Positions 1 through 64,000 of a stretch of DNA of 64,000 nt are shown here, one piece after another (the first letter of the stretch is position 1; the number at the start of each line of letters is the position of its first letter). The notes beneath the pieces are model-generated. The model saw only the letters and a list, made by a program, of their open reading frames with translations. It searched no databases and was not told the DNA's origin. This DNA is from Methyloversatilis sp. XJ19-49 (GTDB lineage Bacteria; Pseudomonadota; Gammaproteobacteria; Burkholderiales; Rhodocyclaceae), in contig NZ_JANINI010000003.1 in assembly GCF_024580145.1 (NCBI RefSeq), positions 1 through 64,000 of the forward strand, in the 5' to 3' direction. The translations under genes were made by a program, and so were the position numbers.

Positions 1-309
1 GGGCGCGCGCCGCAGGCCGTCCGGCAGCCGGGCGTCGCGCGCACTGGCCAGCCGGCGCAGCAGCGCGCTGTCGGTCACGCCGGTCGACGTCAGCGCCTGC
101 GCCTCATCGCTGATAAGGTGGCCGAGTGATGCCAGGCGATGGCGCGACAGCACCAGTTGCGGCACGCTGCCGGTCAGCAGTTGCGCATCGGCCAGCGCAT
201 CGTCGGTCAGTCCTTCGACCGGCAGGATCAGAGTGTCGCTGCCGACGTCGGCCAGCAGCACCGGGACGCCGCGTCGCAGGTCAAACAGGGCTCGTTCGGC
301 TTGGCGCAT
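1..309 (-). CDS. ribA: GTP cyclohydrolase II, N-terminal part (cut by window edge)
   Basis: The leftward frame is open from an ATG at 309 to base 1, giving 103 residues, and continues outside the window. It reads MRQAERALFDLRRGVPVLL and later GSVPQLVLSRHRLASLG. This resembles the extra N-terminal domain (a RALxxLRRGxPV stretch, then an ILS-R-AxxLG stretch) that precedes the catalytic core in the longer RibA proteins of alpha- and betaproteobacteria. RibA opens the imidazole ring of GTP, the first step of riboflavin synthesis. The catalytic Cys-rich zinc site lies beyond the edge, so the call rests on the N-terminal domain and on the divergent RibD-C gene next door. It could be a cluster-specific paralogue rather than the housekeeping enzyme. 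Confidence 0.6.
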   Translation of the reverse strand, partial: MRQAERALFDLRRGVPVLLADVGSDTLILPVEGLTDDALADAQLLTGSVPQLVLSRHRLASLGHLISDEAQALTSTGVTDSALLRRLASARDARLPDGLRRAP

Positions 310-395
310 GTCGTTTTTCCGATTTGATATTGATGTTGTCTGAAGACGTCCGTTGTCGTGTCGAGGCAGTCACCCCATGAAGGAATGCATTGCGG
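310..395. promoter_or_regulatory. divergent promoter region between ribA and the RibD-C gene
   Basis: This 86-bp spacer separates two divergent genes and is more AT-rich than its surroundings near 318-335. It must hold initiation signals for at least one of them. AAGGA at 380-384 lies just upstream of the rightward start. No convincing -35/-10 pair, operator or riboswitch fold (for example an FMN element) can be picked out by eye. Confidence 0.4.
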
Positions 396-1253
396 ATGTC
401 GCTGACCGAAGTCGCCGAAGATGAAGCTTGGGCCCTGGTCCTTCAGGCCCGTTGCGTCGATTGGTCCGCAATCGGGCTGACAAGTTTCCGTCATGAGCAC
501 GTCACGCTCGACGTGGCACCCGGCGGCGCGTGGACAAGTACCCCGCCGGCCGGCCCCGCTGCGGCGGCGCTGTTCGACATCTTTATGCCGCTGGTGGCGC
601 GTTGCGCGCCGCTCGCCATCGCGCAGATCGGCCAGAGCCTGGACGGGCGCATCGCCACCGAAAGCGGTCATTCGCACTATATAAATGGCGACGAGGCGCG
701 TCGTCACCTGCACAGGGTGCGTGCCGTGGTCGATGCGGTCGTGGTGGGCGTCGGCACGGCGGATGCCGATCAGCCGCAACTGACCGTGCGCCATGTGGCC
801 GGGCCGCATCCGGTGCGCGTGGTGCTCGATCCGCGGGGGCGCGCGCAGCGCAGCGGACCGCTTTTCGACCAGGCGGATGCGCCGACGCTGCATGTGGTCG
901 CAGCCGGTCAGTGCGCCGACGTGTCCGCCTCCGGGCACGTCGAACGCGTCGAGCTCATCACGGATGCAGAAGGATTCGCGCCGCAGTCAGTGCTCGCGCT
1001 GCTCGCGTCGCGCGGCCTGAAGCGGGTGTTGATCGAAGGGGGCGGGGTGACCGTGTCGCGCTTCCTGCAGGCCGGCGCACTCGACCGGCTGCACGTCATG
1101 GTCGCGCCCCTGCTGATCGGCTCCGGCCGACCGGGTCTGACCTTGCCGCCGATCGGCACGCTCGACGCGGCGCTGCGGCCGCGCTGTCGCAGCTATGCCT
1201 GCGGCAGCGACACGCTGTTCGATCTTGAACTGGACGCGACGCGGGCGCGCTGA
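396..1253 (+). CDS. RibD C-terminal-domain reductase
   Basis: The protein has 285 residues. About 70 residues without recognised similarity come first, followed by a RibD_C/dihydrofolate-reductase-like fold. Typical signatures are QIGQSLDGRIA, a VVVGVGTADADQPQLTVR stretch and LIEGGGVTVSRFL. RibD_C enzymes use NADPH to reduce the ribose of the RibA-derived pyrimidine to ribityl. The deaminase half of full RibD is absent. ATG 396 is preferred over the in-frame TTG at 390, with AAGGA at 380-384 upstream. The 3' end overlaps the convergent flippase-like gene by 61 bp. Next to ribA and a pterin-synthase homologue, it probably acts on a GTP-derived intermediate in this cluster, although housekeeping riboflavin synthesis cannot be excluded. 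Confidence 0.8.
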   Translation: MSLTEVAEDEAWALVLQARCVDWSAIGLTSFRHEHVTLDVAPGGAWTSTPPAGPAAAALFDIFMPLVARCAPLAIAQIGQSLDGRIATESGHSHYINGDEARRHLHRVRAVVDAVVVGVGTADADQPQLTVRHVAGPHPVRVVLDPRGRAQRSGPLFDQADAPTLHVVAAGQCADVSASGHVERVELITDAEGFAPQSVLALLASRGLKRVLIEGGGVTVSRFLQAGALDRLHVMVAPLLIGSGRPGLTLPPIGTLDAALRPRCRSYACGSDTLFDLELDATRAR

Positions 1254-2152
1254 CGCAGCAGAACGAGCGCGCCGGGCAGGCTGGACAGCAGCACCACCAG
1301 ACCGTACGTCACGGAAATCGCCACGCCCTGCGCCGGGTCCAGCCCCGCAGCCGCCCAGATCAGCGCGGCTGCGCCTTCGCGCACGCCCCAGCCGGCGACC
1401 GACAGCGGGATCGCCATCGCGAACAGCACCCAGGGCACCAGCGGCCACAGTTCGGCAGTCGGCAGCGTCACGCCGATCATGCGCGCACAGCATATGTATA
1501 CGGTGATGTAGCTCAGCACGACGCCCGCCGACGCCACGAGCTGCACCGGCCACACGTCGCGCGCCAGCAGGCCGCGCCCGAGCACGGCAGCGATGCGCCC
1601 GGACAGCGGGCCACGGCGGCGGCGCAGAAGAACCGCAGCCGCAGCCACAGCGACGGCCACGGCAAGCAGCACGCCGAAGGTCCAGCCGCCGGTGCGACCA
1701 TCGATCGCGCGCGCCAGCGCGGACTGCAGCGGCAGCGATGCGGCCAGTGCCGCCAGCGCGCACAGCAGCAGCACGAACTGGCCGGATGCGCGCTCGATCA
1801 CCACCGCCTGCCAGGCTGCATGACCGGCATCCAGATCCCGCGCATGTCGCCAGGCACGCGCGGCATCACCAGCCACGCCACCCGGCAACACCTGGTTCAG
1901 AAAGGTGGCCAGGTAGTACTCGGCGTACGCCTGCCGCCAGTCCAGTGGCGCGCCCAGGCGCGTGGCAGTGTAGCGCCAGCGCCAGGCCGAAAGCGCCACC
2001 TGCGGCACGCTCAGAAGGATGGCGGCGATCAGCCAGCCGGGCGATGCGCCGCCGATGGCCGCGCCGATCGCTGCGCTGTCCAGCGTGACGGCGAGCCCGA
2101 TCAGCAGTGCGGCACCGATCGCATAGCGCCAGAGGACGCGCCCCCGGGTCAT
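1193..2152 (-). CDS. flippase-like membrane protein (UPF0104 / lysylphosphatidylglycerol synthase TM family)
   Basis: The product is a 319-residue polytopic membrane protein with about eight hydrophobic segments. It carries the family hallmark NQVLPGGVAGDAARAWRHA near residue 80 and GWGVREGAA in the C-terminal half. It lacks the catalytic domain of MprF, so it is the stand-alone membrane module, which in other systems moves or anchors lipid-linked products. ATG 2152 overlaps the upstream methyltransferase stop in an ATGA arrangement, implying translational coupling. A longer frame upstream of 2152 is a shadow of the methyltransferase. In this cluster it may move the glycosylated product across the inner membrane, which is inference. 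Confidence 0.8.
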   Translation of the reverse strand: MTRGRVLWRYAIGAALLIGLAVTLDSAAIGAAIGGASPGWLIAAILLSVPQVALSAWRWRYTATRLGAPLDWRQAYAEYYLATFLNQVLPGGVAGDAARAWRHARDLDAGHAAWQAVVIERASGQFVLLLCALAALAASLPLQSALARAIDGRTGGWTFGVLLAVAVAVAAAAVLLRRRRGPLSGRIAAVLGRGLLARDVWPVQLVASAGVVLSYITVYICCARMIGVTLPTAELWPLVPWVLFAMAIPLSVAGWGVREGAAALIWAAAGLDPAQGVAISVTYGLVVLLSSLPGALVLLRQRARVASSSRSNSVSLPQA

Positions 2153-3060
2153 GGGCGGACGCCTGGCTCGGCGTACAGATCGAAATGGCCGACTTCGATC
2201 CGGGTCGAATCGCGCGCCAGCGCCAGTTGTCGGCGGGCGTGCCAGGCTTCGATGCGCGCGGCGGCATGCGGGCATTGTTCAGCGGCTGCGGCGCGCCAGC
2301 CGTCGAGCAGGGCGGCCGCGAGCGCGCGCTGCCCGGGGTCGTCGGTATGCAGCAACCAGGGACTGTCGGCCAGCGTGACGCGATACCCCTGCGCCTCGAG
2401 CAGCGTGGCCAGCCGAGGCGCGGCGCGCGCGCCGAGTGCCGGGCCTGACGTCCTGCCCGCACCATCGCCGGCGCCCTTGTGTCTTTGCTGGTGTGCGTTG
2501 AATGCCGTGCGCACGAAGGCGTCATCGGGATCGACGACCTCGCCATCGTCGATCGCCCAGTGACCATCGACACTGAGCGTGATCAGTACCGCGCAGCCCG
2601 CATCGGCGCAGGCGTCGGCGAAGCGGATCAGCCAGCCCTCGTCGACCAGATCGATCAGCGCCGAAGCGCTGACCAGATCGCTGCCGGCGAAGTCGTCTTC
2701 GGCCAGCATGTGCAGCGCACGCAGCAGGGTGTCGACCCCGACCGGTCGGCCGTCGCCGTCGCACAGCGCGCCGCAACTGCCTTGCGCCAGCTCGAGCAGC
2801 GCCGGGTCGTGATCGACCAGTTGCCAGTGCTGCGGCCCGGGCAGCCGGGGCGCGAGGTAGTGCGGATTGGCGCCGCTGCCGCTGCCCAGATCGATCAGTC
2901 GCAGCGGCCGGCCGACCCGGCTGCACAGCCAGTCGTGCGCCAGCCGGTTCAGCGGGTCGGCGCGGGCGGCCGTGTCGGCCGGGCGGCGCAGGGCGAGCCA
3001 GCCAGCGTCGAAGACCGTGTCCGGGTGCGGTGCGTCGAGGCGCCGGGGCGGGGCGCTCAT
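2149..3060 (-). CDS. class I SAM-dependent methyltransferase
   Basis: The protein has 303 residues. Motif I is LIDLGSGSGANPHYL near residue 55, followed by WQLVDHDPALLELAQ, whose acidic residue would bind the SAM ribose. Between the central strands lie SALIDLVDEGW and VLITLSVDGHWAIDD. The Rossmann-type methyltransferase fold is therefore clear, but the substrate is not. ATG 3060 overlaps the stop of the upstream glycosyltransferase and its own stop overlaps the flippase-like gene, so it sits in the middle of a coupled operon. It probably methylates the product built by the PTPS-like protein, the dehydrogenase and the glycosyltransferase. Confidence 0.8.
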   Translation of the reverse strand: MSAPPRRLDAPHPDTVFDAGWLALRRPADTAARADPLNRLAHDWLCSRVGRPLRLIDLGSGSGANPHYLAPRLPGPQHWQLVDHDPALLELAQGSCGALCDGDGRPVGVDTLLRALHMLAEDDFAGSDLVSASALIDLVDEGWLIRFADACADAGCAVLITLSVDGHWAIDDGEVVDPDDAFVRTAFNAHQQRHKGAGDGAGRTSGPALGARAAPRLATLLEAQGYRVTLADSPWLLHTDDPGQRALAAALLDGWRAAAAEQCPHAAARIEAWHARRQLALARDSTRIEVGHFDLYAEPGVRP

Positions 3061-4118
3061 GCTGCGTGGTCCTCCACCGCAAGCAGGTTCCGCAGTGCGG
3101 CGGCGAAGACGTCGCCGGCGGCGGTCCAGTCAGGCAGGTCGGCGCGCCGGGCGCGCGCGCCTGCGCGCAGCGCGTGGCGGGCCGACGCGTCGCCGATCAG
3201 GTGGCGCAGCGCAGCCGCCAGAGCCGGCGCGTCACCCGGCGGTACGGCGACGCCGCTACCCGGCGGCAACGTGTCGGACAGCGCGCCGCCGGTCGTCGTG
3301 AGCACCGGCAGACCATGCGCGAGCGCTTCGGTGATTACCATGCCATAGCCTTCGTAGTGCGACGGCAGCACGAACAGGTCGGCCGCCCGCCAGGCAGCAG
3401 CTAGTGCGGCGTCGCTGCATTCGCCGTGCAGGCGGATGCGCGCGTCGAGGCCGGTGGCGGAAATCTGCGCGGCGACCTGCGCTGCGTGGCTCGGCGTACG
3501 CCGGGTCGAGCCGATGCAATCGCAGGTCCAGTCGAGGTCGGCGACCGATGCCAGCGCGGCCACCAGTACATCGTGGCCCTTGCGTGGCGTGATCGTGGCG
3601 ACGCACAGCAGGCGCGGCGGTTGCTGGTCGGCAGCGGCCAGTGGCGCGGCATCGACGCCCGGCTCGACGACGGCGAGCGGCCTGCCGCCGACGCCGTAGT
3701 GGGCCAGCCGGCGCGCGGTGAATGGGCTGCTGGTGACGATGCCGGTCATGTGCGAAAGCGCCGCGCATTCGCTGTGCAGCAGGGCGCTGCGCCGGTCAGC
3801 GTCAAGACCGGTCTCGTCGGCAAGAGGATGATGGATCAGCGCGATCAGGCGCAGCCGCCCGGCGTGCGCTGCCGCGACGTCGGGCAGGCCGCCCAGTGCC
3901 AGACCGTCGATCACCACGGCGCTGCCGTCGGGCAGTGCGGCCAGCGTGCGCTGCAATCCACGGCGCGCCGTGTCGTCGGCGTCCGGGAAGCGGCCGGGCA
4001 GGCCGGTCACCTCGACTGTCCAGCCGCGTGCACGCAGCGCGCCCACGATGCGTGCGTCGTAGCGGTAGCCGCCGGTGTGCTGCGCCGGGTCGCCCGCGAC
4101 GATGAAATGCAGCGTCAC
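3057..4118 (-). CDS. GT4 family glycosyltransferase
   Basis: The protein has 353 residues and a GT-B fold. It starts [19 protein letters not shown] with the N-terminal glycine loop. The C-terminal half has [15 protein letters not shown] and the donor-binding region [20 protein letters not shown], the E-x7-E motif of retaining GT4 enzymes. The GTG start at 4118 forms a GTGA overlap with the PTPS-like gene. A much longer in-frame extension to 4595 is low-complexity shadow coding of the upstream gene. The acceptor is unknown. Its position between a pterin-synthase homologue and a methyltransferase suggests it glycosylates a heterocyclic intermediate rather than a polysaccharide. Confidence 0.85.
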
Positions 4119-4513
4119 AGATCCGCTTCGTAGCCGGCCCAGGCAATATGCGATTCGTGCAGCGTCACCTTCAGCCGGTCCAGCCCGCGACCGCTGTCGC
4201 CCAGCCGGCCGTCGCGCGTGGCGGCGGCGATGCGGTCGAACACCACGCGCGCCATGAATTCGGTGGTGGTGTTCTTGCCGCTGAACGCCGGTTCTTCGTC
4301 CAGATTGCGGAAGTTCAGGTCGGCCAGCACCTCGTGCAGCACGGTGCTGGCGAGACCGATGTCGATCACCAGTCCGTCGGCGTCGAGTTCGGCGCGCTGG
4401 AAACACACGTCGATCAGGTAGGTGGCGCCGTGCATGCGCTGCGCCGGGCCGAAGATTTCGCCCTGGAAGCTGTGCGCAATCATGATGTGGTCGCGGACGG
4501 TGAGGCTGTACAT
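4115..4513 (-). CDS. divergent 6-pyruvoyl-tetrahydropterin synthase / QueD homologue
   Basis: The protein has 132 residues, the usual length for this family, whose members convert dihydroneopterin triphosphate to pterin products. It begins [16 protein letters not shown] and ends with TLHESHIAW, keeping the glutamate of the pterin-binding site. Compared with QueD, one zinc histidine (H14) and the first histidine of the HGH motif (H28) remain. The second is alanine (HGATY, A30), and the catalytic cysteine position appears to be A24. It may bind or isomerise a related substrate rather than do standard QueD chemistry. GGGAGGTCC-type sequence on the coding strand is not obvious, and the start at 4513 is set by homology. 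Confidence 0.75.
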
Positions 4514-4548
4514 GGGAGGTCCTTGGTAAAGGAAACAGGAATGAGTAC

Positions 4549-5550
4549 TCAGGCGGCCGGGTAGCGGATGCGGTGGCACAGCACACCCGCGCCATCCGCG
4601 GCCAGCGCGGGCATCAGGTCGGGCAGATCGGCGAAATCGCTTTCGCCGCTGATCAGGATATCCAGACTGTGGTCGACGAGCAGCGACAGCGCGAGTTCCA
4701 TGCGCCGCCGATAAGACCAGCGCGGCAGCCGCGCGGGTGGCAGGTGACCGACCTGGCTGGAACGCAGCGTGAGGCGCTTTGCGTGGAAGGCTTCGCCCAG
4801 TGGCAACGCGACCGCCTGCTGACCGAACCAGCTCATTTCGATCACGGTGGCTTCGAAGCCGGCGATCGCCAGCGCGCTGCGCAGACCGGCGGCGCTGCCG
4901 CTGGCGTGAATGACCAGATCGCACTCCCGGCTGCACTCGGCCGTGTCCGGTGCGCGCAAGGCGAGGCCGAGCGCCGCGGCCGGCGCGGCGCGACCCGGGT
5001 CGATATCTATCAGTTCGACCAGCGTGCCCGGGATGCGCGCACACAGCCAGGCCACCAGCGTGCCGACAACGCCGGCGCCGATCACCGCGATGCGATCGCC
5101 GACTGACGGCGCGGCGTCCCACACCGCGTTGATGGCGGTTTCCATATTGGCGGCGAGTACCGCGCGCGCAGCCGGCAGGCCGTCGGGCAGCGGTACGACC
5201 GCGTCGGCGTGCACCACATAACGCTGCTGATGCGGGTGCAGGCAGAACACGGTGCGGCCGCACAGCGCCGCAGCCTGTTCGCCCCTGCCGTCCTCGACAA
5301 TGCCGACGCTGATGTAGCCGTACTTCACCGGCCCCGGGAAATCGCCCTGCTGGAACGGCGCGCGCATGCGCTGGTACTCGCTTGCCGGCACTTCGCCGCG
5401 GAATACGAGGCTTTCGGTGCCGCGGCTGATGCCGCTGTACAGCGCGCGCACGCGTACTTCACCGGCGCGCAGCACTGGCAGCACTTCGGTGCGCAATTCG
5501 CCGGTGCCGGGTGCGACGGTCCAGAATGCAGACGTGTGGTCGATGGACAT
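4549..5550 (-). CDS. MDR-family (alcohol-dehydrogenase-like) oxidoreductase
   Basis: The protein has 333 residues of the medium-chain dehydrogenase type with a GroES-like N-terminal half. The Rossmann motif [15 protein letters not shown] near residue 155 is followed by ELIDID, whose acidic residue favours NAD. The usual catalytic-zinc cysteine and GHE region are replaced by [10 protein letters not shown] and VKYGYISVG. This layout is known from zinc-less MDR members such as the BchC type. ATG 5550 is preferred to an in-frame GTG at 5562. It is the first gene of the leftward chain and lies 35 bp before the PTPS-like gene, so it probably oxidises or reduces a side chain of the cluster product. 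Confidence 0.8.
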
Positions 5551-5707
5551 GTCAGTTGGCACGGTTTTTCATCGTGAGCGAACGATTAGGTGCTTCAGGG
5601 TATCGAAACGCGAGTGGAAGTATGCAGGCCGATGGACGTGCCGCCACACCGGAAGGTTGCACGACGAACGACATGCAGTCCTCCGGACAGCGTTAAGGGA
5701 GATCGGC
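5551..5707. promoter_or_regulatory. divergent intergenic region of the pterin-like cluster
   Basis: This 157-bp region separates the leftward dehydrogenase operon from the rightward CDP-alcohol phosphatidyltransferase and so should carry promoters in both directions. AAGGGAG at about 5695-5701 is a good ribosome-binding site for a TTG start at 5708. No clear sigma-70 pair or operator repeat was recognised by eye. Confidence 0.4.
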
Positions 5708-6445
5708 TTGGCAGCAGGACTGGGTAATGCGCGACCGTTGGACGCGGTGCCGTCGATGTGGGTGGATCTGCTGACGGGGGGGGCGTTGCTCGCCCTCCTT
5801 GCAGCCGTCCTCACGCATGCGCTTGATCTACCGCTGCGGGTCGGTGGTGCTGCACTTGGTGTGTACGTGGTGATGGCGGCACTGCTGCTGCGCCACGGGC
5901 CGGACAGACGCCGGCCGCTGGGCGCAGCGAACCGGGTGACGCTGTTCCGCGCGCTGCTGGTGGCCTTGCTGGCCGGCACGCTGGCGAGCCCTGCTGCGCT
6001 GGCGGCGCAGGCGACGCCATTCGCCATGCTGACGCTCGCGGCGCTGCTGCTCGACGGGGTCGATGGCTGGGTCGCCCGCCGTTTCGATTCGGCCAGCGAG
6101 TTCGGCGCGCGCTTCGACATGGAACTCGACGCTTTTCTGATCGCAGTGCTGTCCCTGGCACCGGTACTGCTCGGCAAGGTCGGGCCCTGGGTGCTGGCGA
6201 TCGGCGCGATGCGCTACGCCTTCGTCGCCGCGATGCCGGTCTGGCGCTGGCTCGATCGCCCGCTGCCGGACAGCCTGCGCCGCAAGACGGTGTGCGTGGT
6301 GCAGGTGGCCTGTCTGCTGGTGTGCCTGCTGCCGGCCGTCGATGGGAGCACCACCGCCGCGCTGCTCGGCAGCGCGGCGGTGGTGCTCGCAGTCTCTTTT
6401 TTCATCGACATCCGCTGGCTGTATCGCCGGCGGACACACGCATGA
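5708..6445 (+). CDS. CDP-alcohol phosphatidyltransferase family membrane protein
   Basis: The protein has 245 residues, is strongly hydrophobic and has about six membrane segments. It contains the complete family signature D-G-x2-A-R-x8-G-x3-D-x3-D, seen as DGWVARRFDSASEFGARFD plus MELD. These enzymes transfer a phospho-alcohol from a CDP-linked donor, as in phosphatidylglycerol-phosphate or phosphatidylinositol synthesis. The TTG start at 5708 is chosen because AAGGGAG sits seven bases upstream. ATG 5756 is an alternative without a visible ribosome site. Its place opposite the dehydrogenase, PTPS-like and glycosyltransferase operon suggests that the cluster product is lipid-linked, which is inference. 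Confidence 0.8.
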   Translation: MAAGLGNARPLDAVPSMWVDLLTGGALLALLAAVLTHALDLPLRVGGAALGVYVVMAALLLRHGPDRRRPLGAANRVTLFRALLVALLAGTLASPAALAAQATPFAMLTLAALLLDGVDGWVARRFDSASEFGARFDMELDAFLIAVLSLAPVLLGKVGPWVLAIGAMRYAFVAAMPVWRWLDRPLPDSLRRKTVCVVQVACLLVCLLPAVDGSTTAALLGSAAVVLAVSFFIDIRWLYRRRTHA

Positions 6446-6483
6446 CATCGTCGGATTTCCGACTCCAACCGGGAGGGCTTTCC

Positions 6484-7095
6484 ATGAAAACGACGCATCC
6501 GCTGCTGCATCACCTGTATCGCCCGCTGCTTGTCGCGCTGGCATGCGGCACATTCGGCACCACGGCACAGGCCGAACCGCGCACCTATGAAATCGATCCC
6601 GATCACTTTTCGATCGGGTTCGGCGTGGCCCACATCGGCTACGCCGACATTCTCGGCCTGTTCCTGAAGGGCAAGGGCAGCTTCGTCTATGACGAACAGA
6701 CCCGCAAGCTGAGTTCGGGCCGCGTCGTGGTGTCGGCCGACAGTGTGTTCAGCAACCACAAGGCGCGCGACAACCACATTCGCGAGAACGATTTTCTGGA
6801 TGCGAAGCAGCACCCGGACATCGTGTTCGAAGCCACAGGTTATGAGACGACCAGCCCGACCGCCGGCAAGCTGGCCGGGAAGCTCACGCTGCTCGGCCAG
6901 ACCCGGCCGGTCACGCTGGACGTGACGCTGAACAAGGCGGCCAGTTATCCGTTCGGCCACAAGAAACACACGCTGGGCATTTCGGCGCGCACGACGATAC
7001 GGCGCAGCGACTGGGGCATGACCTACGGCGTGGAAAAGGGGCTGGTGGGCGATGAAGTGGCGCTGACGTTCGAACTGGAGGCGATCAGGCAGTAG
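6484..7095 (+). CDS. YceI-family periplasmic polyisoprenoid-binding protein
   Basis: The protein has 203 residues. A signal peptide (basic MKTTHPLLHHLYR, hydrophobic core, cleavage near TTAQA-EP) precedes the YceI lipocalin-like beta-barrel. The barrel has the family phrases TYEIDPDHFSIGFGVAHIGYA and TRPVTLDVTLNKAASYPF. YceI proteins bind long-chain isoprenoids or fatty amides in the periplasm. The start follows GGGAGGGC by six bases. It lies 38 bp after the phosphatidyltransferase and is likely co-transcribed, so a role in holding a lipid-linked product of this cluster is possible but unproven. Confidence 0.9.
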   Translation: MKTTHPLLHHLYRPLLVALACGTFGTTAQAEPRTYEIDPDHFSIGFGVAHIGYADILGLFLKGKGSFVYDEQTRKLSSGRVVVSADSVFSNHKARDNHIRENDFLDAKQHPDIVFEATGYETTSPTAGKLAGKLTLLGQTRPVTLDVTLNKAASYPFGHKKHTLGISARTTIRRSDWGMTYGVEKGLVGDEVALTFELEAIRQ

Positions 7096-7125
7096 CCGGC
7101 TCGTCGCCGGCGGAGCGGACCTGAA

Positions 7126-7875
7126 TCAGGCCGGCTCGCACGCGTACTGACGCGACATGTCCTGCTTCATCTGGTCGTACAGCGGTTGCATGAAGGCCGG
7201 CAGGTGCGCCATCAACTCGGTGCGATAGATGACGGAAGGCACACGTTTGCCGCGGTGCTCGATCGCCTGGCCGATCAGGTGGATGCGGAAACCGAGCGCC
7301 GACAGGTGTCGCGCCAGCCGTGCTTCGGTGAGCGTGAACAGGTGTTCGATGCCGTGCAGTTCCGCCGCCACGAGCAGACCCAGATAAAGGCCAACCGGTA
7401 TGTACGGGAAACGCGGCTGATCGCGCGTGCCCATGTCCTCTTCTGAAATCGCCATCGGGCTGCCACTGTCGCCCTTGCGCTTGCGGTAGTCGGACAACAC
7501 CGCAAGGCGCGAGATTTCGACCATGGCGCGTCGATCCACCTGTGCCGGATCGATGATCGACCGGTCTATGGCATCGGTGCAGAGTTTTTCGAACGGCAGC
7601 AATTTTTCCGGCGCATCCGGGTCGCACTGGACCAGCCGGACACAGCCCACGATGCGGCCGTGTGCCTGCGCACGCAGCGCGATGTGCAGTGATCGCGCAT
7701 CGTAGCCGTCCGATTCTTCCTGGTCGGGATTGGTGTTTTCGTAGCCGAGTTCTTCGCAATACACCGCGTGGCGGACGCGAAACACCTCATGCTTGAGTTC
7801 GTCGCTGACGGCCGCTTCCACCGAGAAATACTTGGCGAAATTATCTTTTAGGTTTCCGACTTCGAGCAGAAACAT
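7126..7875 (-). CDS. PEP-CTERM/exosortase system-associated acyltransferase (TIGR03694-like)
   Basis: The protein has 249 residues and matches the exosortase-associated acyltransferase group, relatives of N-acyl amino acid synthases and LuxI-type enzymes. Visible features are FRVRHAVYCEELGYENTNPD near residue 35, IVGCVRLVQ in the core and VEISRLAVLSDYRKRKGD near residue 120, typical of acyl-ACP-using GNAT-like synthases. It should make an N-acyl amino acid or similar small lipid in the cytoplasm. It lies 60 bp downstream of the LolA-like gene in the same direction and ends convergently with the YceI gene. The acyl donor and acceptor are unknown. Confidence 0.85.
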   Translation of the reverse strand: MFLLEVGNLKDNFAKYFSVEAAVSDELKHEVFRVRHAVYCEELGYENTNPDQEESDGYDARSLHIALRAQAHGRIVGCVRLVQCDPDAPEKLLPFEKLCTDAIDRSIIDPAQVDRRAMVEISRLAVLSDYRKRKGDSGSPMAISEEDMGTRDQPRFPYIPVGLYLGLLVAAELHGIEHLFTLTEARLARHLSALGFRIHLIGQAIEHRGKRVPSVIYRTELMAHLPAFMQPLYDQMKQDMSRQYACEPA

Positions 7876-7935
7876 GATGATCTGACCACGAAAGACGACG
7901 CTGGATGCGTTCCGCGACGTGACGGCAGGATGCGG

Positions 7936-8757
7936 CTACTCCACCTTTTTCAGATATTCCTTCGTGAATATCTTGTCCGGGAGTTCGCGCAACTGCAATG
8001 CACTGTATTCAAGCACAGATTGGTCACCTGCCCTGAGGGCATCCTGCATAGTCAGGCGAGTCGGACGCAATTTTCCGCCCAAGGTCTTGTATTCGTCGTA
8101 CACGCAGGTCTTCAGAAGCTTTCCGGAGAGCGAATAAAACTCGGCCTTGTGTGGTGCGCCATTGCTCGCGCGGACCCAATAAAGCACACGTGCATAGGTC
8201 ACCGAGCGATCCACGGCCGTGAGTTCAAGTGCATGGTGATCGACGCCGTCGATCTTCTCGACACCGATCATTCTGGGCGTGTAGTCACCCGAAAAATTGG
8301 CACGCGCCAAGTCACCGTTGGCCACCTGACCTGTCAGCCGCTGGGCGAGGGACAGGCGAACAGGCTGCGACACGGTCGGAAGGAATGCCCACAGGTCACG
8401 TTCCTTCATCAGCAGTATCTGCCCGCGCTCAGAAGCCGGTTCGATGGTCTGGATGATCGTGTTGCTGCTGCCCTTGGACAGGATCCTGAACTTGCGGAAT
8501 TCTTCGCCGCTCGCGCTGTTTGACGTAATGCTGACTTCGACCTGGAAGGCCTCGCGCGGGAAGCGGATCGAGTCCGCCTTTTCAACTATACTCGCGGCAT
8601 CCTGAGCAAAGGCAGGCTGGGCAACAAGAAATGCCGAACCGAGTGCGACCGAAGCGAGTATGCCTCGCGCAAGCGATCCCAGGCGATTCGGGATTGCTGC
8701 AGAAAGCAGGAAGCGTGTCGGCCGTGCAGCCGGACGGATGCAGGAAAGCAAAGCCAT
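7936..8757 (-). CDS. LolA-like periplasmic (outer membrane lipoprotein-sorting) protein
   Basis: The protein has 273 residues. A long basic N-terminus leads into a hydrophobic signal segment ending LVAQPAFAQD near residue 52. The mature part has the alternating beta pattern of the LolA-like family (PF17131 type), with FRKFRILSKGSSNTIIQ, RDLWAFLPTVSQPVRLSLAQ and PTRLTMQDALRAGDQS. These half-open barrels carry lipids or lipoproteins through the periplasm. The gene diverges from an ABC ATPase, and an outer-membrane barrel follows that ATPase. Two LolC/E-type permeases lie at 16761-19208. The set suggests a dedicated Lol-like transport system linked to the exosortase locus. Confidence 0.8.
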   Translation of the reverse strand: MALLSCIRPAARPTRFLLSAAIPNRLGSLARGILASVALGSAFLVAQPAFAQDAASIVEKADSIRFPREAFQVEVSITSNSASGEEFRKFRILSKGSSNTIIQTIEPASERGQILLMKERDLWAFLPTVSQPVRLSLAQRLTGQVANGDLARANFSGDYTPRMIGVEKIDGVDHHALELTAVDRSVTYARVLYWVRASNGAPHKAEFYSLSGKLLKTCVYDEYKTLGGKLRPTRLTMQDALRAGDQSVLEYSALQLRELPDKIFTKEYLKKVE

Positions 8758-8811
8758 TCGTGATGTCTCCAGTGGCGGGCGTTCCGCCCTCAACTCTAGC
8801 CGGGCGTATTG
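8758..8811. promoter_or_regulatory. divergent promoter region between LolA-like and ABC ATPase genes
   Basis: These 54 bases are the only non-coding DNA between two divergent genes of the proposed Lol-like system, so both promoters must lie here or inside the opposing gene. No -24/-12 or -35/-10 element stands out, and the ATPase start at 8812 has no strong ribosome-binding site. Confidence 0.35.
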
Positions 8812-9561
8812 ATGAATAACGTCGTCCAGATCCGGAACGTGAGCCGCAGTTATATGCTGGGCGGCCAGCTGGTAACCGCGTTGAAGAATATCACGCTCGA
8901 TATTGAGGACGGCGTGTTCATCGCCATCGCCGGCCCGTCCGGCAGCGGCAAGTCGACCCTGCTCAATCTGATCGGCTGCATCGATACGCCGACCAGCGGG
9001 CAGATACTGATCAACGGTCAGGACGTGTCCGGTCAGACGCCCGATCAGTTGGCGGGTCTGCGCGCGCGCACCATCGGTTTCATATTCCAGACCTTCAATC
9101 TGCTGCCGGTTCTCACTGCCTATGAGAACGTCGAGTATCCGCTGCTTCAGTTGCCGGAAGTCGGCAAGGAAGAACGTGACCGCCGTGTCCGCTATTTCCT
9201 GGACGTGGTCGGACTGGGCAAAAAGATGAATAATCGGCCGAATGAATTGTCGGGCGGCCAGCGCCAGCGCGTGGCGATCGCCCGTGCGCTGGCCGTGCAG
9301 CCCACCATCGTGCTGGCAGACGAACCCACCGCGAACCTTGATCGCAAGACGGGTGACGCCATTCTTGAATTGATGCGTGAGATCAACCGTACCTTGAAGA
9401 CAACCTTCATTTTTTCCACACACGACAAGCGCGTCATGTCGATGGCCGACCGTCTGGTCCGCATCGAGGATGGCGAATTGACCGCTCTGGGCGTACAGAA
9501 ATCGCCGGGTGAGTGGTCGTATGTCAAGCCGCCCAAGCCGGCTGCCGACAAGGCGGCGTGA
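8812..9561 (+). CDS. ABC transporter ATP-binding protein (LolD/MacB type)
   Basis: The protein has 249 residues. The Walker A motif GPSGSGKST is near residue 40, the Q-loop is in FIFQTFNLLPVLTAYENV, the signature LSGGQRQRVAIARA is near 145 and the Walker B region IVLADEPTANLD is near 165. The FNLLPVLTAYENVEYPL segment is typical of ATPases that drive FtsX-fold permeases of the MacB/LolCDE class. An in-frame TTG precedes ATG 8812. The stop overlaps the start of the outer-membrane barrel gene (TGATG). The partner permeases are most likely the two encoded at 16761-19208, 7 kb downstream on the same strand, because no permease is adjacent. Confidence 0.9.
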   Translation: MNNVVQIRNVSRSYMLGGQLVTALKNITLDIEDGVFIAIAGPSGSGKSTLLNLIGCIDTPTSGQILINGQDVSGQTPDQLAGLRARTIGFIFQTFNLLPVLTAYENVEYPLLQLPEVGKEERDRRVRYFLDVVGLGKKMNNRPNELSGGQRQRVAIARALAVQPTIVLADEPTANLDRKTGDAILELMREINRTLKTTFIFSTHDKRVMSMADRLVRIEDGELTALGVQKSPGEWSYVKPPKPAADKAA

Positions 9562-10961
9562 TGATGTCTCGAGTCATGCCCCCAATGAAGCGGAACGTGG
9601 TCCTTCCATTGCTGGCGGTCGCGCTGCTTGCTGCATTTCCGCCGGTGCACGCCGCAGACCCCCTGGATGACCTGTTCCTCGACGCGCCGGCTTCAGACAC
9701 GCCGGCGAAGTCGGAAGCAGGCAATGCATTGCCTGATCTGGGCGAAGCGTCAGCGCCCGCGACCTCCGGCTGGAAGGGTTTCACGCAGTTTGAGCTGGCC
9801 CGTACGGTTGCCGGCGAAAGCCACTGGTCGAAGGCACGCTGGCGCAATGAACTGGGGCGTAGCGGCAGCTTCGGACAGGGCATCAAGTGGAAGGCTTTCG
9901 GGCGCGTCGATTACGACTTTGCCTACGGTTGGGAAGATGACTTCTACCGGGCGAATGTACGCGACGACAAGCGCAGCGAGTTCCAGTGGCGCGAAGTGTT
10001 CGTCGACGTGCCGCTCGGCAACATGGAACTTCGACTGGGACGCCAGCACATCGTGTGGGGCGAGATGGTCGGCCTTTTCTTTGCTGACGTCGTATCGGCC
10101 AAGGACACCCGCGAATTCTTCAACCCCGAATTCGACCAGCTGCGCATTCCGCAATGGGCCGCGCGCGCCGAGTATTTCATGGGCAACGTGCACGCCGAAG
10201 TCGTGTGGATACCCTATGTCAGCGTCGACAACATCGGGCGTTTCGGCGGCGACTACTACCCTGTCCAGCCCGAAATTTCCGGGCTGACAGCCGTATACAA
10301 CGATCAGGTGCGTCCGGATCGCAAGTTGAGCAATTCGAACTACGGTTTGCGCGTGAGCACGCTGGTCAAGGGCTGGGACCTGTCGGCCTTCTATTACCGC
10401 AGCCTCGACGTCAATCCGACCTTCGCCCGCCAGATCGTCGGTCCGACCGCGGTGTATACGCCGGAACATGACTGGATACACCAGTACGGCTCGACGCTGA
10501 GCAAGGACTTCGGCCGCGTATTGCTGCGCGCCGAAGGGGTGCTGACACTGGACAGGCGCGTGCCGACGTCGTTGCCCGGCGCGGACGGGCTCGTCAAGCA
10601 GAACATGGTCGACTACGCGGTCGGCCTCGACTTCCCGCTCGAGAACGAAGCACGTTTCAACGTCCAGTACTTCGAGCGGTATCACAACGATCGCCCACCG
10701 GAACTGCTCGCGTCCAAGCGCGAGAACGGCATGTCGCTGCTTTATCACCACAAGTTCGGCGAACGCGTGGAAGGCGAGGTGCTGTGGGTGCAATCATTGG
10801 TGCGCAACGACTACATGTTCCGGCCGAAGGTCATCTGGCGCGTGCAGTCGAATCTGCGTGCCATGTTCGGCGCGGATCTTTTCGGCGGCAACTCGAACGG
10901 CTTCTTCGGTCGGTACGGCGAATCCGATCGCTACTACGGCGAAATGCGCTACTCATTCTGA
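9561..10961 (+). CDS. outer-membrane beta-barrel protein (DUF1302-like)
   Basis: The protein has 466 residues. A signal peptide (MKRNVVLPLLAVALLAAFPPVHAA, hydrophobic core and A-x-A site) is followed by a short acidic linker and a long run of alternating amphipathic strands rich in aromatic residues, ending in an aromatic residue (MRYSF). The stretch LRLGRQHIVWGE near residue 160 is characteristic of DUF1302-like barrels. Such barrels frequently pair with LolA-fold periplasmic proteins and transport systems. The start overlaps the ATPase stop. Alternative ATGs exist at 9564, 9576 and 9585, so the exact N-terminus is uncertain. It probably provides the outer-membrane component of the Lol-like system. 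Confidence 0.75.
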   Translation: MMSRVMPPMKRNVVLPLLAVALLAAFPPVHAADPLDDLFLDAPASDTPAKSEAGNALPDLGEASAPATSGWKGFTQFELARTVAGESHWSKARWRNELGRSGSFGQGIKWKAFGRVDYDFAYGWEDDFYRANVRDDKRSEFQWREVFVDVPLGNMELRLGRQHIVWGEMVGLFFADVVSAKDTREFFNPEFDQLRIPQWAARAEYFMGNVHAEVVWIPYVSVDNIGRFGGDYYPVQPEISGLTAVYNDQVRPDRKLSNSNYGLRVSTLVKGWDLSAFYYRSLDVNPTFARQIVGPTAVYTPEHDWIHQYGSTLSKDFGRVLLRAEGVLTLDRRVPTSLPGADGLVKQNMVDYAVGLDFPLENEARFNVQYFERYHNDRPPELLASKRENGMSLLYHHKFGERVEGEVLWVQSLVRNDYMFRPKVIWRVQSNLRAMFGADLFGGNSNGFFGRYGESDRYYGEMRYSF

Positions 10962-10980
10962 GCCAGGAGCGGGGTCGTCA

Positions 10981-12114
10981 ATGCGAGTACTGATTACGGG
11001 TGGTGCTGGTTTCATTGGCTCGCATACCGCCGATGCGCTTCTAGCATGCGGTCACAGCGTGCGTGCGCTCGACATCCTCGATCCGCAGATACATGGAGAG
11101 GGGCGACAACGACCGGTCTACCTTGCGCCTGAAGTCGAGTTGATGGTCGGAGACGTGTGCGATGCAGCCGATGTCGCACGCGCACTGGAAGGCGTGGATG
11201 CCGTTTTCCACTTCGCTTCGCTGACCGGCGTCGGGCAAAGCATGTATGACATGGCCCACTATGTGCGCGTGAATTGCCTCGGCACGACGACCCTGGTCGA
11301 GGGCATCGTCAAGGGCGGACACAAGCTCAAGCGCTTCCTGCTGTCGTCATCGCGGGCCATCTACGGCGAGGGCGCCTACCGGTGCGCCGAACATGGCGTG
11401 CAGTTTCCGGGCGCCCGCGCCAGGGAGCGTCTGCAGGCGGGCAGGTTCGCCATGCCCTGTCCGGTGTGCGGGGCTGACCTCGAAGTGATACCGACGCCCG
11501 AAAACAAGCTGGCAGAGCCGTTTTCGGTCTACGCGATCACCAAGAAGCAGCAGGAAGATTATGTGCGGTATGCCGCGTCGACCTTCGGTCTCCCGGCCAC
11601 CATCCTGCGTTACTTCAATGTGTTCGGCTCACGCCAGTCCTTGCGTAATCCTTACACCGGCGTGGCGTCGATCTTTTACTCGCGCATCTGCGCCGGCCAG
11701 CCGATCTCGGTCTACGAAGGTGGCCTGCCGGTGCGCGACTTCGTGCATGTATCGGATGTGGTGGCCGCCAACCTGCTGTCGCTCACGCAGGACGTAGCGC
11801 CCGGCGCCGTCTTCAATGTGGGTGCGGGGGTGTCCAGCACCATCGCAGACATCGCGAATGCGCTCGCCCGCGCCGCCGGAAAGCCGGTGTCGATGGAGGA
11901 CAAGGGCGAGTTCCGCGTGGGCGATATCTTCGGCTGCGTTGCAGATCTGAGTACCTCGCGCGCGCAGCTCGGCTACGAGCCGGCCTGCACACTCGACGCC
12001 GGCATGGCCGAATTCGAGGCCTGGGCGCGCACGCAGGCGTCCGAAGACCGTTACCAACAGACAGTTTCCGAGCTGACCCGCTTCGGTCTGTTCGGTCGCG
12101 CCGGAGGCGCATGA
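10981..12114 (+). CDS. NAD-dependent nucleotide-sugar epimerase (dTDP-L-rhamnose 4-epimerase / WbiB-like)
   Basis: The protein has 377 residues and is an extended short-chain dehydrogenase. The dinucleotide loop GGAGFIGS is at residue 7 and the catalytic YAITK lies near 184-188 with upstream SSSRAIYGEG. An insert holds RCAEHG near residue 138 and CPVCGADL at 160-167. This Cys/His insert is known from WbiB-type dTDP-L-rhamnose 4-epimerases, which make the 6-deoxy-L-talose precursor. AGGAG lies upstream at 10964-10968. The stop overlaps the next gene (ATGA), a UGT-like glycosyltransferase that may use the sugar made here. Confidence 0.8.
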   Translation: MRVLITGGAGFIGSHTADALLACGHSVRALDILDPQIHGEGRQRPVYLAPEVELMVGDVCDAADVARALEGVDAVFHFASLTGVGQSMYDMAHYVRVNCLGTTTLVEGIVKGGHKLKRFLLSSSRAIYGEGAYRCAEHGVQFPGARARERLQAGRFAMPCPVCGADLEVIPTPENKLAEPFSVYAITKKQQEDYVRYAASTFGLPATILRYFNVFGSRQSLRNPYTGVASIFYSRICAGQPISVYEGGLPVRDFVHVSDVVAANLLSLTQDVAPGAVFNVGAGVSSTIADIANALARAAGKPVSMEDKGEFRVGDIFGCVADLSTSRAQLGYEPACTLDAGMAEFEAWARTQASEDRYQQTVSELTRFGLFGRAGGA

Positions 12115-13319
12115 TGACTGCGCGCCGCCGCGTGCTGTTCGTGGCGGAAGCGGTGTCGTTGGCGCACGTCGCCCGCCCGGTCGTTCTCGCTCAGGCGCTC
12201 GCGCCCGAATGCGATGTCAGTATTGCGGCGGCCGGGGCTTTCGACCTGTGCCTGCGCGGCACGGGTCTGTCGCGCATCGGCCTTGACAGCATTCCGCCCG
12301 CGCTTTTCCTTGAGCGTCTCGCCGAAGGTGCGCCGTTGTACACCCAGGCCGAACTGGCGCGATACGTCGAACAGGACGTCGAATTGCTCCAGCGGGAGAA
12401 GCCGGATGTCGTGGTGGGAGATTTTCGCCTGTCGCTCAGCGTGTCGGCGCGGTTGGCGGGCATTCCTTACATGGCGCTGTGCAATGCGCACTGGAGCCCG
12501 TGGTCTGTGCATCGGCGCTTTCCCCTGCCCGACATCACGCTCACCCGCCTGCTCGGCCCGGCCTTCGCCACACTCATATTCCGGATGGCGCAGCCGATTG
12601 CGTTCCGCCTGCATGCCCGACCGCTCAATGCACTGCGGCGCAAACACGGCTTGTCGACCTTTCCCGATGTCCGTTACGCCTATACCGACGGCGACTTAAC
12701 GCTGTATGCCGACACGCCCTCTCTGGTGCCGGTCAGCGCAGACTGCCCATCGAATCATCACTTCATCGGCCCCATCGTCTGGTCACCGGATACGCCTTTG
12801 CCCGAGTGGTGGTCGCAGATTCCCGATGGACCGCTGGCTTATGTGACCCTGGGGTCGACCGGACGTGTTGACCTCCTGCCGGCCCTGTTCGAAGTGCTGG
12901 AGCACCAGGGCGTTCGCTGCATGACCGCCACGGCCGGGCGCTCGAACATCGCCGCCAGCAGTGCATCATGCTTCGTGGCGGACTATCTGCCCGGTGCCGC
13001 GGCGGCCGCGCGCGCGGATTTCGTCATCTGCAACGGTGGCAGTGCAACCGTCTATCAGGCGCTGTCGGAAGGTCGGCCGGTGATCGGGCTGTGCTCGAAC
13101 ATGGATCAGTTCCTCACCATGTCGCGGGTGCAGGATGCGGGAGCGGGCATCTGCCTTCGCGCGGGGACCGTAGAGAGGAATGAGTTGAAGGCCGCGGTTG
13201 AGCGCATGGTCGGCGAGCCGGGCTTCAAGGCTGCGGCCACGCATGTTCGTGCCGATTTCTCAGGTTTCGATGCAGGCATGCGATTGCACGACCTGATCAG
13301 GGCACACGGCAAGGTCTGA
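12111..13319 (+). CDS. glycosyltransferase of the UGT/MGT (GT1-like) type
   Basis: The protein has 402 residues and a GT-B fold. The N-terminal half begins RVLFVAEAVSLAHVARPVVL. The C-terminal donor domain has YVTLGSTGRVDLLPALFE and CNGGSATVYQALSEGRPVIG, the nucleotide-sugar pocket of UGT-like enzymes. ATG 12111 overlaps the epimerase stop, implying that the two proteins are made together. It is expected to transfer the epimerised deoxysugar in the cytoplasm to a lipid, small molecule or protein. The gene ends before a bidirectional terminator shared with the convergent PEP-CTERM gene. Confidence 0.8.
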   Translation: MMTARRRVLFVAEAVSLAHVARPVVLAQALAPECDVSIAAAGAFDLCLRGTGLSRIGLDSIPPALFLERLAEGAPLYTQAELARYVEQDVELLQREKPDVVVGDFRLSLSVSARLAGIPYMALCNAHWSPWSVHRRFPLPDITLTRLLGPAFATLIFRMAQPIAFRLHARPLNALRRKHGLSTFPDVRYAYTDGDLTLYADTPSLVPVSADCPSNHHFIGPIVWSPDTPLPEWWSQIPDGPLAYVTLGSTGRVDLLPALFEVLEHQGVRCMTATAGRSNIAASSASCFVADYLPGAAAAARADFVICNGGSATVYQALSEGRPVIGLCSNMDQFLTMSRVQDAGAGICLRAGTVERNELKAAVERMVGEPGFKAAATHVRADFSGFDAGMRLHDLIRAHGKV

Positions 13320-13370
13320 ATCACTTACCTTGAAGAAGGCGGGGTTCGATCCGGCATTCGACTTCAGGAC

Positions 13371-13403
13371 AAAAAAAACGGGAGCTCACGCTCCCGTTTT
13401 TTT
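13371..13403. terminator. bidirectional rho-independent terminator
   Basis: A perfect 7-bp stem (CGGGAGC at 13379-13385, GCTCCCG at 13390-13396) with a 4-base loop is flanked by eight A on the left and seven T on the right. It can end transcription in both directions. It sits between the rightward glycosyltransferase and the leftward PEP-CTERM gene. Confidence 0.9.
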
Positions 13404-13420
13404 CAATCGGATTTAACCGA

Positions 13421-14464
13421 TCAGGCCTTGCGGCGACGTGCCAGGCTGAGTGCGCCCAGAGCGAGGCCAGCCAGAGCCAGCGTGCCGGGTTCCGGAACTT
13501 GCACCGGGCCGTTCGGATCGGTCTGGAACAGGATGTCCGGGCCAGCAGCCACGAAACCCGTACCCGGAACGAATGCCGTACCGCCATTCACTGCGCCGAT
13601 GTTCGGAACGATGGTGCCGCCGATGAAGGTTGCCGACGGATCGACCGACGTGAAGGGCAGGTTCTGATTGATGTTCGAAATCAGGAACTCGATCAGTTCG
13701 CCATTCCAGAACGACTCATCGAACGTTGTCGGAACAACCGACAGCAGATCGATGATCGGCGTGCTGCCGCTGCCGGTCACGCTCGGGTTTGCCGCGAAGG
13801 GCGAAACACCGTTGCCATCGTCGCCATCATCACCCAGCGGGAAGATGCCAGCACCGGTTGCGAAGTTCGAGAACACACCGACCTGCGATGCGGCCGGAGC
13901 GACGACGCCTTCAAACACCTTGAGGCCGTCCGAGAAACCCAGGCCGGAAGCGTAGTTGGAAGCGACTGCACCGCCTGCGTCCAGATCCTGCACGAAGATG
14001 CGGAAGTAGTTCGTCGTCTGGACGGCGGCGAAGTCGAAGAATGCCTGGTTGGTCGGGAAGGTCGATGCTGAGCCGACGATTTCCGTGTACGCCAGTTCAA
14101 ACGTCACTTCGTACTTGCCTGCGGTGCTGCCGGCACCGGTCCAGAGACCCGAGGTGGCTGCGCCGGTTCCGTCCTGGAACAGGTTCAGACGACCTTGCGA
14201 GTAGACCGTGAAGGCGTTGCCGGCGAGCGGGGTGCCGAGGGTGGTCAGATTGGTGCCGAGCACACCATCGTTGATACCGTTGGCGAGGCGGGCAAAGGCT
14301 TCGTTGCCGCCTTGGGCCAGCACCGGCGACGGTGCCCAGTCAAACGACGTGATGCCGCTGACCGTGCCGTTCGGGGTGGTGACACTGATCGGCGCTGCCT
14401 GCGCCGAAACCGAGAATGCAGTAGCGATTGCCGCGGCGATCGCAATCTTCGAGAACTTGATCAT
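13421..14464 (-). CDS. PEP-CTERM sorting domain-containing surface protein
   Basis: The protein has 347 residues. The signal peptide is MIKFSKIAIAAAIATAFSVS with cleavage near QAA-PI. The body is Ser/Thr/Gly/Asn-rich without cysteine, as in exported matrix proteins. The C-terminus carries the full sorting signal: VPEPGTLALAGLALGALSLA followed by RRRKA, meaning a PEP motif, a transmembrane helix and an arginine cluster. Exosortase A at 29613 should cleave at this motif. The RBS GGAG lies seven bases upstream of ATG. A candidate -24/-12 promoter and an inverted repeat precede it. It is the only PEP-CTERM substrate in the window, and its function beyond extracellular location is unknown. Confidence 0.95.
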   Translation of the reverse strand: MIKFSKIAIAAAIATAFSVSAQAAPISVTTPNGTVSGITSFDWAPSPVLAQGGNEAFARLANGINDGVLGTNLTTLGTPLAGNAFTVYSQGRLNLFQDGTGAATSGLWTGAGSTAGKYEVTFELAYTEIVGSASTFPTNQAFFDFAAVQTTNYFRIFVQDLDAGGAVASNYASGLGFSDGLKVFEGVVAPAASQVGVFSNFATGAGIFPLGDDGDDGNGVSPFAANPSVTGSGSTPIIDLLSVVPTTFDESFWNGELIEFLISNINQNLPFTSVDPSATFIGGTIVPNIGAVNGGTAFVPGTGFVAAGPDILFQTDPNGPVQVPEPGTLALAGLALGALSLARRRKA

Positions 14465-14510
14465 TTTTTAACTCCGACTGGTTGGTTACTGAACCCACGG
14501 AACTACTAAA

Positions 14511-14525
14511 GCAATCACCGGGCCA
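14511..14525 (-). promoter_or_regulatory. candidate sigma-54 (-24/-12) promoter of the PEP-CTERM gene
   Basis: On the leftward strand the sequence is TGGCCC-GGTGA-TTGC followed by T. Against the consensus TGGCAC-N5-TTGCW only one position differs, and the GG and GC doublets have exactly the required spacing. Initiation would fall near 14499, giving a leader of about 35 bases. PEP-CTERM genes are known to be sigma-54/PrsR dependent in related floc-forming bacteria, which supports the call. Confidence 0.75.
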
Positions 14526-14630
14526 GTTTTAAAGTCATGAAATAACTCATTGAAAAATTGGATTTATATTTTCAGTTTTCCGGGCTGGAAGTCTGTCCGT
14601 TGAATCACGGGTCCAGATTTGTAAAGAATT

Positions 14631-14651
14631 CCGACATAGGTGTTGTGTCGG
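14631..14651. promoter_or_regulatory. inverted repeat, candidate enhancer-binding-protein site
   Basis: CCGACA (14631-14636) and TGTCGG (14646-14651) form a perfect 6-bp inverted repeat with a 9-base spacer. It lies about 107-127 bp upstream of the -24 element, a normal distance for a sigma-54 activator site, in the gap between the nitroreductase-fold gene and the PEP-CTERM gene. Binding by a PrsR-type activator is inference. Confidence 0.45.
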
Positions 14652-14672
14652 CTCAACCGGGATGCAGGACGG

Positions 14673-15740
14673 TCAGTTCGAGTCGGGCTGAAGGCGCTGC
14701 AGAGATTTGCGCAGGGAGCGTCCGGGCGCGTTGCGTGACCGGCCCACCCGGCAGAGCCAGGCTGCGCGATCGAGATCGGCTTTGCCGAGCATGGATTCAA
14801 GCGTCTCGCTCAGTGTCCGAGCGCTGGTCAGTGCGCTGTCGGACGTCGTGAAGCGCAGCCCGCTGCGCGTGTAGTGGCTGAAAATGAGGGGTGTCATTTC
14901 CGGCTGGTGCTGCAGGCCGAGCTGTTCGCAGGTCAGCCAGAAGCGTTGAACCGCGGCGCCCGCGATCACCCGCTGCTCGATTGTTGCCATGGGCTCCGGC
15001 GCGATCAGGCAGGCGTGCGCCGAGCATGCGATGCCGGGAATCAGGTCGAGCTGGACGCGAGGCGCGAAGGTGCCGGCGAGCCACGCGTTAAAAAACTCGA
15101 CACGCGGCCAGCTGTGCATGACCCACTTCATCATTTTCGCCGTCATCGGATCCACCCCGACCGCCGCTTCGGGGATGCGGTCCTCGCTGAACCGCGCGCC
15201 CCACTCGATCACCCGCTTGTGGACTTCGTACGCTTCGCGGATGGTCAGGCGGATTTTCGCATTGGCGAAATTCAGGCGCGCGATCGACCAGCGTTCCGAT
15301 CTTGATTCGAACCAGCGCACCTTGAGCGGATGTGCGGCGCTTTCTAGGGCGGTGCGCTCGGCACTCGTCAGTGGCGCACCGGGCATGGGGCGCCGCTGCA
15401 CGCTTCGCTTATCTAGATATGCAAGGAGTGGATCTTCCTTCGATGTCGGGTCGGGTTGCAATCGAACGTCGTACAGAAGATGGGTGTCCGGCGTTCCGGC
15501 CCGACGAGTCCACGCGGCGCTCAGGCCGTGCCGGGTGGCGGCGATGCGCAGTGTTTCAAGCAGTGCGCCGTGCGCAAGCTGGCTGGCGTGCCCTTCGAGG
15601 TCATACACGCAGTCGTGTCGCGTGTCGAAGCCATGGATCAGGACATGGTCGTCGGCGAGGATTTCGAAGCGCCAGGGCTGGGTGTTGTCGCCGCTGGGCG
15701 CCCATCGGGCGAGGTCGAGGATCTGTTCGATGACGCGCAT
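14673..15740 (-). CDS. nitroreductase-fold flavoprotein paired with an E1-like protein
   Basis: The protein has 355 residues. The N-terminus RVIEQILDLARWAPSGDNTQ and following PWRFEI is the FMN-binding signature of the nitroreductase fold. The rest is longer than classical nitroreductases (about 200 residues) and resembles the nitroreductase part of ThiF-nitroreductase fusions such as mycobacterial Rv1355c (MoeY-like). The start at 15740 follows a weak GAGG. It lies 26 bp downstream of the ThiF-like gene and both are transcribed leftward, so they form a two-gene cassette immediately upstream of the PEP-CTERM gene. The substrate is unknown. Oxidation of a peptide or small molecule activated by the E1-like partner is one possibility. 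Confidence 0.75.
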   Translation of the reverse strand: MRVIEQILDLARWAPSGDNTQPWRFEILADDHVLIHGFDTRHDCVYDLEGHASQLAHGALLETLRIAATRHGLSAAWTRRAGTPDTHLLYDVRLQPDPTSKEDPLLAYLDKRSVQRRPMPGAPLTSAERTALESAAHPLKVRWFESRSERWSIARLNFANAKIRLTIREAYEVHKRVIEWGARFSEDRIPEAAVGVDPMTAKMMKWVMHSWPRVEFFNAWLAGTFAPRVQLDLIPGIACSAHACLIAPEPMATIEQRVIAGAAVQRFWLTCEQLGLQHQPEMTPLIFSHYTRSGLRFTTSDSALTSARTLSETLESMLGKADLDRAAWLCRVGRSRNAPGRSLRKSLQRLQPDSN

Positions 15741-15766
15741 GGAGGTGCCTCGCGTGGGGTGGGGGG

Positions 15767-16642
15767 TCAGACCGAAGGTTTGCGCGCGAGCTGACGACGA
15801 CCGATGGCCATGATCAGCCGCTGCAGCGGGTGGTTGTTGCCGCCCGGCCGCCAGGTACGCACCAGCTTGTTGCGGAAGGCGTCGTACTGCAGGCCCCAGG
15901 GCGCAGCGCGCACCTCGCCGCGACCGAGCAGCAGTTTGATCCCTTCGGCCGCGGCAAAACCCGCGCACAGATTGCACGCGATCATGGTCGAAGGGCCTCG
16001 TCGCGCGGCCAGATCGATGCGCGAGGGCTCGACCAGATACGGGCGGTGCAGGCCTGCGGGTGCCAGACCGACGAGAAAGCGCAGCGCCTGTTCTGTTTCG
16101 TCGCACCCTTCGAGCCGGAAGTACTCCTCGAAACTCATCCGGTCGGGCAGAAAGACGAGCAGCGCCGAACCCATGCCAAGCGGCGCCGCAGTGACAGCCG
16201 GAATGCGCAGCCGATGACATGCCGCGAACGTCGCGCGCCGTGCCGAAAAGGCGAAAAAATCGAGTCCATCTATATATATATCCGCACCGCGCAGGAAGTC
16301 GTCGGGAGATTCGGCCGAAACGCCTTGTGGAAAAAGTTTCAACTGGACTTCCGGGTTGATGTCTCGCGCCTGAGCGGCCAGCACGTCAAGCTTGCGCTGG
16401 CCCAATGTGCTCATCGTGGCGCCCACCTGCCGGTTGAAGTTGGCGACGTCGAAGGTGTCGAAGTCCGCGATGTGGAAGCGGCCGACGCCAAGTCGCGCCA
16501 AGGTCAGCAAGTGAATGCCGCCGACACCACCAAGTCCGGCGATGGCAACTGTGCTGTGGCGCAGTTTCTGCTGCTCAACCTCGGTGAACCACCCAAGATT
16601 CCGGCTGAATGCTTCGTTATAGTCAAACGCGGAGTGATTCAT
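15767..16642 (-). CDS. ThiF/MoeB/E1-like adenylyltransferase family protein
   Basis: The protein has 291 residues. The nucleotide-binding loop is AIAGLGGVGGIHLLTLARLG near residue 33, followed by ADFDTFDVANFNRQVGA with the conserved Asp and Asn/Arg pair that bind ATP. These features define ThiF-fold enzymes, which adenylate a C-terminal carboxylate. Only one CxxC (CNLC) is seen in the C-terminal half, so the usual zinc site looks incomplete. ATG 16642 is preferred over an upstream in-frame GTG/ATG at 16696. No ubiquitin-like or MoaD/ThiS-like carrier gene is adjacent. With the nitroreductase-fold gene it may modify a peptide, protein C-terminus or small molecule. Confidence 0.8.
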   Translation of the reverse strand: MNHSAFDYNEAFSRNLGWFTEVEQQKLRHSTVAIAGLGGVGGIHLLTLARLGVGRFHIADFDTFDVANFNRQVGATMSTLGQRKLDVLAAQARDINPEVQLKLFPQGVSAESPDDFLRGADIYIDGLDFFAFSARRATFAACHRLRIPAVTAAPLGMGSALLVFLPDRMSFEEYFRLEGCDETEQALRFLVGLAPAGLHRPYLVEPSRIDLAARRGPSTMIACNLCAGFAAAEGIKLLLGRGEVRAAPWGLQYDAFRNKLVRTWRPGGNNHPLQRLIMAIGRRQLARKPSV

Positions 16643-16725
16643 CGTCGTCCTGCCATTCGGCAATCGCTCCAGCGGAACTTCGCGCTGAAGGTTCACGGCT
16701 GCTGGAAAGTAAAAAACTGTTATGC

Positions 16726-16741
16726 TGGCAATACCTTAGCA
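16726..16741 (+). promoter_or_regulatory. possible sigma-54-type promoter of the ABC permease operon
   Basis: The rightward sequence TGGCAA-TACCT-TAGC-A keeps GG and GC at the right distance and differs from consensus at two positions. It lies in the 118-bp divergent gap between the E1-like gene and the first permease. Initiation near 16752 would leave only about nine bases before ATG 16761, which weakens the case. Confidence 0.35.
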
Positions 16742-16760
16742 TCTTACCCCTCGAATCCGC

Positions 16761-17990
16761 ATGAAGTTTTGGCTGCTTGATCTGCGACTGGCCATGCGCA
16801 GCGTGCTGCGGCAGGGGCGGCGCACGATGATTGCGATCGGAGCGGTCAGCTTCGGGGTTGTCGCCATGATCCTTTCGGCCGGATTCATCGAATGGTTGAT
16901 GGACGGGATGCGCGAATCGACGATCAAGTCACAGCTCGGCCACATCCAGGTCGTCAGGCCGGGGTATGTGGAGCGCGGCACATCGGATCCGTTCGGCTTC
17001 ATGATCGAAGGCGAGGATGCTGCGCGTTCCGCGGTGCAGTCCAGCAGCGGCGTGAAGGTGATCGCGCCTCGACTCAGTTTCAATGGCCTGGCGAGCAAGG
17101 GCGAAAACACCTTTGCATTCCTCGGGCAGGGGGTGTCGCCGCAGGCCGAGGCCGTGCTGTCGAGTTCGATCCGCATCAGTCGCGGTCGAAACCTCTCAGC
17201 AGACGGTGCGAACGAAATGATCATGGGGCGCGGCCTGGCGATCAATCTCGATGCCGAGGTCGGCGACACCATCGTGCTGCTGACCACGACAGCCGGCGGC
17301 AGCATCAATGCGGTCGAGGCGCCCATCGTTGGTCTGTTCACTTCGGTCAGCAAGGAATACGACGATTCTGCGCTGCGCATGCCGATCGCGCTGGCTCAGC
17401 AGCTGGTCAAGGTCTCAGGCGCACAGCAGTGGCTGGTGCTGCTTGAACGCACCGATGACACCGACAGCAAGATCAAGGAATTGCGCAAGGTTCTTCCCGC
17501 CGCCAAGCTCGAACTCGTGCCGTGGTATCAGCTCGCCGACTTCTACAACAAGACGCGCGACTTGTTCTCGAGTCAGATCAATGTGGTGAGGCTGATCATC
17601 CTGATGATCATCGTGCTGAGCATCTCGAATACGCTGTCGATGAGCGTCATGGAGCGGGTCAGCGAGATCGGCACCTGCATGGCGCTGGGCCTCACGCGCA
17701 GCCGCATCCTGCGCATTTTCGTGTCCGAGGGCCTGATGTTGGGTGTTGTGGGCGGTGGTTTGGGCGTCGTGCTGGGTTGTCTGCTGGCGGTCGGGATCTC
17801 GGCGGTGGGCATCCCCTTGCCGCCGCCGCCCGGCATGGAGGAGGGGTTTGACGGCAAGATCATGCTGACCTTCGATATCGTGGCGCAGGCCATGCTGGTT
17901 GCGGTGGTCAGCAGTTTCGTGTCCAGCCTGTATCCCGCTTGGCGAGCTTCGCGCATGAACATCGTCGACGCCTTGCGCCAGAGTCGCTGA
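16761..17990 (+). CDS. ABC transporter permease, FtsX/LolC type (first subunit)
   Basis: The protein has 409 residues. A cytoplasmic start MKFWLLDLRLAMRSVLRQGR precedes one membrane helix near residues 25-45. A periplasmic MacB-core-like domain of about 220 residues (SQLGHIQVVRPGYVERG near its start) follows, then three C-terminal helices near residues 275, 325 and 375. This is the FtsX-domain layout of LolC/LolE and MacB. It lies seven bases before a second, similar permease. The two are paralogues and probably form a heterodimer driven by the ATPase encoded at 8812. Confidence 0.85.
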   Translation: MKFWLLDLRLAMRSVLRQGRRTMIAIGAVSFGVVAMILSAGFIEWLMDGMRESTIKSQLGHIQVVRPGYVERGTSDPFGFMIEGEDAARSAVQSSSGVKVIAPRLSFNGLASKGENTFAFLGQGVSPQAEAVLSSSIRISRGRNLSADGANEMIMGRGLAINLDAEVGDTIVLLTTTAGGSINAVEAPIVGLFTSVSKEYDDSALRMPIALAQQLVKVSGAQQWLVLLERTDDTDSKIKELRKVLPAAKLELVPWYQLADFYNKTRDLFSSQINVVRLIILMIIVLSISNTLSMSVMERVSEIGTCMALGLTRSRILRIFVSEGLMLGVVGGGLGVVLGCLLAVGISAVGIPLPPPPGMEEGFDGKIMLTFDIVAQAMLVAVVSSFVSSLYPAWRASRMNIVDALRQSR

Positions 17991-17996
17991 GCCGCC

Positions 17997-19208
17997 ATGT
18001 TCAAACTTGCCCTGCGCAACATCCTCCGTCAGAAATCGCGTACCGCGATGACGCTGGCGGCCATCGTGTTCGGCGTATCAGGTCTCATTCTGACCGGTGG
18101 TTTCGTGGCGGATGTGCTGACCCAACTGGGTGAGGCCACGATCCACAGTCAGCTCGGGCACGTGCAGGTGTTCAAGCAGGGCTTTTACGAGAAGGGCTCC
18201 CGTTCGCCGGAAAAGTACGTCATTGAAGACGCCGACGAGATCGCGCGCTTCGCGGCCAAGATGCCCGAAGCGGATACCGTGCTTCAGCGCATCCGCTTCG
18301 CCGGCCTTCTCAACAACGGCAAGGCGGACTGGGCCATCGTCGGCGAGGGCGTGGAGCCGGACAAGGAAAATCACCTCGGTACATTCGTCCGGATCACCGC
18401 GGGCCGGCAGCTGAAGGACGAAGATGCGTCGGGCGTGCTGATAGGCGACGGCGTGGCGAAGGCATTGGCTCTTGAACCCGGCGACACGGTCACGCTGATC
18501 ATGAATACTGCTGACGGTGCCCTGAACACGACCGAACTGAACGTGGTGGGCGTTTTTCAAAGCTTTTCGAAAGATTTCGATACCCGTGCCGTAAGAATTC
18601 CCATTGCAGCAGCGCGGGAGTTGCTTGCGCGCGACGGTGCCAATTCGATCGTGTTGCTGCTGCACCGCACGGCCGACACTGCGCTGGTAAAGGATCTGCT
18701 GGTTCCGCGGCTGCAGTCGCTGGGATTCGACATCCGCGACTGGGTGGAACTGTCTGATTTCTACGCCAAGACGGTCGAGCTGTATCGCACGCAGTTCGGC
18801 GTGCTGCAGTGGATTGTGCTGATCATGGTGCTGCTCAGCGTGTTCAATACGGTGAACATGAGCGTTTTCGAGCGTGTGGGAGAATTCGGTACGCTGATGG
18901 CGCTGGGCAACACGCGTGGCTATGTGTTCAGGCTGGTCATGGTGGAGAACGCAATGTTGGGTCTGTTCGGCGCCGTGGTGGGGGTCGTGCTGGGTACTCT
19001 CGCAGCGCTGGCGATCAGCGAGGTCGGCATCCCGATGCCGCCGCCGCCGAACTCCAACGTCGCCTACACCGCTACAGTCAGGGTGCTGCCCCATACGGTT
19101 CTCCTCGCGTTCGGGGTCGGTTTGATCGCCACCTTGGTGGCCGCGCTTTTGCCGGCCCACAGGGTGTCGCGCACGCCAATCGTCGATGCGCTGCGCTACA
19201 ACATCTGA
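17997..19208 (+). CDS. ABC transporter permease, FtsX/LolE type (second subunit)
   Basis: The protein has 403 residues with the same one-plus-three helix layout as its upstream neighbour. The similarity is clear along the length, for example SQLGHVQVFKQGFYEKG near residue 50, NTVNMSVFERVGEFGTLMAL in the coupling region and VGIPMPPPPNSN near the last extracytoplasmic loop. The pair therefore arose by duplication. It should act in the inner membrane with the 8812 ATPase and the LolA-like protein to extract or move a lipidated or hydrophobic cargo. The XrtA polysaccharide operon starts 85 bp downstream and could be co-transcribed. Confidence 0.85.
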   Translation: MFKLALRNILRQKSRTAMTLAAIVFGVSGLILTGGFVADVLTQLGEATIHSQLGHVQVFKQGFYEKGSRSPEKYVIEDADEIARFAAKMPEADTVLQRIRFAGLLNNGKADWAIVGEGVEPDKENHLGTFVRITAGRQLKDEDASGVLIGDGVAKALALEPGDTVTLIMNTADGALNTTELNVVGVFQSFSKDFDTRAVRIPIAAARELLARDGANSIVLLLHRTADTALVKDLLVPRLQSLGFDIRDWVELSDFYAKTVELYRTQFGVLQWIVLIMVLLSVFNTVNMSVFERVGEFGTLMALGNTRGYVFRLVMVENAMLGLFGAVVGVVLGTLAALAISEVGIPMPPPPNSNVAYTATVRVLPHTVLLAFGVGLIATLVAALLPAHRVSRTPIVDALRYNI

Positions 19209-19293
19209 TGAGCCGTGACGCAATAGAGCGCGCTGTCTTGCGCATTGGCTATCATTCGCGGCTTGTCTCGCCGCTGTCCTTCTGGAGGATGCA

Positions 19294-19920
19294 ATGCTTC
19301 GTTCGATCTTTCTGATGTCCGCCCTGCGCAAATGTGCGTTGCTCCTGGCGCCGCTTGCGCTGGTGGCCTGCACTTCGTCACCTTACCCGGCCGCCCCGAC
19401 GCAGGCTTACAGTGATGGTTACAACTACATCCTGGGCCCGGGCGACTCCGTGAATATCGTCGTGTGGCGCAACCCCGAGATATCGTCGACGGTCACCATC
19501 CGGCCGGACGGCAAGATCACCGGCACGCTGTTCGAGGACCTGCCAGCCGCGGGTCGCGATCCCACAACACTGGCACGCGAAATCGAGCAGGTGCTGTCCA
19601 AGTACATTCGTGATCCCATCGTCAGCGTGATCGTGGCGGGCGGCATCGGCCCTTACAGCGAACAGATCCGGGTGATCGGCGAAGCGGCCAAGCCGCAGGC
19701 GCTGGCCTACAAGCAGAAGATGACCCTGCTTGACGTGATGATTGCGGTGGGCGGCATCACCGACTTCGCCGACGGCAACGCAGCGACCATCCTGCGCACC
19801 TCCGAAGGTGACAAGCAATACAACGTGCGTCTGAAAGATCTCATACGGCGTGGTGATGTCAGCGCGAATGTGGATGTCAAGCCGGGCGACATCCTGATCA
19901 TTCCGCAGAGCTGGTTCTGA
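19294..19920 (+). CDS. XrtA-associated polysaccharide export lipoprotein (Wza-like, TIGR03027 type)
   Basis: The protein has 208 residues. A hydrophobic signal with lipobox LVAC (Cys near residue 28) marks it as a lipoprotein. The mature part has YNYILGPGDSVNIVVWRNPE, the polysaccharide biosynthesis/export domain, and a SLBB-like stretch IRVIGEAAKPQALAYKQKMT. It is shorter than E. coli Wza, as usual for the exosortase-linked form. GGAGG at 19284-19288 precedes ATG 19294 by five bases. MSALRK at 19315 is a possible later start. It would form the periplasmic/outer-membrane exit path and opens the XrtA operon. Confidence 0.92.
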   Translation: MLRSIFLMSALRKCALLLAPLALVACTSSPYPAAPTQAYSDGYNYILGPGDSVNIVVWRNPEISSTVTIRPDGKITGTLFEDLPAAGRDPTTLAREIEQVLSKYIRDPIVSVIVAGGIGPYSEQIRVIGEAAKPQALAYKQKMTLLDVMIAVGGITDFADGNAATILRTSEGDKQYNVRLKDLIRRGDVSANVDVKPGDILIIPQSWF

Positions 19921-19956
19921 GCTCCATGAGCCACGACAAGAGGGAGGTCTTTGCAC

Positions 19957-21564
19957 GTGGATGATCTTCTACGCCAGTTGTCCGGTTACATAAGGCAGGC
20001 GTGGGGCTACCGTTGGGTAGGTCTGCTGACGGCTTGGTTGATCGGAACGGTAGGCATGGGTGTCGTGCTGATCCTGCCGGATCAGTATCAAGCCTCGGCG
20101 AAGATTTATGTCGATACGCAATCGATACTGCGGCCGCTGATGTCCGGTTTGGCCATCCAGCCGAATGTCGATCAGCAGATCAACATGCTCAGCCGAACGC
20201 TGATCAGTCGCCCCAGCATCGAGAAATTGATCCGGATGGCCGATCTTGATCTCGAGGCGAAGACAAAAGCCGAAAAGGAAGCGCTGGTCGATGAACTGAT
20301 CAAGAAGGTCGTTCTGTCAGGATCGGGGCGCGACAACCTCTACTTCGTGTCTTTCCGCGACGAGAAGCCTGCCCGCGCGCAAAAGGTCGTTCAGGCAATA
20401 GTGACGCTGTTCGTCGAATCGGGGCTCGGCGGCAAAAGACAGGATTCAGACCAGGCTCGCAAGTTCATCGAAGAGCAGATCAAGGCATATGAAGCCAAAC
20501 TCTTCGAAGCCGAGAACCGCCTCAAGGAGTTCAAGCTGAAAAACCTTGAGCGTCCCGGTGGCGGGCAAAAGGATTTTTACGGGAGTCTCGGAGATGCCCA
20601 GCAGCAGCTGAATCAGGCACAGCTGGAACTGCGTGAAGCATCGAATTCCCGAGATGCGCTGTCCAGACAATTGCTCGGCGAAGAGCCGACGATTGCGTCA
20701 GAGTCCACTTTCCCGGGCATGACCTCGTCGAGCGGCGGGCCCTCAACAGCGGAGATAGACAGCCGCATCGCCACGCTGAATAACGACATTGAGGCGCTTT
20801 TGCAGCGGTATACCGATCGTCACCCGGATATCGTTCAGATGCGTTCGCGCATACGGACACTCGAAGCCGAGCGGAAGAAGATCGTTGAGCAGTATGCCGA
20901 GGAGGTGAAGGAGGCCGCGTCGAGCAAAGAACCGGCTGTCGCAAAGAAGATGGTGGCTGGTGCGCAACAGATACCCAATCCCGTTTATTTGCAGATCAAG
21001 GTTGCATTGGCATCGGCCGAAGCCTCGGTTGCTTCGCTGGGTGCCCGCGTAGCGGAGTACCAAAGCCGCCTCGAAAAACTGCGTCAATCGTCCCGGCTGG
21101 TGCCTGAACTCGAGGCTGAATTCACTCAACTGAATCGGGATTACGAGGTTCACCAGACCAACTACAACAATCTCGTATCACGGCGCGAGTCTGCATCGAT
21201 GTCCGAAGAGATGGACGCGACCGGCGTGGCCGAGTTCCGGCTTATAGAACCCCCGCGGGTTTCCCCTGAGCCTGTGGCACCCAACCGCCTCATTCTGCTG
21301 ACAGTCGTAATCGTCGCGGCGCTCGTCGTGGGCATTGCCTCTTCAGTTGTCGTTTCCCAGATACGCCCCGTGTTTCACGACGGACAAACACTCGCTGACG
21401 TTGCCGGTTTGCCGGTCCTTGGCTCGATTTCGATGTTGCTGGCCGATGAACGCAAACGATATGAGCGGCGACGTCGCATCGTGTTCCTCGGTGGCGTTGG
21501 CGGCCTGGTTGCGGCCTACGTTGCCATGCTTGCGTTCGTCTCGCTTGTGATGCGCAGTGCGTGA
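19957..21564 (+). CDS. XrtA system polysaccharide chain length determinant (Wzz/GumC-like, TIGR03007 type)
   Basis: The protein has 535 residues. A membrane helix near residues 20-42 is followed by a large periplasmic coiled-coil region (about 140-390, including the AENRLKEFKLKNLERPGGGQ segment) and a second membrane pair near 445-465 and 515-535. The GTG at 19957 is chosen because GAGGGAGGT ends eight bases before it. An in-frame TTG at 19951 would be too close. It lacks a kinase domain, which is supplied by the next gene, as is typical for split BY-kinase systems. It sets polymer length and bridges the inner membrane to the export lipoprotein. Confidence 0.92.
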   Translation: MDDLLRQLSGYIRQAWGYRWVGLLTAWLIGTVGMGVVLILPDQYQASAKIYVDTQSILRPLMSGLAIQPNVDQQINMLSRTLISRPSIEKLIRMADLDLEAKTKAEKEALVDELIKKVVLSGSGRDNLYFVSFRDEKPARAQKVVQAIVTLFVESGLGGKRQDSDQARKFIEEQIKAYEAKLFEAENRLKEFKLKNLERPGGGQKDFYGSLGDAQQQLNQAQLELREASNSRDALSRQLLGEEPTIASESTFPGMTSSSGGPSTAEIDSRIATLNNDIEALLQRYTDRHPDIVQMRSRIRTLEAERKKIVEQYAEEVKEAASSKEPAVAKKMVAGAQQIPNPVYLQIKVALASAEASVASLGARVAEYQSRLEKLRQSSRLVPELEAEFTQLNRDYEVHQTNYNNLVSRRESASMSEEMDATGVAEFRLIEPPRVSPEPVAPNRLILLTVVIVAALVVGIASSVVVSQIRPVFHDGQTLADVAGLPVLGSISMLLADERKRYERRRRIVFLGGVGGLVAAYVAMLAFVSLVMRSA

Positions 21565-21573
21565 GGAAAAATC

Positions 21574-22569
21574 ATGAGCATCATTGAACAAGCTGTTGCA
21601 CGAATGGGGCTGCTGAAGCGAGCAGGCGTAGAGATCGGTTCCATTGAGGAAATCGATCTGCAAGAGGCGATCAACAAGCCGGAGGAACATGAGCCCCCGG
21701 AGCGGTCAGGCGCAGGCAGCACGGCTGCACGTGCCCCAGGCGGTAAAACGCCGGGCGAACTGCGGCCTGTCGACACGATGCCGGACGCCACGTCGCGTCG
21801 GGTGGAACTTGATCTGAATCGGCTGGATTCGATGGGTCTGGTGGTGCCCTCTTCGCCGCGCTCCCAGGTTGCAGAAGAGTTCCGGGTCATCAAGCGGCCA
21901 ATTCTTGCAAACGCCCACGGCAAAGGCGCTGCGCCGGTAGATAACGGCAATCTCATCATGGTGACAAGTTCTGTCCCTGGTGAAGGCAAGAGCTTCAATT
22001 CCATCAATCTGGCGATGAGCATTGCGATGGAACTCGACAACCGGGTACTGCTCGTGGATGCGGATGTGGCCCGTCCATCCGTGCTCAACCTGCTTGGATT
22101 GCCTCCTGCAAAAGGCTTGATGGATGTTCTCCTCGATGACGAAGTCAGCCTGCCAGATGTGCTTCTGCGCACAAATGTCGAAAAGCTGACGATATTGCCG
22201 GCGGGCATGCCGCACAAGAACGCAACGGAATTGCTCGCGAGCGGAGCGATGCATGCGCTTCTCGTCGAACTCGCGCATCGTTATTCGGACCGCATCATCA
22301 TTTTTGATTCTCCGCCGCTGATGGTGACAACCGAAGCACCTGTTCTTGCTCAATCGATGGGTCAGATCGTGGTTATTGTCGAGGCGGGGCGGACCACGCA
22401 CGCAACGCTCAAGCAGGCGCTGTCACGAGTTCGCAACTGCCCGGTCAAGATGGTGGTTCTCAATAAGGCGCGCTATGCGCGTACGGATGGCTACTATGGT
22501 TATTACGGATACGGCTATGGCTACGAGGCTGACCGGAACCGAGTGCCGGGCGAGAAGGTTGTTGATTAG
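21574..22569 (+). CDS. XrtA-associated tyrosine autokinase (BY-kinase, TIGR03018 type)
   Basis: The protein has 331 residues. The P-loop region VTSSVPGEGKSFNSINLAMS is near residue 130, Walker A' LLVDADVARPSVLNLLGLP near 155 and Walker B IIIFDSPPLMVTTEAP near 245. The C-terminus has a dense tyrosine cluster (RTDGYYGYYGYGYGYEADRN), the site of autophosphorylation in this family. It works in the cytoplasm on the chain-length determinant nine bases upstream, and cycles of phosphorylation control polymerisation. The stop overlaps the start of the following barrel gene. Confidence 0.93.
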   Translation: MSIIEQAVARMGLLKRAGVEIGSIEEIDLQEAINKPEEHEPPERSGAGSTAARAPGGKTPGELRPVDTMPDATSRRVELDLNRLDSMGLVVPSSPRSQVAEEFRVIKRPILANAHGKGAAPVDNGNLIMVTSSVPGEGKSFNSINLAMSIAMELDNRVLLVDADVARPSVLNLLGLPPAKGLMDVLLDDEVSLPDVLLRTNVEKLTILPAGMPHKNATELLASGAMHALLVELAHRYSDRIIIFDSPPLMVTTEAPVLAQSMGQIVVIVEAGRTTHATLKQALSRVRNCPVKMVVLNKARYARTDGYYGYYGYGYGYEADRNRVPGEKVVD

Positions 22570-24118
22570 TCGGCAGAGCTTCCGCGGGGGGCGTTTTTTT
22601 GCTGCCGCGCTCCTCGTCGCCATGAGCAGCCTGGATGCGCCGGTTGCTCTGGCAGAGAACTGGAGGGTGACGCCCACGTTGTCGACCCGGATGGTTGCAT
22701 CCGACAACATCAACTTCTCTGCGACAGATCCGAAGTCTGACACCGTGTTCGAGGTGAACCCGGGGATCAGCGTTCGACGGGTGAGCCCCCGGATCAACCT
22801 GGCGGCTGCCTATACGCCGCGCTACTTCCATTATGTGGACGAAACTTTCTCGTCCAGGGTGTCGCACGCCTACAACGTGAATGGTCGCTTCGAAGTCATC
22901 GATGATCTTTTCTTCATTGATGTGCGTGCCATTTCAAGTCAGAGAAACCGGTCGGTCTTCAACGCAGTGCCCACCGACAACGTACTCGCGGCGAACCAGC
23001 TCAACAACACCCGTACCTTTTCGATTACGCCTTCTTTCCGCGGCAAGGTGAGGCTGGGCGATATCGCCACCTGGTCCTCCAGTTTCTCGTCGGCTCGAAC
23101 GGAATCGACCCGTAATCTGGGCAGCGTCAGCACCGAGACGTTCACCGGAGCGCTTGAAAGTGCGCCGGCCAAGATTGGTTGGCGGGCAGACGTCAGTTCG
23201 ACGTCGACAGATTCGGATCGTGGCAACACCAAGCGCGACCGCATCACGGGCTCCCTCATCTTCCGCCCGGATAGCTCGCTGCAACTGTCCGTGCGCTATG
23301 GTCTCGAGAAAGGCAATGCTTTCAACGCCAGGGGCAATCCTTCCGCTCAGGGATATCAGGATACCTATGGCATGGGTCTGGTCTGGACGCCGACCCCTCG
23401 TACCTCCATCAAGGCGGATATCAACAAGCGACCCTTTGCCACGACGAGGTCACTGAACGCCACGCATAGGATGGCGCTGATGGCTTTCAGTGCAACGCAT
23501 ACGCGCACGCTGACAAATCGCGCGCAGCAACTTCTCGAACCGACAGGGGTGTCCGATCTTTTTGACAACCTTTCACAGACTGAGCCCTTCGCCAGTGTCA
23601 CGGACCCCGTTCAGCGCGAGCAATTGATGAACGAGTTCCTCGTAAGTCGAGGACTCGATCGTTTTGTCGTCGGACTCAGTCCCATCCTTACGGATCTCGA
23701 ATTCCTCCAGACCCGATCGCAGCTTTCCGTTACGCGCACAGGTCCGCGCAGCCTCGTGTCGTTGAGTGTCTTTCTGAACGAGAGCGACAGGGGAATTGGC
23801 TCGGGCGGCATCACGGGGGGAGATGACTTCGATCTCGCCAGCGTGATACGGCAGCATGGCTGGAACGCGACCCTGTCGCATCGCGTTGGATCAACGTCAT
23901 CGCTGGTCCTCAACTACACATCCACCCAGTCGAACGGTCGATCGAACTCCCTGTCCGGGTTGAGCAGCAACAGGGATGTCCTGAATCTGACGTTGTCGAC
24001 CCCGATCGGCGCCCGCACGAATGGTTCGATAGGTTTGCGCATGACACGTGCCACAGTCATCAGCGGAGATGTGGACGAAAATGCAGTCATTGCAACCTTG
24101 ACTACACGTTTCAACTGA
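22562..24118 (+). CDS. PEP-CTERM system-associated outer-membrane beta-barrel protein (TIGR03016 type)
   Basis: The protein has about 518 residues. The N-terminus reads ISRQSFRGGRFFAAALLVAM with an A-L-A cleavage site before ENWRVTP, so it is exported. The rest is an array of short alternating strands ending in an aromatic residue (TTRFN), as in outer-membrane barrels. Its position after the autokinase and before the ExeA-like ATPase is that of the exosortase-linked TIGR03016 family. No ATG fits the signal peptide. TTG 22562 (or TTG 22559) is inferred, overlapping the kinase stop. It probably serves as the outer-membrane pore or scaffold for the polysaccharide. Confidence 0.85.
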   Translation: MISRQSFRGGRFFAAALLVAMSSLDAPVALAENWRVTPTLSTRMVASDNINFSATDPKSDTVFEVNPGISVRRVSPRINLAAAYTPRYFHYVDETFSSRVSHAYNVNGRFEVIDDLFFIDVRAISSQRNRSVFNAVPTDNVLAANQLNNTRTFSITPSFRGKVRLGDIATWSSSFSSARTESTRNLGSVSTETFTGALESAPAKIGWRADVSSTSTDSDRGNTKRDRITGSLIFRPDSSLQLSVRYGLEKGNAFNARGNPSAQGYQDTYGMGLVWTPTPRTSIKADINKRPFATTRSLNATHRMALMAFSATHTRTLTNRAQQLLEPTGVSDLFDNLSQTEPFASVTDPVQREQLMNEFLVSRGLDRFVVGLSPILTDLEFLQTRSQLSVTRTGPRSLVSLSVFLNESDRGIGSGGITGGDDFDLASVIRQHGWNATLSHRVGSTSSLVLNYTSTQSNGRSNSLSGLSSNRDVLNLTLSTPIGARTNGSIGLRMTRATVISGDVDENAVIATLTTRFN

Positions 24119-24185
24119 TTGCACGGGGCGTGCCAGGTGAAGTGCTTCAGTCGGACAGGTCGCTCCACCACATTTCGCCTGCTTA

Positions 24186-25301
24186 ATGTACGAATCCTTC
24201 TACGGCCTCTCCGGCAAGCCCTTCCAGCTCAATCCTGACCCATCCTTCTTCTTCGGCAGCAAGGGGCATCGCCGCGCGCTCGCCTACCTTGAGTACGGAC
24301 TGCATCAGAGCGAGGGTTTCATCGTCATCACGGGTGAAATCGGCGCCGGCAAGACCACGCTGGTGCGCAGCCTGCTGCAGAAACTCGATGTCAAGAAGGT
24401 CGTGGCGGCGCAGTTGGTCAGCACCCATCTTGATGCCGAAGACACCTTGCGTCTGGTTGCGGCCGCTTTCGGCCTGCCTAACAAGCAACTGAAGAAGGCC
24501 GACCTGCTGTTGTCGATCGAAATGTTCCTGCTTTCGCTGACCGCAGCGGGCAAGCGCGCGTTGCTGATCGTCGACGAGGCACAGAATCTGACGCCGCGCG
24601 CCATTGAAGAATTGCGCATGCTGTCAAACTTCCAGCTTGGCGAGCATGCGTTGCTGCAGAGCTTTCTGGTCGGTCAGCCTGAATTCCGGGAAACCATGCA
24701 GAGCCCGGACATGCAGCAGCTGCGGCAACGGGTGATCGCGTCCTATCACCTCGGACCGATGGACCCGGCCGAAACCGAGGCCTACATCGAACACCGGCTC
24801 AAGCATGTCGGCTGGCGCGGGTCACCGGCCTTCCTGGCCGGCACGCACGAGGCCATCTTCAAGGCCACCGACGGGGTGCCACGCCGCATCAATACGCTGT
24901 GCGACCGGCTCATGCTGGCAGGATTCCTGACCGGCGCCACCTCGTTCTCGCCGGATGAAGTGGCGGTGGTCGTCAGCGAGATCCGCGATGAAGCCGGAGA
25001 TGCGGCCGCAGCGGCTGCCGTGGCCAAGCATGGCGATTCGGGTGTTCCTCTGGCATCGTCGGGCCGGGCGTCCTTCGGTGGCTCCCACATGATCGGCACG
25101 CCCGAGCTGTTCGATATGGATCTTTCGCAATTCAAGCTCGATGCGCCTTCGGCGCAGCGATTGCGGGATTTTGTCAATGCGCAGCAGGCCGGTTACCTCG
25201 AAGATCGACTGGTGCGTATCGAGCGTTCGCTCGAACAGACCATTTCGATGCTGCGCGAGCTTGCCGACCGTTCGCTCGATAGCGGGAAGGGCGCAGAATG
25301 A
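24186..25301 (+). CDS. XrtA/PEP-CTERM system-associated ExeA-like ATPase (TIGR03015 type)
   Basis: The protein has 371 residues. It starts YESFYGLSGKPFQLNPDPSF, a hallmark of ExeA/GspA-type AAA ATPases. Walker A GEIGAGKTT is near residue 50 and Walker B ALLIVDEAQNLTPRAIEELR near 120, with the sensor region RVIASYHLGPMD near 180. The C-terminal 100 residues are Ala-rich and then helical, with no peptidoglycan-binding domain seen. It acts at the inner membrane in assembly of the export complex. The stop overlaps the wecB start (ATGA). Confidence 0.93.
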   Translation: MYESFYGLSGKPFQLNPDPSFFFGSKGHRRALAYLEYGLHQSEGFIVITGEIGAGKTTLVRSLLQKLDVKKVVAAQLVSTHLDAEDTLRLVAAAFGLPNKQLKKADLLLSIEMFLLSLTAAGKRALLIVDEAQNLTPRAIEELRMLSNFQLGEHALLQSFLVGQPEFRETMQSPDMQQLRQRVIASYHLGPMDPAETEAYIEHRLKHVGWRGSPAFLAGTHEAIFKATDGVPRRINTLCDRLMLAGFLTGATSFSPDEVAVVVSEIRDEAGDAAAAAAVAKHGDSGVPLASSGRASFGGSHMIGTPELFDMDLSQFKLDAPSAQRLRDFVNAQQAGYLEDRLVRIERSLEQTISMLRELADRSLDSGKGAE

Positions 25302-26452
25302 CTGTCGCGCACGCCGTATCCATTGCACCGGTTCTGTGCATCGTCGGTGCCCGCCCCAACTACATGAAGATGGCGCCCATCCTGCGCGCCTTCGACGAAC
25401 ATTCGCCCGCCATTCCATGGGTGCTGGTGCATACCGGCCAGCATTACGACCATGCGATGAACGAGCGCCTGTTCAGCGGCCTGCGCCTGCCGACACCGCA
25501 GCACAACCTCGAAGTGGGTTCCGGCACGCACGCCGTGCAGACAGCCGAGATCATGAAGCGCTTCGAACCGCTGGTCGACGACATCAAGCCGTCGTGCGTG
25601 CTGGTCGTCGGCGACGTGAATTCCACGCTGGCGTGCGCACTGGTCGCGGTGAAGAAGCACATCGCCGTGGTGCATGTCGAAGCCGGCCTGCGCAGCGGCG
25701 ACCGCGCGATGCCGGAAGAGATCAACCGCATCCTGGTCGACCGCATTTCAGACCGGCTGTACACGACCGAACGCAGCGCACTGGCGAACCTGGTGGGCGA
25801 AGGTGTCGATGCATCCTGGGTGCATTTTGCCGGCAACGTCATGATCGACTCGCTGCTGTCGAGTCGTGCGCTGGCGGTGCCCCCGGCGTCGACGCTGACC
25901 GAACATGGCATCGATCCCGCGCTGATTGCCGGTGGCCGTTACGGCGTCGTCACGCTGCATCGCCCGAGCAACGTTGACGATCCGGAACAGCTCAAACGCC
26001 TCGCCGGCATGCTGTCCGAGGCCGCCGAGCGTCTGCCGCTGGTGTTCGCCATCCATCCGCGCACCCGCAGCAATCTCGAAAAGTTCGGTCTGGGCGCCTT
26101 GCTGGACAACCCGCGCATCGCACTGCTGCCGCCGTTGGGTTATCTGGAAATGCTCGGCCTGATGGATGGGGCGACGGTCATGATCACCGACTCCGGCGGT
26201 CTGCAGGAAGAAACGACAGCGCTTTCGGTGCCGTGCATCACCCTGCGCGAAAACACCGAGCGGCCGATCACGGCGGAGCAGGGCACCAATACCGTCGTGG
26301 GTTCGGACGCAGCCTTGTTCGTGCGCTGCCTCGATGACACGCTCGCCACCGGCGGCAAACGCGGACGCGTTCCCGAATACTGGGACGGCGCCGCCGCTCC
26401 GCGCATCGCCGCCGATCTGCACGCGTGGCTGCAGGCGCGCACCGCATCGTGA
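25298..26452 (+). CDS. wecB: non-hydrolysing UDP-N-acetylglucosamine 2-epimerase
   Basis: The protein has 384 residues, near the family norm of 370-380. It shows IVGARPNYMKMAPILRAF at the N-terminus, VHVEAGLRSGDRAMPEEINR near residue 125, VVTLHRPSNVDD near 215 and DSGGLQEETTALSVPCITLR near 295, all parts of the UDP-GlcNAc 2-epimerase active site. It makes UDP-ManNAc in the cytoplasm for the exopolysaccharide repeat. Its position between the ExeA-like ATPase and the deacetylase is usual for XrtA loci. Confidence 0.96.
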   Translation: MTVAHAVSIAPVLCIVGARPNYMKMAPILRAFDEHSPAIPWVLVHTGQHYDHAMNERLFSGLRLPTPQHNLEVGSGTHAVQTAEIMKRFEPLVDDIKPSCVLVVGDVNSTLACALVAVKKHIAVVHVEAGLRSGDRAMPEEINRILVDRISDRLYTTERSALANLVGEGVDASWVHFAGNVMIDSLLSSRALAVPPASTLTEHGIDPALIAGGRYGVVTLHRPSNVDDPEQLKRLAGMLSEAAERLPLVFAIHPRTRSNLEKFGLGALLDNPRIALLPPLGYLEMLGLMDGATVMITDSGGLQEETTALSVPCITLRENTERPITAEQGTNTVVGSDAALFVRCLDDTLATGGKRGRVPEYWDGAAAPRIAADLHAWLQARTAS

Positions 26453-26462
26453 GCCGGACCTC

Positions 26463-27308
26463 GTGACGGCCATCCGCAACGCATTCACCGTCGACGTGGA
26501 AGATTACTTCCAGGTGTCGGCGCTCGCGCCCTACATTGCCCGCGCGGACTGGGATCGCATCGAGTGCCGCGTCGAACGCAATGTGGATCGCATCCTCGCG
26601 TTGCTCGATGCGTCGGGCAACCGCGCCACCTTTTTCACGCTGGGCTGGATTGCGCAGCGCCACCCGGCGATGGTGCAACGCATCGCCCGCGCCGGGCACG
26701 AAATCGCCAGCCACGGCAGTGCGCACCTGCGTGCCACCGACCAGTCGCCGGCCGAGTTCCTCGACGACATTTCGCGTGCCAAGAAGCTGCTGGAAGACAT
26801 TACCGGCGTCGAAGTGCGCGGTTACCGCGCGCCGAGCTTTTCGATCGGCCACGCAAATCCGTGGGCGCTCGACTGCGTGGCCGAAGCGGGTTATCGCTAC
26901 AGCTCCAGCATCTATCCGGTCAAGCATGATCACTACGGCATGCCCGACGCGCCGCGCTTTCCATTCGCCTCGCGCGACGGTCTGATGGAAGTGCCGGTCA
27001 CCACCGTGCGAGTCGGAAGCCGCAATCTGCCGGCCGGAGGCGGCGGCTATTTCAGGCTGCTGCCGTATGCGGCGTCGCGCTGGCTGCTGCAGCAGGTGAA
27101 CCGGCGCGACGGCCGACCGGCCATGTTCTATTGCCACCCGTGGGAAATCGACGCCGCGCAGCCGCGTGTCGCCGGTGTCGATGCGAAGTCGCGCTTTCGT
27201 CACTACATCAACCTCGACCGCACCGAAGGCCGGCTGGCGCGCCTGATGCGCGATTTCCGCTGGGGCCGGATGGACGAGGTGTTTCCGGAGATTGCACGTG
27301 CGACCTGA
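26463..27308 (+). CDS. XrtA system polysaccharide deacetylase (TIGR03006 type)
   Basis: The protein has 281 residues with a NodB-type polysaccharide deacetylase domain. FTVDVEDYFQV near residue 8 contains the catalytic Asp pair region, and EIASHGSAHLRATDQSPAEF near 80 contains the metal-binding H-x3-H. Later GYRAPSFSIG and FYCHPWEIDAAQPR are typical of the exosortase-linked group. GTG 26463 gives the family N-terminus MTAIRNAFTVDVEDY. The frame upstream of it overlaps wecB and is spurious. No signal peptide is seen, so it may act on the lipid-linked intermediate at the cytoplasmic face. Confidence 0.92.
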   Translation: MTAIRNAFTVDVEDYFQVSALAPYIARADWDRIECRVERNVDRILALLDASGNRATFFTLGWIAQRHPAMVQRIARAGHEIASHGSAHLRATDQSPAEFLDDISRAKKLLEDITGVEVRGYRAPSFSIGHANPWALDCVAEAGYRYSSSIYPVKHDHYGMPDAPRFPFASRDGLMEVPVTTVRVGSRNLPAGGGGYFRLLPYAASRWLLQQVNRRDGRPAMFYCHPWEIDAAQPRVAGVDAKSRFRHYINLDRTEGRLARLMRDFRWGRMDEVFPEIARAT

Positions 27309-27318
27309 GGCGGAATTC

Positions 27319-28359
27319 ATGACAGCTGCCAGCGTGAGCGTGCGCGCCGCGACCGATGCGGACCGCGCGAACTGGAACGCATTCGTGGAAGCGAGCCCGG
27401 CGGCAAGCTTCTTCCACCTGTTCGAGTGGCGCGACATCATGCGCGACGTGTTCGGCCACCGCACGCACTACCTGCTGGCCGAACAGGCCGGGCGCGTCTG
27501 CGGCGTGGTGCCGCTGGCGCAGGTCAAGAGCCGGCTGTTCGGACACTCGCTGGTGTCGCTGCCGTTCGGCGTATATGGCGGCGTGGCGGCAGACAACGAA
27601 TCCGCTGCACTGGCGCTCGAAACCGAAGCGCAGCGCATCGCGCAATCGCTCGGCGTCGACCACCTCGAATTCCGCAACGTCACCGCGCGCCACACCGACT
27701 GGCCGACCGAGGACCTGTACGTCACCTTCCGCAAGGAGATCTCGCCCGACGTCGAGGCGAACATGAACGCCATTCCGCGCAAGCAGCGCGCGATGGTGCG
27801 CAAGGGCATCAAGAACGGTCTGGTCGCGAAGTTCGATGCCGACAATGCCCGCTTCTTCGAGCTGTATTCGGACAACGTGCATCGTCACGGTACGCCTGCG
27901 CTGTCGCGTCGCTACTTCGACACGCTGCGCACCACCTTCGGCGAGCGCTGTTCGGTCATGACGGTCGAAGGGCCGGACGGAGCCTTGCTCAGCAGCGTCA
28001 TGAGCTTCTACTTCCGCGACGAAATCCTGCCTTACTACGCGGGCGACGCCGAGGCGGCGCGTGATCTGGCCGCGAACGATTTCAAGTACTGGGAACTGAT
28101 GCGCCACGCCTGCGAGCGCGGCATCCGGGTGTTCGACTACGGCCGCAGCAAGCAGGGCACCGGATCCTATTCGTTCAAGAAAAACTGGGGTTTCGAGCCG
28201 GCGCCGCTGCACTACGAGTACTGCCTGTACAGGCGGGACAGCCTGCCGCGCAACAACCCGTCCAATCCCAAGTACAAGCTGATGATCGAAGTCTGGCGCC
28301 GCATGCCGCGCAGCTTTGCCAACGTCCTTGGGCCATTCATCGTTCGCAATCTCGGCTGA
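27319..28359 (+). CDS. FemAB-family XrtA/PEP-CTERM system-associated protein (TIGR03019 type)
   Basis: The protein has 346 residues with two GNAT-like halves, as in FemAB peptidyltransferases. Typical segments are ASFFHLFEWRDIMRDVFGH near residue 28, IPRKQRAMVRKGIKNGL near 155 and FDYGRSKQGTGSYSFKKNWG near 270. ATG 27319 follows GAGG by eight bases and is preferred to a TTG at 27292. FemAB enzymes transfer amino acids from aminoacyl-tRNA to a glycan or lipid-linked sugar. In this operon the protein may attach an aminoacyl group to the exopolysaccharide precursor, which is inference. Confidence 0.92.
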   Translation: MTAASVSVRAATDADRANWNAFVEASPAASFFHLFEWRDIMRDVFGHRTHYLLAEQAGRVCGVVPLAQVKSRLFGHSLVSLPFGVYGGVAADNESAALALETEAQRIAQSLGVDHLEFRNVTARHTDWPTEDLYVTFRKEISPDVEANMNAIPRKQRAMVRKGIKNGLVAKFDADNARFFELYSDNVHRHGTPALSRRYFDTLRTTFGERCSVMTVEGPDGALLSSVMSFYFRDEILPYYAGDAEAARDLAANDFKYWELMRHACERGIRVFDYGRSKQGTGSYSFKKNWGFEPAPLHYEYCLYRRDSLPRNNPSNPKYKLMIEVWRRMPRSFANVLGPFIVRNLG

Positions 28360-28372
28360 GTCGGGCGGCCTC

Positions 28373-29647
28373 ATGGAAGCGCTGCTCTTTCTTGCTCATC
28401 GCCTGCCTTTTCCACCCAACAAGGGCGACAAGATCCGCTCGTATCACCTGTTGAAGCATCTGGCCCGGCGTTACGAAATTCATGCGGGTACGTTCGTCGA
28501 TGACGAGGCAGACCTTCCGCATGTGACGACGCTCGCGACAACCTGTGCCCAGCTTCACACGGAGCAGATCCATCCGCGCACCCGCAAACTTGCATCCCTG
28601 CGTGCGCTGGCGACCGGCGAATCGCTGAGCGTTGCCTACTATCGCTCGGCGGCGATGCAGCGCTGGGTCGACGACACGATTGCGCGACACGATATCCGCA
28701 AGGTGGTCGTCTTCTGTTCGACCATGGCGCAATACCTCGATGGTCATCCGCAATTGAGGCGAATCGTCGATCTGGTCGATGTCGACTCGGAGAAGTGGTC
28801 CGAGTACGCAGCACGTCATCGCTGGCCGATGTCCTGGCTTTACCGTCGGGAGGCGCGCACCCTTCTGCAGTACGAGACGCGGGTGGTCGATGCTTCGAAC
28901 ATGAGTCTGCTGGTGACGCCGGCCGAGGTTGCCTTGTTCGAGTCGCTTGCCCCGGCGCTGAGAGGACGCGTTACCGCTGTGCCCAATGGCGTGGACGTCG
29001 ATTTCTTCCACCCGTCGCAGGTCGGTGCCAACCCGTATCCCGCATCGGGGCAAGCGATCGTATTCACCGGTGCGATGGACTACTGGCCCAATATCGACGC
29101 TGCGAGCTGGTTCGCCACCGACGTGATGCCGCTCATCCTCGCCGTGCAGCCTTCGGCGCGTTTCTACATCGTCGGCATGAATCCGGCCGCCGAAGTGCGT
29201 GATCTCGAACGCCTTGGTCATGTCACGGTGACCGGGCGGGTGGACGACGTCCGCCCGTGGGTTGCACACGCTGCCTGTGCCGTGGCGCCGCTGCGTGTGG
29301 CGCGTGGCATCCAGAACAAGGTGCTTGAAGCGATGGCCATGGCGCGGCCGGTTGTCGTATCGACGACCTGCGCCGGCAGTCTCGACGCCGAAGCGGGCAC
29401 TGATTTCGCTGTGGCGTCGGATGCCTGCTCGTTTGCCGAAGCCGTACTTTCGCTGTTCGATCCGGCGCATGCAGACACGGTCGGCAGCAGCGCGCGTGCG
29501 CGCATCGAACAGGTCTATCGCTGGGACAGCGCGCTGAGTGCCCTGGACGCGTGCCTCGATGCGCCCGCATGCGAGGCGGCCCAGCAATCACTCGACAAGG
29601 GAATTCAAATCCATGCTGAACCCGGCATCCTCCGCGCCCGTGGCTGA
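28373..29647 (+). CDS. TIGR03087-family PEP-CTERM/XrtA system glycosyltransferase
   Basis: The protein has 424 residues. It starts MEALLFLAHRLPFPPNKGDK followed by IRSYHLLKHLA, the signature opening of this exosortase-linked GT4 group. The C-terminal donor domain contains VFTGAMDYWPNIDAASWFA and VAPLRVARGIQNKVLEAMAM with the E of the E-x7-E motif. ATG 28373 is the family start. The 3' end overlaps the exosortase gene by 35 bp. It adds a sugar to the undecaprenyl-linked repeat unit. Confidence 0.92.
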   Translation: MEALLFLAHRLPFPPNKGDKIRSYHLLKHLARRYEIHAGTFVDDEADLPHVTTLATTCAQLHTEQIHPRTRKLASLRALATGESLSVAYYRSAAMQRWVDDTIARHDIRKVVVFCSTMAQYLDGHPQLRRIVDLVDVDSEKWSEYAARHRWPMSWLYRREARTLLQYETRVVDASNMSLLVTPAEVALFESLAPALRGRVTAVPNGVDVDFFHPSQVGANPYPASGQAIVFTGAMDYWPNIDAASWFATDVMPLILAVQPSARFYIVGMNPAAEVRDLERLGHVTVTGRVDDVRPWVAHAACAVAPLRVARGIQNKVLEAMAMARPVVVSTTCAGSLDAEAGTDFAVASDACSFAEAVLSLFDPAHADTVGSSARARIEQVYRWDSALSALDACLDAPACEAAQQSLDKGIQIHAEPGILRARG

Positions 29648-31151
29648 GGCGCGTCAAATCGCAGGGTCGTGGCGCAGTGCGGGTCCGGTGTTCCTGCTGC
29701 TGCTCGCGGTCCTGCTCACGCTGTACCGGGATACGGCCATTTCGATGGCGGAGATCTGGTGGCGATCCGAAACCTTCGCACACGGCCTTCTGGTGGTGCC
29801 CATCTTCGCCTGGCTGGCCTGGCGCAAGCGGGAGGCGATTTCGAATGTCTCGCCGCAGCCCTGTCTCTGGGGCCTTGCGGTACTCGCACTCTGTTTGGCT
29901 GGCTGGCTGGCTGCGGAAGTCTCTGGTGTTCAGGTGGTACGTCAGCTTTCCTTCGTGGCGTCCATCCCGGCGCTGGTCATTGCCGTGCTGGGCTGGCGCA
30001 TCGCGTGGGTGATCGCCTACCCGCTGGCATTTTTGTTCCTCGGCGTGCCGATGGGCGAGAACCTGATGCTGCCGCTGATGAATTTCACGGCAGATTTCAC
30101 CGTAAGTGCGCTGCAACTGATGAACTTCCCGGTCTATCGCGAAGGCACCTTCTTTGAACTGCCCTCTGGCAGCTGGTCGGTAGTCGAGGCCTGCAGCGGG
30201 CTGCGCTATCTGATCTCGTCGGTTACCGTCGGCGCGTTGTTCGCCTACGTGAGTTATCGCTCGATTTGGAGACGTGCAGCCTTCATCGTTGCGTCCTTCG
30301 TCGTGCCCATCATCGCCAACGGTTTCCGGGCGCTGATGATCGTGCTGCTCGCCCACTATTCCGACATGAAGATCGCGACCGGTGTCGATCACATCATCTA
30401 CGGCTGGGTGTTCTTCGGCGTCATCATGCTGCTGCTGTTCTGGGTCGGATCATTCTGGCAGGAACGAGAAGCCGAAGATGTTCCGCCACAAGCCGGTTCG
30501 GCCGCGTGGCGTACGGTATCGGCGCTGCGGACGGGGGCTGTCGGCATCGGTGCTGCCGTGTTGCTGGCGGGGCCGCCGCTCTATGTCGCGCAACTCGCGC
30601 AGCGCCCGCTGCCGCTGTCGCCCGGATTGGTTCTTCCGGTCGAGCTTGGCGATGGCTGGATACTTGATCAGGGGGCTGTGCTGACAGACTGGCGCCCGCG
30701 GTTCCAGAATCCGGACCGGCAGACCACCCTGCAGTATCGCCGCAATGACGATGTGATCATCGTGCATCTGGCCTGGTACGGGCGTCAGCGTCAGGACGCC
30801 GAACTGATCAACTCCGGCAACTACATGATCGAGCAGGAGCATGACGTGTGGTCGAACGTCGGCGAGCGCATCCTTCCGGTTACGCCCCATGCGCTGCGCG
30901 AGACTGAACTGCGCTCATCGCGGCTGCGTCTGCTGATCCACGACTGGTATGTAGTGGGTGATACGCCGACCGCGAACGGCGTCATCGCGAAACTGCTGTT
31001 CGCGCGCAATCTGCTGCTGACCGGTGACGATGCGGGTTACGCGGTCGTGCTGTACACACAGAAACTTGAGGATCGTGCGATGTCCCAGGCGCTTCTGCGC
31101 GAGTTCGCGGCCCTGCTGGAACCCGGGCTCGAGAAAGCTGTTTCGCCGTGA
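29613..31151 (+). CDS. xrtA: exosortase A with C-terminal EpsI domain
   Basis: The protein has 512 residues. About eight membrane helices form the exosortase domain (residues about 20-290). The sortase-like triad is visible: Cys194 in VVEACSGLRYL, Arg239 in NGFRALM and His260 in VDHIIYGW. The C-terminal part from about residue 300, starting with a further helix, is the periplasmic EpsI domain (for example GWILDQGAVLTDWRP and HLAWYGRQRQDAELINSGNY). It cleaves PEP-CTERM signals and passes the protein on, probably to a glycan or lipid acceptor. AAGGGA at 29597-29602 precedes ATG 29613. Confidence 0.96.
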   Translation: MLNPASSAPVAEARQIAGSWRSAGPVFLLLLAVLLTLYRDTAISMAEIWWRSETFAHGLLVVPIFAWLAWRKREAISNVSPQPCLWGLAVLALCLAGWLAAEVSGVQVVRQLSFVASIPALVIAVLGWRIAWVIAYPLAFLFLGVPMGENLMLPLMNFTADFTVSALQLMNFPVYREGTFFELPSGSWSVVEACSGLRYLISSVTVGALFAYVSYRSIWRRAAFIVASFVVPIIANGFRALMIVLLAHYSDMKIATGVDHIIYGWVFFGVIMLLLFWVGSFWQEREAEDVPPQAGSAAWRTVSALRTGAVGIGAAVLLAGPPLYVAQLAQRPLPLSPGLVLPVELGDGWILDQGAVLTDWRPRFQNPDRQTTLQYRRNDDVIIVHLAWYGRQRQDAELINSGNYMIEQEHDVWSNVGERILPVTPHALRETELRSSRLRLLIHDWYVVGDTPTANGVIAKLLFARNLLLTGDDAGYAVVLYTQKLEDRAMSQALLREFAALLEPGLEKAVSP

Positions 31152-32296
31152 CGCGTATTGTTCATGTCGTTCATCATTTCGGCACGGGTGGCCTGGAGAA
31201 CGGCATGGTCAACCTGTTCAACAACTTCCCCGAAGGCGAATTCGAACACCATGTGGTGTGCCTGCAGGGGCATTCGGACTTCGTCGAGCGCATCCGGCCC
31301 GGCCGCGTGATCTTCCATGACGTGGAGAAAAAGCCGGGCAAGGATCCGGCGCATTACTTCCGCCTGTGGCGTACGCTGCGCGCACTGCGCCCGGACATTC
31401 TGCATACCCGCAACCTGTCTGCGATAGAGGGCGTTCTTGTCGGCTGGCTGGCCGGGGTGCCGATACGTGTGCATGGCGAACACGGTCGCGATGTATTCGA
31501 CCTCGATGGGAGCAACGTGCGCTACAACCGCCTGCGCCGCATCGCCCGTCCGTTCGTGCACCGATATCTGACGGTCAGCCGCGATCTGCAGAACTGGCTG
31601 GTGGACGCCATCGGCGTCGAGGCGTCGCGCGTGACGCAGATCTACAACGGTGTCGACAAGCAGCGTTTCAGTCCACCTGCCGTCCGATCGCGCGATCTGT
31701 TGCCGGAAGGCTTCCGGCAGGACTGCTTCGTGATCGGCAGTGTGGGGCGCATGGTGGGCGTGAAGGACTATCCGACGCTCGTGTCAGCCTTCATCCGTGC
31801 CTGTGCGCAGCCGGGTGGTGATGCCTTGCGCCTTGTGATCATCGGAGATGGCGTTGCTCGCCAGCCCTGCCAGCGCATGGTCGACGACGCCGGACGGGCT
31901 GCGCAGGTGTGGTTTCCCGGCGAGCGCAGCGATATTCCCGCACTGATGAAGTGCTTCGATCTTTTCGTGCTGCCCTCTCTGGGCGAGGGCATTTCGAACA
32001 CGATTCTCGAAGCCATGGCGTGTGGTTTGCCCATCGTATCGACCCGGGTCGGCGGCACGCTGGAACTGGTCGATGATGCGGTCAATGGTCGCTTGTTCGA
32101 CCCCGGTGACGTTGCCGCCCTGTCTTCGATCATCGGACATTACGCAGCCGAACCTGCGCTGCTCGCCGCGCACGGCAGTGCGTCACGGCAGAAAATCGAG
32201 TCGTCCTTTAGCATTGAAGCGATGGTTGCGGCTTACCGTAATACCTATCTCACGCTGTCGGGCAAGCAAGGTCGTCCTGGCGCATCCACCACCTGA
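31148..32296 (+). CDS. TIGR03088-family PEP-CTERM/XrtA system glycosyltransferase
   Basis: The protein has 382 residues and a GT4 fold. The start TRIVHVVHHFGTGGLENGMV matches the family N-terminus with the conserved glycine loop. Donor-domain motifs are VIGSVGRMVGVKDYPTLV near residue 197 and LPSLGEGISNTILEAMACGL near 275 with the E-x7-E pair. The GTG start overlaps the xrtA stop (GTGA). It acts in repeat-unit assembly in the cytoplasm. Confidence 0.93.
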   Translation: MTRIVHVVHHFGTGGLENGMVNLFNNFPEGEFEHHVVCLQGHSDFVERIRPGRVIFHDVEKKPGKDPAHYFRLWRTLRALRPDILHTRNLSAIEGVLVGWLAGVPIRVHGEHGRDVFDLDGSNVRYNRLRRIARPFVHRYLTVSRDLQNWLVDAIGVEASRVTQIYNGVDKQRFSPPAVRSRDLLPEGFRQDCFVIGSVGRMVGVKDYPTLVSAFIRACAQPGGDALRLVIIGDGVARQPCQRMVDDAGRAAQVWFPGERSDIPALMKCFDLFVLPSLGEGISNTILEAMACGLPIVSTRVGGTLELVDDAVNGRLFDPGDVAALSSIIGHYAAEPALLAAHGSASRQKIESSFSIEAMVAAYRNTYLTLSGKQGRPGASTT

Positions 32297-32310
32297 TCGG
32301 ATCCTCCTGC

Positions 32311-34233
32311 ATGTGCGGTTTCGTTGGCATTTTCGACACGCGCAACCGTCGCGACATCGCGCGTGACGTACTGCACCGGATGAACGAGTCGCAGCATCAC
32401 CGCGGCCCGGACGAAGGTGACCTGCACATCGAGCCCGGTGTCGGGCTCGGACATCGCCGCCTGTCCATCATCGACGTCGCGAGCGGCCAGCAGCCGCTGG
32501 CCAACGAAGACGGATCGGTCATCGTCGTGTTCAACGGCGAGATCTACAACTTCCAGTCGCTCATTCCCGAACTGACGGCGCTGGGTCATACCTTCCGCAC
32601 ACGCAGCGACACCGAAGTGATCGTGCATGCGTGGGAGCAGTGGGGCGAAGACTGCGTGCAGCGCTTCCGCGGCATGTTCGCGTTCGCGCTGTTCGACCGC
32701 AACACCGGTACGCTTTTCCTCGCCCGCGACCGACTCGGCGTCAAGCCGCTCTTCTATGCCTTGCTGCCGGACGGCCAGCTCATCTTCGGATCGGAACTGA
32801 AGGCCCTGACCGCGCATGGCGGTTTGTCGCTCGCGCTTGATCCGCATGCCGTCGAGGAATACTTCGCGCTCGGCTATGTCGCCGATCCGCGTACCATCTA
32901 CCGCCACGCGTTCAAGCTGGAACCGGCGCACAGCCTGTGCATCCGGCGCGGAGAGGTCGCACCGGCGCCACGTCGCTATTGGGACGTGGATTTCGGTTCG
33001 GTCATTGCCATCGACGAGGTGGAAGCGGAGGAAGAACTGATCCGCCGCCTGCGCGAGTCGGTCGGCCTGCGCATGATTTCCGAAGTGCCGCTCGGTGCGT
33101 TCCTGTCGGGTGGTGTCGATTCGAGTGCCGTGGTTGCGATGATGGCCCAGGCGTCGGACACGCCCGTGAACACCTGTGCCATCGCTTTCGACGATCCGGC
33201 GTTCGACGAATCCCGATTCGCCCAGCAGGTGGCTGACCGCTACCACACCAATCATCGCGTCGAAATGGTCGCGTCCGACGACTTCGATCTCATCGATACG
33301 CTGGCCTGGCTCTATGACGAGCCATACGCCGACAGTTCGGCGCTGCCGACCTATCGTGTGTGCCAGCTGGCGCGCAAGCACGTCACCGTTGCACTGTCGG
33401 GCGATGGCGGTGATGAAAGCTTCGGTGGCTACCGCCGCTACCGGCTGCACACGATGGAGGAACAGCTGCGCTCGCGCCTGCCGCTGGGCCTGCGCCGCCC
33501 GCTGTTCGGCACGCTCGGCCAGCTTTATCCGAAGGCCGACTGGGCACCGCGCGTGTTCCGCGCCAAGAGCACCTTCGAATCGTTGGCCCGCACGTCCGTC
33601 GAAGCCTATTTCCACTCTGTTTCCATCCTGCGCGATCCGATGCGCCGACAGCTCTTCAGCCCTCGCATGAAAGCGGAACTCGGCGGCTACAACGCGGTGG
33701 AGGTGTTTCACCGTCACGCGGCGCGGCATCGTTCGGACGAGCCGCTGTCACTGATCCAGTACCTCGACCTGAATACCTATCTCGTGGGCGACATCAACAC
33801 CAAGGTCGACCGCGCAAGCATGGCGCATTCGCTCGAAGTGCGCGAACCGCTGATGGACCATCCGCTGGTGGAATGGCTCGCCACGCTGCCGGCATCGCTG
33901 AAGATCCGCGGACAGGAAGGCAAGTATCTGCTGAAGAAGTCGCTTGAGCCGCATCTGCCGCACGACATCATGTATCGCCCGAAGATGGGCTTTTCGGTGC
34001 CGCTCGCGCGCTGGTTCCGCGGCCCGCTGAAGCAGCGCGTGCGCGACGCGGTGCTCGGCAGCCGGCTGGCCGATACGGGCTGGTTCAACCGCCCGTATCT
34101 GGAGCATCTGGTGGATGCCCATCAATCCGGGCGCAGCGACTACAGCGCATCGCTGTGGATCCTGCTGATGTTCGACGCTTTCCTGCGAAATCAGGAGCGT
34201 CAGGGCAGACCGGCAGTGGAGCGGGTTGCATGA
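32311..34233 (+). CDS. XrtA/PEP-CTERM system amidotransferase (asparagine synthase-like, TIGR03108 type)
   Basis: The protein has 640 residues. The N-terminus MCGFVGIFD has the nucleophile Cys2 of class II glutamine amidotransferases, followed by HHRGPDEGD and LGHRRLSIIDVASGQQPL. The synthetase half has the PP-loop FLSGGVDSSAV near residue 265 and LSGDGGDESFGGYRRY near 363. It hydrolyses glutamine and uses ATP to amidate a carboxylate. In XrtA loci this is taken to be a uronic acid or similar acidic sugar rather than aspartate. Unlike the two related proteins at 42463 and 45646, it has an intact N-terminal nucleophile. Confidence 0.95.
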   Translation: MCGFVGIFDTRNRRDIARDVLHRMNESQHHRGPDEGDLHIEPGVGLGHRRLSIIDVASGQQPLANEDGSVIVVFNGEIYNFQSLIPELTALGHTFRTRSDTEVIVHAWEQWGEDCVQRFRGMFAFALFDRNTGTLFLARDRLGVKPLFYALLPDGQLIFGSELKALTAHGGLSLALDPHAVEEYFALGYVADPRTIYRHAFKLEPAHSLCIRRGEVAPAPRRYWDVDFGSVIAIDEVEAEEELIRRLRESVGLRMISEVPLGAFLSGGVDSSAVVAMMAQASDTPVNTCAIAFDDPAFDESRFAQQVADRYHTNHRVEMVASDDFDLIDTLAWLYDEPYADSSALPTYRVCQLARKHVTVALSGDGGDESFGGYRRYRLHTMEEQLRSRLPLGLRRPLFGTLGQLYPKADWAPRVFRAKSTFESLARTSVEAYFHSVSILRDPMRRQLFSPRMKAELGGYNAVEVFHRHAARHRSDEPLSLIQYLDLNTYLVGDINTKVDRASMAHSLEVREPLMDHPLVEWLATLPASLKIRGQEGKYLLKKSLEPHLPHDIMYRPKMGFSVPLARWFRGPLKQRVRDAVLGSRLADTGWFNRPYLEHLVDAHQSGRSDYSASLWILLMFDAFLRNQERQGRPAVERVA

Positions 34234-35273
34234 CCGCTGCAGCGGCACCTCGCGGCGGATTCCTGCAACCGATACACCAGTTCCGAGCGATCGCGATAGT
34301 TCTCATCGTCGGTGCGCACGTGCTGCCCGTCGTCGAATGGAAATCGCATCTGGCCGAGCGACTCGTCGCCGGATTCACGAATGAGTCCTCGACCTTCTTC
34401 ATGTTCATCTCGGGTTTCCTGTTCCAGCACCTGAGTCAGCGTTTCGAGTACCGGCGCTACCTGTGGACCAAGTTTCTCAATGTCATCCTTCCCTACCTGC
34501 TGCTTTCGCTGCCGGCCATCGCGATGTTTGTGTTCGTCACCCAGCGCAGCGGCTTGTGGCCCGGCTTCTACGACATGCCGAAATGGCAGCAGATCGCCAT
34601 GTTCGTGCTGACCGGCAAACATCTGGCCCCGATGTGGTTCATTCCGCTGATGGCTCTGTTCTACCTTGTCGCGCCGCTGCTTGTCTGGGCGGACCGTCAT
34701 GCGCGCAGCCTGTATTGGCTCATCCTGCCACTGCTGGTCTTCTCGGCACTGTCCGGACGTGGCGGCCAGTACGGACCGATCAGCATGTTCGTGTACTTCC
34801 TGCCGGTCTATCTTTTCGGCATGGTGTGCGCCCGGTATCGCGAGCGCGTGCTCGATTTGACCGAAAGGGCGCTGCTGCCGCTGTCCGCGTGCGCGCTCGT
34901 CCTCTACGCCCTGTTCGTCGCCGAGGTGCCGCTCGGTTTCACGATTCAGACCGTGCTCAAGCCAGTCATGATTCCGCTGATACTGTGGGCGCTTTTTCGC
35001 TGGGGAGGGCGGTTCGGCACGAAGCTGGACTACCTTGCGGAGATCAGTTTCGGCATTTTTTTCGTACATGCCTACTTCATCGCTGCCGCCCGGCTTGTGC
35101 TTGCCGGCAAGTCCGATACGCCCGGCACAGTGATTTCGCATGAAGTGCTTCTGCAGGGGGATCTCTTCATGTTCGTGGTTGCCATGTTTGTGGTGATTCT
35201 CGGTTCGATGGCGTTCATCCGGCTCGCTCAGCACCTGTTCGGACGACACAGCCGGATGCTTGTTGGAGCGTGA
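34230..35273 (+). CDS. acyltransferase 3 family membrane protein
   Basis: The protein has 347 residues and about ten membrane helices. It begins IHQFRAIAIVLIVGAHVLPV with the R..H pattern of acyltransferase-3 (OafA-like) enzymes, followed by FFMFISGFLFQHLSQRFEYR near residue 60. Such proteins move acetyl or succinyl groups to sugars at the membrane. No SGNH domain is fused. ATG 34230 overlaps the amidotransferase stop. It probably O-acylates the exopolysaccharide repeat. Confidence 0.88.
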   Translation: MTAAAAPRGGFLQPIHQFRAIAIVLIVGAHVLPVVEWKSHLAERLVAGFTNESSTFFMFISGFLFQHLSQRFEYRRYLWTKFLNVILPYLLLSLPAIAMFVFVTQRSGLWPGFYDMPKWQQIAMFVLTGKHLAPMWFIPLMALFYLVAPLLVWADRHARSLYWLILPLLVFSALSGRGGQYGPISMFVYFLPVYLFGMVCARYRERVLDLTERALLPLSACALVLYALFVAEVPLGFTIQTVLKPVMIPLILWALFRWGGRFGTKLDYLAEISFGIFFVHAYFIAAARLVLAGKSDTPGTVISHEVLLQGDLFMFVVAMFVVILGSMAFIRLAQHLFGRHSRMLVGA

Positions 35274-35278
35274 AAGCG

Positions 35279-36493
35279 ATGCGTATTCTTCATGTGCTCG
35301 ATCACTCGATTCCGCTGCACAGCGGGTATACCTTCCGTACCGCGGCCATCCTGCGCGAACAGCGCAGACTGGGCTGGGACACGCACCATGTGACCGGCGT
35401 CAAGCACACCGCCTCGGGGCCGCCGGTCGAAGAGGTCGACGGCCTGACCTTCCATCGCACGCCGTGGACCCCCGGCCCGCTGGACAACATTCCTGTGTTG
35501 CGTGAGCGCGCCCAGATGCGCGCCCTTGAAAGGCGCCTGCTGGAAGTCGCGACAGAACTCAAGCCGGACGTGCTCCATGCGCACTCACCGGTGCTGAACG
35601 CCTTTCCGGCCCTGCAGGTCGGGCGGCGGCTTGGCATTCCGGTCGTGTACGAAATCCGTGCCTTCTGGGAAGACGCGGCAGTCGACCATGGCACGACCAC
35701 GGAAGGCAGCCTGCGCTACCGCTCCACCCGCATGATGGAAACCCGCGCCGTCCAGAAGGTCGACGCCGTGACGACCATCTGCGAAGGGCTGCGCCGCGAC
35801 CTCGTCGCGCGCGGCGTACCCGAATCGAAGATCACCGTGATTCCCAATGCGGTCGACGTGGACAATTTCGCCTTCGGCGTCGCCGGCGATGACGCCCTGC
35901 GCGCGCAGCTCGGCCTGTCCGGCAAGCGCGTGCTCGGCTTCATCGGTTCGTTCTATGCGTATGAAGGGCTGGACCTGCTGCTGCGCGCCTTGCCGGCCAT
36001 CCTGCGTTCTGCACCCGATGTCGCCCTGTTGCTGACCGGTGGCGGTCCGCAGGAAGACAACCTGAAGCGGCTTGCACACGAACTCGGCCTGCAGGATCAC
36101 GTGATCTTTACCGGTCGCGTGCCGCACGGCGATGTGCAGCGTTATTACAACCTGGTTGATGTGCTGGTGTATCCGCGACATTCGATGCGCCTGACCGAAC
36201 TGGTGACGCCACTCAAGCCGCTGGAAGCAATGGCGCAGGGCCGGCTGCTGGTGGCGTCGGATGTGGGCGGTCACCGCGAACTGATCCGTGACGGCGAGAC
36301 CGGCGTGCTGTTCCGTGCAGGCGATGCGGACGATCTTGCGCGCAGCGTGCTGCAGCTGCTCGGCATGCATGAGCGCTGGCCGCAACTGCGCGCCGCGGGA
36401 CGGCAGTTCGTCGAAAGCGAGCGCACCTGGGCGGCATCGGTCGCACGCTACCGCGACGTCTATGCGTCGCTCACCGGCCGGGCGGCTGCATGA
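35279..36493 (+). CDS. TIGR04063-family PEP-CTERM/XrtA system glycosyltransferase
   Basis: The protein has 404 residues and a GT4 fold. It opens MRILHVLDHSIPLHSGYTFR, the signature N-terminus of this exosortase-associated family. Donor-side motifs are GFIGSFYAYEGLDLLLRALP near residue 220 and ELVTPLKPLEAMAQGRLLVA near 305. An in-frame GTG at 35270 precedes ATG 35279. ATG is preferred by family alignment. The stop overlaps the next glycosyltransferase start (ATGA). Confidence 0.93.
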   Translation: MRILHVLDHSIPLHSGYTFRTAAILREQRRLGWDTHHVTGVKHTASGPPVEEVDGLTFHRTPWTPGPLDNIPVLRERAQMRALERRLLEVATELKPDVLHAHSPVLNAFPALQVGRRLGIPVVYEIRAFWEDAAVDHGTTTEGSLRYRSTRMMETRAVQKVDAVTTICEGLRRDLVARGVPESKITVIPNAVDVDNFAFGVAGDDALRAQLGLSGKRVLGFIGSFYAYEGLDLLLRALPAILRSAPDVALLLTGGGPQEDNLKRLAHELGLQDHVIFTGRVPHGDVQRYYNLVDVLVYPRHSMRLTELVTPLKPLEAMAQGRLLVASDVGGHRELIRDGETGVLFRAGDADDLARSVLQLLGMHERWPQLRAAGRQFVESERTWAASVARYRDVYASLTGRAAA

Positions 36494-37734
36494 CGCAGGC
36501 GCTGCCGCACCTCGTCGTGTTCTCGACGCTTTTTCCGAACGGTGCGCAGCCGCAGGCCGGTGTGTTCATCCGCGAGCGCATGTTCCGGGTCGGTCGCCAG
36601 TTGCCACTGACGGTCGTGGCGCCGGTACCCTGGTTTCCGCTGCAGTCGCTGTTGCGATATCTGCGTCCGCATTTCCGGCCGGATGTACCGGCAGTCGAGG
36701 TGCAGCAGGGCGTGACCGTGCTGCATCCGCGCTTTCTTTCGGTACCCGGCCTGTTCAAGCGACTGGACGGTCTTTTTATGGCGCTCGGTGCTTACCGTGC
36801 GCTGGGCCGCCTGCAGAAGCAGGGCCGGCTCGATGTGCTCGATGCGCATTTCGGCTATCCGGATGGCTACGCCGCCAGCCTGCTGGCACGCTGGCTTGAT
36901 TGTCCTTTCACCATCACGCTGCGCGGCACCGAAACGCGCCACGCCCGCACGTCCGGTCTGTCGTCCAGATTGCGTCAGGCGCTCGATCGCGCCGACCGCG
37001 TGTTTTCGGTGTCCGCGTCCCTGATCGAAATTGCGGCCGGTCTCGGCGTCGACCGGGCGAAACTGCAGGTGGTGGGCAACGGCGTCGATACCGGAAAGTT
37101 CTTTCCGATCGACAAGGCCTCCGCGCGACGCGAACTGTCGATTCCGGACGATGCAAAGGTACTGATCAGCGTCGGCGGCCTGACCGAACGCAAGGGCTTT
37201 CATCGGGTGATCGAACAGTTGCCGGCGCTGCGGCGCGAGTTTCCGGGTCTGCTGTACCTGATCGTTGGTGGTGCCAGCGCCGAAGGCGACTGGGGGCCGC
37301 GCCTGAAGGCGCAAGTTGCCGATCTGGGTCTGGCGGAGTGTGTGCGCTTTCTGGGCACGCTGCCGCCGGAAGCGCTCAAGCAACCCTTGTCGGCGGCCGA
37401 TGTATTCGTGCTGGCGACCCGCAACGAAGGGTGGGCCAATGTGTTTCTGGAAGCCATGGCCTGCCGCCTGCCGGTTGTTGCCACCGATGTCGGCGGCAAC
37501 CGCGAGGTGGTATGTCGCGACGATCTGGGTGCGATCGTTCCCTTTGATGACGGGCCGGCGCTGCAGGAAGCGTTGAGACAGGCGCTGGCGCGCGACTGGG
37601 ACCGTGACCGCATTCTTGCCTACGCGAAGGAGAACGAATGGGACGGACGCGTCGCGACGCTGGTTGCAGCGTTCCGCGAGTTGTTCGCCGATCGGAATGC
37701 GCGTGGCACACAGGGAGACATCGGAGTTGGCTGA
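36490..37734 (+). CDS. GT4 family glycosyltransferase
   Basis: The protein has 414 residues. The N-terminal half has FSTLFPNGAQPQAGVFIRER, a loop common in exosortase-linked and teichuronic-type GT4 enzymes, and DVLDAHFGYPDGYAASLLA. The C-terminal half has ISVGGLTERKGFHRVIEQLP near residue 217 and TRNEGWANVFLEAMACRLPV with the E-x7-E motif. It is coupled to both neighbours by overlaps. It probably adds a sugar to the repeat unit. Donor and acceptor are not deducible. Confidence 0.9.
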   Translation: MTQALPHLVVFSTLFPNGAQPQAGVFIRERMFRVGRQLPLTVVAPVPWFPLQSLLRYLRPHFRPDVPAVEVQQGVTVLHPRFLSVPGLFKRLDGLFMALGAYRALGRLQKQGRLDVLDAHFGYPDGYAASLLARWLDCPFTITLRGTETRHARTSGLSSRLRQALDRADRVFSVSASLIEIAAGLGVDRAKLQVVGNGVDTGKFFPIDKASARRELSIPDDAKVLISVGGLTERKGFHRVIEQLPALRREFPGLLYLIVGGASAEGDWGPRLKAQVADLGLAECVRFLGTLPPEALKQPLSAADVFVLATRNEGWANVFLEAMACRLPVVATDVGGNREVVCRDDLGAIVPFDDGPALQEALRQALARDWDRDRILAYAKENEWDGRVATLVAAFRELFADRNARGTQGDIGVG

Positions 37735-38557
37735 AGCGTCCTACTGGAAAAATGCGTGCGAACAGATCGAATATCGTACGCTGCTCGCCCGAAAATGGCT
37801 GGCGCATCGCGCGCCGCGCGAGGCACAGCCACGCCGGCACGTTTTTGTGGGTGGTATGCAGCGCTCCGGTACCAACATGCTGATGGATCTGATCGAGCGC
37901 AGCATGCAGACGGATGTCTTCCACGAGCGAGATCCGCGCGCATTCGACAACTACATCATGCGTGATCCGGATGTGATCCGCTCGCTGATCAATCAGTCGC
38001 GCGCGCCTCATTTCGTCATCAAGTGCCTGTGCGAGCTCGATCGCTTGCCTGCGCTGATGGATGAGTTCACGCCATCGAAGGGCTTGTGGATCGTCCGCGA
38101 GTATCGCGATGCGGTGAACTCGGCACTGGTGTCCTTCAGCCGCTTCACGCAGCAGGTCGAGCGGGTTGCCAAGGGCCAGGCCGACGGCGAATGGTTTGCC
38201 GGCGGCATGTCCGACGAAACGAAGCGCCTCGTGCGCGAACTCTGGCACGCCGACATGAATGAAGCGACTGCTGGCGCGTTGATCTGGTACTTCCGCAATC
38301 TGCTGTATTTCCAGATGGCGCTGGATCGTGATCCGCGAGTCAAGCTTCTGTCCTATGAGGCGCTGGTGACCCAGCCCGCCAAGGAATGCGAACAGGTATT
38401 CGATTTTCTCGGTCTGCCCTTTTCGCCTTTCATCACGAGCAAGGTGTTCGCCAGTTCGATCAGCAAGAAGAACCCGCCACCCGTCGCCGACGAGGTGGCA
38501 CGATTGTGTGATGACCTGATGCAGCGCTTTTCCGCAGTGAGGAATGCGCATGGCTGA
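37727..38557 (+). CDS. sulfotransferase family protein
   Basis: The protein has about 276 residues. The 5'-phosphosulfate loop is VGGMQRSGTNMLMDLIERSM near residue 33. A later segment LWIVREYRDAVNSALVSFSR near 115 matches the 3'-phosphate loop (R-x-x-x-x-S) of PAPS-dependent sulfotransferases. The TTG start at 37727 follows AGGGAG by ten bases and overlaps the upstream stop. ATG 37697 is the alternative. It would sulfate a sugar or lipid precursor in the cytoplasm. The neighbouring adenylate-forming gene overlaps its end by eight bases. Confidence 0.8.
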   Translation: MAEASYWKNACEQIEYRTLLARKWLAHRAPREAQPRRHVFVGGMQRSGTNMLMDLIERSMQTDVFHERDPRAFDNYIMRDPDVIRSLINQSRAPHFVIKCLCELDRLPALMDEFTPSKGLWIVREYRDAVNSALVSFSRFTQQVERVAKGQADGEWFAGGMSDETKRLVRELWHADMNEATAGALIWYFRNLLYFQMALDRDPRVKLLSYEALVTQPAKECEQVFDFLGLPFSPFITSKVFASSISKKNPPPVADEVARLCDDLMQRFSAVRNAHG

Positions 38558-39902
38558 TCTTCGTACCAGCCTGGTGTCGCACGTCGTTTTTCCGTTGCAG
38601 GAAAGGCTGAAGAAGCACACGACCGTGGCCGACCGGCAGGCGCTGGAGGCGTCGCAGTGGTGGCCGCACGAGCGATTGCAGCAGCTGCGTACGGATCGCC
38701 TCCGCGCGCTGCTCGTGCAGGCTGGCGCGCATGTCCCTTATTACCGAGCGCTGTTTGCCGGCATCGGCTTCGACCCCACCGCAGTGACTTCGCTGGATGA
38801 TCTGCAGAAACTTCCCTTCCTGGACAAATCGCTCATCCGCGCGAATACCGACGCGCTGAAGGCGGACAATGCGCGCGGGCTGGCCCGGTTCAATACCGGC
38901 GGCTCGAGTGGTGTTCCGCTCATCTTCTACATCGGTCGCGAGCGCGTCAGCCGCGACGTGGCCGCGAAGTGGCGGGCGACGCGCTGGTGGGGCGTCGACA
39001 TCGGCGATCCGGAAGTTGTGTTGTGGGGAAGTCCGATCGAGCTCGGCGCGCAGGATCGCGTGCGCCGGATGCGCGACGCCCTGATGCGGACCAGCTTGTT
39101 GCCGGCGTTCGAAATGTCGGACGCAAAGGTCGGGCAGTTCATCGACCATATCCGCAAGGCTCGCCCGCGCATGCTTTTCGGCTATCCGTCAGCGTTTGCG
39201 CACATCGCTGCGTATGCGCGGCGCACCGGTCGATCGCTCGACGATGTCGGGATCAAGGTCGTCTTCGTCACCTCGGAGCGGCTGTACGACCATCAGCGCG
39301 AACTGATCGAACAGACCTTCGGTTGTCCGGTGGCCAACGGTTACGGCGGTCGCGATGCGGGTTTCATTGCACACCAGTGCCCGGCCGGCGCCATGCACAT
39401 CACGGCCGAAGACATCGTGCTCGAGATCATCGATCGCGAAGGTCGAGTGCTGCCGCTCGGCGAATCCGGCGAAATCGTCGTCACGCACCTGGCGACGGGC
39501 GAATTTCCCTTCGTGCGTTATCGCACTGGCGACGTCGGCGTGCTTGGCGCGCAGCCCTGTACTTGCGGACGCACCCTGCCGGTGCTCAGCGAAGTCCAGG
39601 GGCGCAGCACCGACTTCATCGTCGCAAAGGACGGCACGGTGATGCACGGGCTGGCGCTGATCTACATCGTGCGCGACATGCCGGGCGTGGCAGGCTTTCG
39701 CATCGAACAGGAAAGTCTGGACCTGACCCGCGTGAAGGTGGTCAGCGAAGCGGATTTTCCGGCGGATGGCGATGCACGCATCCGCGACGGCATGAAGGCG
39801 CGGCTCGGGGCGTCGGTCGAGATCGAGGTCGAACATGTGGCGAAGATCGAGGCCGAAGGATCGGGCAAGTTCCGCTACGTCGTGAGCCGGGTCAGCGTGT
39901 GA
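38550..39902 (+). CDS. CapK-like adenylate-forming enzyme (phenylacetate-CoA ligase family)
   Basis: The protein has 450 residues. The ATP-binding P-loop-like stretch is FNTGGSSGVPLIFYIGRER near residue 115. NGYGGRDAGFIAHQCP near 263 matches the A4-A5 region, and FVRYRTGDVGVL near 325 matches the adenylation core. A CTCGRTLPVL element follows, as in phenylacetate-CoA ligases. Members inside capsule clusters are called CapK and have no proven substrate. GTGAGG ends seven bases before ATG 38550. It may activate an acid (acyl or amino acid) for attachment to the polysaccharide. Confidence 0.88.
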   Translation: MADLRTSLVSHVVFPLQERLKKHTTVADRQALEASQWWPHERLQQLRTDRLRALLVQAGAHVPYYRALFAGIGFDPTAVTSLDDLQKLPFLDKSLIRANTDALKADNARGLARFNTGGSSGVPLIFYIGRERVSRDVAAKWRATRWWGVDIGDPEVVLWGSPIELGAQDRVRRMRDALMRTSLLPAFEMSDAKVGQFIDHIRKARPRMLFGYPSAFAHIAAYARRTGRSLDDVGIKVVFVTSERLYDHQRELIEQTFGCPVANGYGGRDAGFIAHQCPAGAMHITAEDIVLEIIDREGRVLPLGESGEIVVTHLATGEFPFVRYRTGDVGVLGAQPCTCGRTLPVLSEVQGRSTDFIVAKDGTVMHGLALIYIVRDMPGVAGFRIEQESLDLTRVKVVSEADFPADGDARIRDGMKARLGASVEIEVEHVAKIEAEGSGKFRYVVSRVSV

Positions 39903-39917
39903 GCGGCGCCTACCGAC

Positions 39918-41261
39918 ATGCGTGACATCGCCGTTTCGCTTGCCGTTTTCGGCATGCTGCCCTTCATTCTGCGCCACCCGTGGATAGGCATTCTTGTCTA
40001 CACCTGGCTCAGCCTGATGAATCCGCACAGACTTGCCTACGGCTTTTCGCTGAGCTTTCCATTTGCGATGATCGTCGCGCTGACCACACTGGTCGCTCTT
40101 CTTTTTTCAAAGGAAATCAAGAAGATAATCTGGACGCGTGAAACTGTATTGCTGCTGCTGCTCATTCTGTGGATGTGCATCACGACGATATCCGCGATGT
40201 ATCCGACGCTGGCCCAGAACCAGCTCGAGAAGGTGCTGAAGATCCAGCTGATGATTTTCGTCGCCCTGGTGGTGATGCGCAGCTTCAATCGCATTGAGGC
40301 GCTGCTCTGGGTGTCTGCGGCATCGATCGGCTTCTACGGTTTCAAGGGCGGCATCTTCACGTTGCTGCGCGGCGGTGTATTCAGGGTGCAGGGACCGCCA
40401 GGCACCTTCATCGGTGGCAACAACGAAATCGGACTGGCGCTGGCGATGACGGTTCCGCTTCTCTATTTCATGCGTTCGCGCGTGGCCAACCCGCTTTTGA
40501 AGCTCTTCATGACGACCTGGGTCGTGCTGACCGCATTCGCTGCCATCGGCACACAGTCGCGTGGAGCGCTGCTGGGCATGGCGGCGATGACGATCTTCGT
40601 CTGGATCAACAGCCGGAACAAGATCATTACTGCCATCCTGGTCGGCCTGACCGGTTATGCCATCGCGAACTTCATGCCGGAATCGTGGTACGCGCGGATG
40701 AGCACCATCGAAACCCATGAGGAAGACAAGTCGGCGCAGGGGCGGGTCAATGCCTGGTGGACCAGCTGGAACATGGCGCAGGACCGTCCGTTCGGCGGAG
40801 GGTTTGATTGCTGGCAATCGCCTACATTTGCGCTCTATGCGCCCGATCCGACCAACGTCCGCGAAGTTCATAGCGTCATCTTCGAAGTGCTTGGAGAGCA
40901 TGGCTTCGTCGGCCTGGCGATATTCGTGATGCTTGGTCTGGGTACCTGGCTGAGCGCTGGATGGACCGCCCGTCGCGCCCGGAAGATTCCCGACATCAAA
41001 TGGGTATCCGACATGATGCGCATGGTGCAGGTCAGTCTTGTCGCGTACGCAACGGCAGGGCTGTTCCTGGGCCTGGCCTATTTCGACTATTACTACACGC
41101 TGATCGTCATCGTGATCACCTCGCAATGGCTGGTGAAGCGTCGTTTGGCGGATCTGCCCGACGAACAGTGGGCACTCGCCCGTCCGGAGGGACTGCTTCC
41201 GGGCGGGAGGCTGCCGTTCCGTCTGCCTTGGCAGAAGCCGGCCGGCAAGCCGGTCGCCTGA
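39918..41261 (+). CDS. exosortase A system-associated O-glycosylation ligase / polymerase (TIGR03097 type)
   Basis: The protein has 447 residues with about 11 membrane helices. It opens RDIAVSLAVFGMLPFILRHP and PWIGILVYTWLSLMNPHRLA, both typical of the exosortase-linked Wzy_C/O-antigen-ligase-like family. The large periplasmic loop contains RVNAWWTSWNMAQDRPFGGG and FDCWQSP followed by REVHSVIFEVLGEHGF. It joins a lipid-linked glycan to an acceptor or polymerises it in the periplasm. It is the last gene of the rightward operon and converges on the leftward cluster with an 18-bp gap. Confidence 0.92.
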   Translation: MRDIAVSLAVFGMLPFILRHPWIGILVYTWLSLMNPHRLAYGFSLSFPFAMIVALTTLVALLFSKEIKKIIWTRETVLLLLLILWMCITTISAMYPTLAQNQLEKVLKIQLMIFVALVVMRSFNRIEALLWVSAASIGFYGFKGGIFTLLRGGVFRVQGPPGTFIGGNNEIGLALAMTVPLLYFMRSRVANPLLKLFMTTWVVLTAFAAIGTQSRGALLGMAAMTIFVWINSRNKIITAILVGLTGYAIANFMPESWYARMSTIETHEEDKSAQGRVNAWWTSWNMAQDRPFGGGFDCWQSPTFALYAPDPTNVREVHSVIFEVLGEHGFVGLAIFVMLGLGTWLSAGWTARRARKIPDIKWVSDMMRMVQVSLVAYATAGLFLGLAYFDYYYTLIVIVITSQWLVKRRLADLPDEQWALARPEGLLPGGRLPFRLPWQKPAGKPVA

Positions 41262-41279
41262 CGACAACGAGCAGCTGGC

Positions 41280-42458
41280 TCAGCGGCTCAGCGTGCTGCA
41301 AATGCTCGTCGTGCGCTCGGCCACGGCCGACCACGAGAAATCGCGATGCGCGCGCAGTTCGGCGCGCCTGGCGCATTCGGCTGCGACGCCATTCGCAGGA
41401 TTGAGCAGCTGGAACAGTGCATCAGTGACGGCCGGCAGGGAGTTGCCATCGCAGCGCAGACCGGTTTCGCCGTCAAGCACCGCCGATCCGGTGCCGCCAG
41501 CCATGCCGGCAAGTGATGCACGTCCGCATGCCGCCGCCTCGATGTACACCATGCCGAAACCTTCCGTGTCGGCACCGATGTCGCGATTGGGCATGGCGAA
41601 CAGATCGCTCGCCGCGTACCACAGCGGCAGATCTTCGGCGCTGATCCCGCCCAGCAGGTGGATGCGTTCCGGCATCGGAGATTCGGCGCGAATCTGTTCG
41701 AGATAGTCTTTGTCTTCCCCCTTGCCGATGACCGCGTGATGTACATCCAGGCCACGGTCGACGAGTTCGGGCAATGACTGCATCACGTAATCGAATCCCT
41801 TGCGACGTGACAGCCGGCCGACCGACAGGATGAGCTTGGCCGACGGTTCGAGTCCGAGCGACGCGCGCAGTGCCGAGCCGTCGAGGCCGGGCCGGAAGCG
41901 TTCGGTGTCCACACCGGGATTGATGATGACCACGCGTTCCGGTCGCACGCCCATGCCGAGCAGCAGATCGCGCGTGAAGTCGCTGTTGGCGATCACCAGC
42001 TGCGCCGCGCAATACGCTTCGGTCATCGCCTTGACCCGTCGGGGCTGCCGCCAGGTCGTGATTTCCTCGCCGTGCGCGTAGATGACGACCGGCAGGCGCA
42101 GCAGACGGCCTGCGCGCACCGCCACCAGGCCTTCGGGCAGCACGCGTCCGGCGTGGATCTGGGTGACCGGATGCCGCCAGCCGACCGACAGGGTCTTGAA
42201 GAAGAACTCTGCATAGACCGGCAGCGATTCGGGCCGGATCCACGAATAACGCTTCAGGCCGAGGCGGTGCACAGTGTTCGGACTTGCAGTGTCGTGCTCA
42301 GCAGCGCCGGCGACGTCGGCGGTCAGGATGTGCGTACCGGCGCCGCCCATGCGGCGATAGACCTCGTCGAACCACACCGCCGTTCCGCCCTTGGTCGGCT
42401 GGAACAGTTCGGTGAGCACCAGATAGCGCGCGTCCGGTCGGGTTGCGTTCGCATTCAT
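41280..42458 (-). CDS. GT4 family glycosyltransferase
   Basis: The protein has 392 residues. YLVLTELFQPTKGGTAVWFD near residue 12 has the GG loop of GT4 enzymes. The donor domain shows ILSVGRLSRRKGFDYVMQSL near 215 and MPNRDIGADTEGFGMVYIEA near 298, containing the E-x7-E pair. The ATG at 42458 lies four bases after the stop of the asparagine-synthase-like gene, so the two are co-transcribed. It is the last gene of the leftward cluster. Its substrate is unknown. Confidence 0.9.
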   Translation of the reverse strand: MNANATRPDARYLVLTELFQPTKGGTAVWFDEVYRRMGGAGTHILTADVAGAAEHDTASPNTVHRLGLKRYSWIRPESLPVYAEFFFKTLSVGWRHPVTQIHAGRVLPEGLVAVRAGRLLRLPVVIYAHGEEITTWRQPRRVKAMTEAYCAAQLVIANSDFTRDLLLGMGVRPERVVIINPGVDTERFRPGLDGSALRASLGLEPSAKLILSVGRLSRRKGFDYVMQSLPELVDRGLDVHHAVIGKGEDKDYLEQIRAESPMPERIHLLGGISAEDLPLWYAASDLFAMPNRDIGADTEGFGMVYIEAAACGRASLAGMAGGTGSAVLDGETGLRCDGNSLPAVTDALFQLLNPANGVAAECARRAELRAHRDFSWSAVAERTTSICSTLSR

Positions 42459-42462
42459 GGCG

Positions 42463-44337
42463 TCAGGTATCCAGCCGGGCGTCGGGGTGCGCGTCGAGCC
42501 ACTGTTCGAGCATCATCAGCACCCATATCATCACGCCATAGTAGGACGCGTGTTCGCTGCGATGGCGCTCCAGCAGATGACCGACGAAGGCCGGCTGCAC
42601 GATGCCGCGCTGCGCCAGCGCATCCAGCGACTGCGCCGCCATGCGACCCAGCTGCGGGTCCTGCTGCATCCACAGCCCGAAGGGCAGGCCGAAGCCGTGC
42701 TTGGACTTGGTGATCGTGGCCTGGGGCAGGAAATCCTTCAGTGCGTCCTTGAAGAACCAGCGCAACTGGCCGTTGCGCACCTTGTAGTCGGCCGGCAACT
42801 TCGCCGAAAATGCCATCAGGCGCTCGTCGAGCAGCGGGTAGTGCACTTCGATGTCGGCCAGTTCGCACATGCCGGATACCTTGCGCAGGTCGCTGTCTGC
42901 CAGCGTCTGCTTGAGGTCCAGATGCATCATGCGGTTGACCATGGCCTGCGACTGCGTCCGGCCATACACCTCGCGCGCAAACTTCAGCGGCCGTGCGGTA
43001 TCGATGCCGCGCAGCAGGCCTGCCGGCAGAATCGCTGCGGCCCCTTCGCGCTCGACATGGTTGAACACCTCCATGCGGTCGGGCAGCGGAATGCTCGCCC
43101 GCGTGACGTAATTGCGGGCCTTGCGCAGCACACCCACCGCCAGCGCATCCGGCAGGCGACCGACACTGCCGTTGAGCAGTGCGCGCAGCGGCGCCGGCAC
43201 ACTGCCATAACGTTCGAAGACTTCCTGATCCGCGTAGCGCGCATTGCCGCCGAAGATTTCGTCGCCGCCGTCTCCGGCCAGCATCAGCGACCGTCCGTCG
43301 GCACGCGCCATCTGCGCGCAGAAATAGGTCGGCACTGCCGATGCGTTGCCGAAGGGCTCGTCGTAAAGGGCTGCGATCTTCGGAATCGCAGTGGCCACAT
43401 CCGACGGCGTCACGTAGTACTCGTGCGTGCGACAACCGAAATGTCCTGCCGCAATGCGCGCGAATTCCATTTCGTCGAAGCCGTCCGCATCGAAACCGAT
43501 CGAGTAGGTGTCCGGGCCGCGGCCGGCCACGCGCGCCATCATGCCGGCCACGGTGGAACTGTCGGTGCCGCCGCTGAGGAAGGCACCGACAGGGTCGCCG
43601 GTGCCGGCATCGCGCACCGAACTTTCGAGCAGTTCGCGGAACTCCGCCGCATAACGGGCGTAATCGTCCGGCGTGTCGTCCGCGTACGGCATCGTCCAGT
43701 AGAAACCGGTCTTGATCTCGCCCGCGCGCAGATGGACATACTGTGCCGGCAGCAGCTTGAACACGTCACGGTAGATGGTGGCCGGCGCCGGCACCATGTG
43801 GCTGTAGATGTAATCGTAGAGAGCCTGCGGATCGATGTCCGGCCGCACAGCCGGATGTGCGGTCACGGCGTCGGCATTGGCGCCGAACACCAGTGTCGAA
43901 CCACGCTGTGCATAGCAAAGCGTGTGCGTGCCAACCCGGTCGATGGCGAGCAGGCCCTCTTCGCGATCGCTGTCGAGCACGGAGAGCGAGAACGAACCGT
44001 GCAGGGCGCCGAGCAGGGCCGGACCGCGTTCGCGCCAGGCGTGCAGCACCGACTGCGCCATGCCGGTATGCGCTGCACGCGCCTGCAGGTCGGCATCGGA
44101 CCATGCCGGGCGCCCGGCCAGCGCGATCAGCAGCGCGCCGTCCTTGCACACTTCGATGGCGCCGGGATGGGCGCGCACCGCGACCGCCGCACCGGCGTTC
44201 AATCGATACTGAACGCTCGAGCTGGACAGACCGCCGAGCCGCTGCGCCATGCGTTGCACGCCGGATACCGGGTCGTCCACCTTCGCCGGTGGCGGTCGGG
44301 CACCTTCAAGCCAGCCGCATATCTTGCTCATCGTCAT
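42463..44337 (-). CDS. asparagine-synthase-like protein with displaced N-terminal cysteine
   Basis: The protein has 624 residues. The synthetase half is intact, with PP-loop FLSGGTDSSTVAGMM near residue 258 and LAGDGGDEIFGGNARYAD near 358. The N-terminus reads MTMSKICGWLEG, so the would-be nucleophile is Cys7 (or Cys5 from the inner ATG). It is not at position 2, and no start codon lies directly before it. The glutaminase half may thus be inactive, or need processing, as in lasso-peptide B2-type homologues that only use the synthetase half. It probably amidates or amide-links an acid in the polysaccharide pathway. Confidence 0.85.
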   Translation of the reverse strand: MTMSKICGWLEGARPPPAKVDDPVSGVQRMAQRLGGLSSSSVQYRLNAGAAVAVRAHPGAIEVCKDGALLIALAGRPAWSDADLQARAAHTGMAQSVLHAWRERGPALLGALHGSFSLSVLDSDREEGLLAIDRVGTHTLCYAQRGSTLVFGANADAVTAHPAVRPDIDPQALYDYIYSHMVPAPATIYRDVFKLLPAQYVHLRAGEIKTGFYWTMPYADDTPDDYARYAAEFRELLESSVRDAGTGDPVGAFLSGGTDSSTVAGMMARVAGRGPDTYSIGFDADGFDEMEFARIAAGHFGCRTHEYYVTPSDVATAIPKIAALYDEPFGNASAVPTYFCAQMARADGRSLMLAGDGGDEIFGGNARYADQEVFERYGSVPAPLRALLNGSVGRLPDALAVGVLRKARNYVTRASIPLPDRMEVFNHVEREGAAAILPAGLLRGIDTARPLKFAREVYGRTQSQAMVNRMMHLDLKQTLADSDLRKVSGMCELADIEVHYPLLDERLMAFSAKLPADYKVRNGQLRWFFKDALKDFLPQATITKSKHGFGLPFGLWMQQDPQLGRMAAQSLDALAQRGIVQPAFVGHLLERHRSEHASYYGVMIWVLMMLEQWLDAHPDARLDT

Positions 44338-44385
44338 CCCTTTCGTTGCGGACGCAGCGCCCGATCGAATCGTCGAGGTGCGTCT

Positions 44386-45612
44386 TCATTCTTTTGCCGC
44401 CAGCAAATCGGTATAGAGTCGGCTGTAATCATGTGCAACCGATTCAAGCGAAAAACTGTCTTCCGCGATGCGACGGCCATTGCGACCCAGATCGCGACCC
44501 CCGGGTGACAGGGCGCCGATGACGGCACTGGCCAGGGCAGTCGCGTCGTCGGGCTGGTAGGTGTAGCCCGTGCGGCCGTCCTGCACGAGGTCGCGCGTGC
44601 CGCTGACATCGGCCGCGACGCAGGGCAGACCGCTGGCCATCGCCTCCAGCACGACATTCGGCAACCCTTCACGATGCGACGGCAGCACCAGCACATCGGC
44701 CGCGCGCAGGTAGTCTTCGATATCCGTCGCGTGTGCCCGCAGGCAGAAATGCCGCGGTGCCTCCGTCTGCAGGCCGCGCAGTCGCCCGATCAGTTCGCCG
44801 CTCGTATCCTCGCGGCTCTGCGGGCCGATCGCCAGCAGCAGTGCATCGGTGCCGAACGCATCCTGCGCCACCCATTGCCGCGCCAGCCATTCGATGTTCT
44901 TTCGATCGTCCATGACGCCGGCGTACAGCGCAAGCGGCCGGTCCGACGGCAGATCGAGCCGCGCGCGGGCGCGCTGGCGCTCCGCCGCGTCGACCGGATG
45001 AAACAACGCCGTGTCGACCCCGTTGGGCAGATAGTGGATACGTTGCGACGGCACGCCGCAATCGCTGAACTCGCGCACCAGGTCGCGGCTGATCGCGACG
45101 CAGGCATCGACCCGGCGCAGCAGCGCGAGGTGCAGGCGCCCCGACACCGTGCGTCCGATGCTGTACAGGTCATCGTTCGCCAGACTGGCCTTGACGATGG
45201 ATTTCAGACCTGCAGCGCGGGCCAGCGGACCGACGATGGAATTGGTGTAATAGGCGCCGTGGCTGTGCAGCAGATCGAAGTCGCGACGGCGTTTCCAGAC
45301 ATACGCGCACAGGTTGAACCACAGTCGCAGTTCGCGATGCTTGCGGCGCCGGCCGGCGTACAGGCGCTTGACCGGAAAACCGTCGACGACATCGTCTTCA
45401 GGCAGGTCACGCCAGCGCACCGTGACGAACTCGACATGATGTCCGAGCCGGCGCAACTGGCGGGCGAGCATCAGGGCCTGCTGTGCGGCACCGCTGAACT
45501 CGGGCGGGAAATAGGTCGAGTACATCAGTATGCGCAAGCTCGGCGAGGCATCGGCCGGTGCGGCTGTGCCGTCCTGCCGATGAAGGGTACTGTGTGCGCG
45601 GTGCAGGCTCAT
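44386..45612 (-). CDS. GT4 family glycosyltransferase
   Basis: The protein has 408 residues. LRILMYSTYFPPEFSGAAQQ near residue 26 gives the N-terminal loop. A roughly 25-residue polar extension precedes it, so a later start is possible, although no nearby ATG fits. The donor domain has LYAGVMDDRKNIEWLARQWV near 230 and LPSHREGLPNVVLEAMASGL near 320 with the E-x7-E motif. It lies between two asparagine-synthase-like genes, 48 bp before the first and 33 bp after the second, and is likely part of the same leftward operon. Confidence 0.9.
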   Translation of the reverse strand: MSLHRAHSTLHRQDGTAAPADASPSLRILMYSTYFPPEFSGAAQQALMLARQLRRLGHHVEFVTVRWRDLPEDDVVDGFPVKRLYAGRRRKHRELRLWFNLCAYVWKRRRDFDLLHSHGAYYTNSIVGPLARAAGLKSIVKASLANDDLYSIGRTVSGRLHLALLRRVDACVAISRDLVREFSDCGVPSQRIHYLPNGVDTALFHPVDAAERQRARARLDLPSDRPLALYAGVMDDRKNIEWLARQWVAQDAFGTDALLLAIGPQSREDTSGELIGRLRGLQTEAPRHFCLRAHATDIEDYLRAADVLVLPSHREGLPNVVLEAMASGLPCVAADVSGTRDLVQDGRTGYTYQPDDATALASAVIGALSPGGRDLGRNGRRIAEDSFSLESVAHDYSRLYTDLLAAKE

Positions 45613-45645
45613 GCGTGCCGGATGCGGGCAAAGGCTGAATGGGCG

Positions 45646-47325
45646 CTACTGTAGCCGAGGCAATGTGTCACCGGCGAGGGCAGATGCCGCACTGGCGCGC
45701 TGTGCGAGCCAGGCGGAGAGATTCAGCAACGCCCAGACGCGGTGCGCGGCAGCGTCGTCGCCGGCCAGAAAACGGTCGCGCCAGCGTGCGACTTCGATGG
45801 CATCCAGCGGCAGGCCTGCAAGGTCCGCCGCATCGCCCAGATAGCGGCGCACGAGGCGGCAGTCTCGGTGGCGCAGCACGCGGATCAGATCGATGTTGAA
45901 ACCGCGTTTTGGCGTGTTCCAGATGTCCTCCGGCACATGCCGCGCAAGCAAGTCGCGCAACAGTCGCTTCGGACGGTCGGGGCGCCAGCACCAGTCCGCT
46001 GGCAATGCCCGCAGCAGGGCGGCGACCGCCGGGTCGCCGAACGGCTGTTCGACGCGCAGTCCGGTTGCCAGCGCTGCCTGCTGCAGGCGGTCATCCGGCA
46101 GGGCCAGACCCTGCAGTACCGACTGACGCCTCAGGTGCGATGCATCGCGCAGCGCCTCGTACTGGCGATGGAAGTTCGTCACGGACAGATCCGGTGCTCG
46201 GCCGGTCAGACGTTCGATGTCGTTCGGCGTGAAGCCCTGCCAGCGGATGAACAGATCCTGCGGTGCATCGAAATCGAACATGCGCGCGTAGCCGCCGAGG
46301 CCGGGCAGGGTATGCAGCAGCGAAGCGCCAGCGCGCCTGAGGGTCGGCGGCCAGGGGGCGATCCAGTCATGCGCCAGGCGGCGCCACCGCGCCGGCATTT
46401 CGCCGGCCAGCGCCTCCGCGCCGGTGCCGTCGAGCACCCGGTCCGCGTGCTGCATGCAGGCTTCGAAGGCGAGCCGGGTCGGCATGCCTGCAGGATCGCA
46501 GTAAGGCTGTTCTGCCTGTGCGTGGGCGCGGTGAAAGGTGCACTCCAGCGCCTCGATGTCGGGACGCACGATGTGATGTTCGACACCGAGGTGACGCGCC
46601 ACCTGCGCCGCGGTGGCTGACTCGTCGAGCGAAGGCGTGTCGAAGCCGACGGTGACGGCCTTGACGGGAAAACCGCCGTGCCGGGCCAGCGCACACAGCA
46701 GAGCGGAGTCGATGCCGCCACTCAGAAAGCATCCGGGTGCCGGCGAGCCGTCGAGCCGTCGGGCGATGGCGGCGCTCAGGCTCGTCTCGACCGCATCGCA
46801 GGCGGCGCCGTAGTCGCGTGGCACGTCTGTGGATGCGGCCGGGGGCGATGCGGCGTGTTCTCCGTGCGCGTCGAAGCTAATCGCGCAGCCCGCCGGCAGG
46901 GCGTGGATGCCGTCATATATCGTGTTCGGCGCTGCGATATCGAGAAAGCGCAGATATTCGTGCAGGCCGCCGGGCGACAGCGCCGGTGCCGCCGGCATGC
47001 GTGCAACAAGCAGATCAAGGCGCGTCGCGAAGTGGATGCAGCCGTTGCGGTCGCGATGCCAGTACACGCCGACCGAACCGGCAGGATCGCGCGCCAGTAC
47101 GAGGCGACCATCGACTGCGTCGCAGGTGGCCATTGCATAGCGGCCGTCCGGCAGCCCTGCCGCGCCCTGAAGCAGACCGTCGCCGTCGCCGCCCGGCGTT
47201 CCGAACAGCGTGCCGGCGATTGCCGCCTGCCCGCGCGCACACGTCAGCCGGACCCAGTCGCCGTAAAGTGCGAGCGCCTCGCCGTCACGGGCGCGCGGAT
47301 TGAATTGACCGCAGGCGATAGTCAT
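45646..47325 (-). CDS. divergent asparagine-synthase-like protein
   Basis: The protein has 559 residues. The PP-loop CFLSGGIDSALLCALARHGG lies near residue 200, and VLDGTGAEALAGEMPARWRR near 300 corresponds to the GDGxDE region, with the usual GDG-DE partly changed. The N-terminus MTIACGQF has a cysteine only at position 5, so a class II amidotransferase nucleophile is not present at position 2. The ATG at 47325 overlaps the stop of the upstream glycosyltransferase (ATGA). It is the most divergent of the three related proteins in the window, and its acceptor is unknown. Confidence 0.8.
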   Translation of the reverse strand: MTIACGQFNPRARDGEALALYGDWVRLTCARGQAAIAGTLFGTPGGDGDGLLQGAAGLPDGRYAMATCDAVDGRLVLARDPAGSVGVYWHRDRNGCIHFATRLDLLVARMPAAPALSPGGLHEYLRFLDIAAPNTIYDGIHALPAGCAISFDAHGEHAASPPAASTDVPRDYGAACDAVETSLSAAIARRLDGSPAPGCFLSGGIDSALLCALARHGGFPVKAVTVGFDTPSLDESATAAQVARHLGVEHHIVRPDIEALECTFHRAHAQAEQPYCDPAGMPTRLAFEACMQHADRVLDGTGAEALAGEMPARWRRLAHDWIAPWPPTLRRAGASLLHTLPGLGGYARMFDFDAPQDLFIRWQGFTPNDIERLTGRAPDLSVTNFHRQYEALRDASHLRRQSVLQGLALPDDRLQQAALATGLRVEQPFGDPAVAALLRALPADWCWRPDRPKRLLRDLLARHVPEDIWNTPKRGFNIDLIRVLRHRDCRLVRRYLGDAADLAGLPLDAIEVARWRDRFLAGDDAAAHRVWALLNLSAWLAQRASAASALAGDTLPRLQ

Positions 47326-48179
47326 GCGCGCACGCCTTTCCAGACGTGGTTCATCGCGCGCAACGGGTGTCCCGCGAAGAAGGCCTGTCGGGCGAGTGTC
47401 CGGTGCTCGCGCTGCTGCAGCATCCGGATGCGTTGCGCGAGATGGTGCGCCTGCGGCAGGTTTTTCAGGCGCGCGAGTACCGCGATGTAGGCCTCGTGCA
47501 TGGCACGCGTGTCGCGCGACAGGTTGTCGTCGTGGGGGCGGCGCCACAGCGCGGTCTGTGCGTGCCAGATCAGCGGGAAGCGGGCTGCCGCGCGCAGCCA
47601 CAGATCAAGGTCCTCGACCCGTTGCAGCGCGCTGTCGAAGCCGCCCAGTGCATCGAATGCCTCGCGGCGCATGATGACGGTGCCGGTGGTGACGAAATCG
47701 GCGTCGAGCAGTTTGTCCAGCGCATCGATCACGCGCGCTGGGTCGCCGAAGAAAGTCACATCGCATCCGCCCTGGGTGAAAAGCGTGTGCTCGTGGAAGT
47801 GCTGGCTGCCATCCCGGTCGTCAAACTGGCGGCAGTCGCCGAACACCATGGCGGCATCGGGCGTCGCATCGAGCAGGGCGAGCCGGGCTGCGCAGCTGTC
47901 GGGCGGCCACAGGTCGTCAGCGTCGAGAAAGGCGATGTAGCGCGAGCGGCTGGCCGCCACGCCCGCATTGCGCGCAGCGGACGGGCCCGCCGCGCGGCTC
48001 TCGATGATGCGGGCACCGGCTGCGAGCGCGATGTCTGCGGTCTGGTCGCTGCAGCGGTCGGTCACGACGATGATGTCGGGCACCGTCGGCAAAGCTTGCG
48101 TGCGGACGCTGTCGATCGCCGCGGCGATCCAGCGGGCGGCGTTGTGTGCCGGGATGATGACCGACAACACCGTGCTCAT
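47322..48179 (-). CDS. GT2 family glycosyltransferase
   Basis: The protein has 285 residues. It starts MSTVLSVIIPAHNAARWIAA, with the DxD-type motif FLDADDLW near residue 88 and VEDLDLWLRAAARF near 185 (the E/D-D acceptor motif ahead of the substrate). This is a GT-A fold inverting enzyme. The longer in-frame upstream start at 48257 is not supported. The stop overlaps the asparagine-synthase-like start, and seven bases separate it from the next upstream GT2 gene. Confidence 0.9.
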   Translation of the reverse strand: MSTVLSVIIPAHNAARWIAAAIDSVRTQALPTVPDIIVVTDRCSDQTADIALAAGARIIESRAAGPSAARNAGVAASRSRYIAFLDADDLWPPDSCAARLALLDATPDAAMVFGDCRQFDDRDGSQHFHEHTLFTQGGCDVTFFGDPARVIDALDKLLDADFVTTGTVIMRREAFDALGGFDSALQRVEDLDLWLRAAARFPLIWHAQTALWRRPHDDNLSRDTRAMHEAYIAVLARLKNLPQAHHLAQRIRMLQQREHRTLARQAFFAGHPLRAMNHVWKGVRA

Positions 48180-48186
48180 CCGGGCG

Positions 48187-49080
48187 TCAGACCGTGCGTC
48201 CGGTGAACATGGCCAGGGCAAGCGATGCAACCAGCCGGCCATGCGAGCGCGGCGCAAGCTTGAGCGCCTGAATCAGGTCCTGCAATGCGGCCCGGCGATC
48301 GCCATCGCGATAGCGCCACTTCGCGTAATCGGCCAGCACGCTGGCGCGGCAGGCCCGCCAGTAGGCACCCTGCTTGGCCGCCGGCAGCAGCGGTCGGTTC
48401 TTGTCCAGACAATCGAGCGCGCCACGGCGCATCGCCTCCCGGTTGCGGCTGACGCTGCCGGCGTTGCGGGTCACCACGACCTGACGATCCGGAATGCAGG
48501 CATAGCGCGCGGCTGCAGCCAGGCGCACCCAGAGGTCGGTGTCCTCGGCGCCACGCAGCCGTGCATCGAAGCCATCGGTTCCGGCGAGCAGCGTCCGGCG
48601 CACCATGACCGACGAAGCGCCACCGGCCACCGCGGCATGGCCACCGAGGATGCGGGCCACCAGATCGTCGGTGCTGGCGGGGCAACCCCACTCGCCAACC
48701 ACTGCGCCGTCCTCGGATTGCAGTTCGGTCGCAGAGGAACAGAAACCGACATCCGGCTCTGCGTCCATCAAGGCCACCTGCTGCGCCAGCTTCTCCGGCC
48801 GCCACCAGTCATCGCTGTCGAGGAAGGCGACCAGCTCTCCGCGCGCGGCAGCTATGCCGGCGTTGCGCGCAGCGGACATGCCGGCGTTGGCCTGGCGGAT
48901 GACGCGCAGCGTGTCGCCACGGCGCGCCAGCAAGGCCGGCGTATCGTCGGTGCTGCCGTCGTCGACGACGATGGTTTCGAAATCGGTGAAGGTCTGTGCG
49001 CGCAGCGAATCCAGTGCGCGGTCAATGCACCACGCGCAGTTCCAGGCAGGCATGATGACGCTGACTCGCGGTGTGTTCAT
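48187..49080 (-). CDS. GT2 family glycosyltransferase
   Basis: The protein has 297 residues. TPRVSVIMPAWNCAWCIDRA opens the GT-A domain. FLDSDDWWRPEKLAQQ near residue 84 holds the DxD motif and RGAEDTDLWVRLAAAARYAC near 180 the ED motif. A C-terminal helical tail of about 80 residues (MRRGALDCLDKNRPLLPAAK) is typical of capsule GT2 proteins. ATG 49080 overlaps the sulfotransferase stop. Its donor is unknown. Confidence 0.9.
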   Translation of the reverse strand: MNTPRVSVIMPAWNCAWCIDRALDSLRAQTFTDFETIVVDDGSTDDTPALLARRGDTLRVIRQANAGMSAARNAGIAAARGELVAFLDSDDWWRPEKLAQQVALMDAEPDVGFCSSATELQSEDGAVVGEWGCPASTDDLVARILGGHAAVAGGASSVMVRRTLLAGTDGFDARLRGAEDTDLWVRLAAAARYACIPDRQVVVTRNAGSVSRNREAMRRGALDCLDKNRPLLPAAKQGAYWRACRASVLADYAKWRYRDGDRRAALQDLIQALKLAPRSHGRLVASLALAMFTGRTV

Positions 49081-50033
49081 GACGCGTTGTCGTAACCAAG
49101 GCGTGCCTGCATCGGCGCGATGCGATCGAGGATGCGTTCGATCAGCTCCGGGTTCTGGCTTTTCCATTTGGCCTTCGAAGGCTTGCCCTTGACGATGCTG
49201 GTGGGGCGTTGATCGAGCGTGCGGCAGCGCTGTTCGATGTCTGCGGTGAAATCCAGGTCCAGCCGCGCATACACTTCGCGGAACATGTCGACCGGACGTT
49301 CGAACAGGTCTTCATAGCGCAACTGTATCCAGAGTTCCGGTGGCAACTCACGGGCTGCGTCGAGTGCAAGCTGGTTGGCGCTGATCCACTGGAAGGCGCA
49401 CACCTCCTCTACCGGCGAATGGTTGTACGCCTGCCAGCCGGGTGCAAGAAAGAACGCCCAATCATTGTATTCGCCGCCGTTGATCGCGACCGGTTCCGGA
49501 AATTCTCCGAGGAACTGCGACAGGTGGAAGTCGCCGTCGGTACGGCCCAGCCGCCAGCCGTCGATCATCGAACTGATGTTGTCGCGACCGTCGCGCTGAA
49601 TGAACACGAACTTTGCGTCCGGGAACAGCGCGTGCAGATAGCCGACGCGCATCACATTGATGCAGGTCTTGTCGAGCACGCGCCCCCCGCCCAGACGCTG
49701 GTAGAAGAAGCGCAGCGCGGCGGCACGATGTTCCGGCCTGGCGTGTTCGGCAGCGGCCGCTTCTGAATGCCAACCATTGTTCAGCGGACCATACAGTTCG
49801 TTCCAGAACTGCGGAATTTCGTAACCGAGGTTCACAAGCTGTTTTGACGCACCGAGCGTTTCGAAGGTGACCGTGGTGCCGGAGCGCGAACAGCCGATCA
49901 GGAACACGGGCGCCGGTGATGCGGGACGCGTGGCGTCCCACCAGGCACCGCGTGCCTGACGGCCCAATTCGATCAGATTCTTGGTGACGATCTCGGGGTC
50001 ACGTAGCTTGTGCAGTTTGCTGAGCATGGACAT
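49077..50033 (-). CDS. sulfotransferase family protein
   Basis: The protein has 318 residues. PVFLIGCSRSGTTVTFETLG near residue 42 is the 5'-phosphosulfate-binding loop. FVFIQRDGRDNISSMIDGWR near 140 is the 3'-phosphate loop with the R-D-G-R-D-x-x-S pattern. It differs in length and sequence from the sulfotransferase at 37727, so the two probably act on different positions. ATG 50033 (or 50027) is the start. Together they suggest that the exopolysaccharide carries sulfate groups. Confidence 0.85.
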   Translation of the reverse strand: MSMLSKLHKLRDPEIVTKNLIELGRQARGAWWDATRPASPAPVFLIGCSRSGTTVTFETLGASKQLVNLGYEIPQFWNELYGPLNNGWHSEAAAAEHARPEHRAAALRFFYQRLGGGRVLDKTCINVMRVGYLHALFPDAKFVFIQRDGRDNISSMIDGWRLGRTDGDFHLSQFLGEFPEPVAINGGEYNDWAFFLAPGWQAYNHSPVEEVCAFQWISANQLALDAARELPPELWIQLRYEDLFERPVDMFREVYARLDLDFTADIEQRCRTLDQRPTSIVKGKPSKAKWKSQNPELIERILDRIAPMQARLGYDNAS

Positions 50034-50053
50034 GGGCTACTGGATGGCTTCCT

Positions 50054-50953
50054 TCAGCGATTCTTCAGCGCGCCGTGCAACTCACCCAGAGCAGCAGCAA
50101 AACGCACCAGATAATGACGGCGTCGCGCAGAGTCGAGTGACAGGGCAACCGACCCCATGCAGATGATGCACTTGCGAATCATGTAGACCGCCGGTTTGAT
50201 GCGATCGACGCGCGCAGACGATGACGAACGATGGAATGCCTTGCGCACGACATAGCTGGTCTGGAGCCTCGCGCCGTCGACGTAGTGATACTGGATCATC
50301 TGCGGTATGTATGCGAGGCGGGCACCCTGGGTGAGACCGCGCAGTATCCAGTCGATGTCTTCCGCCCCGCCGAGGTCGTGGCCCTGCGGGCCAAGCTCGA
50401 CTGAGAACAGGCCGATGCGTTCCAGCCATCCCGTGCGCGCGGCAAGGTTGCCACCGCCCGGAATCGCGGTGCCACGGCCCAGCGTTCGGGGCTCGTCACC
50501 CAGGTCAAATCGAGGCACCGGCAGGGGATACACCCGGTAGCGCCCTTGTTCGTGAACCCACGCGGGCTCGCTTCCGTCCCAGTCGGGCAGGATGCGTCCG
50601 CACAGCAGATCGATATCCGGCTCGCTCTGGAAAGCCTGACAGACGGCTTCGAGATATCCCGCGTCGACGCGGTGATCGTCATCGACGAAGGCAACGACAT
50701 CGCCGTCCAGAGTCGATAAAGCGCGGTTCAGCGCGTGTGACTTGCCGGGCCGCATTTCGTGCTCGAAGGTCAACGGTCGCGCTCCCGACCGGGCAGCGAG
50801 ATAATCCATCGTGTCATCGTTGCAGGCATTCGCAATGACACGAATGCCGATCTGCCAGCCGGATGGATGCCGCGCGGCATCGATCGAGGCCAGCACTTTT
50901 TCCAGCAAGGCGCGGCGGTTGTGCGTACAGATCAGGACAGTGAGAGAAGGCAT
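50054..50953 (-). CDS. GT2 family glycosyltransferase
   Basis: The protein has 299 residues. PSLTVLICTHNRRALLEKVL opens the domain, AFVDDDHRVDAGYLEAVCQA near residue 90 holds the DDD metal-binding motif and LGGAEDIDWILRGLTQGARL near 200 the ED motif. The C-terminal 70 residues are basic and helical (VYMIRKCIICMGSVALSL may touch the membrane). The upstream extension to 51049 lacks support. It follows the next GT2 gene by 14 bases. Confidence 0.9.
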   Translation of the reverse strand: MPSLTVLICTHNRRALLEKVLASIDAARHPSGWQIGIRVIANACNDDTMDYLAARSGARPLTFEHEMRPGKSHALNRALSTLDGDVVAFVDDDHRVDAGYLEAVCQAFQSEPDIDLLCGRILPDWDGSEPAWVHEQGRYRVYPLPVPRFDLGDEPRTLGRGTAIPGGGNLAARTGWLERIGLFSVELGPQGHDLGGAEDIDWILRGLTQGARLAYIPQMIQYHYVDGARLQTSYVVRKAFHRSSSSARVDRIKPAVYMIRKCIICMGSVALSLDSARRRHYLVRFAAALGELHGALKNR

Positions 50954-50967
50954 GTTCCGGCGCTGGA

Positions 50968-51927
50968 TCAGTTGCCAGAGGCTGGCGTTTCGGGCGCCGT
51001 GGCGGCGCTTGACGGCTTGCGGAGATAACCCCGGAGGGAACCGAAACAATGCGCGGCATTCATGCCCTGTCGCAGTGCCCCGCGCTGCCGTCGCACGCTC
51101 ATGGAAAGCCAGCGCGCCATGTGCGCAAACAACTGTCGCAGCAGGAAGGGCGGCAGGCCGAGTACTTCGCGTCCAGCGCGATCAAGGCTGAATTCGCCGA
51201 ATCGAAGTCCGGCCCGGTAGTGCAGGCGCAGGAAATACATGCGCTGCAATCTCCACTCCTCGATGAAATGTCGCGTCTTCATTTCGGGGCGGTAGCGCAT
51301 GCGGGTTCCGCGCGACAGCAGCTCGCGGAACATCACCGCATCTTCGCCGCCGCCCACATCGACGCCCACCCGGTTGTACCGGCGATCGAAGCGCAGATCG
51401 GGATCGTCCCGGAAGAGGCGCATGTCGTAGGCGATGTTCGCTGTCCAGAGCAGCCGGCTGTCGTCGGTCAGCCACATCGACTCGTCGCCATGTTCGACCT
51501 CGGCGAGAAAACCCAGCAGGTCGTCCGACAGCCAGCGTGGCCGATCGAAGGGCGTGAAGTCGACCTGTACGCGTCCACCGACGCATTGCGCGCCTTCGTT
51601 GATGATGGCGTCGCACGCGGCATCGAGCAGACCGGGGGTCGGCAGTTCATCATCATCGATGAAGACCAGTATGTCGCTGCGCAGGGCCTCTGAAATCGCC
51701 CGGTTGCGTGCCGGTACGATGCCTTGCGCTGTTTCGGTCACATGACGCAGCGCGATGCCTGGCAGCGCGGCAAGCCGCTCAAGCACCTCGAGGGTGTTGT
51801 CCCGGCTGTTGTTGTTGACCGCCAGTATCTCGAACGGAATCGGGCATGCCTGCGCGCGCATCGCGGACACCAGTGCTTCAAGCCGATCGGCGCGATTGAA
51901 GGTGCAGAAAGCGAATGTGAGCATCAT
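50968..51927 (-). CDS. GT2 family glycosyltransferase
   Basis: The protein has 319 residues. LTFAFCTFNRADRLEALVSA begins the domain. FIDDDELPTPGLLDAACDAI near residue 90 contains the DDD motif and GVDVGGGEDAVMFRELLSRG near 190 the ED motif. The same FNR/HNR type of N-terminus and DDD motif is found in the gene just downstream, suggesting that the two are related. Two adjacent ATGs (51927 and 51924) could serve as start. Confidence 0.9.
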   Translation of the reverse strand: MMLTFAFCTFNRADRLEALVSAMRAQACPIPFEILAVNNNSRDNTLEVLERLAALPGIALRHVTETAQGIVPARNRAISEALRSDILVFIDDDELPTPGLLDAACDAIINEGAQCVGGRVQVDFTPFDRPRWLSDDLLGFLAEVEHGDESMWLTDDSRLLWTANIAYDMRLFRDDPDLRFDRRYNRVGVDVGGGEDAVMFRELLSRGTRMRYRPEMKTRHFIEEWRLQRMYFLRLHYRAGLRFGEFSLDRAGREVLGLPPFLLRQLFAHMARWLSMSVRRQRGALRQGMNAAHCFGSLRGYLRKPSSAATAPETPASGN

Positions 51928-51935
51928 GTGACCAT

Positions 51936-52892
51936 TCAGCCCCGGCGCGCAGAACCGCTGCGTGCGCGGCCGATGCCCTTGAGCAGCAAGCTGTGCAATC
52001 TTGCCGGAAGCAGGGCCGGCAGCATGTAGCACCAGTCTCTCGCGTTGCCGTAGCCGCTCGCCATCACTGCACGGAACAGTTGTCGCGCCATCGGCAGGTC
52101 ACCCTTCCAGTAATTTTCGTAGGCACGGTACAGCATGTCGCCTTCGATCTGTTCGCGCACTCTCGCCCTGCCGAGCCGTTTCGCTTCGACCGGATGCGTA
52201 GCGAGGAACTTGCGCTGCACAAGAAGCTTGTCTGCAGCAGCCCGCAGGCGGCTCTTGGTGATCTGGGCACCAGCGTGGAAATGGTAGCAGGCAAGCACTT
52301 CCGGGATACGCACGAGTGGCATCCTGCAGCCAAGTCGAAGCCAGAGATCGAAATCCTCGCTGGAACGGAGGGCGGGATCGAAGGCGCCGTACTTGCGAAT
52401 CGCGGCCAGACTGACCATCGCTCCATGTATCGGCCAGCGGCAACCGCAGAGCAACTCGGCGAGCTTGTCTGGCGTTTCGTAATCGGGTGGTACGAACGGC
52501 GGCTCGCCCTCATGGCCGGCACCGATGTTGTGCCAGCCGCAGTAAGCGAGTGCATCGTCCTGTCGCCCGCCAAGTGCGGCCGACATTCGGGACAGGAAGT
52601 CCGGGTGCCAGGTGTCGTCGGCATCGAGGAATGCAACCCATCTGCCGCGTGCCGAGGCAAGCGCATTGTTGCGCGCGGCAGCGGCCCCCGAGTGAAGCTG
52701 CCGCAGCGGCGTAATGCGCGGTTCGCTGGCGGCGAGTTGCTGGATCACCTGCCACGAGTCGTCCGTCGAACCGTCGTCGACGATGATCAACTCCCAGTCG
52801 GCGCGCGTCTGCATGCGCACGCTCGTCGTACTGCGTGCCAGATGGGCGGCCCCGTTGTGACATGGCATCACGACCGAAATACCGGGGGTCAA
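51936..52892 (-). CDS. GT2 family glycosyltransferase (paralogue of the 53082 gene)
   Basis: The protein has 318 residues. PGISVVMPCHNGAAHLARST opens the domain, FLDADDTWHPDFLSRMSAAL near residue 85 gives the DxD motif and SSEDFDLWLRLGCRMPLVRI near 180 the ED motif. The TTG start at 52892 follows AGGAG by about ten bases on the coding strand. Phrases such as AYCGW, WPIHGAMV, YWKGDLPMARQLFR and YMLPALLP recur almost unchanged in the 53082 protein, marking a duplication. Confidence 0.88.
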   Translation of the reverse strand: MTPGISVVMPCHNGAAHLARSTTSVRMQTRADWELIIVDDGSTDDSWQVIQQLAASEPRITPLRQLHSGAAAARNNALASARGRWVAFLDADDTWHPDFLSRMSAALGGRQDDALAYCGWHNIGAGHEGEPPFVPPDYETPDKLAELLCGCRWPIHGAMVSLAAIRKYGAFDPALRSSEDFDLWLRLGCRMPLVRIPEVLACYHFHAGAQITKSRLRAAADKLLVQRKFLATHPVEAKRLGRARVREQIEGDMLYRAYENYWKGDLPMARQLFRAVMASGYGNARDWCYMLPALLPARLHSLLLKGIGRARSGSARRG

Positions 52893-53081
52893 GGATGCGT
52901 GCTCCTGACCGCGGCGAACCCGCTGGTGCTCGAGTCTGCGTGAGGGTGTGAGGGATGTTGGGTCAAGGTCGGAGCAGGCGGGCGCGTATCTGCGGATCCC
53001 GAAATCCTATCAGCCACGGTCGTTCGCAGCCCCGATATACGTCACGGACAAGACCTGCTCAGGCCTTTCCGACCCGTGCGG
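52893..53081. other. 189-bp gap between paralogous GT2 genes
   Basis: No open frame, repeat or terminator is convincing here. The gap is unusual in an otherwise tightly packed operon and may hold an internal promoter for the genes to its left or be a scar of the duplication that made the two flanking GT2 genes. Confidence 0.4.
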
Positions 53082-54062
53082 CTAAAGTGCCTTTCCGCTG
53101 TTGCGGAGCACGCGTACGAGCATTTCATGGATCGCTTGCGGAAGCAGTGCCGGCAGCATGTACTTCATCTTGCCCGGGCTCCGGTACCCGTGCCGCAGCG
53201 CAGTGCGGAAGATGGCTCGTGTGGCCGGCAGGTCGCCGCTCCAGTAGGCCGCGAAGCCCCGCCGGACCAGTTCGTCTACCGTGATGCGCCGCAGGGTCTG
53301 CTTGTCGAAATGCGCGCTGATTTCCGGGTGTGCGCTCAGAAAATCCATCTGCACCTGAAAGTGCGAAAGTGCGACCAGTGCCCGGTTGCGCGTCATCTGC
53401 CCTTCATGGAAGCGGTAAAAGGCCAGCACTTCCGGAACCCGGACAAGCGGGGCGGTGGGCGCTGCGCGTATCCAGAGCGCGAAATCCTCGCAGCAGCGCA
53501 GCCCCGTATCGAACAGGCCGGCGGCGAAGAGCGCGTCCCGCCGGACAATTGCGGCATGCACCGGCCAGCGCACACCCGTGATCAGCTTCTCGATCCGGTC
53601 CGGCATGCCGGCAAAGTCGGCCGGCACGAACGGTTCATTCCTCGGACCGGAAACGCCGACGTTCTGCCATCCGCAGTAGGCGATGGTCGCATCGTTGTCG
53701 AGGAGTGCCCGGCAAAGCTTGGATGCAAAATCCGGGGCCCAGTAGTCGTCGCAATCCAGAAAGGCGAAGAGATCTCCGGTCGCGGACCGGATGCCGGCAT
53801 TGCGGGCGGCGGAGAGACCCTGGTTGTGCTGATTGACCAGAACGATCGAATCGCCGTAGGCCGACGCGACCGCTAACGAATCGTCGGTCGAACCGTCGTT
53901 TACAACGATGATCTCCTTGTCCGGATAATCCTGCGCCAACGCTGAATCGATGGCCTTCGCGAGGTACTGCGCGCCGTTGTAACAGGGGATCACGATGGAC
54001 AGCTTCATGGCGGCTCCCGAAGACGGTTTGCCCGACTGGGTGGTGGAGGGTTGTTCCGTCAT
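53082..54062 (-). CDS. GT2 family glycosyltransferase (paralogue of the 51936 gene)
   Basis: The protein has 326 residues. MKLSIVIPCYNGAQYLAKAI starts the catalytic domain at residue 19. The ATG at 54062 overlaps the deacetylase stop (ATGA), but ATG 54008 with GGAG just upstream may be the real start. FLDCDDYWAPDFASKLCRAL near residue 100 and CCEDFALWIRAAPTAPLVRV near 200 hold the metal and acceptor motifs. The C-terminal part (YWSGDLPATRAIFRTALRHG then YMLPALLP) parallels the neighbouring paralogue. Confidence 0.88.
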   Translation of the reverse strand: MTEQPSTTQSGKPSSGAAMKLSIVIPCYNGAQYLAKAIDSALAQDYPDKEIIVVNDGSTDDSLAVASAYGDSIVLVNQHNQGLSAARNAGIRSATGDLFAFLDCDDYWAPDFASKLCRALLDNDATIAYCGWQNVGVSGPRNEPFVPADFAGMPDRIEKLITGVRWPVHAAIVRRDALFAAGLFDTGLRCCEDFALWIRAAPTAPLVRVPEVLAFYRFHEGQMTRNRALVALSHFQVQMDFLSAHPEISAHFDKQTLRRITVDELVRRGFAAYWSGDLPATRAIFRTALRHGYRSPGKMKYMLPALLPQAIHEMLVRVLRNSGKAL

Positions 54063-54877
54063 TCCGCTTTCCCGTGTCTGGCAGACACCCTGGCTGCGAG
54101 ATTTCGCCCGATCTGCTTGAGCAGGATGGACGAAGCAATCTCATGGCTACCCAGCGAAACCTTCCGGATCAGCGTGGAGGCGGTGTCGGTATTGAATACC
54201 GTGAGGCGCCGCAACGTGTAGGGGTTGCCGTCACGCATGGCCCACCCGGTGCGAGTCGTGCAGGCCGAGCTGTAGCCGGCGGATCTGACGGCTTCGGTAC
54301 ATCGCTCGTCGTACTCGCCATACGGGTAGGCAAAACTGCTGACCGACTGGCCGAGCAGATCCTCCAGCACGGACCGCGAATCGCTGACTTCGGAGCGTAG
54401 TTCGTCTGCATTGAGCAGGGTCAGTCGCCGATGGCTGACCGAGTGGGCGCCAATCTCGATACCCATCTGCTGCATCGCGCGCAATTCGCCGGTGTCGAGC
54501 ATCCGGCCCCTGGGCTGACCTTCCTCTGTCCACTGCGGCGTGCGTCCGATCGAACCGGATGCGATGAACCAGGTTCCGCGCATGCCCCGGCTGCGAAGGG
54601 ATTCCATGGCGTACAGGTTGTCGGCATAGCCGTCGTCAAAGGTGATCGCAACGCTTCGTGGCTGCAGTGCAGGCCCTCCGGCAAGCATTTCGGACTGCGT
54701 GACCGTGTGCCATCCGGCGGACAGCAAGGCGTCGAGTTGTGCGTCAAACCGGGCAGCGGAGACGGCCCATGGCCACGCTGGTACCTCCCGGCCCGGCGTG
54801 ATCGCGTGATACATGAGCATGACCGGACCGTGCAGACCGGATGATCGACTGATCCATTGCGACAGCGGATCGATCAT
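54059..54877 (-). CDS. polysaccharide deacetylase family protein (NodB domain)
   Basis: The protein has 272 residues. VMLMYHAITPGREVP near residue 20 and SVAITFDDGYADNLYAMESL near 80 give the catalytic Asp pair. IEIGAHSVSHRRLTLLN near 145 provides the metal-binding H-x3-H, and SSFAYPYGEYDERCTEAVRS near 185 the R/Y substrate loop. No signal peptide is evident. A longer frame to 54991 lacks support. It is distinct from the XrtA deacetylase at 26463 and probably removes N- or O-acetyl groups from another part of the glycan. Confidence 0.9.
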   Translation of the reverse strand: MIDPLSQWISRSSGLHGPVMLMYHAITPGREVPAWPWAVSAARFDAQLDALLSAGWHTVTQSEMLAGGPALQPRSVAITFDDGYADNLYAMESLRSRGMRGTWFIASGSIGRTPQWTEEGQPRGRMLDTGELRAMQQMGIEIGAHSVSHRRLTLLNADELRSEVSDSRSVLEDLLGQSVSSFAYPYGEYDERCTEAVRSAGYSSACTTRTGWAMRDGNPYTLRRLTVFNTDTASTLIRKVSLGSHEIASSILLKQIGRNLAARVSARHGKAE

Positions 54878-54899
54878 GTGTGCGTCTCCATGCAGCGGC

Positions 54900-56381
54900 T
54901 CATGCCTCGGGTCGCGCGCCGGGCAGTGCGGCGCGCAACAAGGCCTTCCAGCGATCCCGTTCCGATGCCAGCGACTTGATCGGCAGAACAAGAAAAGCCG
55001 ACGTGTACAGGAGTGCCCCGGCGGAACCCGCCATCAGCACGATGAGCAACGGATGCGTCGTCGATGCATAGGGCGCCAGCAATGCCGTGATTGCCCACAT
55101 TGCAAAAAACAGCGGGCCGTTCAGCATGGCTGCCGGTGTGATTGCCCGTGCAAGATCACGCCATCCGGTGCCGATGCAGCGCGACGCAAGCAGATACATG
55201 TGCATCGCGCAGTAGATGCTGACCAGAACCAGCATCGCCGACATCCATTCAAGGCCTCCGGAGAGCCCGGAAAGGGTGGCGATCGCCGTAAGCGCAAGCA
55301 CGGCACACTGCACGTACAGTTCCCGCTGGAGCCAATTGTGAGCAGCCAGCACGGCACCCGACAGATTTTCGATGATCAGGAACGGCCCGCACAGCGACAA
55401 CATCGCAAGCGGAGCGGCTGCGTCAACCCAGCGCGGCCCGTACACGCCCTCGATCAGCGGGTGAGCAAGCCAGAAAAGCATGATGTAGAACGGCAGCGTG
55501 TACACGCAGACCAGACGGATGGCGCTCAGGAACATGCTGCGCCCCTTTGCGGGTTCATCCTGATGTTTGGCGAGCGCGCGGAACAGCGCCTGATAGACCG
55601 AGCCGGTGATGAAACTGTTGGGCATGCGCATCAGGCTGTCGGACTTGTTGAACAGTCCGACCGACGTCATGCCCAGCGTGCGGCCGAGGATGAAATTGGT
55701 CGTCTGCTGACGGATGTAGATAACGATGTCGTTTGCCGACACCAAAAAGCCGTAGCGGGCGAGATCGAGCCCGTGGCGGAAGCCGAAATCCAGACCCGGG
55801 CGCCAGCGAGCGAACAGGCTGAACAGCACGGCGCTGACGATGGAACCTGAAAGCCCGCCCAGAACGAGGCTCCAGACACCCCAGCCGATGATCGCGAGCC
55901 CGATGCTGGTCGTGCTTGACACCAGCAGCGTGATGATCCGCACCGTCGTCTGCGCCTTGAAGCGCATGTTGCGGTGCAGGATGCTGTTCGGCAAATTGAC
56001 CAGCGGACGCGTAATGAACGTGAGTGCGGAGACGCGCAGCAGATCCGTATAGAGGGGGAACTCGTACCAGCGTGCAAACAGCGGCGCCGAGAAGAAGAAC
56101 ACCGCGTAGATGCAGCATCCGATCAGCAATTGCAGTGTGAACACGACGTTGAAGTCGCGCTGCGTGACATCCTTGGCGCGCACCAGCGCCTGACCCATGC
56201 CGCCGCCCGACACGAAACCGGCGAGACCCGTGAAAATCTGTATCGTCACCAGCAGCCCGAACACCTCGGGCGCCAGCAAACGTGCCAGAACGATTCCGAA
56301 CACGAATGTCAGCAACTGCGTGCCGGTGTTGCCGAGGAAGAGCCAGCTCACGCTGTGCCTGAAACTTTTTTCCGTGCTCAT
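54900..56381 (-). CDS. Wzx-type lipopolysaccharide/oligosaccharide flippase
   Basis: The protein has 493 residues and about 14 hydrophobic segments. It begins STEKSFRHSVSWLFLGNTGT and continues FVFGIVLARLLAPEVFGLLV, the standard N-terminal pattern of the MOP/PST flippase family (Wzx, MATE-like fold). VSGGGMGQALVRAKDVTQRD is the loop after helix 2. It moves the undecaprenyl-linked repeat unit to the periplasm. It is the first gene of the leftward block that ends at 41280. The only flippase of this type in the window, it likely serves the rightward operon too. Confidence 0.92.
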   Translation of the reverse strand: MSTEKSFRHSVSWLFLGNTGTQLLTFVFGIVLARLLAPEVFGLLVTIQIFTGLAGFVSGGGMGQALVRAKDVTQRDFNVVFTLQLLIGCCIYAVFFFSAPLFARWYEFPLYTDLLRVSALTFITRPLVNLPNSILHRNMRFKAQTTVRIITLLVSSTTSIGLAIIGWGVWSLVLGGLSGSIVSAVLFSLFARWRPGLDFGFRHGLDLARYGFLVSANDIVIYIRQQTTNFILGRTLGMTSVGLFNKSDSLMRMPNSFITGSVYQALFRALAKHQDEPAKGRSMFLSAIRLVCVYTLPFYIMLFWLAHPLIEGVYGPRWVDAAAPLAMLSLCGPFLIIENLSGAVLAAHNWLQRELYVQCAVLALTAIATLSGLSGGLEWMSAMLVLVSIYCAMHMYLLASRCIGTGWRDLARAITPAAMLNGPLFFAMWAITALLAPYASTTHPLLIVLMAGSAGALLYTSAFLVLPIKSLASERDRWKALLRAALPGARPEA

Positions 56382-56626
56382 TGACTCGATGAAGTGTCGG
56401 TGAAGCGCCTTGCCCGGGCGTTGAGTCTCGCGGAATTCCTCGCGCACGACCTGCGCGCGAAGTATCTCACCCGCAGAGCGTGGCCTTCTGCCGAGCGCGT
56501 CACGACGGATCGGTCGGCGTCAGCCCCGGCGAGGGGCCGAGCGTTGCATGCTTCGCGCAGAACGCCCGGGAATCTGTGGTGTACTCGAACGCTATGTTTC
56601 GCTTACGGTCTTCATGGAGGTTGCAC
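56382..56626. promoter_or_regulatory. divergent regulatory region between Wzx and TPR genes
   Basis: This 245-bp gap separates the leftward flippase operon from the rightward TPR gene, so promoters for both should be here. A GC-rich inverted repeat (CGCGCA 56441-56446, TGCGCG 56452-56457) and a possible -24/-12 element at 56533 are visible. An in-frame extension of the TPR gene into this gap has no supported start. Confidence 0.45.
56533..56548 (+). promoter_or_regulatory. possible sigma-54-type promoter of the TPR gene
   Basis: The sequence GGGGCC-GAGCG-TTGC-A keeps the GG and GC doublets with exact spacing and a perfect -12 half, but the -24 half differs at three positions. Initiation near 56559 would give a leader of about 67 bases. 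The call is weak alone, and its interest comes from the stronger match at the PEP-CTERM gene. Confidence 0.3.
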
Positions 56627-57256
56627 ATGCAGTTTTTCGCCGATGCCGCGCTCCGCTCAATCACTGTGTTCTCCATGATGTGCGGTGCAGCCCTTTTCGC
56701 ACCTGAAGTCGCGCAGGCCCGCAATGACAGCGCCACTTCGTGGTCGGAAGAGGACTTCGCACTTTACCCGGCTTACTGTCGTGCCAAGCTCGGCGATGCC
56801 AAGTCGCTCGAAGTGTTGTGGAGCAAACAGCTCGGGTCGAAGAACTACCTCCACATCCATCACTTCTGCTTCGGGCTCAAGGCACTGAATCTTGCCTACG
56901 CCAGTTACAGTGACGCGCCCCGACGTCGCAGTCTTGCCGGCGTCGTGATCACGAACTTCAACTACATCCTCAGGCACACCGAGCCGACGTTCTTCATGCG
57001 CCCGGAGGCGCTGGTGAATCTGGGGCGAGGTCACATGCTGCTTCAGGAATACACCGAAGCGCGCGAAGCATTCGAAGCAGCCATCAAGATCAACGGGTCG
57101 GAGGTGAACGCGTGGGTTGCCCTGAGCGACTTGTATTTTCAGATCGGCCGGAAGGGTGACGCGATGCGGGTGCTCGAGGATGCGCAGAAGGCCGCCGGCG
57201 AACACAAGAAAATTACCTTGCGCATCGAGGACTTGAAGAAGGGCGGTCAGAAATGA
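56627..57256 (+). CDS. periplasmic TPR-repeat protein
   Basis: The protein has 209 residues. A signal peptide (LRSITVFSMMCGAALFA, cleavage near AQA-RN) precedes a helical body. Two or more TPR-like units lie in the C-terminal half, for example ALVNLGRGHMLLQEYTEARE and AWVALSDLYFQIGRKGDAMR. A conserved-looking YPAYCRAKLGDA segment with CRAK opens the mature part and HHFCFGLKALNLAYASY follows. TGGAGG ends seven bases before ATG. It is the only rightward gene between 41280 and 64000 and probably scaffolds envelope or export proteins. It is too short to be the large PrsT protein of such loci. Confidence 0.75.
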   Translation: MQFFADAALRSITVFSMMCGAALFAPEVAQARNDSATSWSEEDFALYPAYCRAKLGDAKSLEVLWSKQLGSKNYLHIHHFCFGLKALNLAYASYSDAPRRRSLAGVVITNFNYILRHTEPTFFMRPEALVNLGRGHMLLQEYTEAREAFEAAIKINGSEVNAWVALSDLYFQIGRKGDAMRVLEDAQKAAGEHKKITLRIEDLKKGGQK

Positions 57257-57352
57257 CCGGACCGTTCTGCAGCAGCAGGTTGCGCTCAGGCCGCACGCTG
57301 CGCTGCAGACCGCGTTGTTCCGCTGCATGCCATGCAAACTGCGGATGAGTGA

Positions 57353-58309
57353 CTATCGGATCCGGCGCCGCAACTGGCTGCGATAGAGCAACCGAAGGTG
57401 CCTCGCCCCCGGCGCTTCCGTCAGCGACCGGGCGAACTGATCCCAGGGCATTCCCGACCCTTCCGAAACCATGTTGTAGCAATAGTCGAAGCGGGCTTGC
57501 GCAAGCGCCTGCTTCAATGCGCGCTTCCGTTCGGGCAGTTCCTGGCCGATGCGATCGAGCAGACTTTGCTTCATCCGGATGTGGCCGAGCATGGATGCGA
57601 CATGCTGCCCGCTGACAGAGAAGTAGCTCTGACCGTCACGCCGCCAGCGGTAGACGGGAAGGTCGAGGAGCGCACACCGGATCGAGCGCGCTGCGGCCTC
57701 GATGGCCCACGCTGATTCGGGCCAGTCATCCTTGTTCATGGGCTGCACCCGGGCAAGGATGCTGCGGTGAAAAACGGGTTTCTGGAAGGCGGCCGGCACG
57801 CTCTTCAGAAGCGCATCGAAAAGCGCATCACCGAAAATGATCAGTCCCTGATCGCTTGCCGACCTGGCGTTTGCCAGCGTCCGGTCCAGCGCGGCTCTCT
57901 GTCGTGCATTGACGGCAGCACCTTCGCCGCCGAAAGCTTCTACGCCGATGTAGAGGATTTCAGGGGCAAATGGGTGCTTCAACCCGCGGTCTGCGAGTTC
58001 CAGGGCTGCGGGCGCGAGTTGGTCGTCATCGTCGAGCTGGGCAATGAACTCGCCTCGCGCCAGCATGTGGCCAGAATTCCGCGCCGCCGCCACGCCCTTG
58101 GGATGTGCGTGTGTGTGCAGCGTGTAGCGGTCGCCAACGATGCTCCTGATCTCGGCTGCATCGACCGGCTGACTGGATCCGTCGTCGACCACGACCACTT
58201 CCCAGTCCGCAAAGGTCTGCGCAGCGAGCGACTCAAGCGCCTCCCGCAACAGATCGTGGCGATTGTGTGTCGGCAGTACGATGGAAAAACGGGGCTCCGG
58301 GCGCGTCAT
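57353..58309 (-). CDS. GT2 family glycosyltransferase
   Basis: The protein has 318 residues. RFSIVLPTHNRHDLLREALE starts the domain. FIAQLDDDDQLAPAALELAD near residue 88 contains the metal motif. The acceptor region is less typical (MNKDDWPESAWAIEAAARSI). ATG 58309 overlaps the upstream stop (ATGA) and is preferred to ATG 58321. It converges with the TPR gene over a 96-bp gap that has no T-rich terminator. Its substrate is unknown. Confidence 0.88.
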   Translation of the reverse strand: MTRPEPRFSIVLPTHNRHDLLREALESLAAQTFADWEVVVVDDGSSQPVDAAEIRSIVGDRYTLHTHAHPKGVAAARNSGHMLARGEFIAQLDDDDQLAPAALELADRGLKHPFAPEILYIGVEAFGGEGAAVNARQRAALDRTLANARSASDQGLIIFGDALFDALLKSVPAAFQKPVFHRSILARVQPMNKDDWPESAWAIEAAARSIRCALLDLPVYRWRRDGQSYFSVSGQHVASMLGHIRMKQSLLDRIGQELPERKRALKQALAQARFDYCYNMVSEGSGMPWDQFARSLTEAPGARHLRLLYRSQLRRRIR

Positions 58310-59163
58310 TGAGTGCTCCATAGCGATGTCACGGCCTTCACTCGATAAGACAGGGCGCGTGCAAATTCGCGCCTGCGGATACAGTGCCAGGCGGCGCTGC
58401 GCATCGCCTCGCGTTGCGCGGCGAGCGCGGCATTCATGTGCCGGGTCAGCCCGGCGGCGCGGAGATGATCAACGAGCGTTCCGAGCGCGTGTGCATCGCC
58501 CAGTGCCTTCTCGTAAACATCTCCGGATGTGTTGCCGGAATGCTGTCTGTAGCTGACCAGCGTCTCTGCCTGATAGATGACCGGTCCGTGAGCGGCTATG
58601 CGCATCCACATGCTGTAATCGTCAGACCAGAAAAAGCGCTCACGCAGAAACTTGCCTGCGAGTTCGTACGCCTGGCGCCGGACCATCACCAGCGAGGCAC
58701 TGCGCACGAAGTTTCCCCGCAGCAGTGCGCTCAGAATCTGTCCGCTGCCGCGCAGGCCATAGCCCGATCCGGTGACTGCCGTGACGGTACCTGCGTCATC
58801 GATGCCGCGATGGTCGCAGTAAGTGGCCAGCGCGGCCGGGAAACGCTGCAACAGGTCGATCTGGCGGGCAAGCTTTTGAGGATCCCAGATGTCATCCTGG
58901 TCGATGAAGGCGAGAAACTCGCCGCTCGCCATCTCGGTGCCCCGAAAGCGCGCGAGCGACTGGCCGCCGTTTGGCTGGGAAAGGACGGTCAGGCGGTCAC
59001 CGTAACGTTCGAGCAACTGCGCACTGCCATCGGTCGAACCGTCATCCACCGCGATCAGCTCGCAGGGCGCCACGGATTGCGCCAGCACTGAATCGATTGC
59101 TTCAGCCAGATGGCGTTCGCCATTGAAAACCGGCATGACGACGCTGATTGACGAAACTGTCAT
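58306..59163 (-). CDS. GT2 family glycosyltransferase
   Basis: The protein has 285 residues. SSISVVMPVFNGERHLAEAI opens the domain, FLAFIDQDDIWDPQKLARQI near residue 85 holds DQDD in place of DxD and FFWSDDYSMWMRIAAHGPVI near 185 the acceptor motif. The ATG at 59163 is supported by alignment, and a frame reaching 59283 overlaps the methyltransferase and is spurious. It lies 11 bases after the methyltransferase and overlaps the next GT2 gene. Confidence 0.9.
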   Translation of the reverse strand: MTVSSISVVMPVFNGERHLAEAIDSVLAQSVAPCELIAVDDGSTDGSAQLLERYGDRLTVLSQPNGGQSLARFRGTEMASGEFLAFIDQDDIWDPQKLARQIDLLQRFPAALATYCDHRGIDDAGTVTAVTGSGYGLRGSGQILSALLRGNFVRSASLVMVRRQAYELAGKFLRERFFWSDDYSMWMRIAAHGPVIYQAETLVSYRQHSGNTSGDVYEKALGDAHALGTLVDHLRAAGLTRHMNAALAAQREAMRSAAWHCIRRREFARALSYRVKAVTSLWSTQ

Positions 59164-59174
59164 CGCTGGCCTTT

Positions 59175-59819
59175 TCAGGTGTCCCGCGTCGCGACGAAGG
59201 CGAATTGCTGAGGCTTGCATTCCTCCAGCCAGCGGGAAAAAACACGGAATGCGATCCGCCTGGGCAGCGATGAAGACCACCATGATTCATTTATGCCGGC
59301 GGTGGCACTGACCGTGTAGCCGCACTCGCCGAACATGCGCAGCGCACTTCTGCGGGTGAAGAAGCGCAGGTGAGTGCGGTCCCGGATGCCACGACCTTCA
59401 TATCGGAAGTCACGCTCGAAAAGCATGTGCTCGAGATTGTCGATATGCAACAGATTGGGCAGCGAAACCACGAGTACGCCACCCGGCGCAAGCCAGCGCT
59501 TGACCAGGTTCAGCATGTCCCATGGCGATTCGATGTGTTCGAGTACATCGTTGAATACGATGACATCGAAGTACGCGTCAGGCAGTTTGCTGTCAGCGCC
59601 GAGTACTTCGGCAAGCACATGATCGATGCGCGTAGCGGCAACGCCCGCCGGTCCGGCCGACGGCTCGACGCCCCACACTTCGATGTCCTGCCGCTGCTTG
59701 AGTGCAAGGCCGAAGGCGCCGGTATGGCAGCCCACGTCTAGCAGACGACGCGCATGAATGGGCACGAAGCGCTGCATTTCGCTGCGCGGGGAGTCGGGAT
59801 ACTGGGTGAGGTTGTCCAC
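59175..59819 (-). CDS. class I SAM-dependent methyltransferase
   Basis: The protein has 214 residues. ARRLLDVGCHTGAFGLALKQ near residue 23 is motif I and FDVIVFNDVLEHIESPWDML near 83 carries the D-V-L-E-H pattern of the Methyltransf_23/UbiG-like group. A GTG start at 59819 is inferred, since no ATG is near, and it lies four bases after the MBOAT stop. Within the polysaccharide cluster it may O-methylate a sugar and so cap or decorate the chain. Confidence 0.88.
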   Translation of the reverse strand: MDNLTQYPDSPRSEMQRFVPIHARRLLDVGCHTGAFGLALKQRQDIEVWGVEPSAGPAGVAATRIDHVLAEVLGADSKLPDAYFDVIVFNDVLEHIESPWDMLNLVKRWLAPGGVLVVSLPNLLHIDNLEHMLFERDFRYEGRGIRDRTHLRFFTRRSALRMFGECGYTVSATAGINESWWSSSLPRRIAFRVFSRWLEECKPQQFAFVATRDT

Positions 59820-59823
59820 GGGC

Positions 59824-61251
59824 CTAGAAGTCGAAGTAGATGAATCGCTGGGTGCTGCCGCCGAAAAATAGCAGACTTAGTACCATCGCGGCATACACCG
59901 TGCCACGCAGCACGGGATGGGTCTTTTCCCACCGCTCAAGCCGGTCAGCGGCAAAAGTCACGATGCTCGATTCGAGCAGAACCAGCACGCAAGTCAGCAC
60001 GGTCAGCAGCCAGACATAGCTCCTGATCTCGGGCGCCTGCGCGGTGCTGCCGGAAAGCCCGGCCATGCGCGCGCAGACCTCGAACGCCGCGCCGACGCTT
60101 CCGGCGCGGAAGAACACCCAGGTGACCCACACCATCACGATGCTGCAGCCCCAGCTCAGCCCCGCCCACGCAATCTGCCCGGCAGTCGCCTGCGGTCTGG
60201 GCAGCCAGGGCTGCACGAGCCGGTGCAGCACCAGCCAGGCGCCATGCAGGAAGCCCCAGATGACGAAGGTCCAGGCCGCGCCATGCCAGAGTCCGCCGAG
60301 CACCATGGTGATCATCAGGTTGGCCAGCGTGCGCACCTTGCCGGCACGGTTGCCGCCCAGCGACACATACAGGTAGTCGCGCAGCCAGCGCGACAGGGTG
60401 ATGTGCCAGCGCTGCCAGAATTCCTGCGGATTGCGGCTGATGTAGGGGTAGCGGAAGTTGCGCGGCAGCGTGACGCCGAAGGCGCGCGCGAGGCCGATGG
60501 CCATTTCGCTGTAGCCGGAGAAGTCGAAATAGATCTGCAGCGCGAACGCGGTCACGGCCAGCCAGGCCGTGGCGGTGTCCAGCTTCGCCGTATCGGCCCA
60601 CAACTCGTCGGCCACTCCGGCGAAGTTGTCGGCGAACAGGATCTTCTTGATCAGCCCGCCGGTGAAGATGAGGGCGCCGATCTTCAGGTCGCGCGCCTGC
60701 AGCGGGGCCAGCTTCTCCAGCTGTTCGACCAGTTCGGACGCACGCAGGATGGGGCCGGCGACCATGTGCGGGAAGAAGCTGATGTAGAGCCACCAGGCGC
60801 GGAAGGATATGCGCGTGGTCCACTCGCCGCGATAGACGTCGATCATCACCGACAGCATGTGGAAGGTGTAGAAGCTGATGCCCAGCGGCAGCGCCCAGTG
60901 CGTCCAGCCGCTGTCCAGGCCGGTGTCCGGCTGACCGGCGAAGGCGGCGATCGCGATTGCCGTGTCGATCAGCATGCCCAGATACTTGATCGATCCGAGC
61001 AGCGCGAGGTTGAGCACCAGCGCCACGACCAGCGTGCGCTTGCTGCGCGTGCGCGCCAGAGCACTGTAGAACAGGTAGTTCAGACTGACCGACAGCACGA
61101 GCAGGATCAGGTAGGCCGGCTTCCACGAGGCGTAGAAGATCAGGCTGCCTGCCAGCAGCGTCATGGCGCGTTCGGTCTGCGTCCGGCACAGGCCATAGAT
61201 GCACAGCAGGGCGGCGAGGAAGACGAAGAATATGGGCTGACTGAAGATCAT
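59824..61251 (-). CDS. MBOAT family O-acyltransferase (AlgI-like)
   Basis: The protein has 475 residues and about 11 membrane helices. PQEFWQRWHITLSRWLRDYL near residue 275 and MVLGGLWHGAAWTFVIWGFL near 315 contain the two conserved histidine regions of MBOAT enzymes. The opening IFSQPIFFVFLAALLCIYGL matches AlgI. These proteins pass acyl groups across the inner membrane to a periplasmic partner. The start overlaps the stop of the SGNH-like gene, its likely partner, as with AlgI and AlgJ/X in alginate acetylation. Confidence 0.93.
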   Translation of the reverse strand: MIFSQPIFFVFLAALLCIYGLCRTQTERAMTLLAGSLIFYASWKPAYLILLVLSVSLNYLFYSALARTRSKRTLVVALVLNLALLGSIKYLGMLIDTAIAIAAFAGQPDTGLDSGWTHWALPLGISFYTFHMLSVMIDVYRGEWTTRISFRAWWLYISFFPHMVAGPILRASELVEQLEKLAPLQARDLKIGALIFTGGLIKKILFADNFAGVADELWADTAKLDTATAWLAVTAFALQIYFDFSGYSEMAIGLARAFGVTLPRNFRYPYISRNPQEFWQRWHITLSRWLRDYLYVSLGGNRAGKVRTLANLMITMVLGGLWHGAAWTFVIWGFLHGAWLVLHRLVQPWLPRPQATAGQIAWAGLSWGCSIVMVWVTWVFFRAGSVGAAFEVCARMAGLSGSTAQAPEIRSYVWLLTVLTCVLVLLESSIVTFAADRLERWEKTHPVLRGTVYAAMVLSLLFFGGSTQRFIYFDF

Positions 61252-62231
61252 TGCGCCATGCCTTCCCGCCAGGCCTTGCCCAGCGCTGCGCTGTACAGCC
61301 GAGCGCCGCTGTCGTTCAGATGCCCGGGATCGGCGAAATGGTCGGCGTCGAGCGCCGGTCGGGGGACCTCCAGCCAGCGGCCGCCACGTGCCAGCAGTCC
61401 GGGCATCATGTCCGCGTAGGGTCCGGGTGTGGCGCCGGGTCCGAATGCAGGGCCGCGTCCGTAGAGCGGTGTGGCGACCAGGTGCACGCGCGCACCGGCG
61501 CGCCGCAGCAGATCGACCAGCTCGAACATGGCATCCACCATGCGCGGATCGGGTGGCGCCCGCGTACCGGCTTCCTGCGCCATCAACTGTTCGCGGTTCT
61601 GGAAGCGCCCCTTGAAACCGGCCCGGTAGCCGAGCGTCAGTGCGACGCCGCCGCCGGCCGGTTCCACATCGCCGGTGGTGGCCTGCAGGAAGCGCAGCAG
61701 CTTGTCCGGTTCGCGCAACTGGCGCAGGTTGCCGGCGTAGTACCAGCTGCGCAGCACCGAGCCGAACAGTTCGGTCCTGAATCCTGCCTTCATCAGCGCG
61801 TCGCGCGCCGCCAGAAAGCCGTAGTAGCCGAGCGAGTCTTCATGCTGGAACAGGGTTTCGTCGAGCGTGATGAACACGTCCGACGGCACCGGCGCGCCGC
61901 GCGCCAGCAGACGGGTGGCGACGCCGTGCAGCACCAGCGCGTTGGCGCCCGGCATGCCGAGGTTGAAGGCACCGCCGTCGGGCGGCTGTTGCGCAGCAGC
62001 CAGCATCGTGTCCGGCGCAATGCCGTTGTCAGCACGGCTGTTGCCCAGTATGAGCAGTGCCGGACGCGTCTGCTCGACATGGATGATCTTGTCGGTGGCG
62101 CGCGCGACCGCGAACACGGCGCGGTAACGCTGCACGACCGCATCACTGTGCAACAGAAGTTCGAAGCACAGCAGCAGCCCAAGCGCAATCCAGGCCGCAG
62201 GACCGATTGCGGCGATCCATCCATTTCTCAT
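61248..62231 (-). CDS. membrane-anchored SGNH-like protein (AlgJ/AlgX-type partner)
   Basis: The protein has 327 residues. A single N-terminal membrane helix (AAIGPAAWIALGLLLCFELL) anchors a periplasmic domain. LLILGNSRADNGIAPDTMLA near residue 60 supplies the G-N-S nucleophile region and ADPGHLNDSGARLYSAALG near 300 the D-x-x-H end motif of SGNH hydrolases. Overlaps with both neighbours (ATGA) tie it to the MBOAT gene. It would transfer the acyl group to the glycan in the periplasm. Sequence similarity to AlgJ itself is low, so the call rests on motifs and context. Confidence 0.72.
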   Translation of the reverse strand: MRNGWIAAIGPAAWIALGLLLCFELLLHSDAVVQRYRAVFAVARATDKIIHVEQTRPALLILGNSRADNGIAPDTMLAAAQQPPDGGAFNLGMPGANALVLHGVATRLLARGAPVPSDVFITLDETLFQHEDSLGYYGFLAARDALMKAGFRTELFGSVLRSWYYAGNLRQLREPDKLLRFLQATTGDVEPAGGGVALTLGYRAGFKGRFQNREQLMAQEAGTRAPPDPRMVDAMFELVDLLRRAGARVHLVATPLYGRGPAFGPGATPGPYADMMPGLLARGGRWLEVPRPALDADHFADPGHLNDSGARLYSAALGKAWREGMAQ

Positions 62232-64000
62232 TGCGTCATCCAGCTGCGGAGCAGATCGACCCAGCCGAGTGCCGGGGCACGTTCGCCTGTGCCGTCGACG
62301 GTCAGTGTCCGGGGTACGCCGTCGGCCCCGGTCAGCATGACGTCAACCGCCAGTCGATCGCTCGGAAATGCCAGTCTGAGCATCCGGCCGGGCAGAAGGA
62401 TTTCGGCACCCATGCTCTCTGGCGTTTCGATCGGCCGGATGTCCAGTGCGGGCAATTCGCTCAGACTCGGTCGCAGCACGACCAGGAAGCGGTCTTCTAT
62501 TGCCGGCAGCTGCGGCATGATTTCCAGTCTCCAGGCACCCGGATCGAGTTCGGATGGTCCGCGCGCGATGTTGGCTGCGAGAGTGCCGTTCTCGTCGAAA
62601 TTCATGCCGTCGACGAAATACTCGAAGCCCGGCCCGCCGATCGTCACCAGGCGTGCATCGCGCGGAAAGATCACTTCGCCCTTCAGTTGCGGCAAGCCGG
62701 TGACCGATGCGGTGGCCGGACGCTCCAGTGTGAATTTCCGGCCGTCGATGCGCGGCTGGAAGGCGCTGTGCAGCAGCCAGCGCTTGACGAAATCGGCGCG
62801 CGTCGCCTCGACGGTATCGTGGATGATGACGATGTCCGAAAGCCGGTCATAGACAAAGATGCGCCAGGCTTTCTCGACCCGTCGCGAGCGATGATGGAAG
62901 CTGTGCACGCCGCTCTGCGCATTGGTGTAGGCGGCGGTGATGTCGGTCAATGCGACCAGCAGGCCGTCCTGTTCGACCACACGCACCAGGCGGCCGGTGT
63001 GGAAGTCGAGGAACTTGCTTTGCCAGTCTTCGAGATCGGCTGGCGCCGCATGCAGGTTCCAGGCTGAACCGACGCGCCGCTGACCGCCATCGTTGGCGAT
63101 GGTGCGCGGCGGTTTGCCCTGACGCACCGGCATCTGCACGATGTCCGCCGGGTCGGTCACGGTGATCGTGTTGTGGGCGATCGTCTGGTACTGGTAATTC
63201 AGATGGTGGTCGCCGGCATAGCCGCAGTAGCAGCCGCTGTCTATCGCCAGCGGCGCGCCCTTGAACAGGAGGAAGGCGCCCTGGTCGAGATGGCTGTGCG
63301 ACCAGTAGTTGTTGCCGGCCTTGAAGCTGAAATGTGTTGCGTCGGCGTTCCAGCTGCTGCGCGCGATGACCAGCCCCAGGCCGTCGGAGACATGGGTCAG
63401 CGGCATTGCGCGTACCGCTTCCGGGTCGTACAGCGATCGATCGGTCAGCGGACCCCAGGGCCACGATGTAGGCTGCAGCTTCTCGCTGGCGCGGGTGCTC
63501 AGCGTGTAGGCAGCCGCATGTCGGTATTCGAGCGCCAGCGCGTCGGCGTCGAAAACCTGGCGACGACCGAACCGGCCATCGCCCCAGCGCATGGACGTGC
63601 CATCGGGAAGTGTTCGGTACACCAGGAAATCGAGGAAACCGCGGATCGCCGGCTCGCTCCTGAACAGATCTTCGCCAGTGGCCGAACGCCACATGGCCGG
63701 CAGCTGGTAAATGGCCTGACCGATGCCGATACCGACATATTCGTTGCCCTCATGCCAGCCGCCGTGCTGTCCGCCCACCTGGCGCCATACGGGCAGCACG
63801 CGATTGATCCAGAAGTCGTAGGTGAACGCCATCAACGGGTCAGTTCGCGGATCATCGCCGTGAATGGCGAGTGTGCAGGCCATCAATGCCTGCAGCGGCG
63901 AGTTGTAGAGATATACGTTGTAGGGCGAAAGCGCTTCCTTGCGGATCACGTTGATCTGGAAGTTGCAGGCTTCGATCACCTTGTCCTTGAGCCTTGGCAT
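62228..64000 (-). CDS. heparinase II/III family protein (cut by window edge)
   Basis: The visible part has 590 residues. An all-helical toroid with QLPAMWRSATGEDLFRSEPA is followed by the beta-sandwich lyase domain. That domain has NNYWSHSHLDQGAFLLFKGA and the DSGCYCGYAGDHHLNYQYQT to HNTITV stretch, typical of heparinase II/III-like enzymes. A methionine codon lies exactly at the right edge, but family length and the missing N-terminal region suggest that the gene continues outside. Polysaccharide lyases inside synthesis clusters trim or clear misrouted polymer in the periplasm. The substrate is probably the uronic-acid-containing glycan made here. Confidence 0.85.
   Translation of the reverse strand: MPRLKDKVIEACNFQINVIRKEALSPYNVYLYNSPLQALMACTLAIHGDDPRTDPLMAFTYDFWINRVLPVWRQVGGQHGGWHEGNEYVGIGIGQAIYQLPAMWRSATGEDLFRSEPAIRGFLDFLVYRTLPDGTSMRWGDGRFGRRQVFDADALALEYRHAAAYTLSTRASEKLQPTSWPWGPLTDRSLYDPEAVRAMPLTHVSDGLGLVIARSSWNADATHFSFKAGNNYWSHSHLDQGAFLLFKGAPLAIDSGCYCGYAGDHHLNYQYQTIAHNTITVTDPADIVQMPVRQGKPPRTIANDGGQRRVGSAWNLHAAPADLEDWQSKFLDFHTGRLVRVVEQDGLLVALTDITAAYTNAQSGVHSFHHRSRRVEKAWRIFVYDRLSDIVIIHDTVEATRADFVKRWLLHSAFQPRIDGRKFTLERPATASVTGLPQLKGEVIFPRDARLVTIGGPGFEYFVDGMNFDENGTLAANIARGPSELDPGAWRLEIMPQLPAIEDRFLVVLRPSLSELPALDIRPIETPESMGAEILLPGRMLRLAFPSDRLAVDVMLTGADGVPRTLTVDGTGERAPALGWVDLLRSWMTQ

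Follow-up and report, generated by a model that had tools for sequence, protein, structure and literature searches.

A conserved PTPS-IV gene cluster in Methyloversatilis sp. XJ19-49 that may build an envelope-directed molecule from GTP

We analyzed a window of 64,000 nucleotides from Methyloversatilis sp. XJ19-49 (contig NZ_JANINI010000003.1, hereafter C23), whose base 1 is the first base of the contig. Profile matches and reading frames recovered, at positions 1-6445, eight genes of all eight families that the initial annotation had placed there. They are given below with the YceI-family gene that follows them.

1..309, minus strand: N-terminal, degenerate RibB-like domain of RibA (PRK08815-like GTP cyclohydrolase II), the gene being cut by the contig start
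396..1253, plus strand: RibD_C reductase domain alone, with the deaminase domain absent and the SLDGRIA motif kept
1193..2152, minus strand: flippase-like LPG_synthase_TM membrane protein, by profile match
2149..3060, minus strand: class I SAM-dependent methyltransferase (MT) of an unnamed family, by AlphaFold model
3057..4118, minus strand: GT4 glycosyltransferase, by profile match
4115..4513, minus strand: PTPS-IV, a T-fold PTPS homologue with the FGPAQ signature, HGA replacing HGH and the catalytic Cys absent
4549..5550, minus strand: MDR oxidoreductase, the constant PTPS-IV partner; the nearest NCBIfam model is BchC, under its cut-off
5756..6445, plus strand: CDP-alcohol phosphatidyltransferase (CDP-OH_P_transf) with an intact DGxDGxxAR...GARFDMExD motif; start codon uncertain
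6493..7095, plus strand: YceI-family protein, associated, not core

Five minus-strand genes form a chain in the order MDR-PTPS-GT4-MT-flippase. Four of them had been described as joined by 4-bp overlaps, and three such overlaps (flippase/MT, MT/GT4 and GT4/PTPS) are indeed present; in the last of these, GT4 starts with a GTG at 4118, and PTPS has its stop at 4115. The gap between PTPS and MDR is 35 bp.

The RibA first assigned to the set stands only as an N-terminal fragment, which is the non-cyclohydrolase half and resembles RibB rather than the cyclohydrolase domain; PF00925 has zero matches in C23. The half with the catalytic domain is found outside the window, where contig C42 ends (L020, 8013-8840, minus strand), and the ends of the two contigs have 12 bases in common. 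It is followed on C42 by a creatininase-family gene and a membrane gene with an LtaS/EptA-type fold, which are cluster members too. The eight genes originally listed are present, but the cluster is larger by these two and comprises about ten genes, maintained in many unrelated bacteria.

With each species represented by a single genome, a scan found PTPS-IV relatives in at least 563 stretches. We compared 91 related loci, 80 of which are the best of these at least 563, a non-random choice with many Halomonas or Vreelandella; one place is duplicated in the set (L016 and L024), and 17 loci fall below 18.3 kb. MDR, PTPS, GT4 and MT form the most constant core (90, 91, 89 and 87 of the 91 loci), followed by RibD_C (80), the CDP-alcohol transferase (77), RibA (54), the creatininase (53), the LtaS-like protein (36) and YceI (35), while OpgG and OpgH are matched in 29 and 26 loci. 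The lipid part of the cluster is not universal: 14 loci have no profile match for the CDP-alcohol transferase and 55 none for the LtaS-like protein, although some loci are truncated by contig ends and L068, among the 14, carries a CDP-alcohol transferase. Gene order is kept across proteobacteria, Gemmatimonadetes, Acidobacteria and actinobacteria. By profile, the actinobacterial loci L122-L124 carry RibD_C-MDR-PTPS-GT4 only, and RibD_C is not nearby in the Streptomyces-type loci L119 and L120.

Among 398 genomes drawn evenly from the phylum, and at E-value cut-offs of our own choosing, the PTPS-IV and MDR subfamilies are confined to the identical 27 genomes and are adjacent in all 27, 7-125 bp apart. 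The absence of conserved co-occurrence outside this genome, which would have spoken against a shared pathway, has so far not been seen; co-occurrence is strong in both the 91 loci and the 398 genomes.

The PTPS had been described as divergent and of the HGA type, and this state is fixed: HGA at 28-30 and Ala at 24 are found in 91/91 loci and HGH in none. Residues F21-G22-P23-A24-Q25 are kept in 91, 91, 89, 91 and 90 of the 91 loci, respectively. Glu120, which we take to be the pterin-anchoring residue, is present in all 91 copies; PTPS-IV thus retains this Glu, while the Cys, one of the zinc His residues and the Asp-His pair are gone. None of the 91 carries a catalytic PTPS-I, -II or -III motif (CxxxHGH, CxxxxxHGH and ExxHGH). 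These motifs and the FGPAQ signature are printed in PMC5445326 (2017), whose accessible text groups 561 sequences as PTPS-IV and places PF00925 and PF01872 in their neighborhood; by the same signature and neighborhood, the window PTPS belongs to this published subfamily. Of 21 plasmid records, 15 label the gene 6-carboxytetrahydropterin synthase. The window protein also matches SCO6650 (PDB 3d7j) over nearly its full length (E 3.5e-52). SCO6650 reportedly has neither zinc nor the catalytic triad, and no PTPS activity. The profile matches of the MDR partner are generic, polyol and sugar dehydrogenases among them.

The identities predicted for the front-end enzymes are well supported. The cluster RibAs keep Cys54, Cys65, Cys67 and Arg128 of the E. 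coli enzyme, residues that are invariant in a 7-row alignment with E. coli RibA, and the zinc-Cys motif is matched in 54 of 58 cluster RibA ORFs. Of the 54 ORFs readable at position 105 (4/58 being unreadable), 51 have Tyr there and 3 have Met; the copy of this genome has Tyr. Since we take the three zinc Cys, Tyr105 and Arg128 to be the hallmarks of GTP cyclohydrolase II, the cluster RibA is likely such an enzyme. RibA is absent from 37/91 loci; a PF00925 search of 14 cluster genomes gave two or three matches in every one. The product of 396-1253 matches PF01872 only and reaches 113.3 bits with the bifunctional RibD model (cut-off 156.35), which suggests that it is not a bifunctional RibD with an N-terminal deaminase joined to RibD_C.

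Among the 74 loci that reach 18.3 kb, RibA and the creatininase occur together in 43, RibA alone in 2, the creatininase alone in 3 and neither in 26. The creatininase adjoins RibA in all three Met105 cases, and shares an open frame with RibD_C in L058. The readable proteobacterial cluster RibAs carry Tyr105, so that a deformylase should be unneeded there, and in most loci the presence of the creatininase is thus not accounted for. The copy of this genome does not match the ArfB NCBIfam model, two relatives score 25.1 and 37.0 bits against a cut-off of 180, and the protein scores nearer MftE than ArfB, also under the cut-off. The family is found in 20 of the 27 cluster genomes and in 51 of the 371 others; as it is common beyond the cluster (71/398 genomes), a strict phyletic link between the two was rejected.

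The window copy of the methyltransferase has no Pfam match, and two relatives reach Methyltransf_25 with 22.1 and 20.4 bits, below the 27-bit cut-off. Its AlphaFold model is that of a class I SAM methyltransferase, with generic fold matches. GT4 and MT lie in one frame in 22/91 related loci, a count that includes L099, where frames are fragmented, and L032, where the contig ends within MT.

By profile and motif, the product of 5756..6445 is a CDP-alcohol phosphatidyltransferase: it scores 59.5 bits with PF01066 (cut-off 22) and carries what we take to be the hallmark motif of the family, DxxDGxxAR...GxxxDxxxD. Among 75 aligned copies, each acid of the motif is conserved in 85% or more; figures of this kind count the copies, between 51 and 88 in each family, whose length passed a filter. 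The gene adjoins MDR in most loci whose gene order was tabulated. In L056 and L068 it shares an open frame with the LtaS-like gene, and in L042 and L076 with YceI. The two Kiloniellales fusions may stem from one event.

The C42 membrane protein, whose N-terminus is predicted to be membrane-embedded, would be of the LtaS/EptA type by modeled fold and metal residues. The model of the L021 copy (mean pLDDT 86.7) gave LtaS, LtaP, PbgA, MCR-1 and EptC as best Foldseek matches, the TM-scores of the best eight being modest (0.33-0.36 by query). PF00884 scores 26.2 bits for the copy of this genome, with no match for L103, and no PDB entry was matched by sequence at E 0.1. The E, GDH and SPTFGGxSWLAH motifs are conserved, E236 being invariant and D492/H493 kept at 90% or more in 25 rows; a candidate nucleophile, the Thr/Ser within SPTFGGxSW, is conserved. 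The gene is found in 15 of the 27 cluster genomes (12 being without it) and in 4 of the 371 others (E <= 1e-20). Fisher tests on these genome counts do not allow for relatedness. The LtaS/EptA-type fold of this neighbor and the CDP-alcohol transferase fusions strengthen the envelope theme that the initial annotation had proposed.

We give close to an even chance to the reading that the cluster serves a pathway of its own, one that makes a conjugate of a reduced pyrimidine or pteridine from GTP and directs it to the envelope. The gene content, its conservation, the state of the motifs, the open frames that are shared and the fold matches are observed; every substrate and product below is one that we infer. 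RibA would open GTP to 2,5-diamino-6-ribosylamino-pyrimidinone phosphate, helped by the creatininase-family amidohydrolase as an ArfB-like deformylase at least where RibA has Met105, and the ribosyl side chain would be reduced by RibD_C without deamination. In the committed step, PTPS-IV and its constant MDR partner would remodel the ring or the side chain; GT4 may then glycosylate the product and MT methylate it. Finally, the CDP-alcohol phosphatidyltransferase could make a phosphatidyl lipid that carries this head group or that serves as phospho-donor, the flippase-like protein may aid membrane crossing, and the LtaS/EptA-like protein could transfer the phospho-group in the periplasm.

The same front end might instead lead to a soluble glycosylated and methylated pteridine serving as pigment, cofactor or signal, with the CDP-alcohol transferase, flippase-like, YceI, LtaS-like and OpgG/OpgH genes as frequent neighbors from a separate envelope pathway. 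We consider this unlikely. It would agree with the constant MDR-PTPS-GT4-MT core and with the reduced actinobacterial loci, and glycosylated pterins do occur in cyanobacteria and green sulfur bacteria; however, the CDP-alcohol transferase is present in 77/91 loci, mostly beside MDR, and its LtaS-like and YceI fusions bind the membrane genes to one another as well as to the locus in Burkholderiales and Kiloniellales.

Distinctly less probable is a pathway acting on sugars or polyols rather than GTP-derived rings, in which RibD_C would make a polyol phosphate by reduction of a sugar phosphate, MDR would oxidize it, and the CDP-alcohol and LtaS-like enzymes would decorate the envelope or periplasmic glucan with polyol phosphate. 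The dehydrogenase-like matches of MDR and the frequency of OpgG, OpgH and LtaS-like genes would suit it, but RibA with its zinc-Cys motif, together with a Glu120 that never varies in PTPS-IV, favors a ring derived from GTP. OpgG (PF04349) is present in 9 of the 12 genomes searched and has no match in this genome or in two congeners that carry the cluster; osmoregulated periplasmic glucans were for this reason rejected as the general target, despite the OpgG and OpgH matches in other loci.

A spare riboflavin or queuosine gene set, to which RibA, RibD_C and a PTPS-family gene would classically belong, is very improbable and was rejected. The housekeeping ribA and ribD that had been looked for lie elsewhere: the single RibH of the genome is on C12 with RibBA alongside, a further RibD_C occupies a 364-codon frame on C43, another PF00925 gene is on C11, and additional PTPS-family genes are on C12, so that the objection that such clusters make only riboflavin or queuosine fails so far. 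PTPS-IV lacks the HGH motif throughout, the lumazine synthase RibH is not found in the window cluster, and RibH, riboflavin synthase and Que are absent among the part of the neighbor families that was identified. Chance adjacency, favored by nothing beyond variation at the cluster edges, is already refuted by the order conserved across four groups and the identical distribution of PTPS-IV and MDR.

The envelope-directed pathway would resemble the archaeal riboflavin/F420 front end, where the cyclohydrolase ArfA, the creatininase-family amidohydrolase ArfB and the RibD_C-type reductase ArfC act in series on an undeaminated pyrimidine. All three enzyme kinds occur in the cluster, and in L058 a single frame holds two of them, but its cyclohydrolase is a RibA (GCH II) and not an ArfA, its creatininase falls under the ArfB cut-off and the window cluster lacks RibH. 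Like the LtaS, OpgB, EptA and BcsG transferases (BcsG ranking lower in Foldseek), the LtaS-like protein combines a helical N-terminal half with a C-terminal domain of the alkaline phosphatase superfamily; it differs in having no PDB sequence match and in its fusion to the CDP-alcohol transferase in two loci. Cyanopterin and limipterin are sugar-bearing pterins, cyanopterin being also methylated, but both are made from other pterin precursors by other glycosyltransferases, and we know of no RibA, RibD_C, MDR, CDP-alcohol or LtaS-like step in their synthesis.

The initial annotation knew of no described pathway with this set, and the accessible literature on the gene set, SCO6650, PTPS-IV and pterin lipids likewise yielded no pathway description. 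The family itself is not new, PTPS-IV having been named, its PF00925/PF01872 neighborhood reported in 2017 and the structure of a member solved. As far as its accessible text goes, PMC5445326 names these two domains and no pathway, without mention of the MDR, GT4, methyltransferase, creatininase, CDP-alcohol or LtaS-like partners. In the accessible part of PMC5041015, PTPS-IV is an archaeal F420 enzyme, cited as unpublished, a role that does not obviously fit this bacterial neighborhood. SCO6655 has one passing mention in the accessible literature, without a pathway description.

It is possible, though on balance somewhat unlikely, that the product belongs to a class of envelope molecules not described before, as a phospholipid or a glycoconjugate of the periplasm. 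Its head group would be a reduced diaminopyrimidine or pterin that derives from GTP and is glycosylated and methylated, and it would be made in hundreds of bacterial species by a T-fold enzyme without PTPS catalytic residues and its own MDR, with LtaS-like periplasmic transfer. With at least 563 PTPS-IV stretches, this looks like a common orphan pathway. The cluster appears to mark an unexplored route from GTP to a sugar-bearing, possibly lipid-linked envelope molecule, and it offers a function to seek in the crystallized SCO6650. By this reading, riboflavin-type chemistry would have been recruited for the cell surface, which could be tested in tractable Streptomyces and Halomonas.

Contig C23, on which the window covers positions 1-64000, belongs to a genome of 4.1 Mb in 45 contigs; the nearest named relatives among the related loci retrieved were Methyloversatilis. 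The initial annotation had placed eight genes at 1-6445 and read them as a cluster for a GTP-derived metabolite, and gene calls and profile matches recovered all eight there. Five of them form a minus-strand chain, in which the PTPS, GT4, methyltransferase and flippase-like genes are joined by three 4-bp overlaps.

Genes at the start of the window
396-1253, RibD_C, convergent with the flippase-like gene
1193-2152, minus strand, flippase-like protein (chain)
2149-3060, minus strand, methyltransferase (chain)
3057-4118, minus strand, GT4 glycosyltransferase (chain)
4115-4513, minus strand, PTPS (chain)
4549-5550, minus strand, MDR oxidoreductase (chain)
5756-6445, CDP-alcohol transferase, divergent from MDR
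6493-7095, YceI gene, after the CDP-alcohol transferase

A PEP-CTERM/exosortase-associated acyltransferase gene (TIGR03694, 239 bits) is found at 7126-7875 on the minus strand; among the 91 loci, 4, all close relatives, have a profile match of this type next to the cluster.

The cluster RibA is truncated by the start of C23. The remaining fragment (1-309) gave no match in a Pfam profile search and scored 25.4 bits against the PRK08815 RibA model, and the PF00925 domain is found at the end of contig C42, where 12 bases are identical to those at the start of C23; in a close relative (locus L021), the gene is whole in one frame. A profile built from 49 RibA N-terminal parts aligned to the RibB portion of this genome's RibBA (hhalign, E 1.4e-5), so that the stretch annotated as RibA is its degenerate RibB-like domain. 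Past RibA, C42 encodes a creatininase-family protein (PF02633, 220 bits) and then a membrane-type protein that weakly matches a sulfatase profile (26.2 bits against a cut-off of 25).

PTPS relatives were found in 8 of 61 near genomes, counting this genome and one weak match, and in 6 of 13 genomes of the same genus; the cluster is therefore patchy. Scanning genome contigs gave at least 563 stretches encoding PTPS relatives, the best 80 of which, with 4 further related and 7 plasmid loci, make up a set of 91 loci (one place is duplicated). Profiles matched PTPS in 91, MDR in 90, GT4 in 89, the methyltransferase in 87, RibD_C in 80, the CDP-alcohol transferase in 77, the flippase-like protein in 59, RibA in 54, creatininase in 53 and an LtaS-like protein in 36; FkbM methyltransferase (37), YceI (35), OpgG (29) and OpgH (26) were also matched. 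The usual order is CDP-alcohol transferase (minus), MDR, PTPS, GT4, methyltransferase, flippase, RibD_C (minus), RibA, creatininase (minus). Hosts include Halomonas, Marinobacter, Variovorax and Thauera, as well as Gemmatimonadetes, Acidobacteria, Alphaproteobacteria and actinobacteria. One of the seven plasmid loci, from Streptomyces anthocyanicus (L105, 9001-9426), is the only one with a PTPS-IV gene lacking the rest of the cluster nearby.

When the count is restricted to the 74 loci of 18.3 kb or longer, 43 carry both RibA and creatininase, 2 RibA alone, 3 creatininase alone and 26 neither. Loci without RibA may be supplied from elsewhere in the genome, since all 14 cluster genomes searched have two or three PF00925 matches, whether the locus RibA is present or absent.

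A less biased sample, 398 genomes taken evenly across the phylum, gave PTPS matches in 27 and MDR matches in the identical 27, with the two genes 7-125 bp apart in every case. Together with the 91 loci, this bears out the co-occurrence proposed as a check: the gene set is kept together outside this genome. An LtaS-like gene was found in 15 of the 27 cluster genomes versus 4 of the 371 others, in several cases elsewhere in the genome. Creatininase matches (20/27 versus 51/371) mark a common family, as the profile also hits many genomes without the cluster.

In the phylum of a Planosporangium locus (L071), 21 of 198 genomes reached E 1e-15; of these, 7 scored at least 140 bits, one was a partial match at 103.5 bits and 13 scored 58-84 bits. 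Six such stretches were read by profile. L119 and L120 hold CDP-alcohol transferase, MDR, PTPS, GT4, methyltransferase, flippase, creatininase and RibA but no RibD_C; L121 holds MDR, PTPS and GT4; and L122-L124 hold RibD_C, MDR, PTPS and GT4. In L123, what we take from its motif to be a FolB-like gene (6266-6823, minus strand) overlaps and diverges from this set, and by eye, the GT4 frame seems to continue into a methyltransferase-like domain.

Aligned with E. coli RibA, the cluster enzyme retains the zinc cysteines and Arg128 of that protein. Of 58 ORFs, 51 have Tyr at position 105, 3 have Met and 4 could not be read there; Met occurs in L102, L119 and L120, all of Streptomyces type and all with creatininase adjoining RibA. 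A Tyr-to-Met change at this position makes GTP cyclohydrolase II stop at formamidopyrimidine, which in archaea is deformylated by ArfB, a creatininase-family enzyme, so the cluster creatininase may be ArfB-like. RibD_C retains its SLDGrIA and EGGG motifs. In the PTPS, Ala replaces the catalytic Cys and HGA replaces HGH, Glu120 and Glu85 are invariant in 91/91 loci, and an invariant N-L-D stands where we take the Asp-His motif of QueD to lie. The nearest NCBIfam model for MDR is BchC (44.7 bits, far below the cut-off of 291.25). Modelled at a mean pLDDT of 92.2, the window methyltransferase resembles class I SAM methyltransferases in structure.

Modelling of the LtaS-like protein from L021 worked well (mean pLDDT 86.7), and in Foldseek the model was best matched by LtaS, LtaP, PbgA, an alkaline-phosphatase-superfamily protein, MCR-1 and EptC. 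A second LtaS-like gene of this genome (C44:68188-69795, plus strand, 545.7 bits) lies apart from the cluster. The CDP-alcohol transferase shares a single open frame with an LtaS-like protein in Derxia (L056) and, on reading the frame itself, in a Burkholderiales MAG (L068), and with YceI in two Kiloniellales MAGs (L042, L076); creatininase and RibD_C share one in a Gemmatimonadetes MAG (L058), and GT4 and methyltransferase in 22 of 91 loci. Fusions of this kind link the membrane genes among themselves, and likewise those of the front end.

Flanking FkbM methyltransferase, OpgH and OpgG genes occur in many Halomonas/Vreelandella loci (L028-L098, about 16.2-20.4 kb), in Wenzhouxiangella and in Gemmatimonadetes, with OpgH and FkbM in Kiloniellales, which suggests coupling to envelope glucans in those lineages. 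Despite this frequent flanking, periplasmic glucans are ruled out as a general target because a profile search found no OpgG in this genome or two cluster-bearing congeners.

A riboflavin or queuosine gene set was rejected, as RibH and RibBA (together on C12), a further PF00925 gene (C11, 260-codon frame), another RibD_C gene (C43, 364-codon frame) and other PTPS-family genes (C12) lie elsewhere in the genome, supplying the second, housekeeping ribA/ribD copies that the initial annotation proposed to look for. In the RibBA beside RibH (C12:40642-41085; stretch L018, 4634-6088, minus strand), the RibB half looks intact and the cyclohydrolase half has no CLTGD...CDC stretch; the cluster RibA, with RibB degenerate and cyclohydrolase intact, is its mirror image. 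C12 also carries two PTPS matches in one 529-codon open frame (207067-207756, minus strand), which differ both from PTPS-IV and from the lone PTPS gene at C12:22093.

We take the genes for SCO6650 (PDB 3d7j) and SCO6655 to be near each other. SCO6655, a GTP cyclohydrolase II, is listed among genes with expression opposed to predicted riboflavin flux (PMC2853524). PTPS-IV is described as a 561-sequence group that carries FGPAQ and has PF00925 and PF01872 domains nearby (PMC5445326), and elsewhere it is given as an archaeal F420 enzyme, unpublished (PMC5041015). No description of the pathway was found in the literature searched, where most subscription papers fell outside coverage.

The cluster is a real, widespread, orphan biosynthetic cluster with the PTPS-IV/MDR pair as its invariant heart. 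At the sequence level, a predicted GTP-derived front end is well supported; adjacency, fusions and the fold match support a connection to the membrane.
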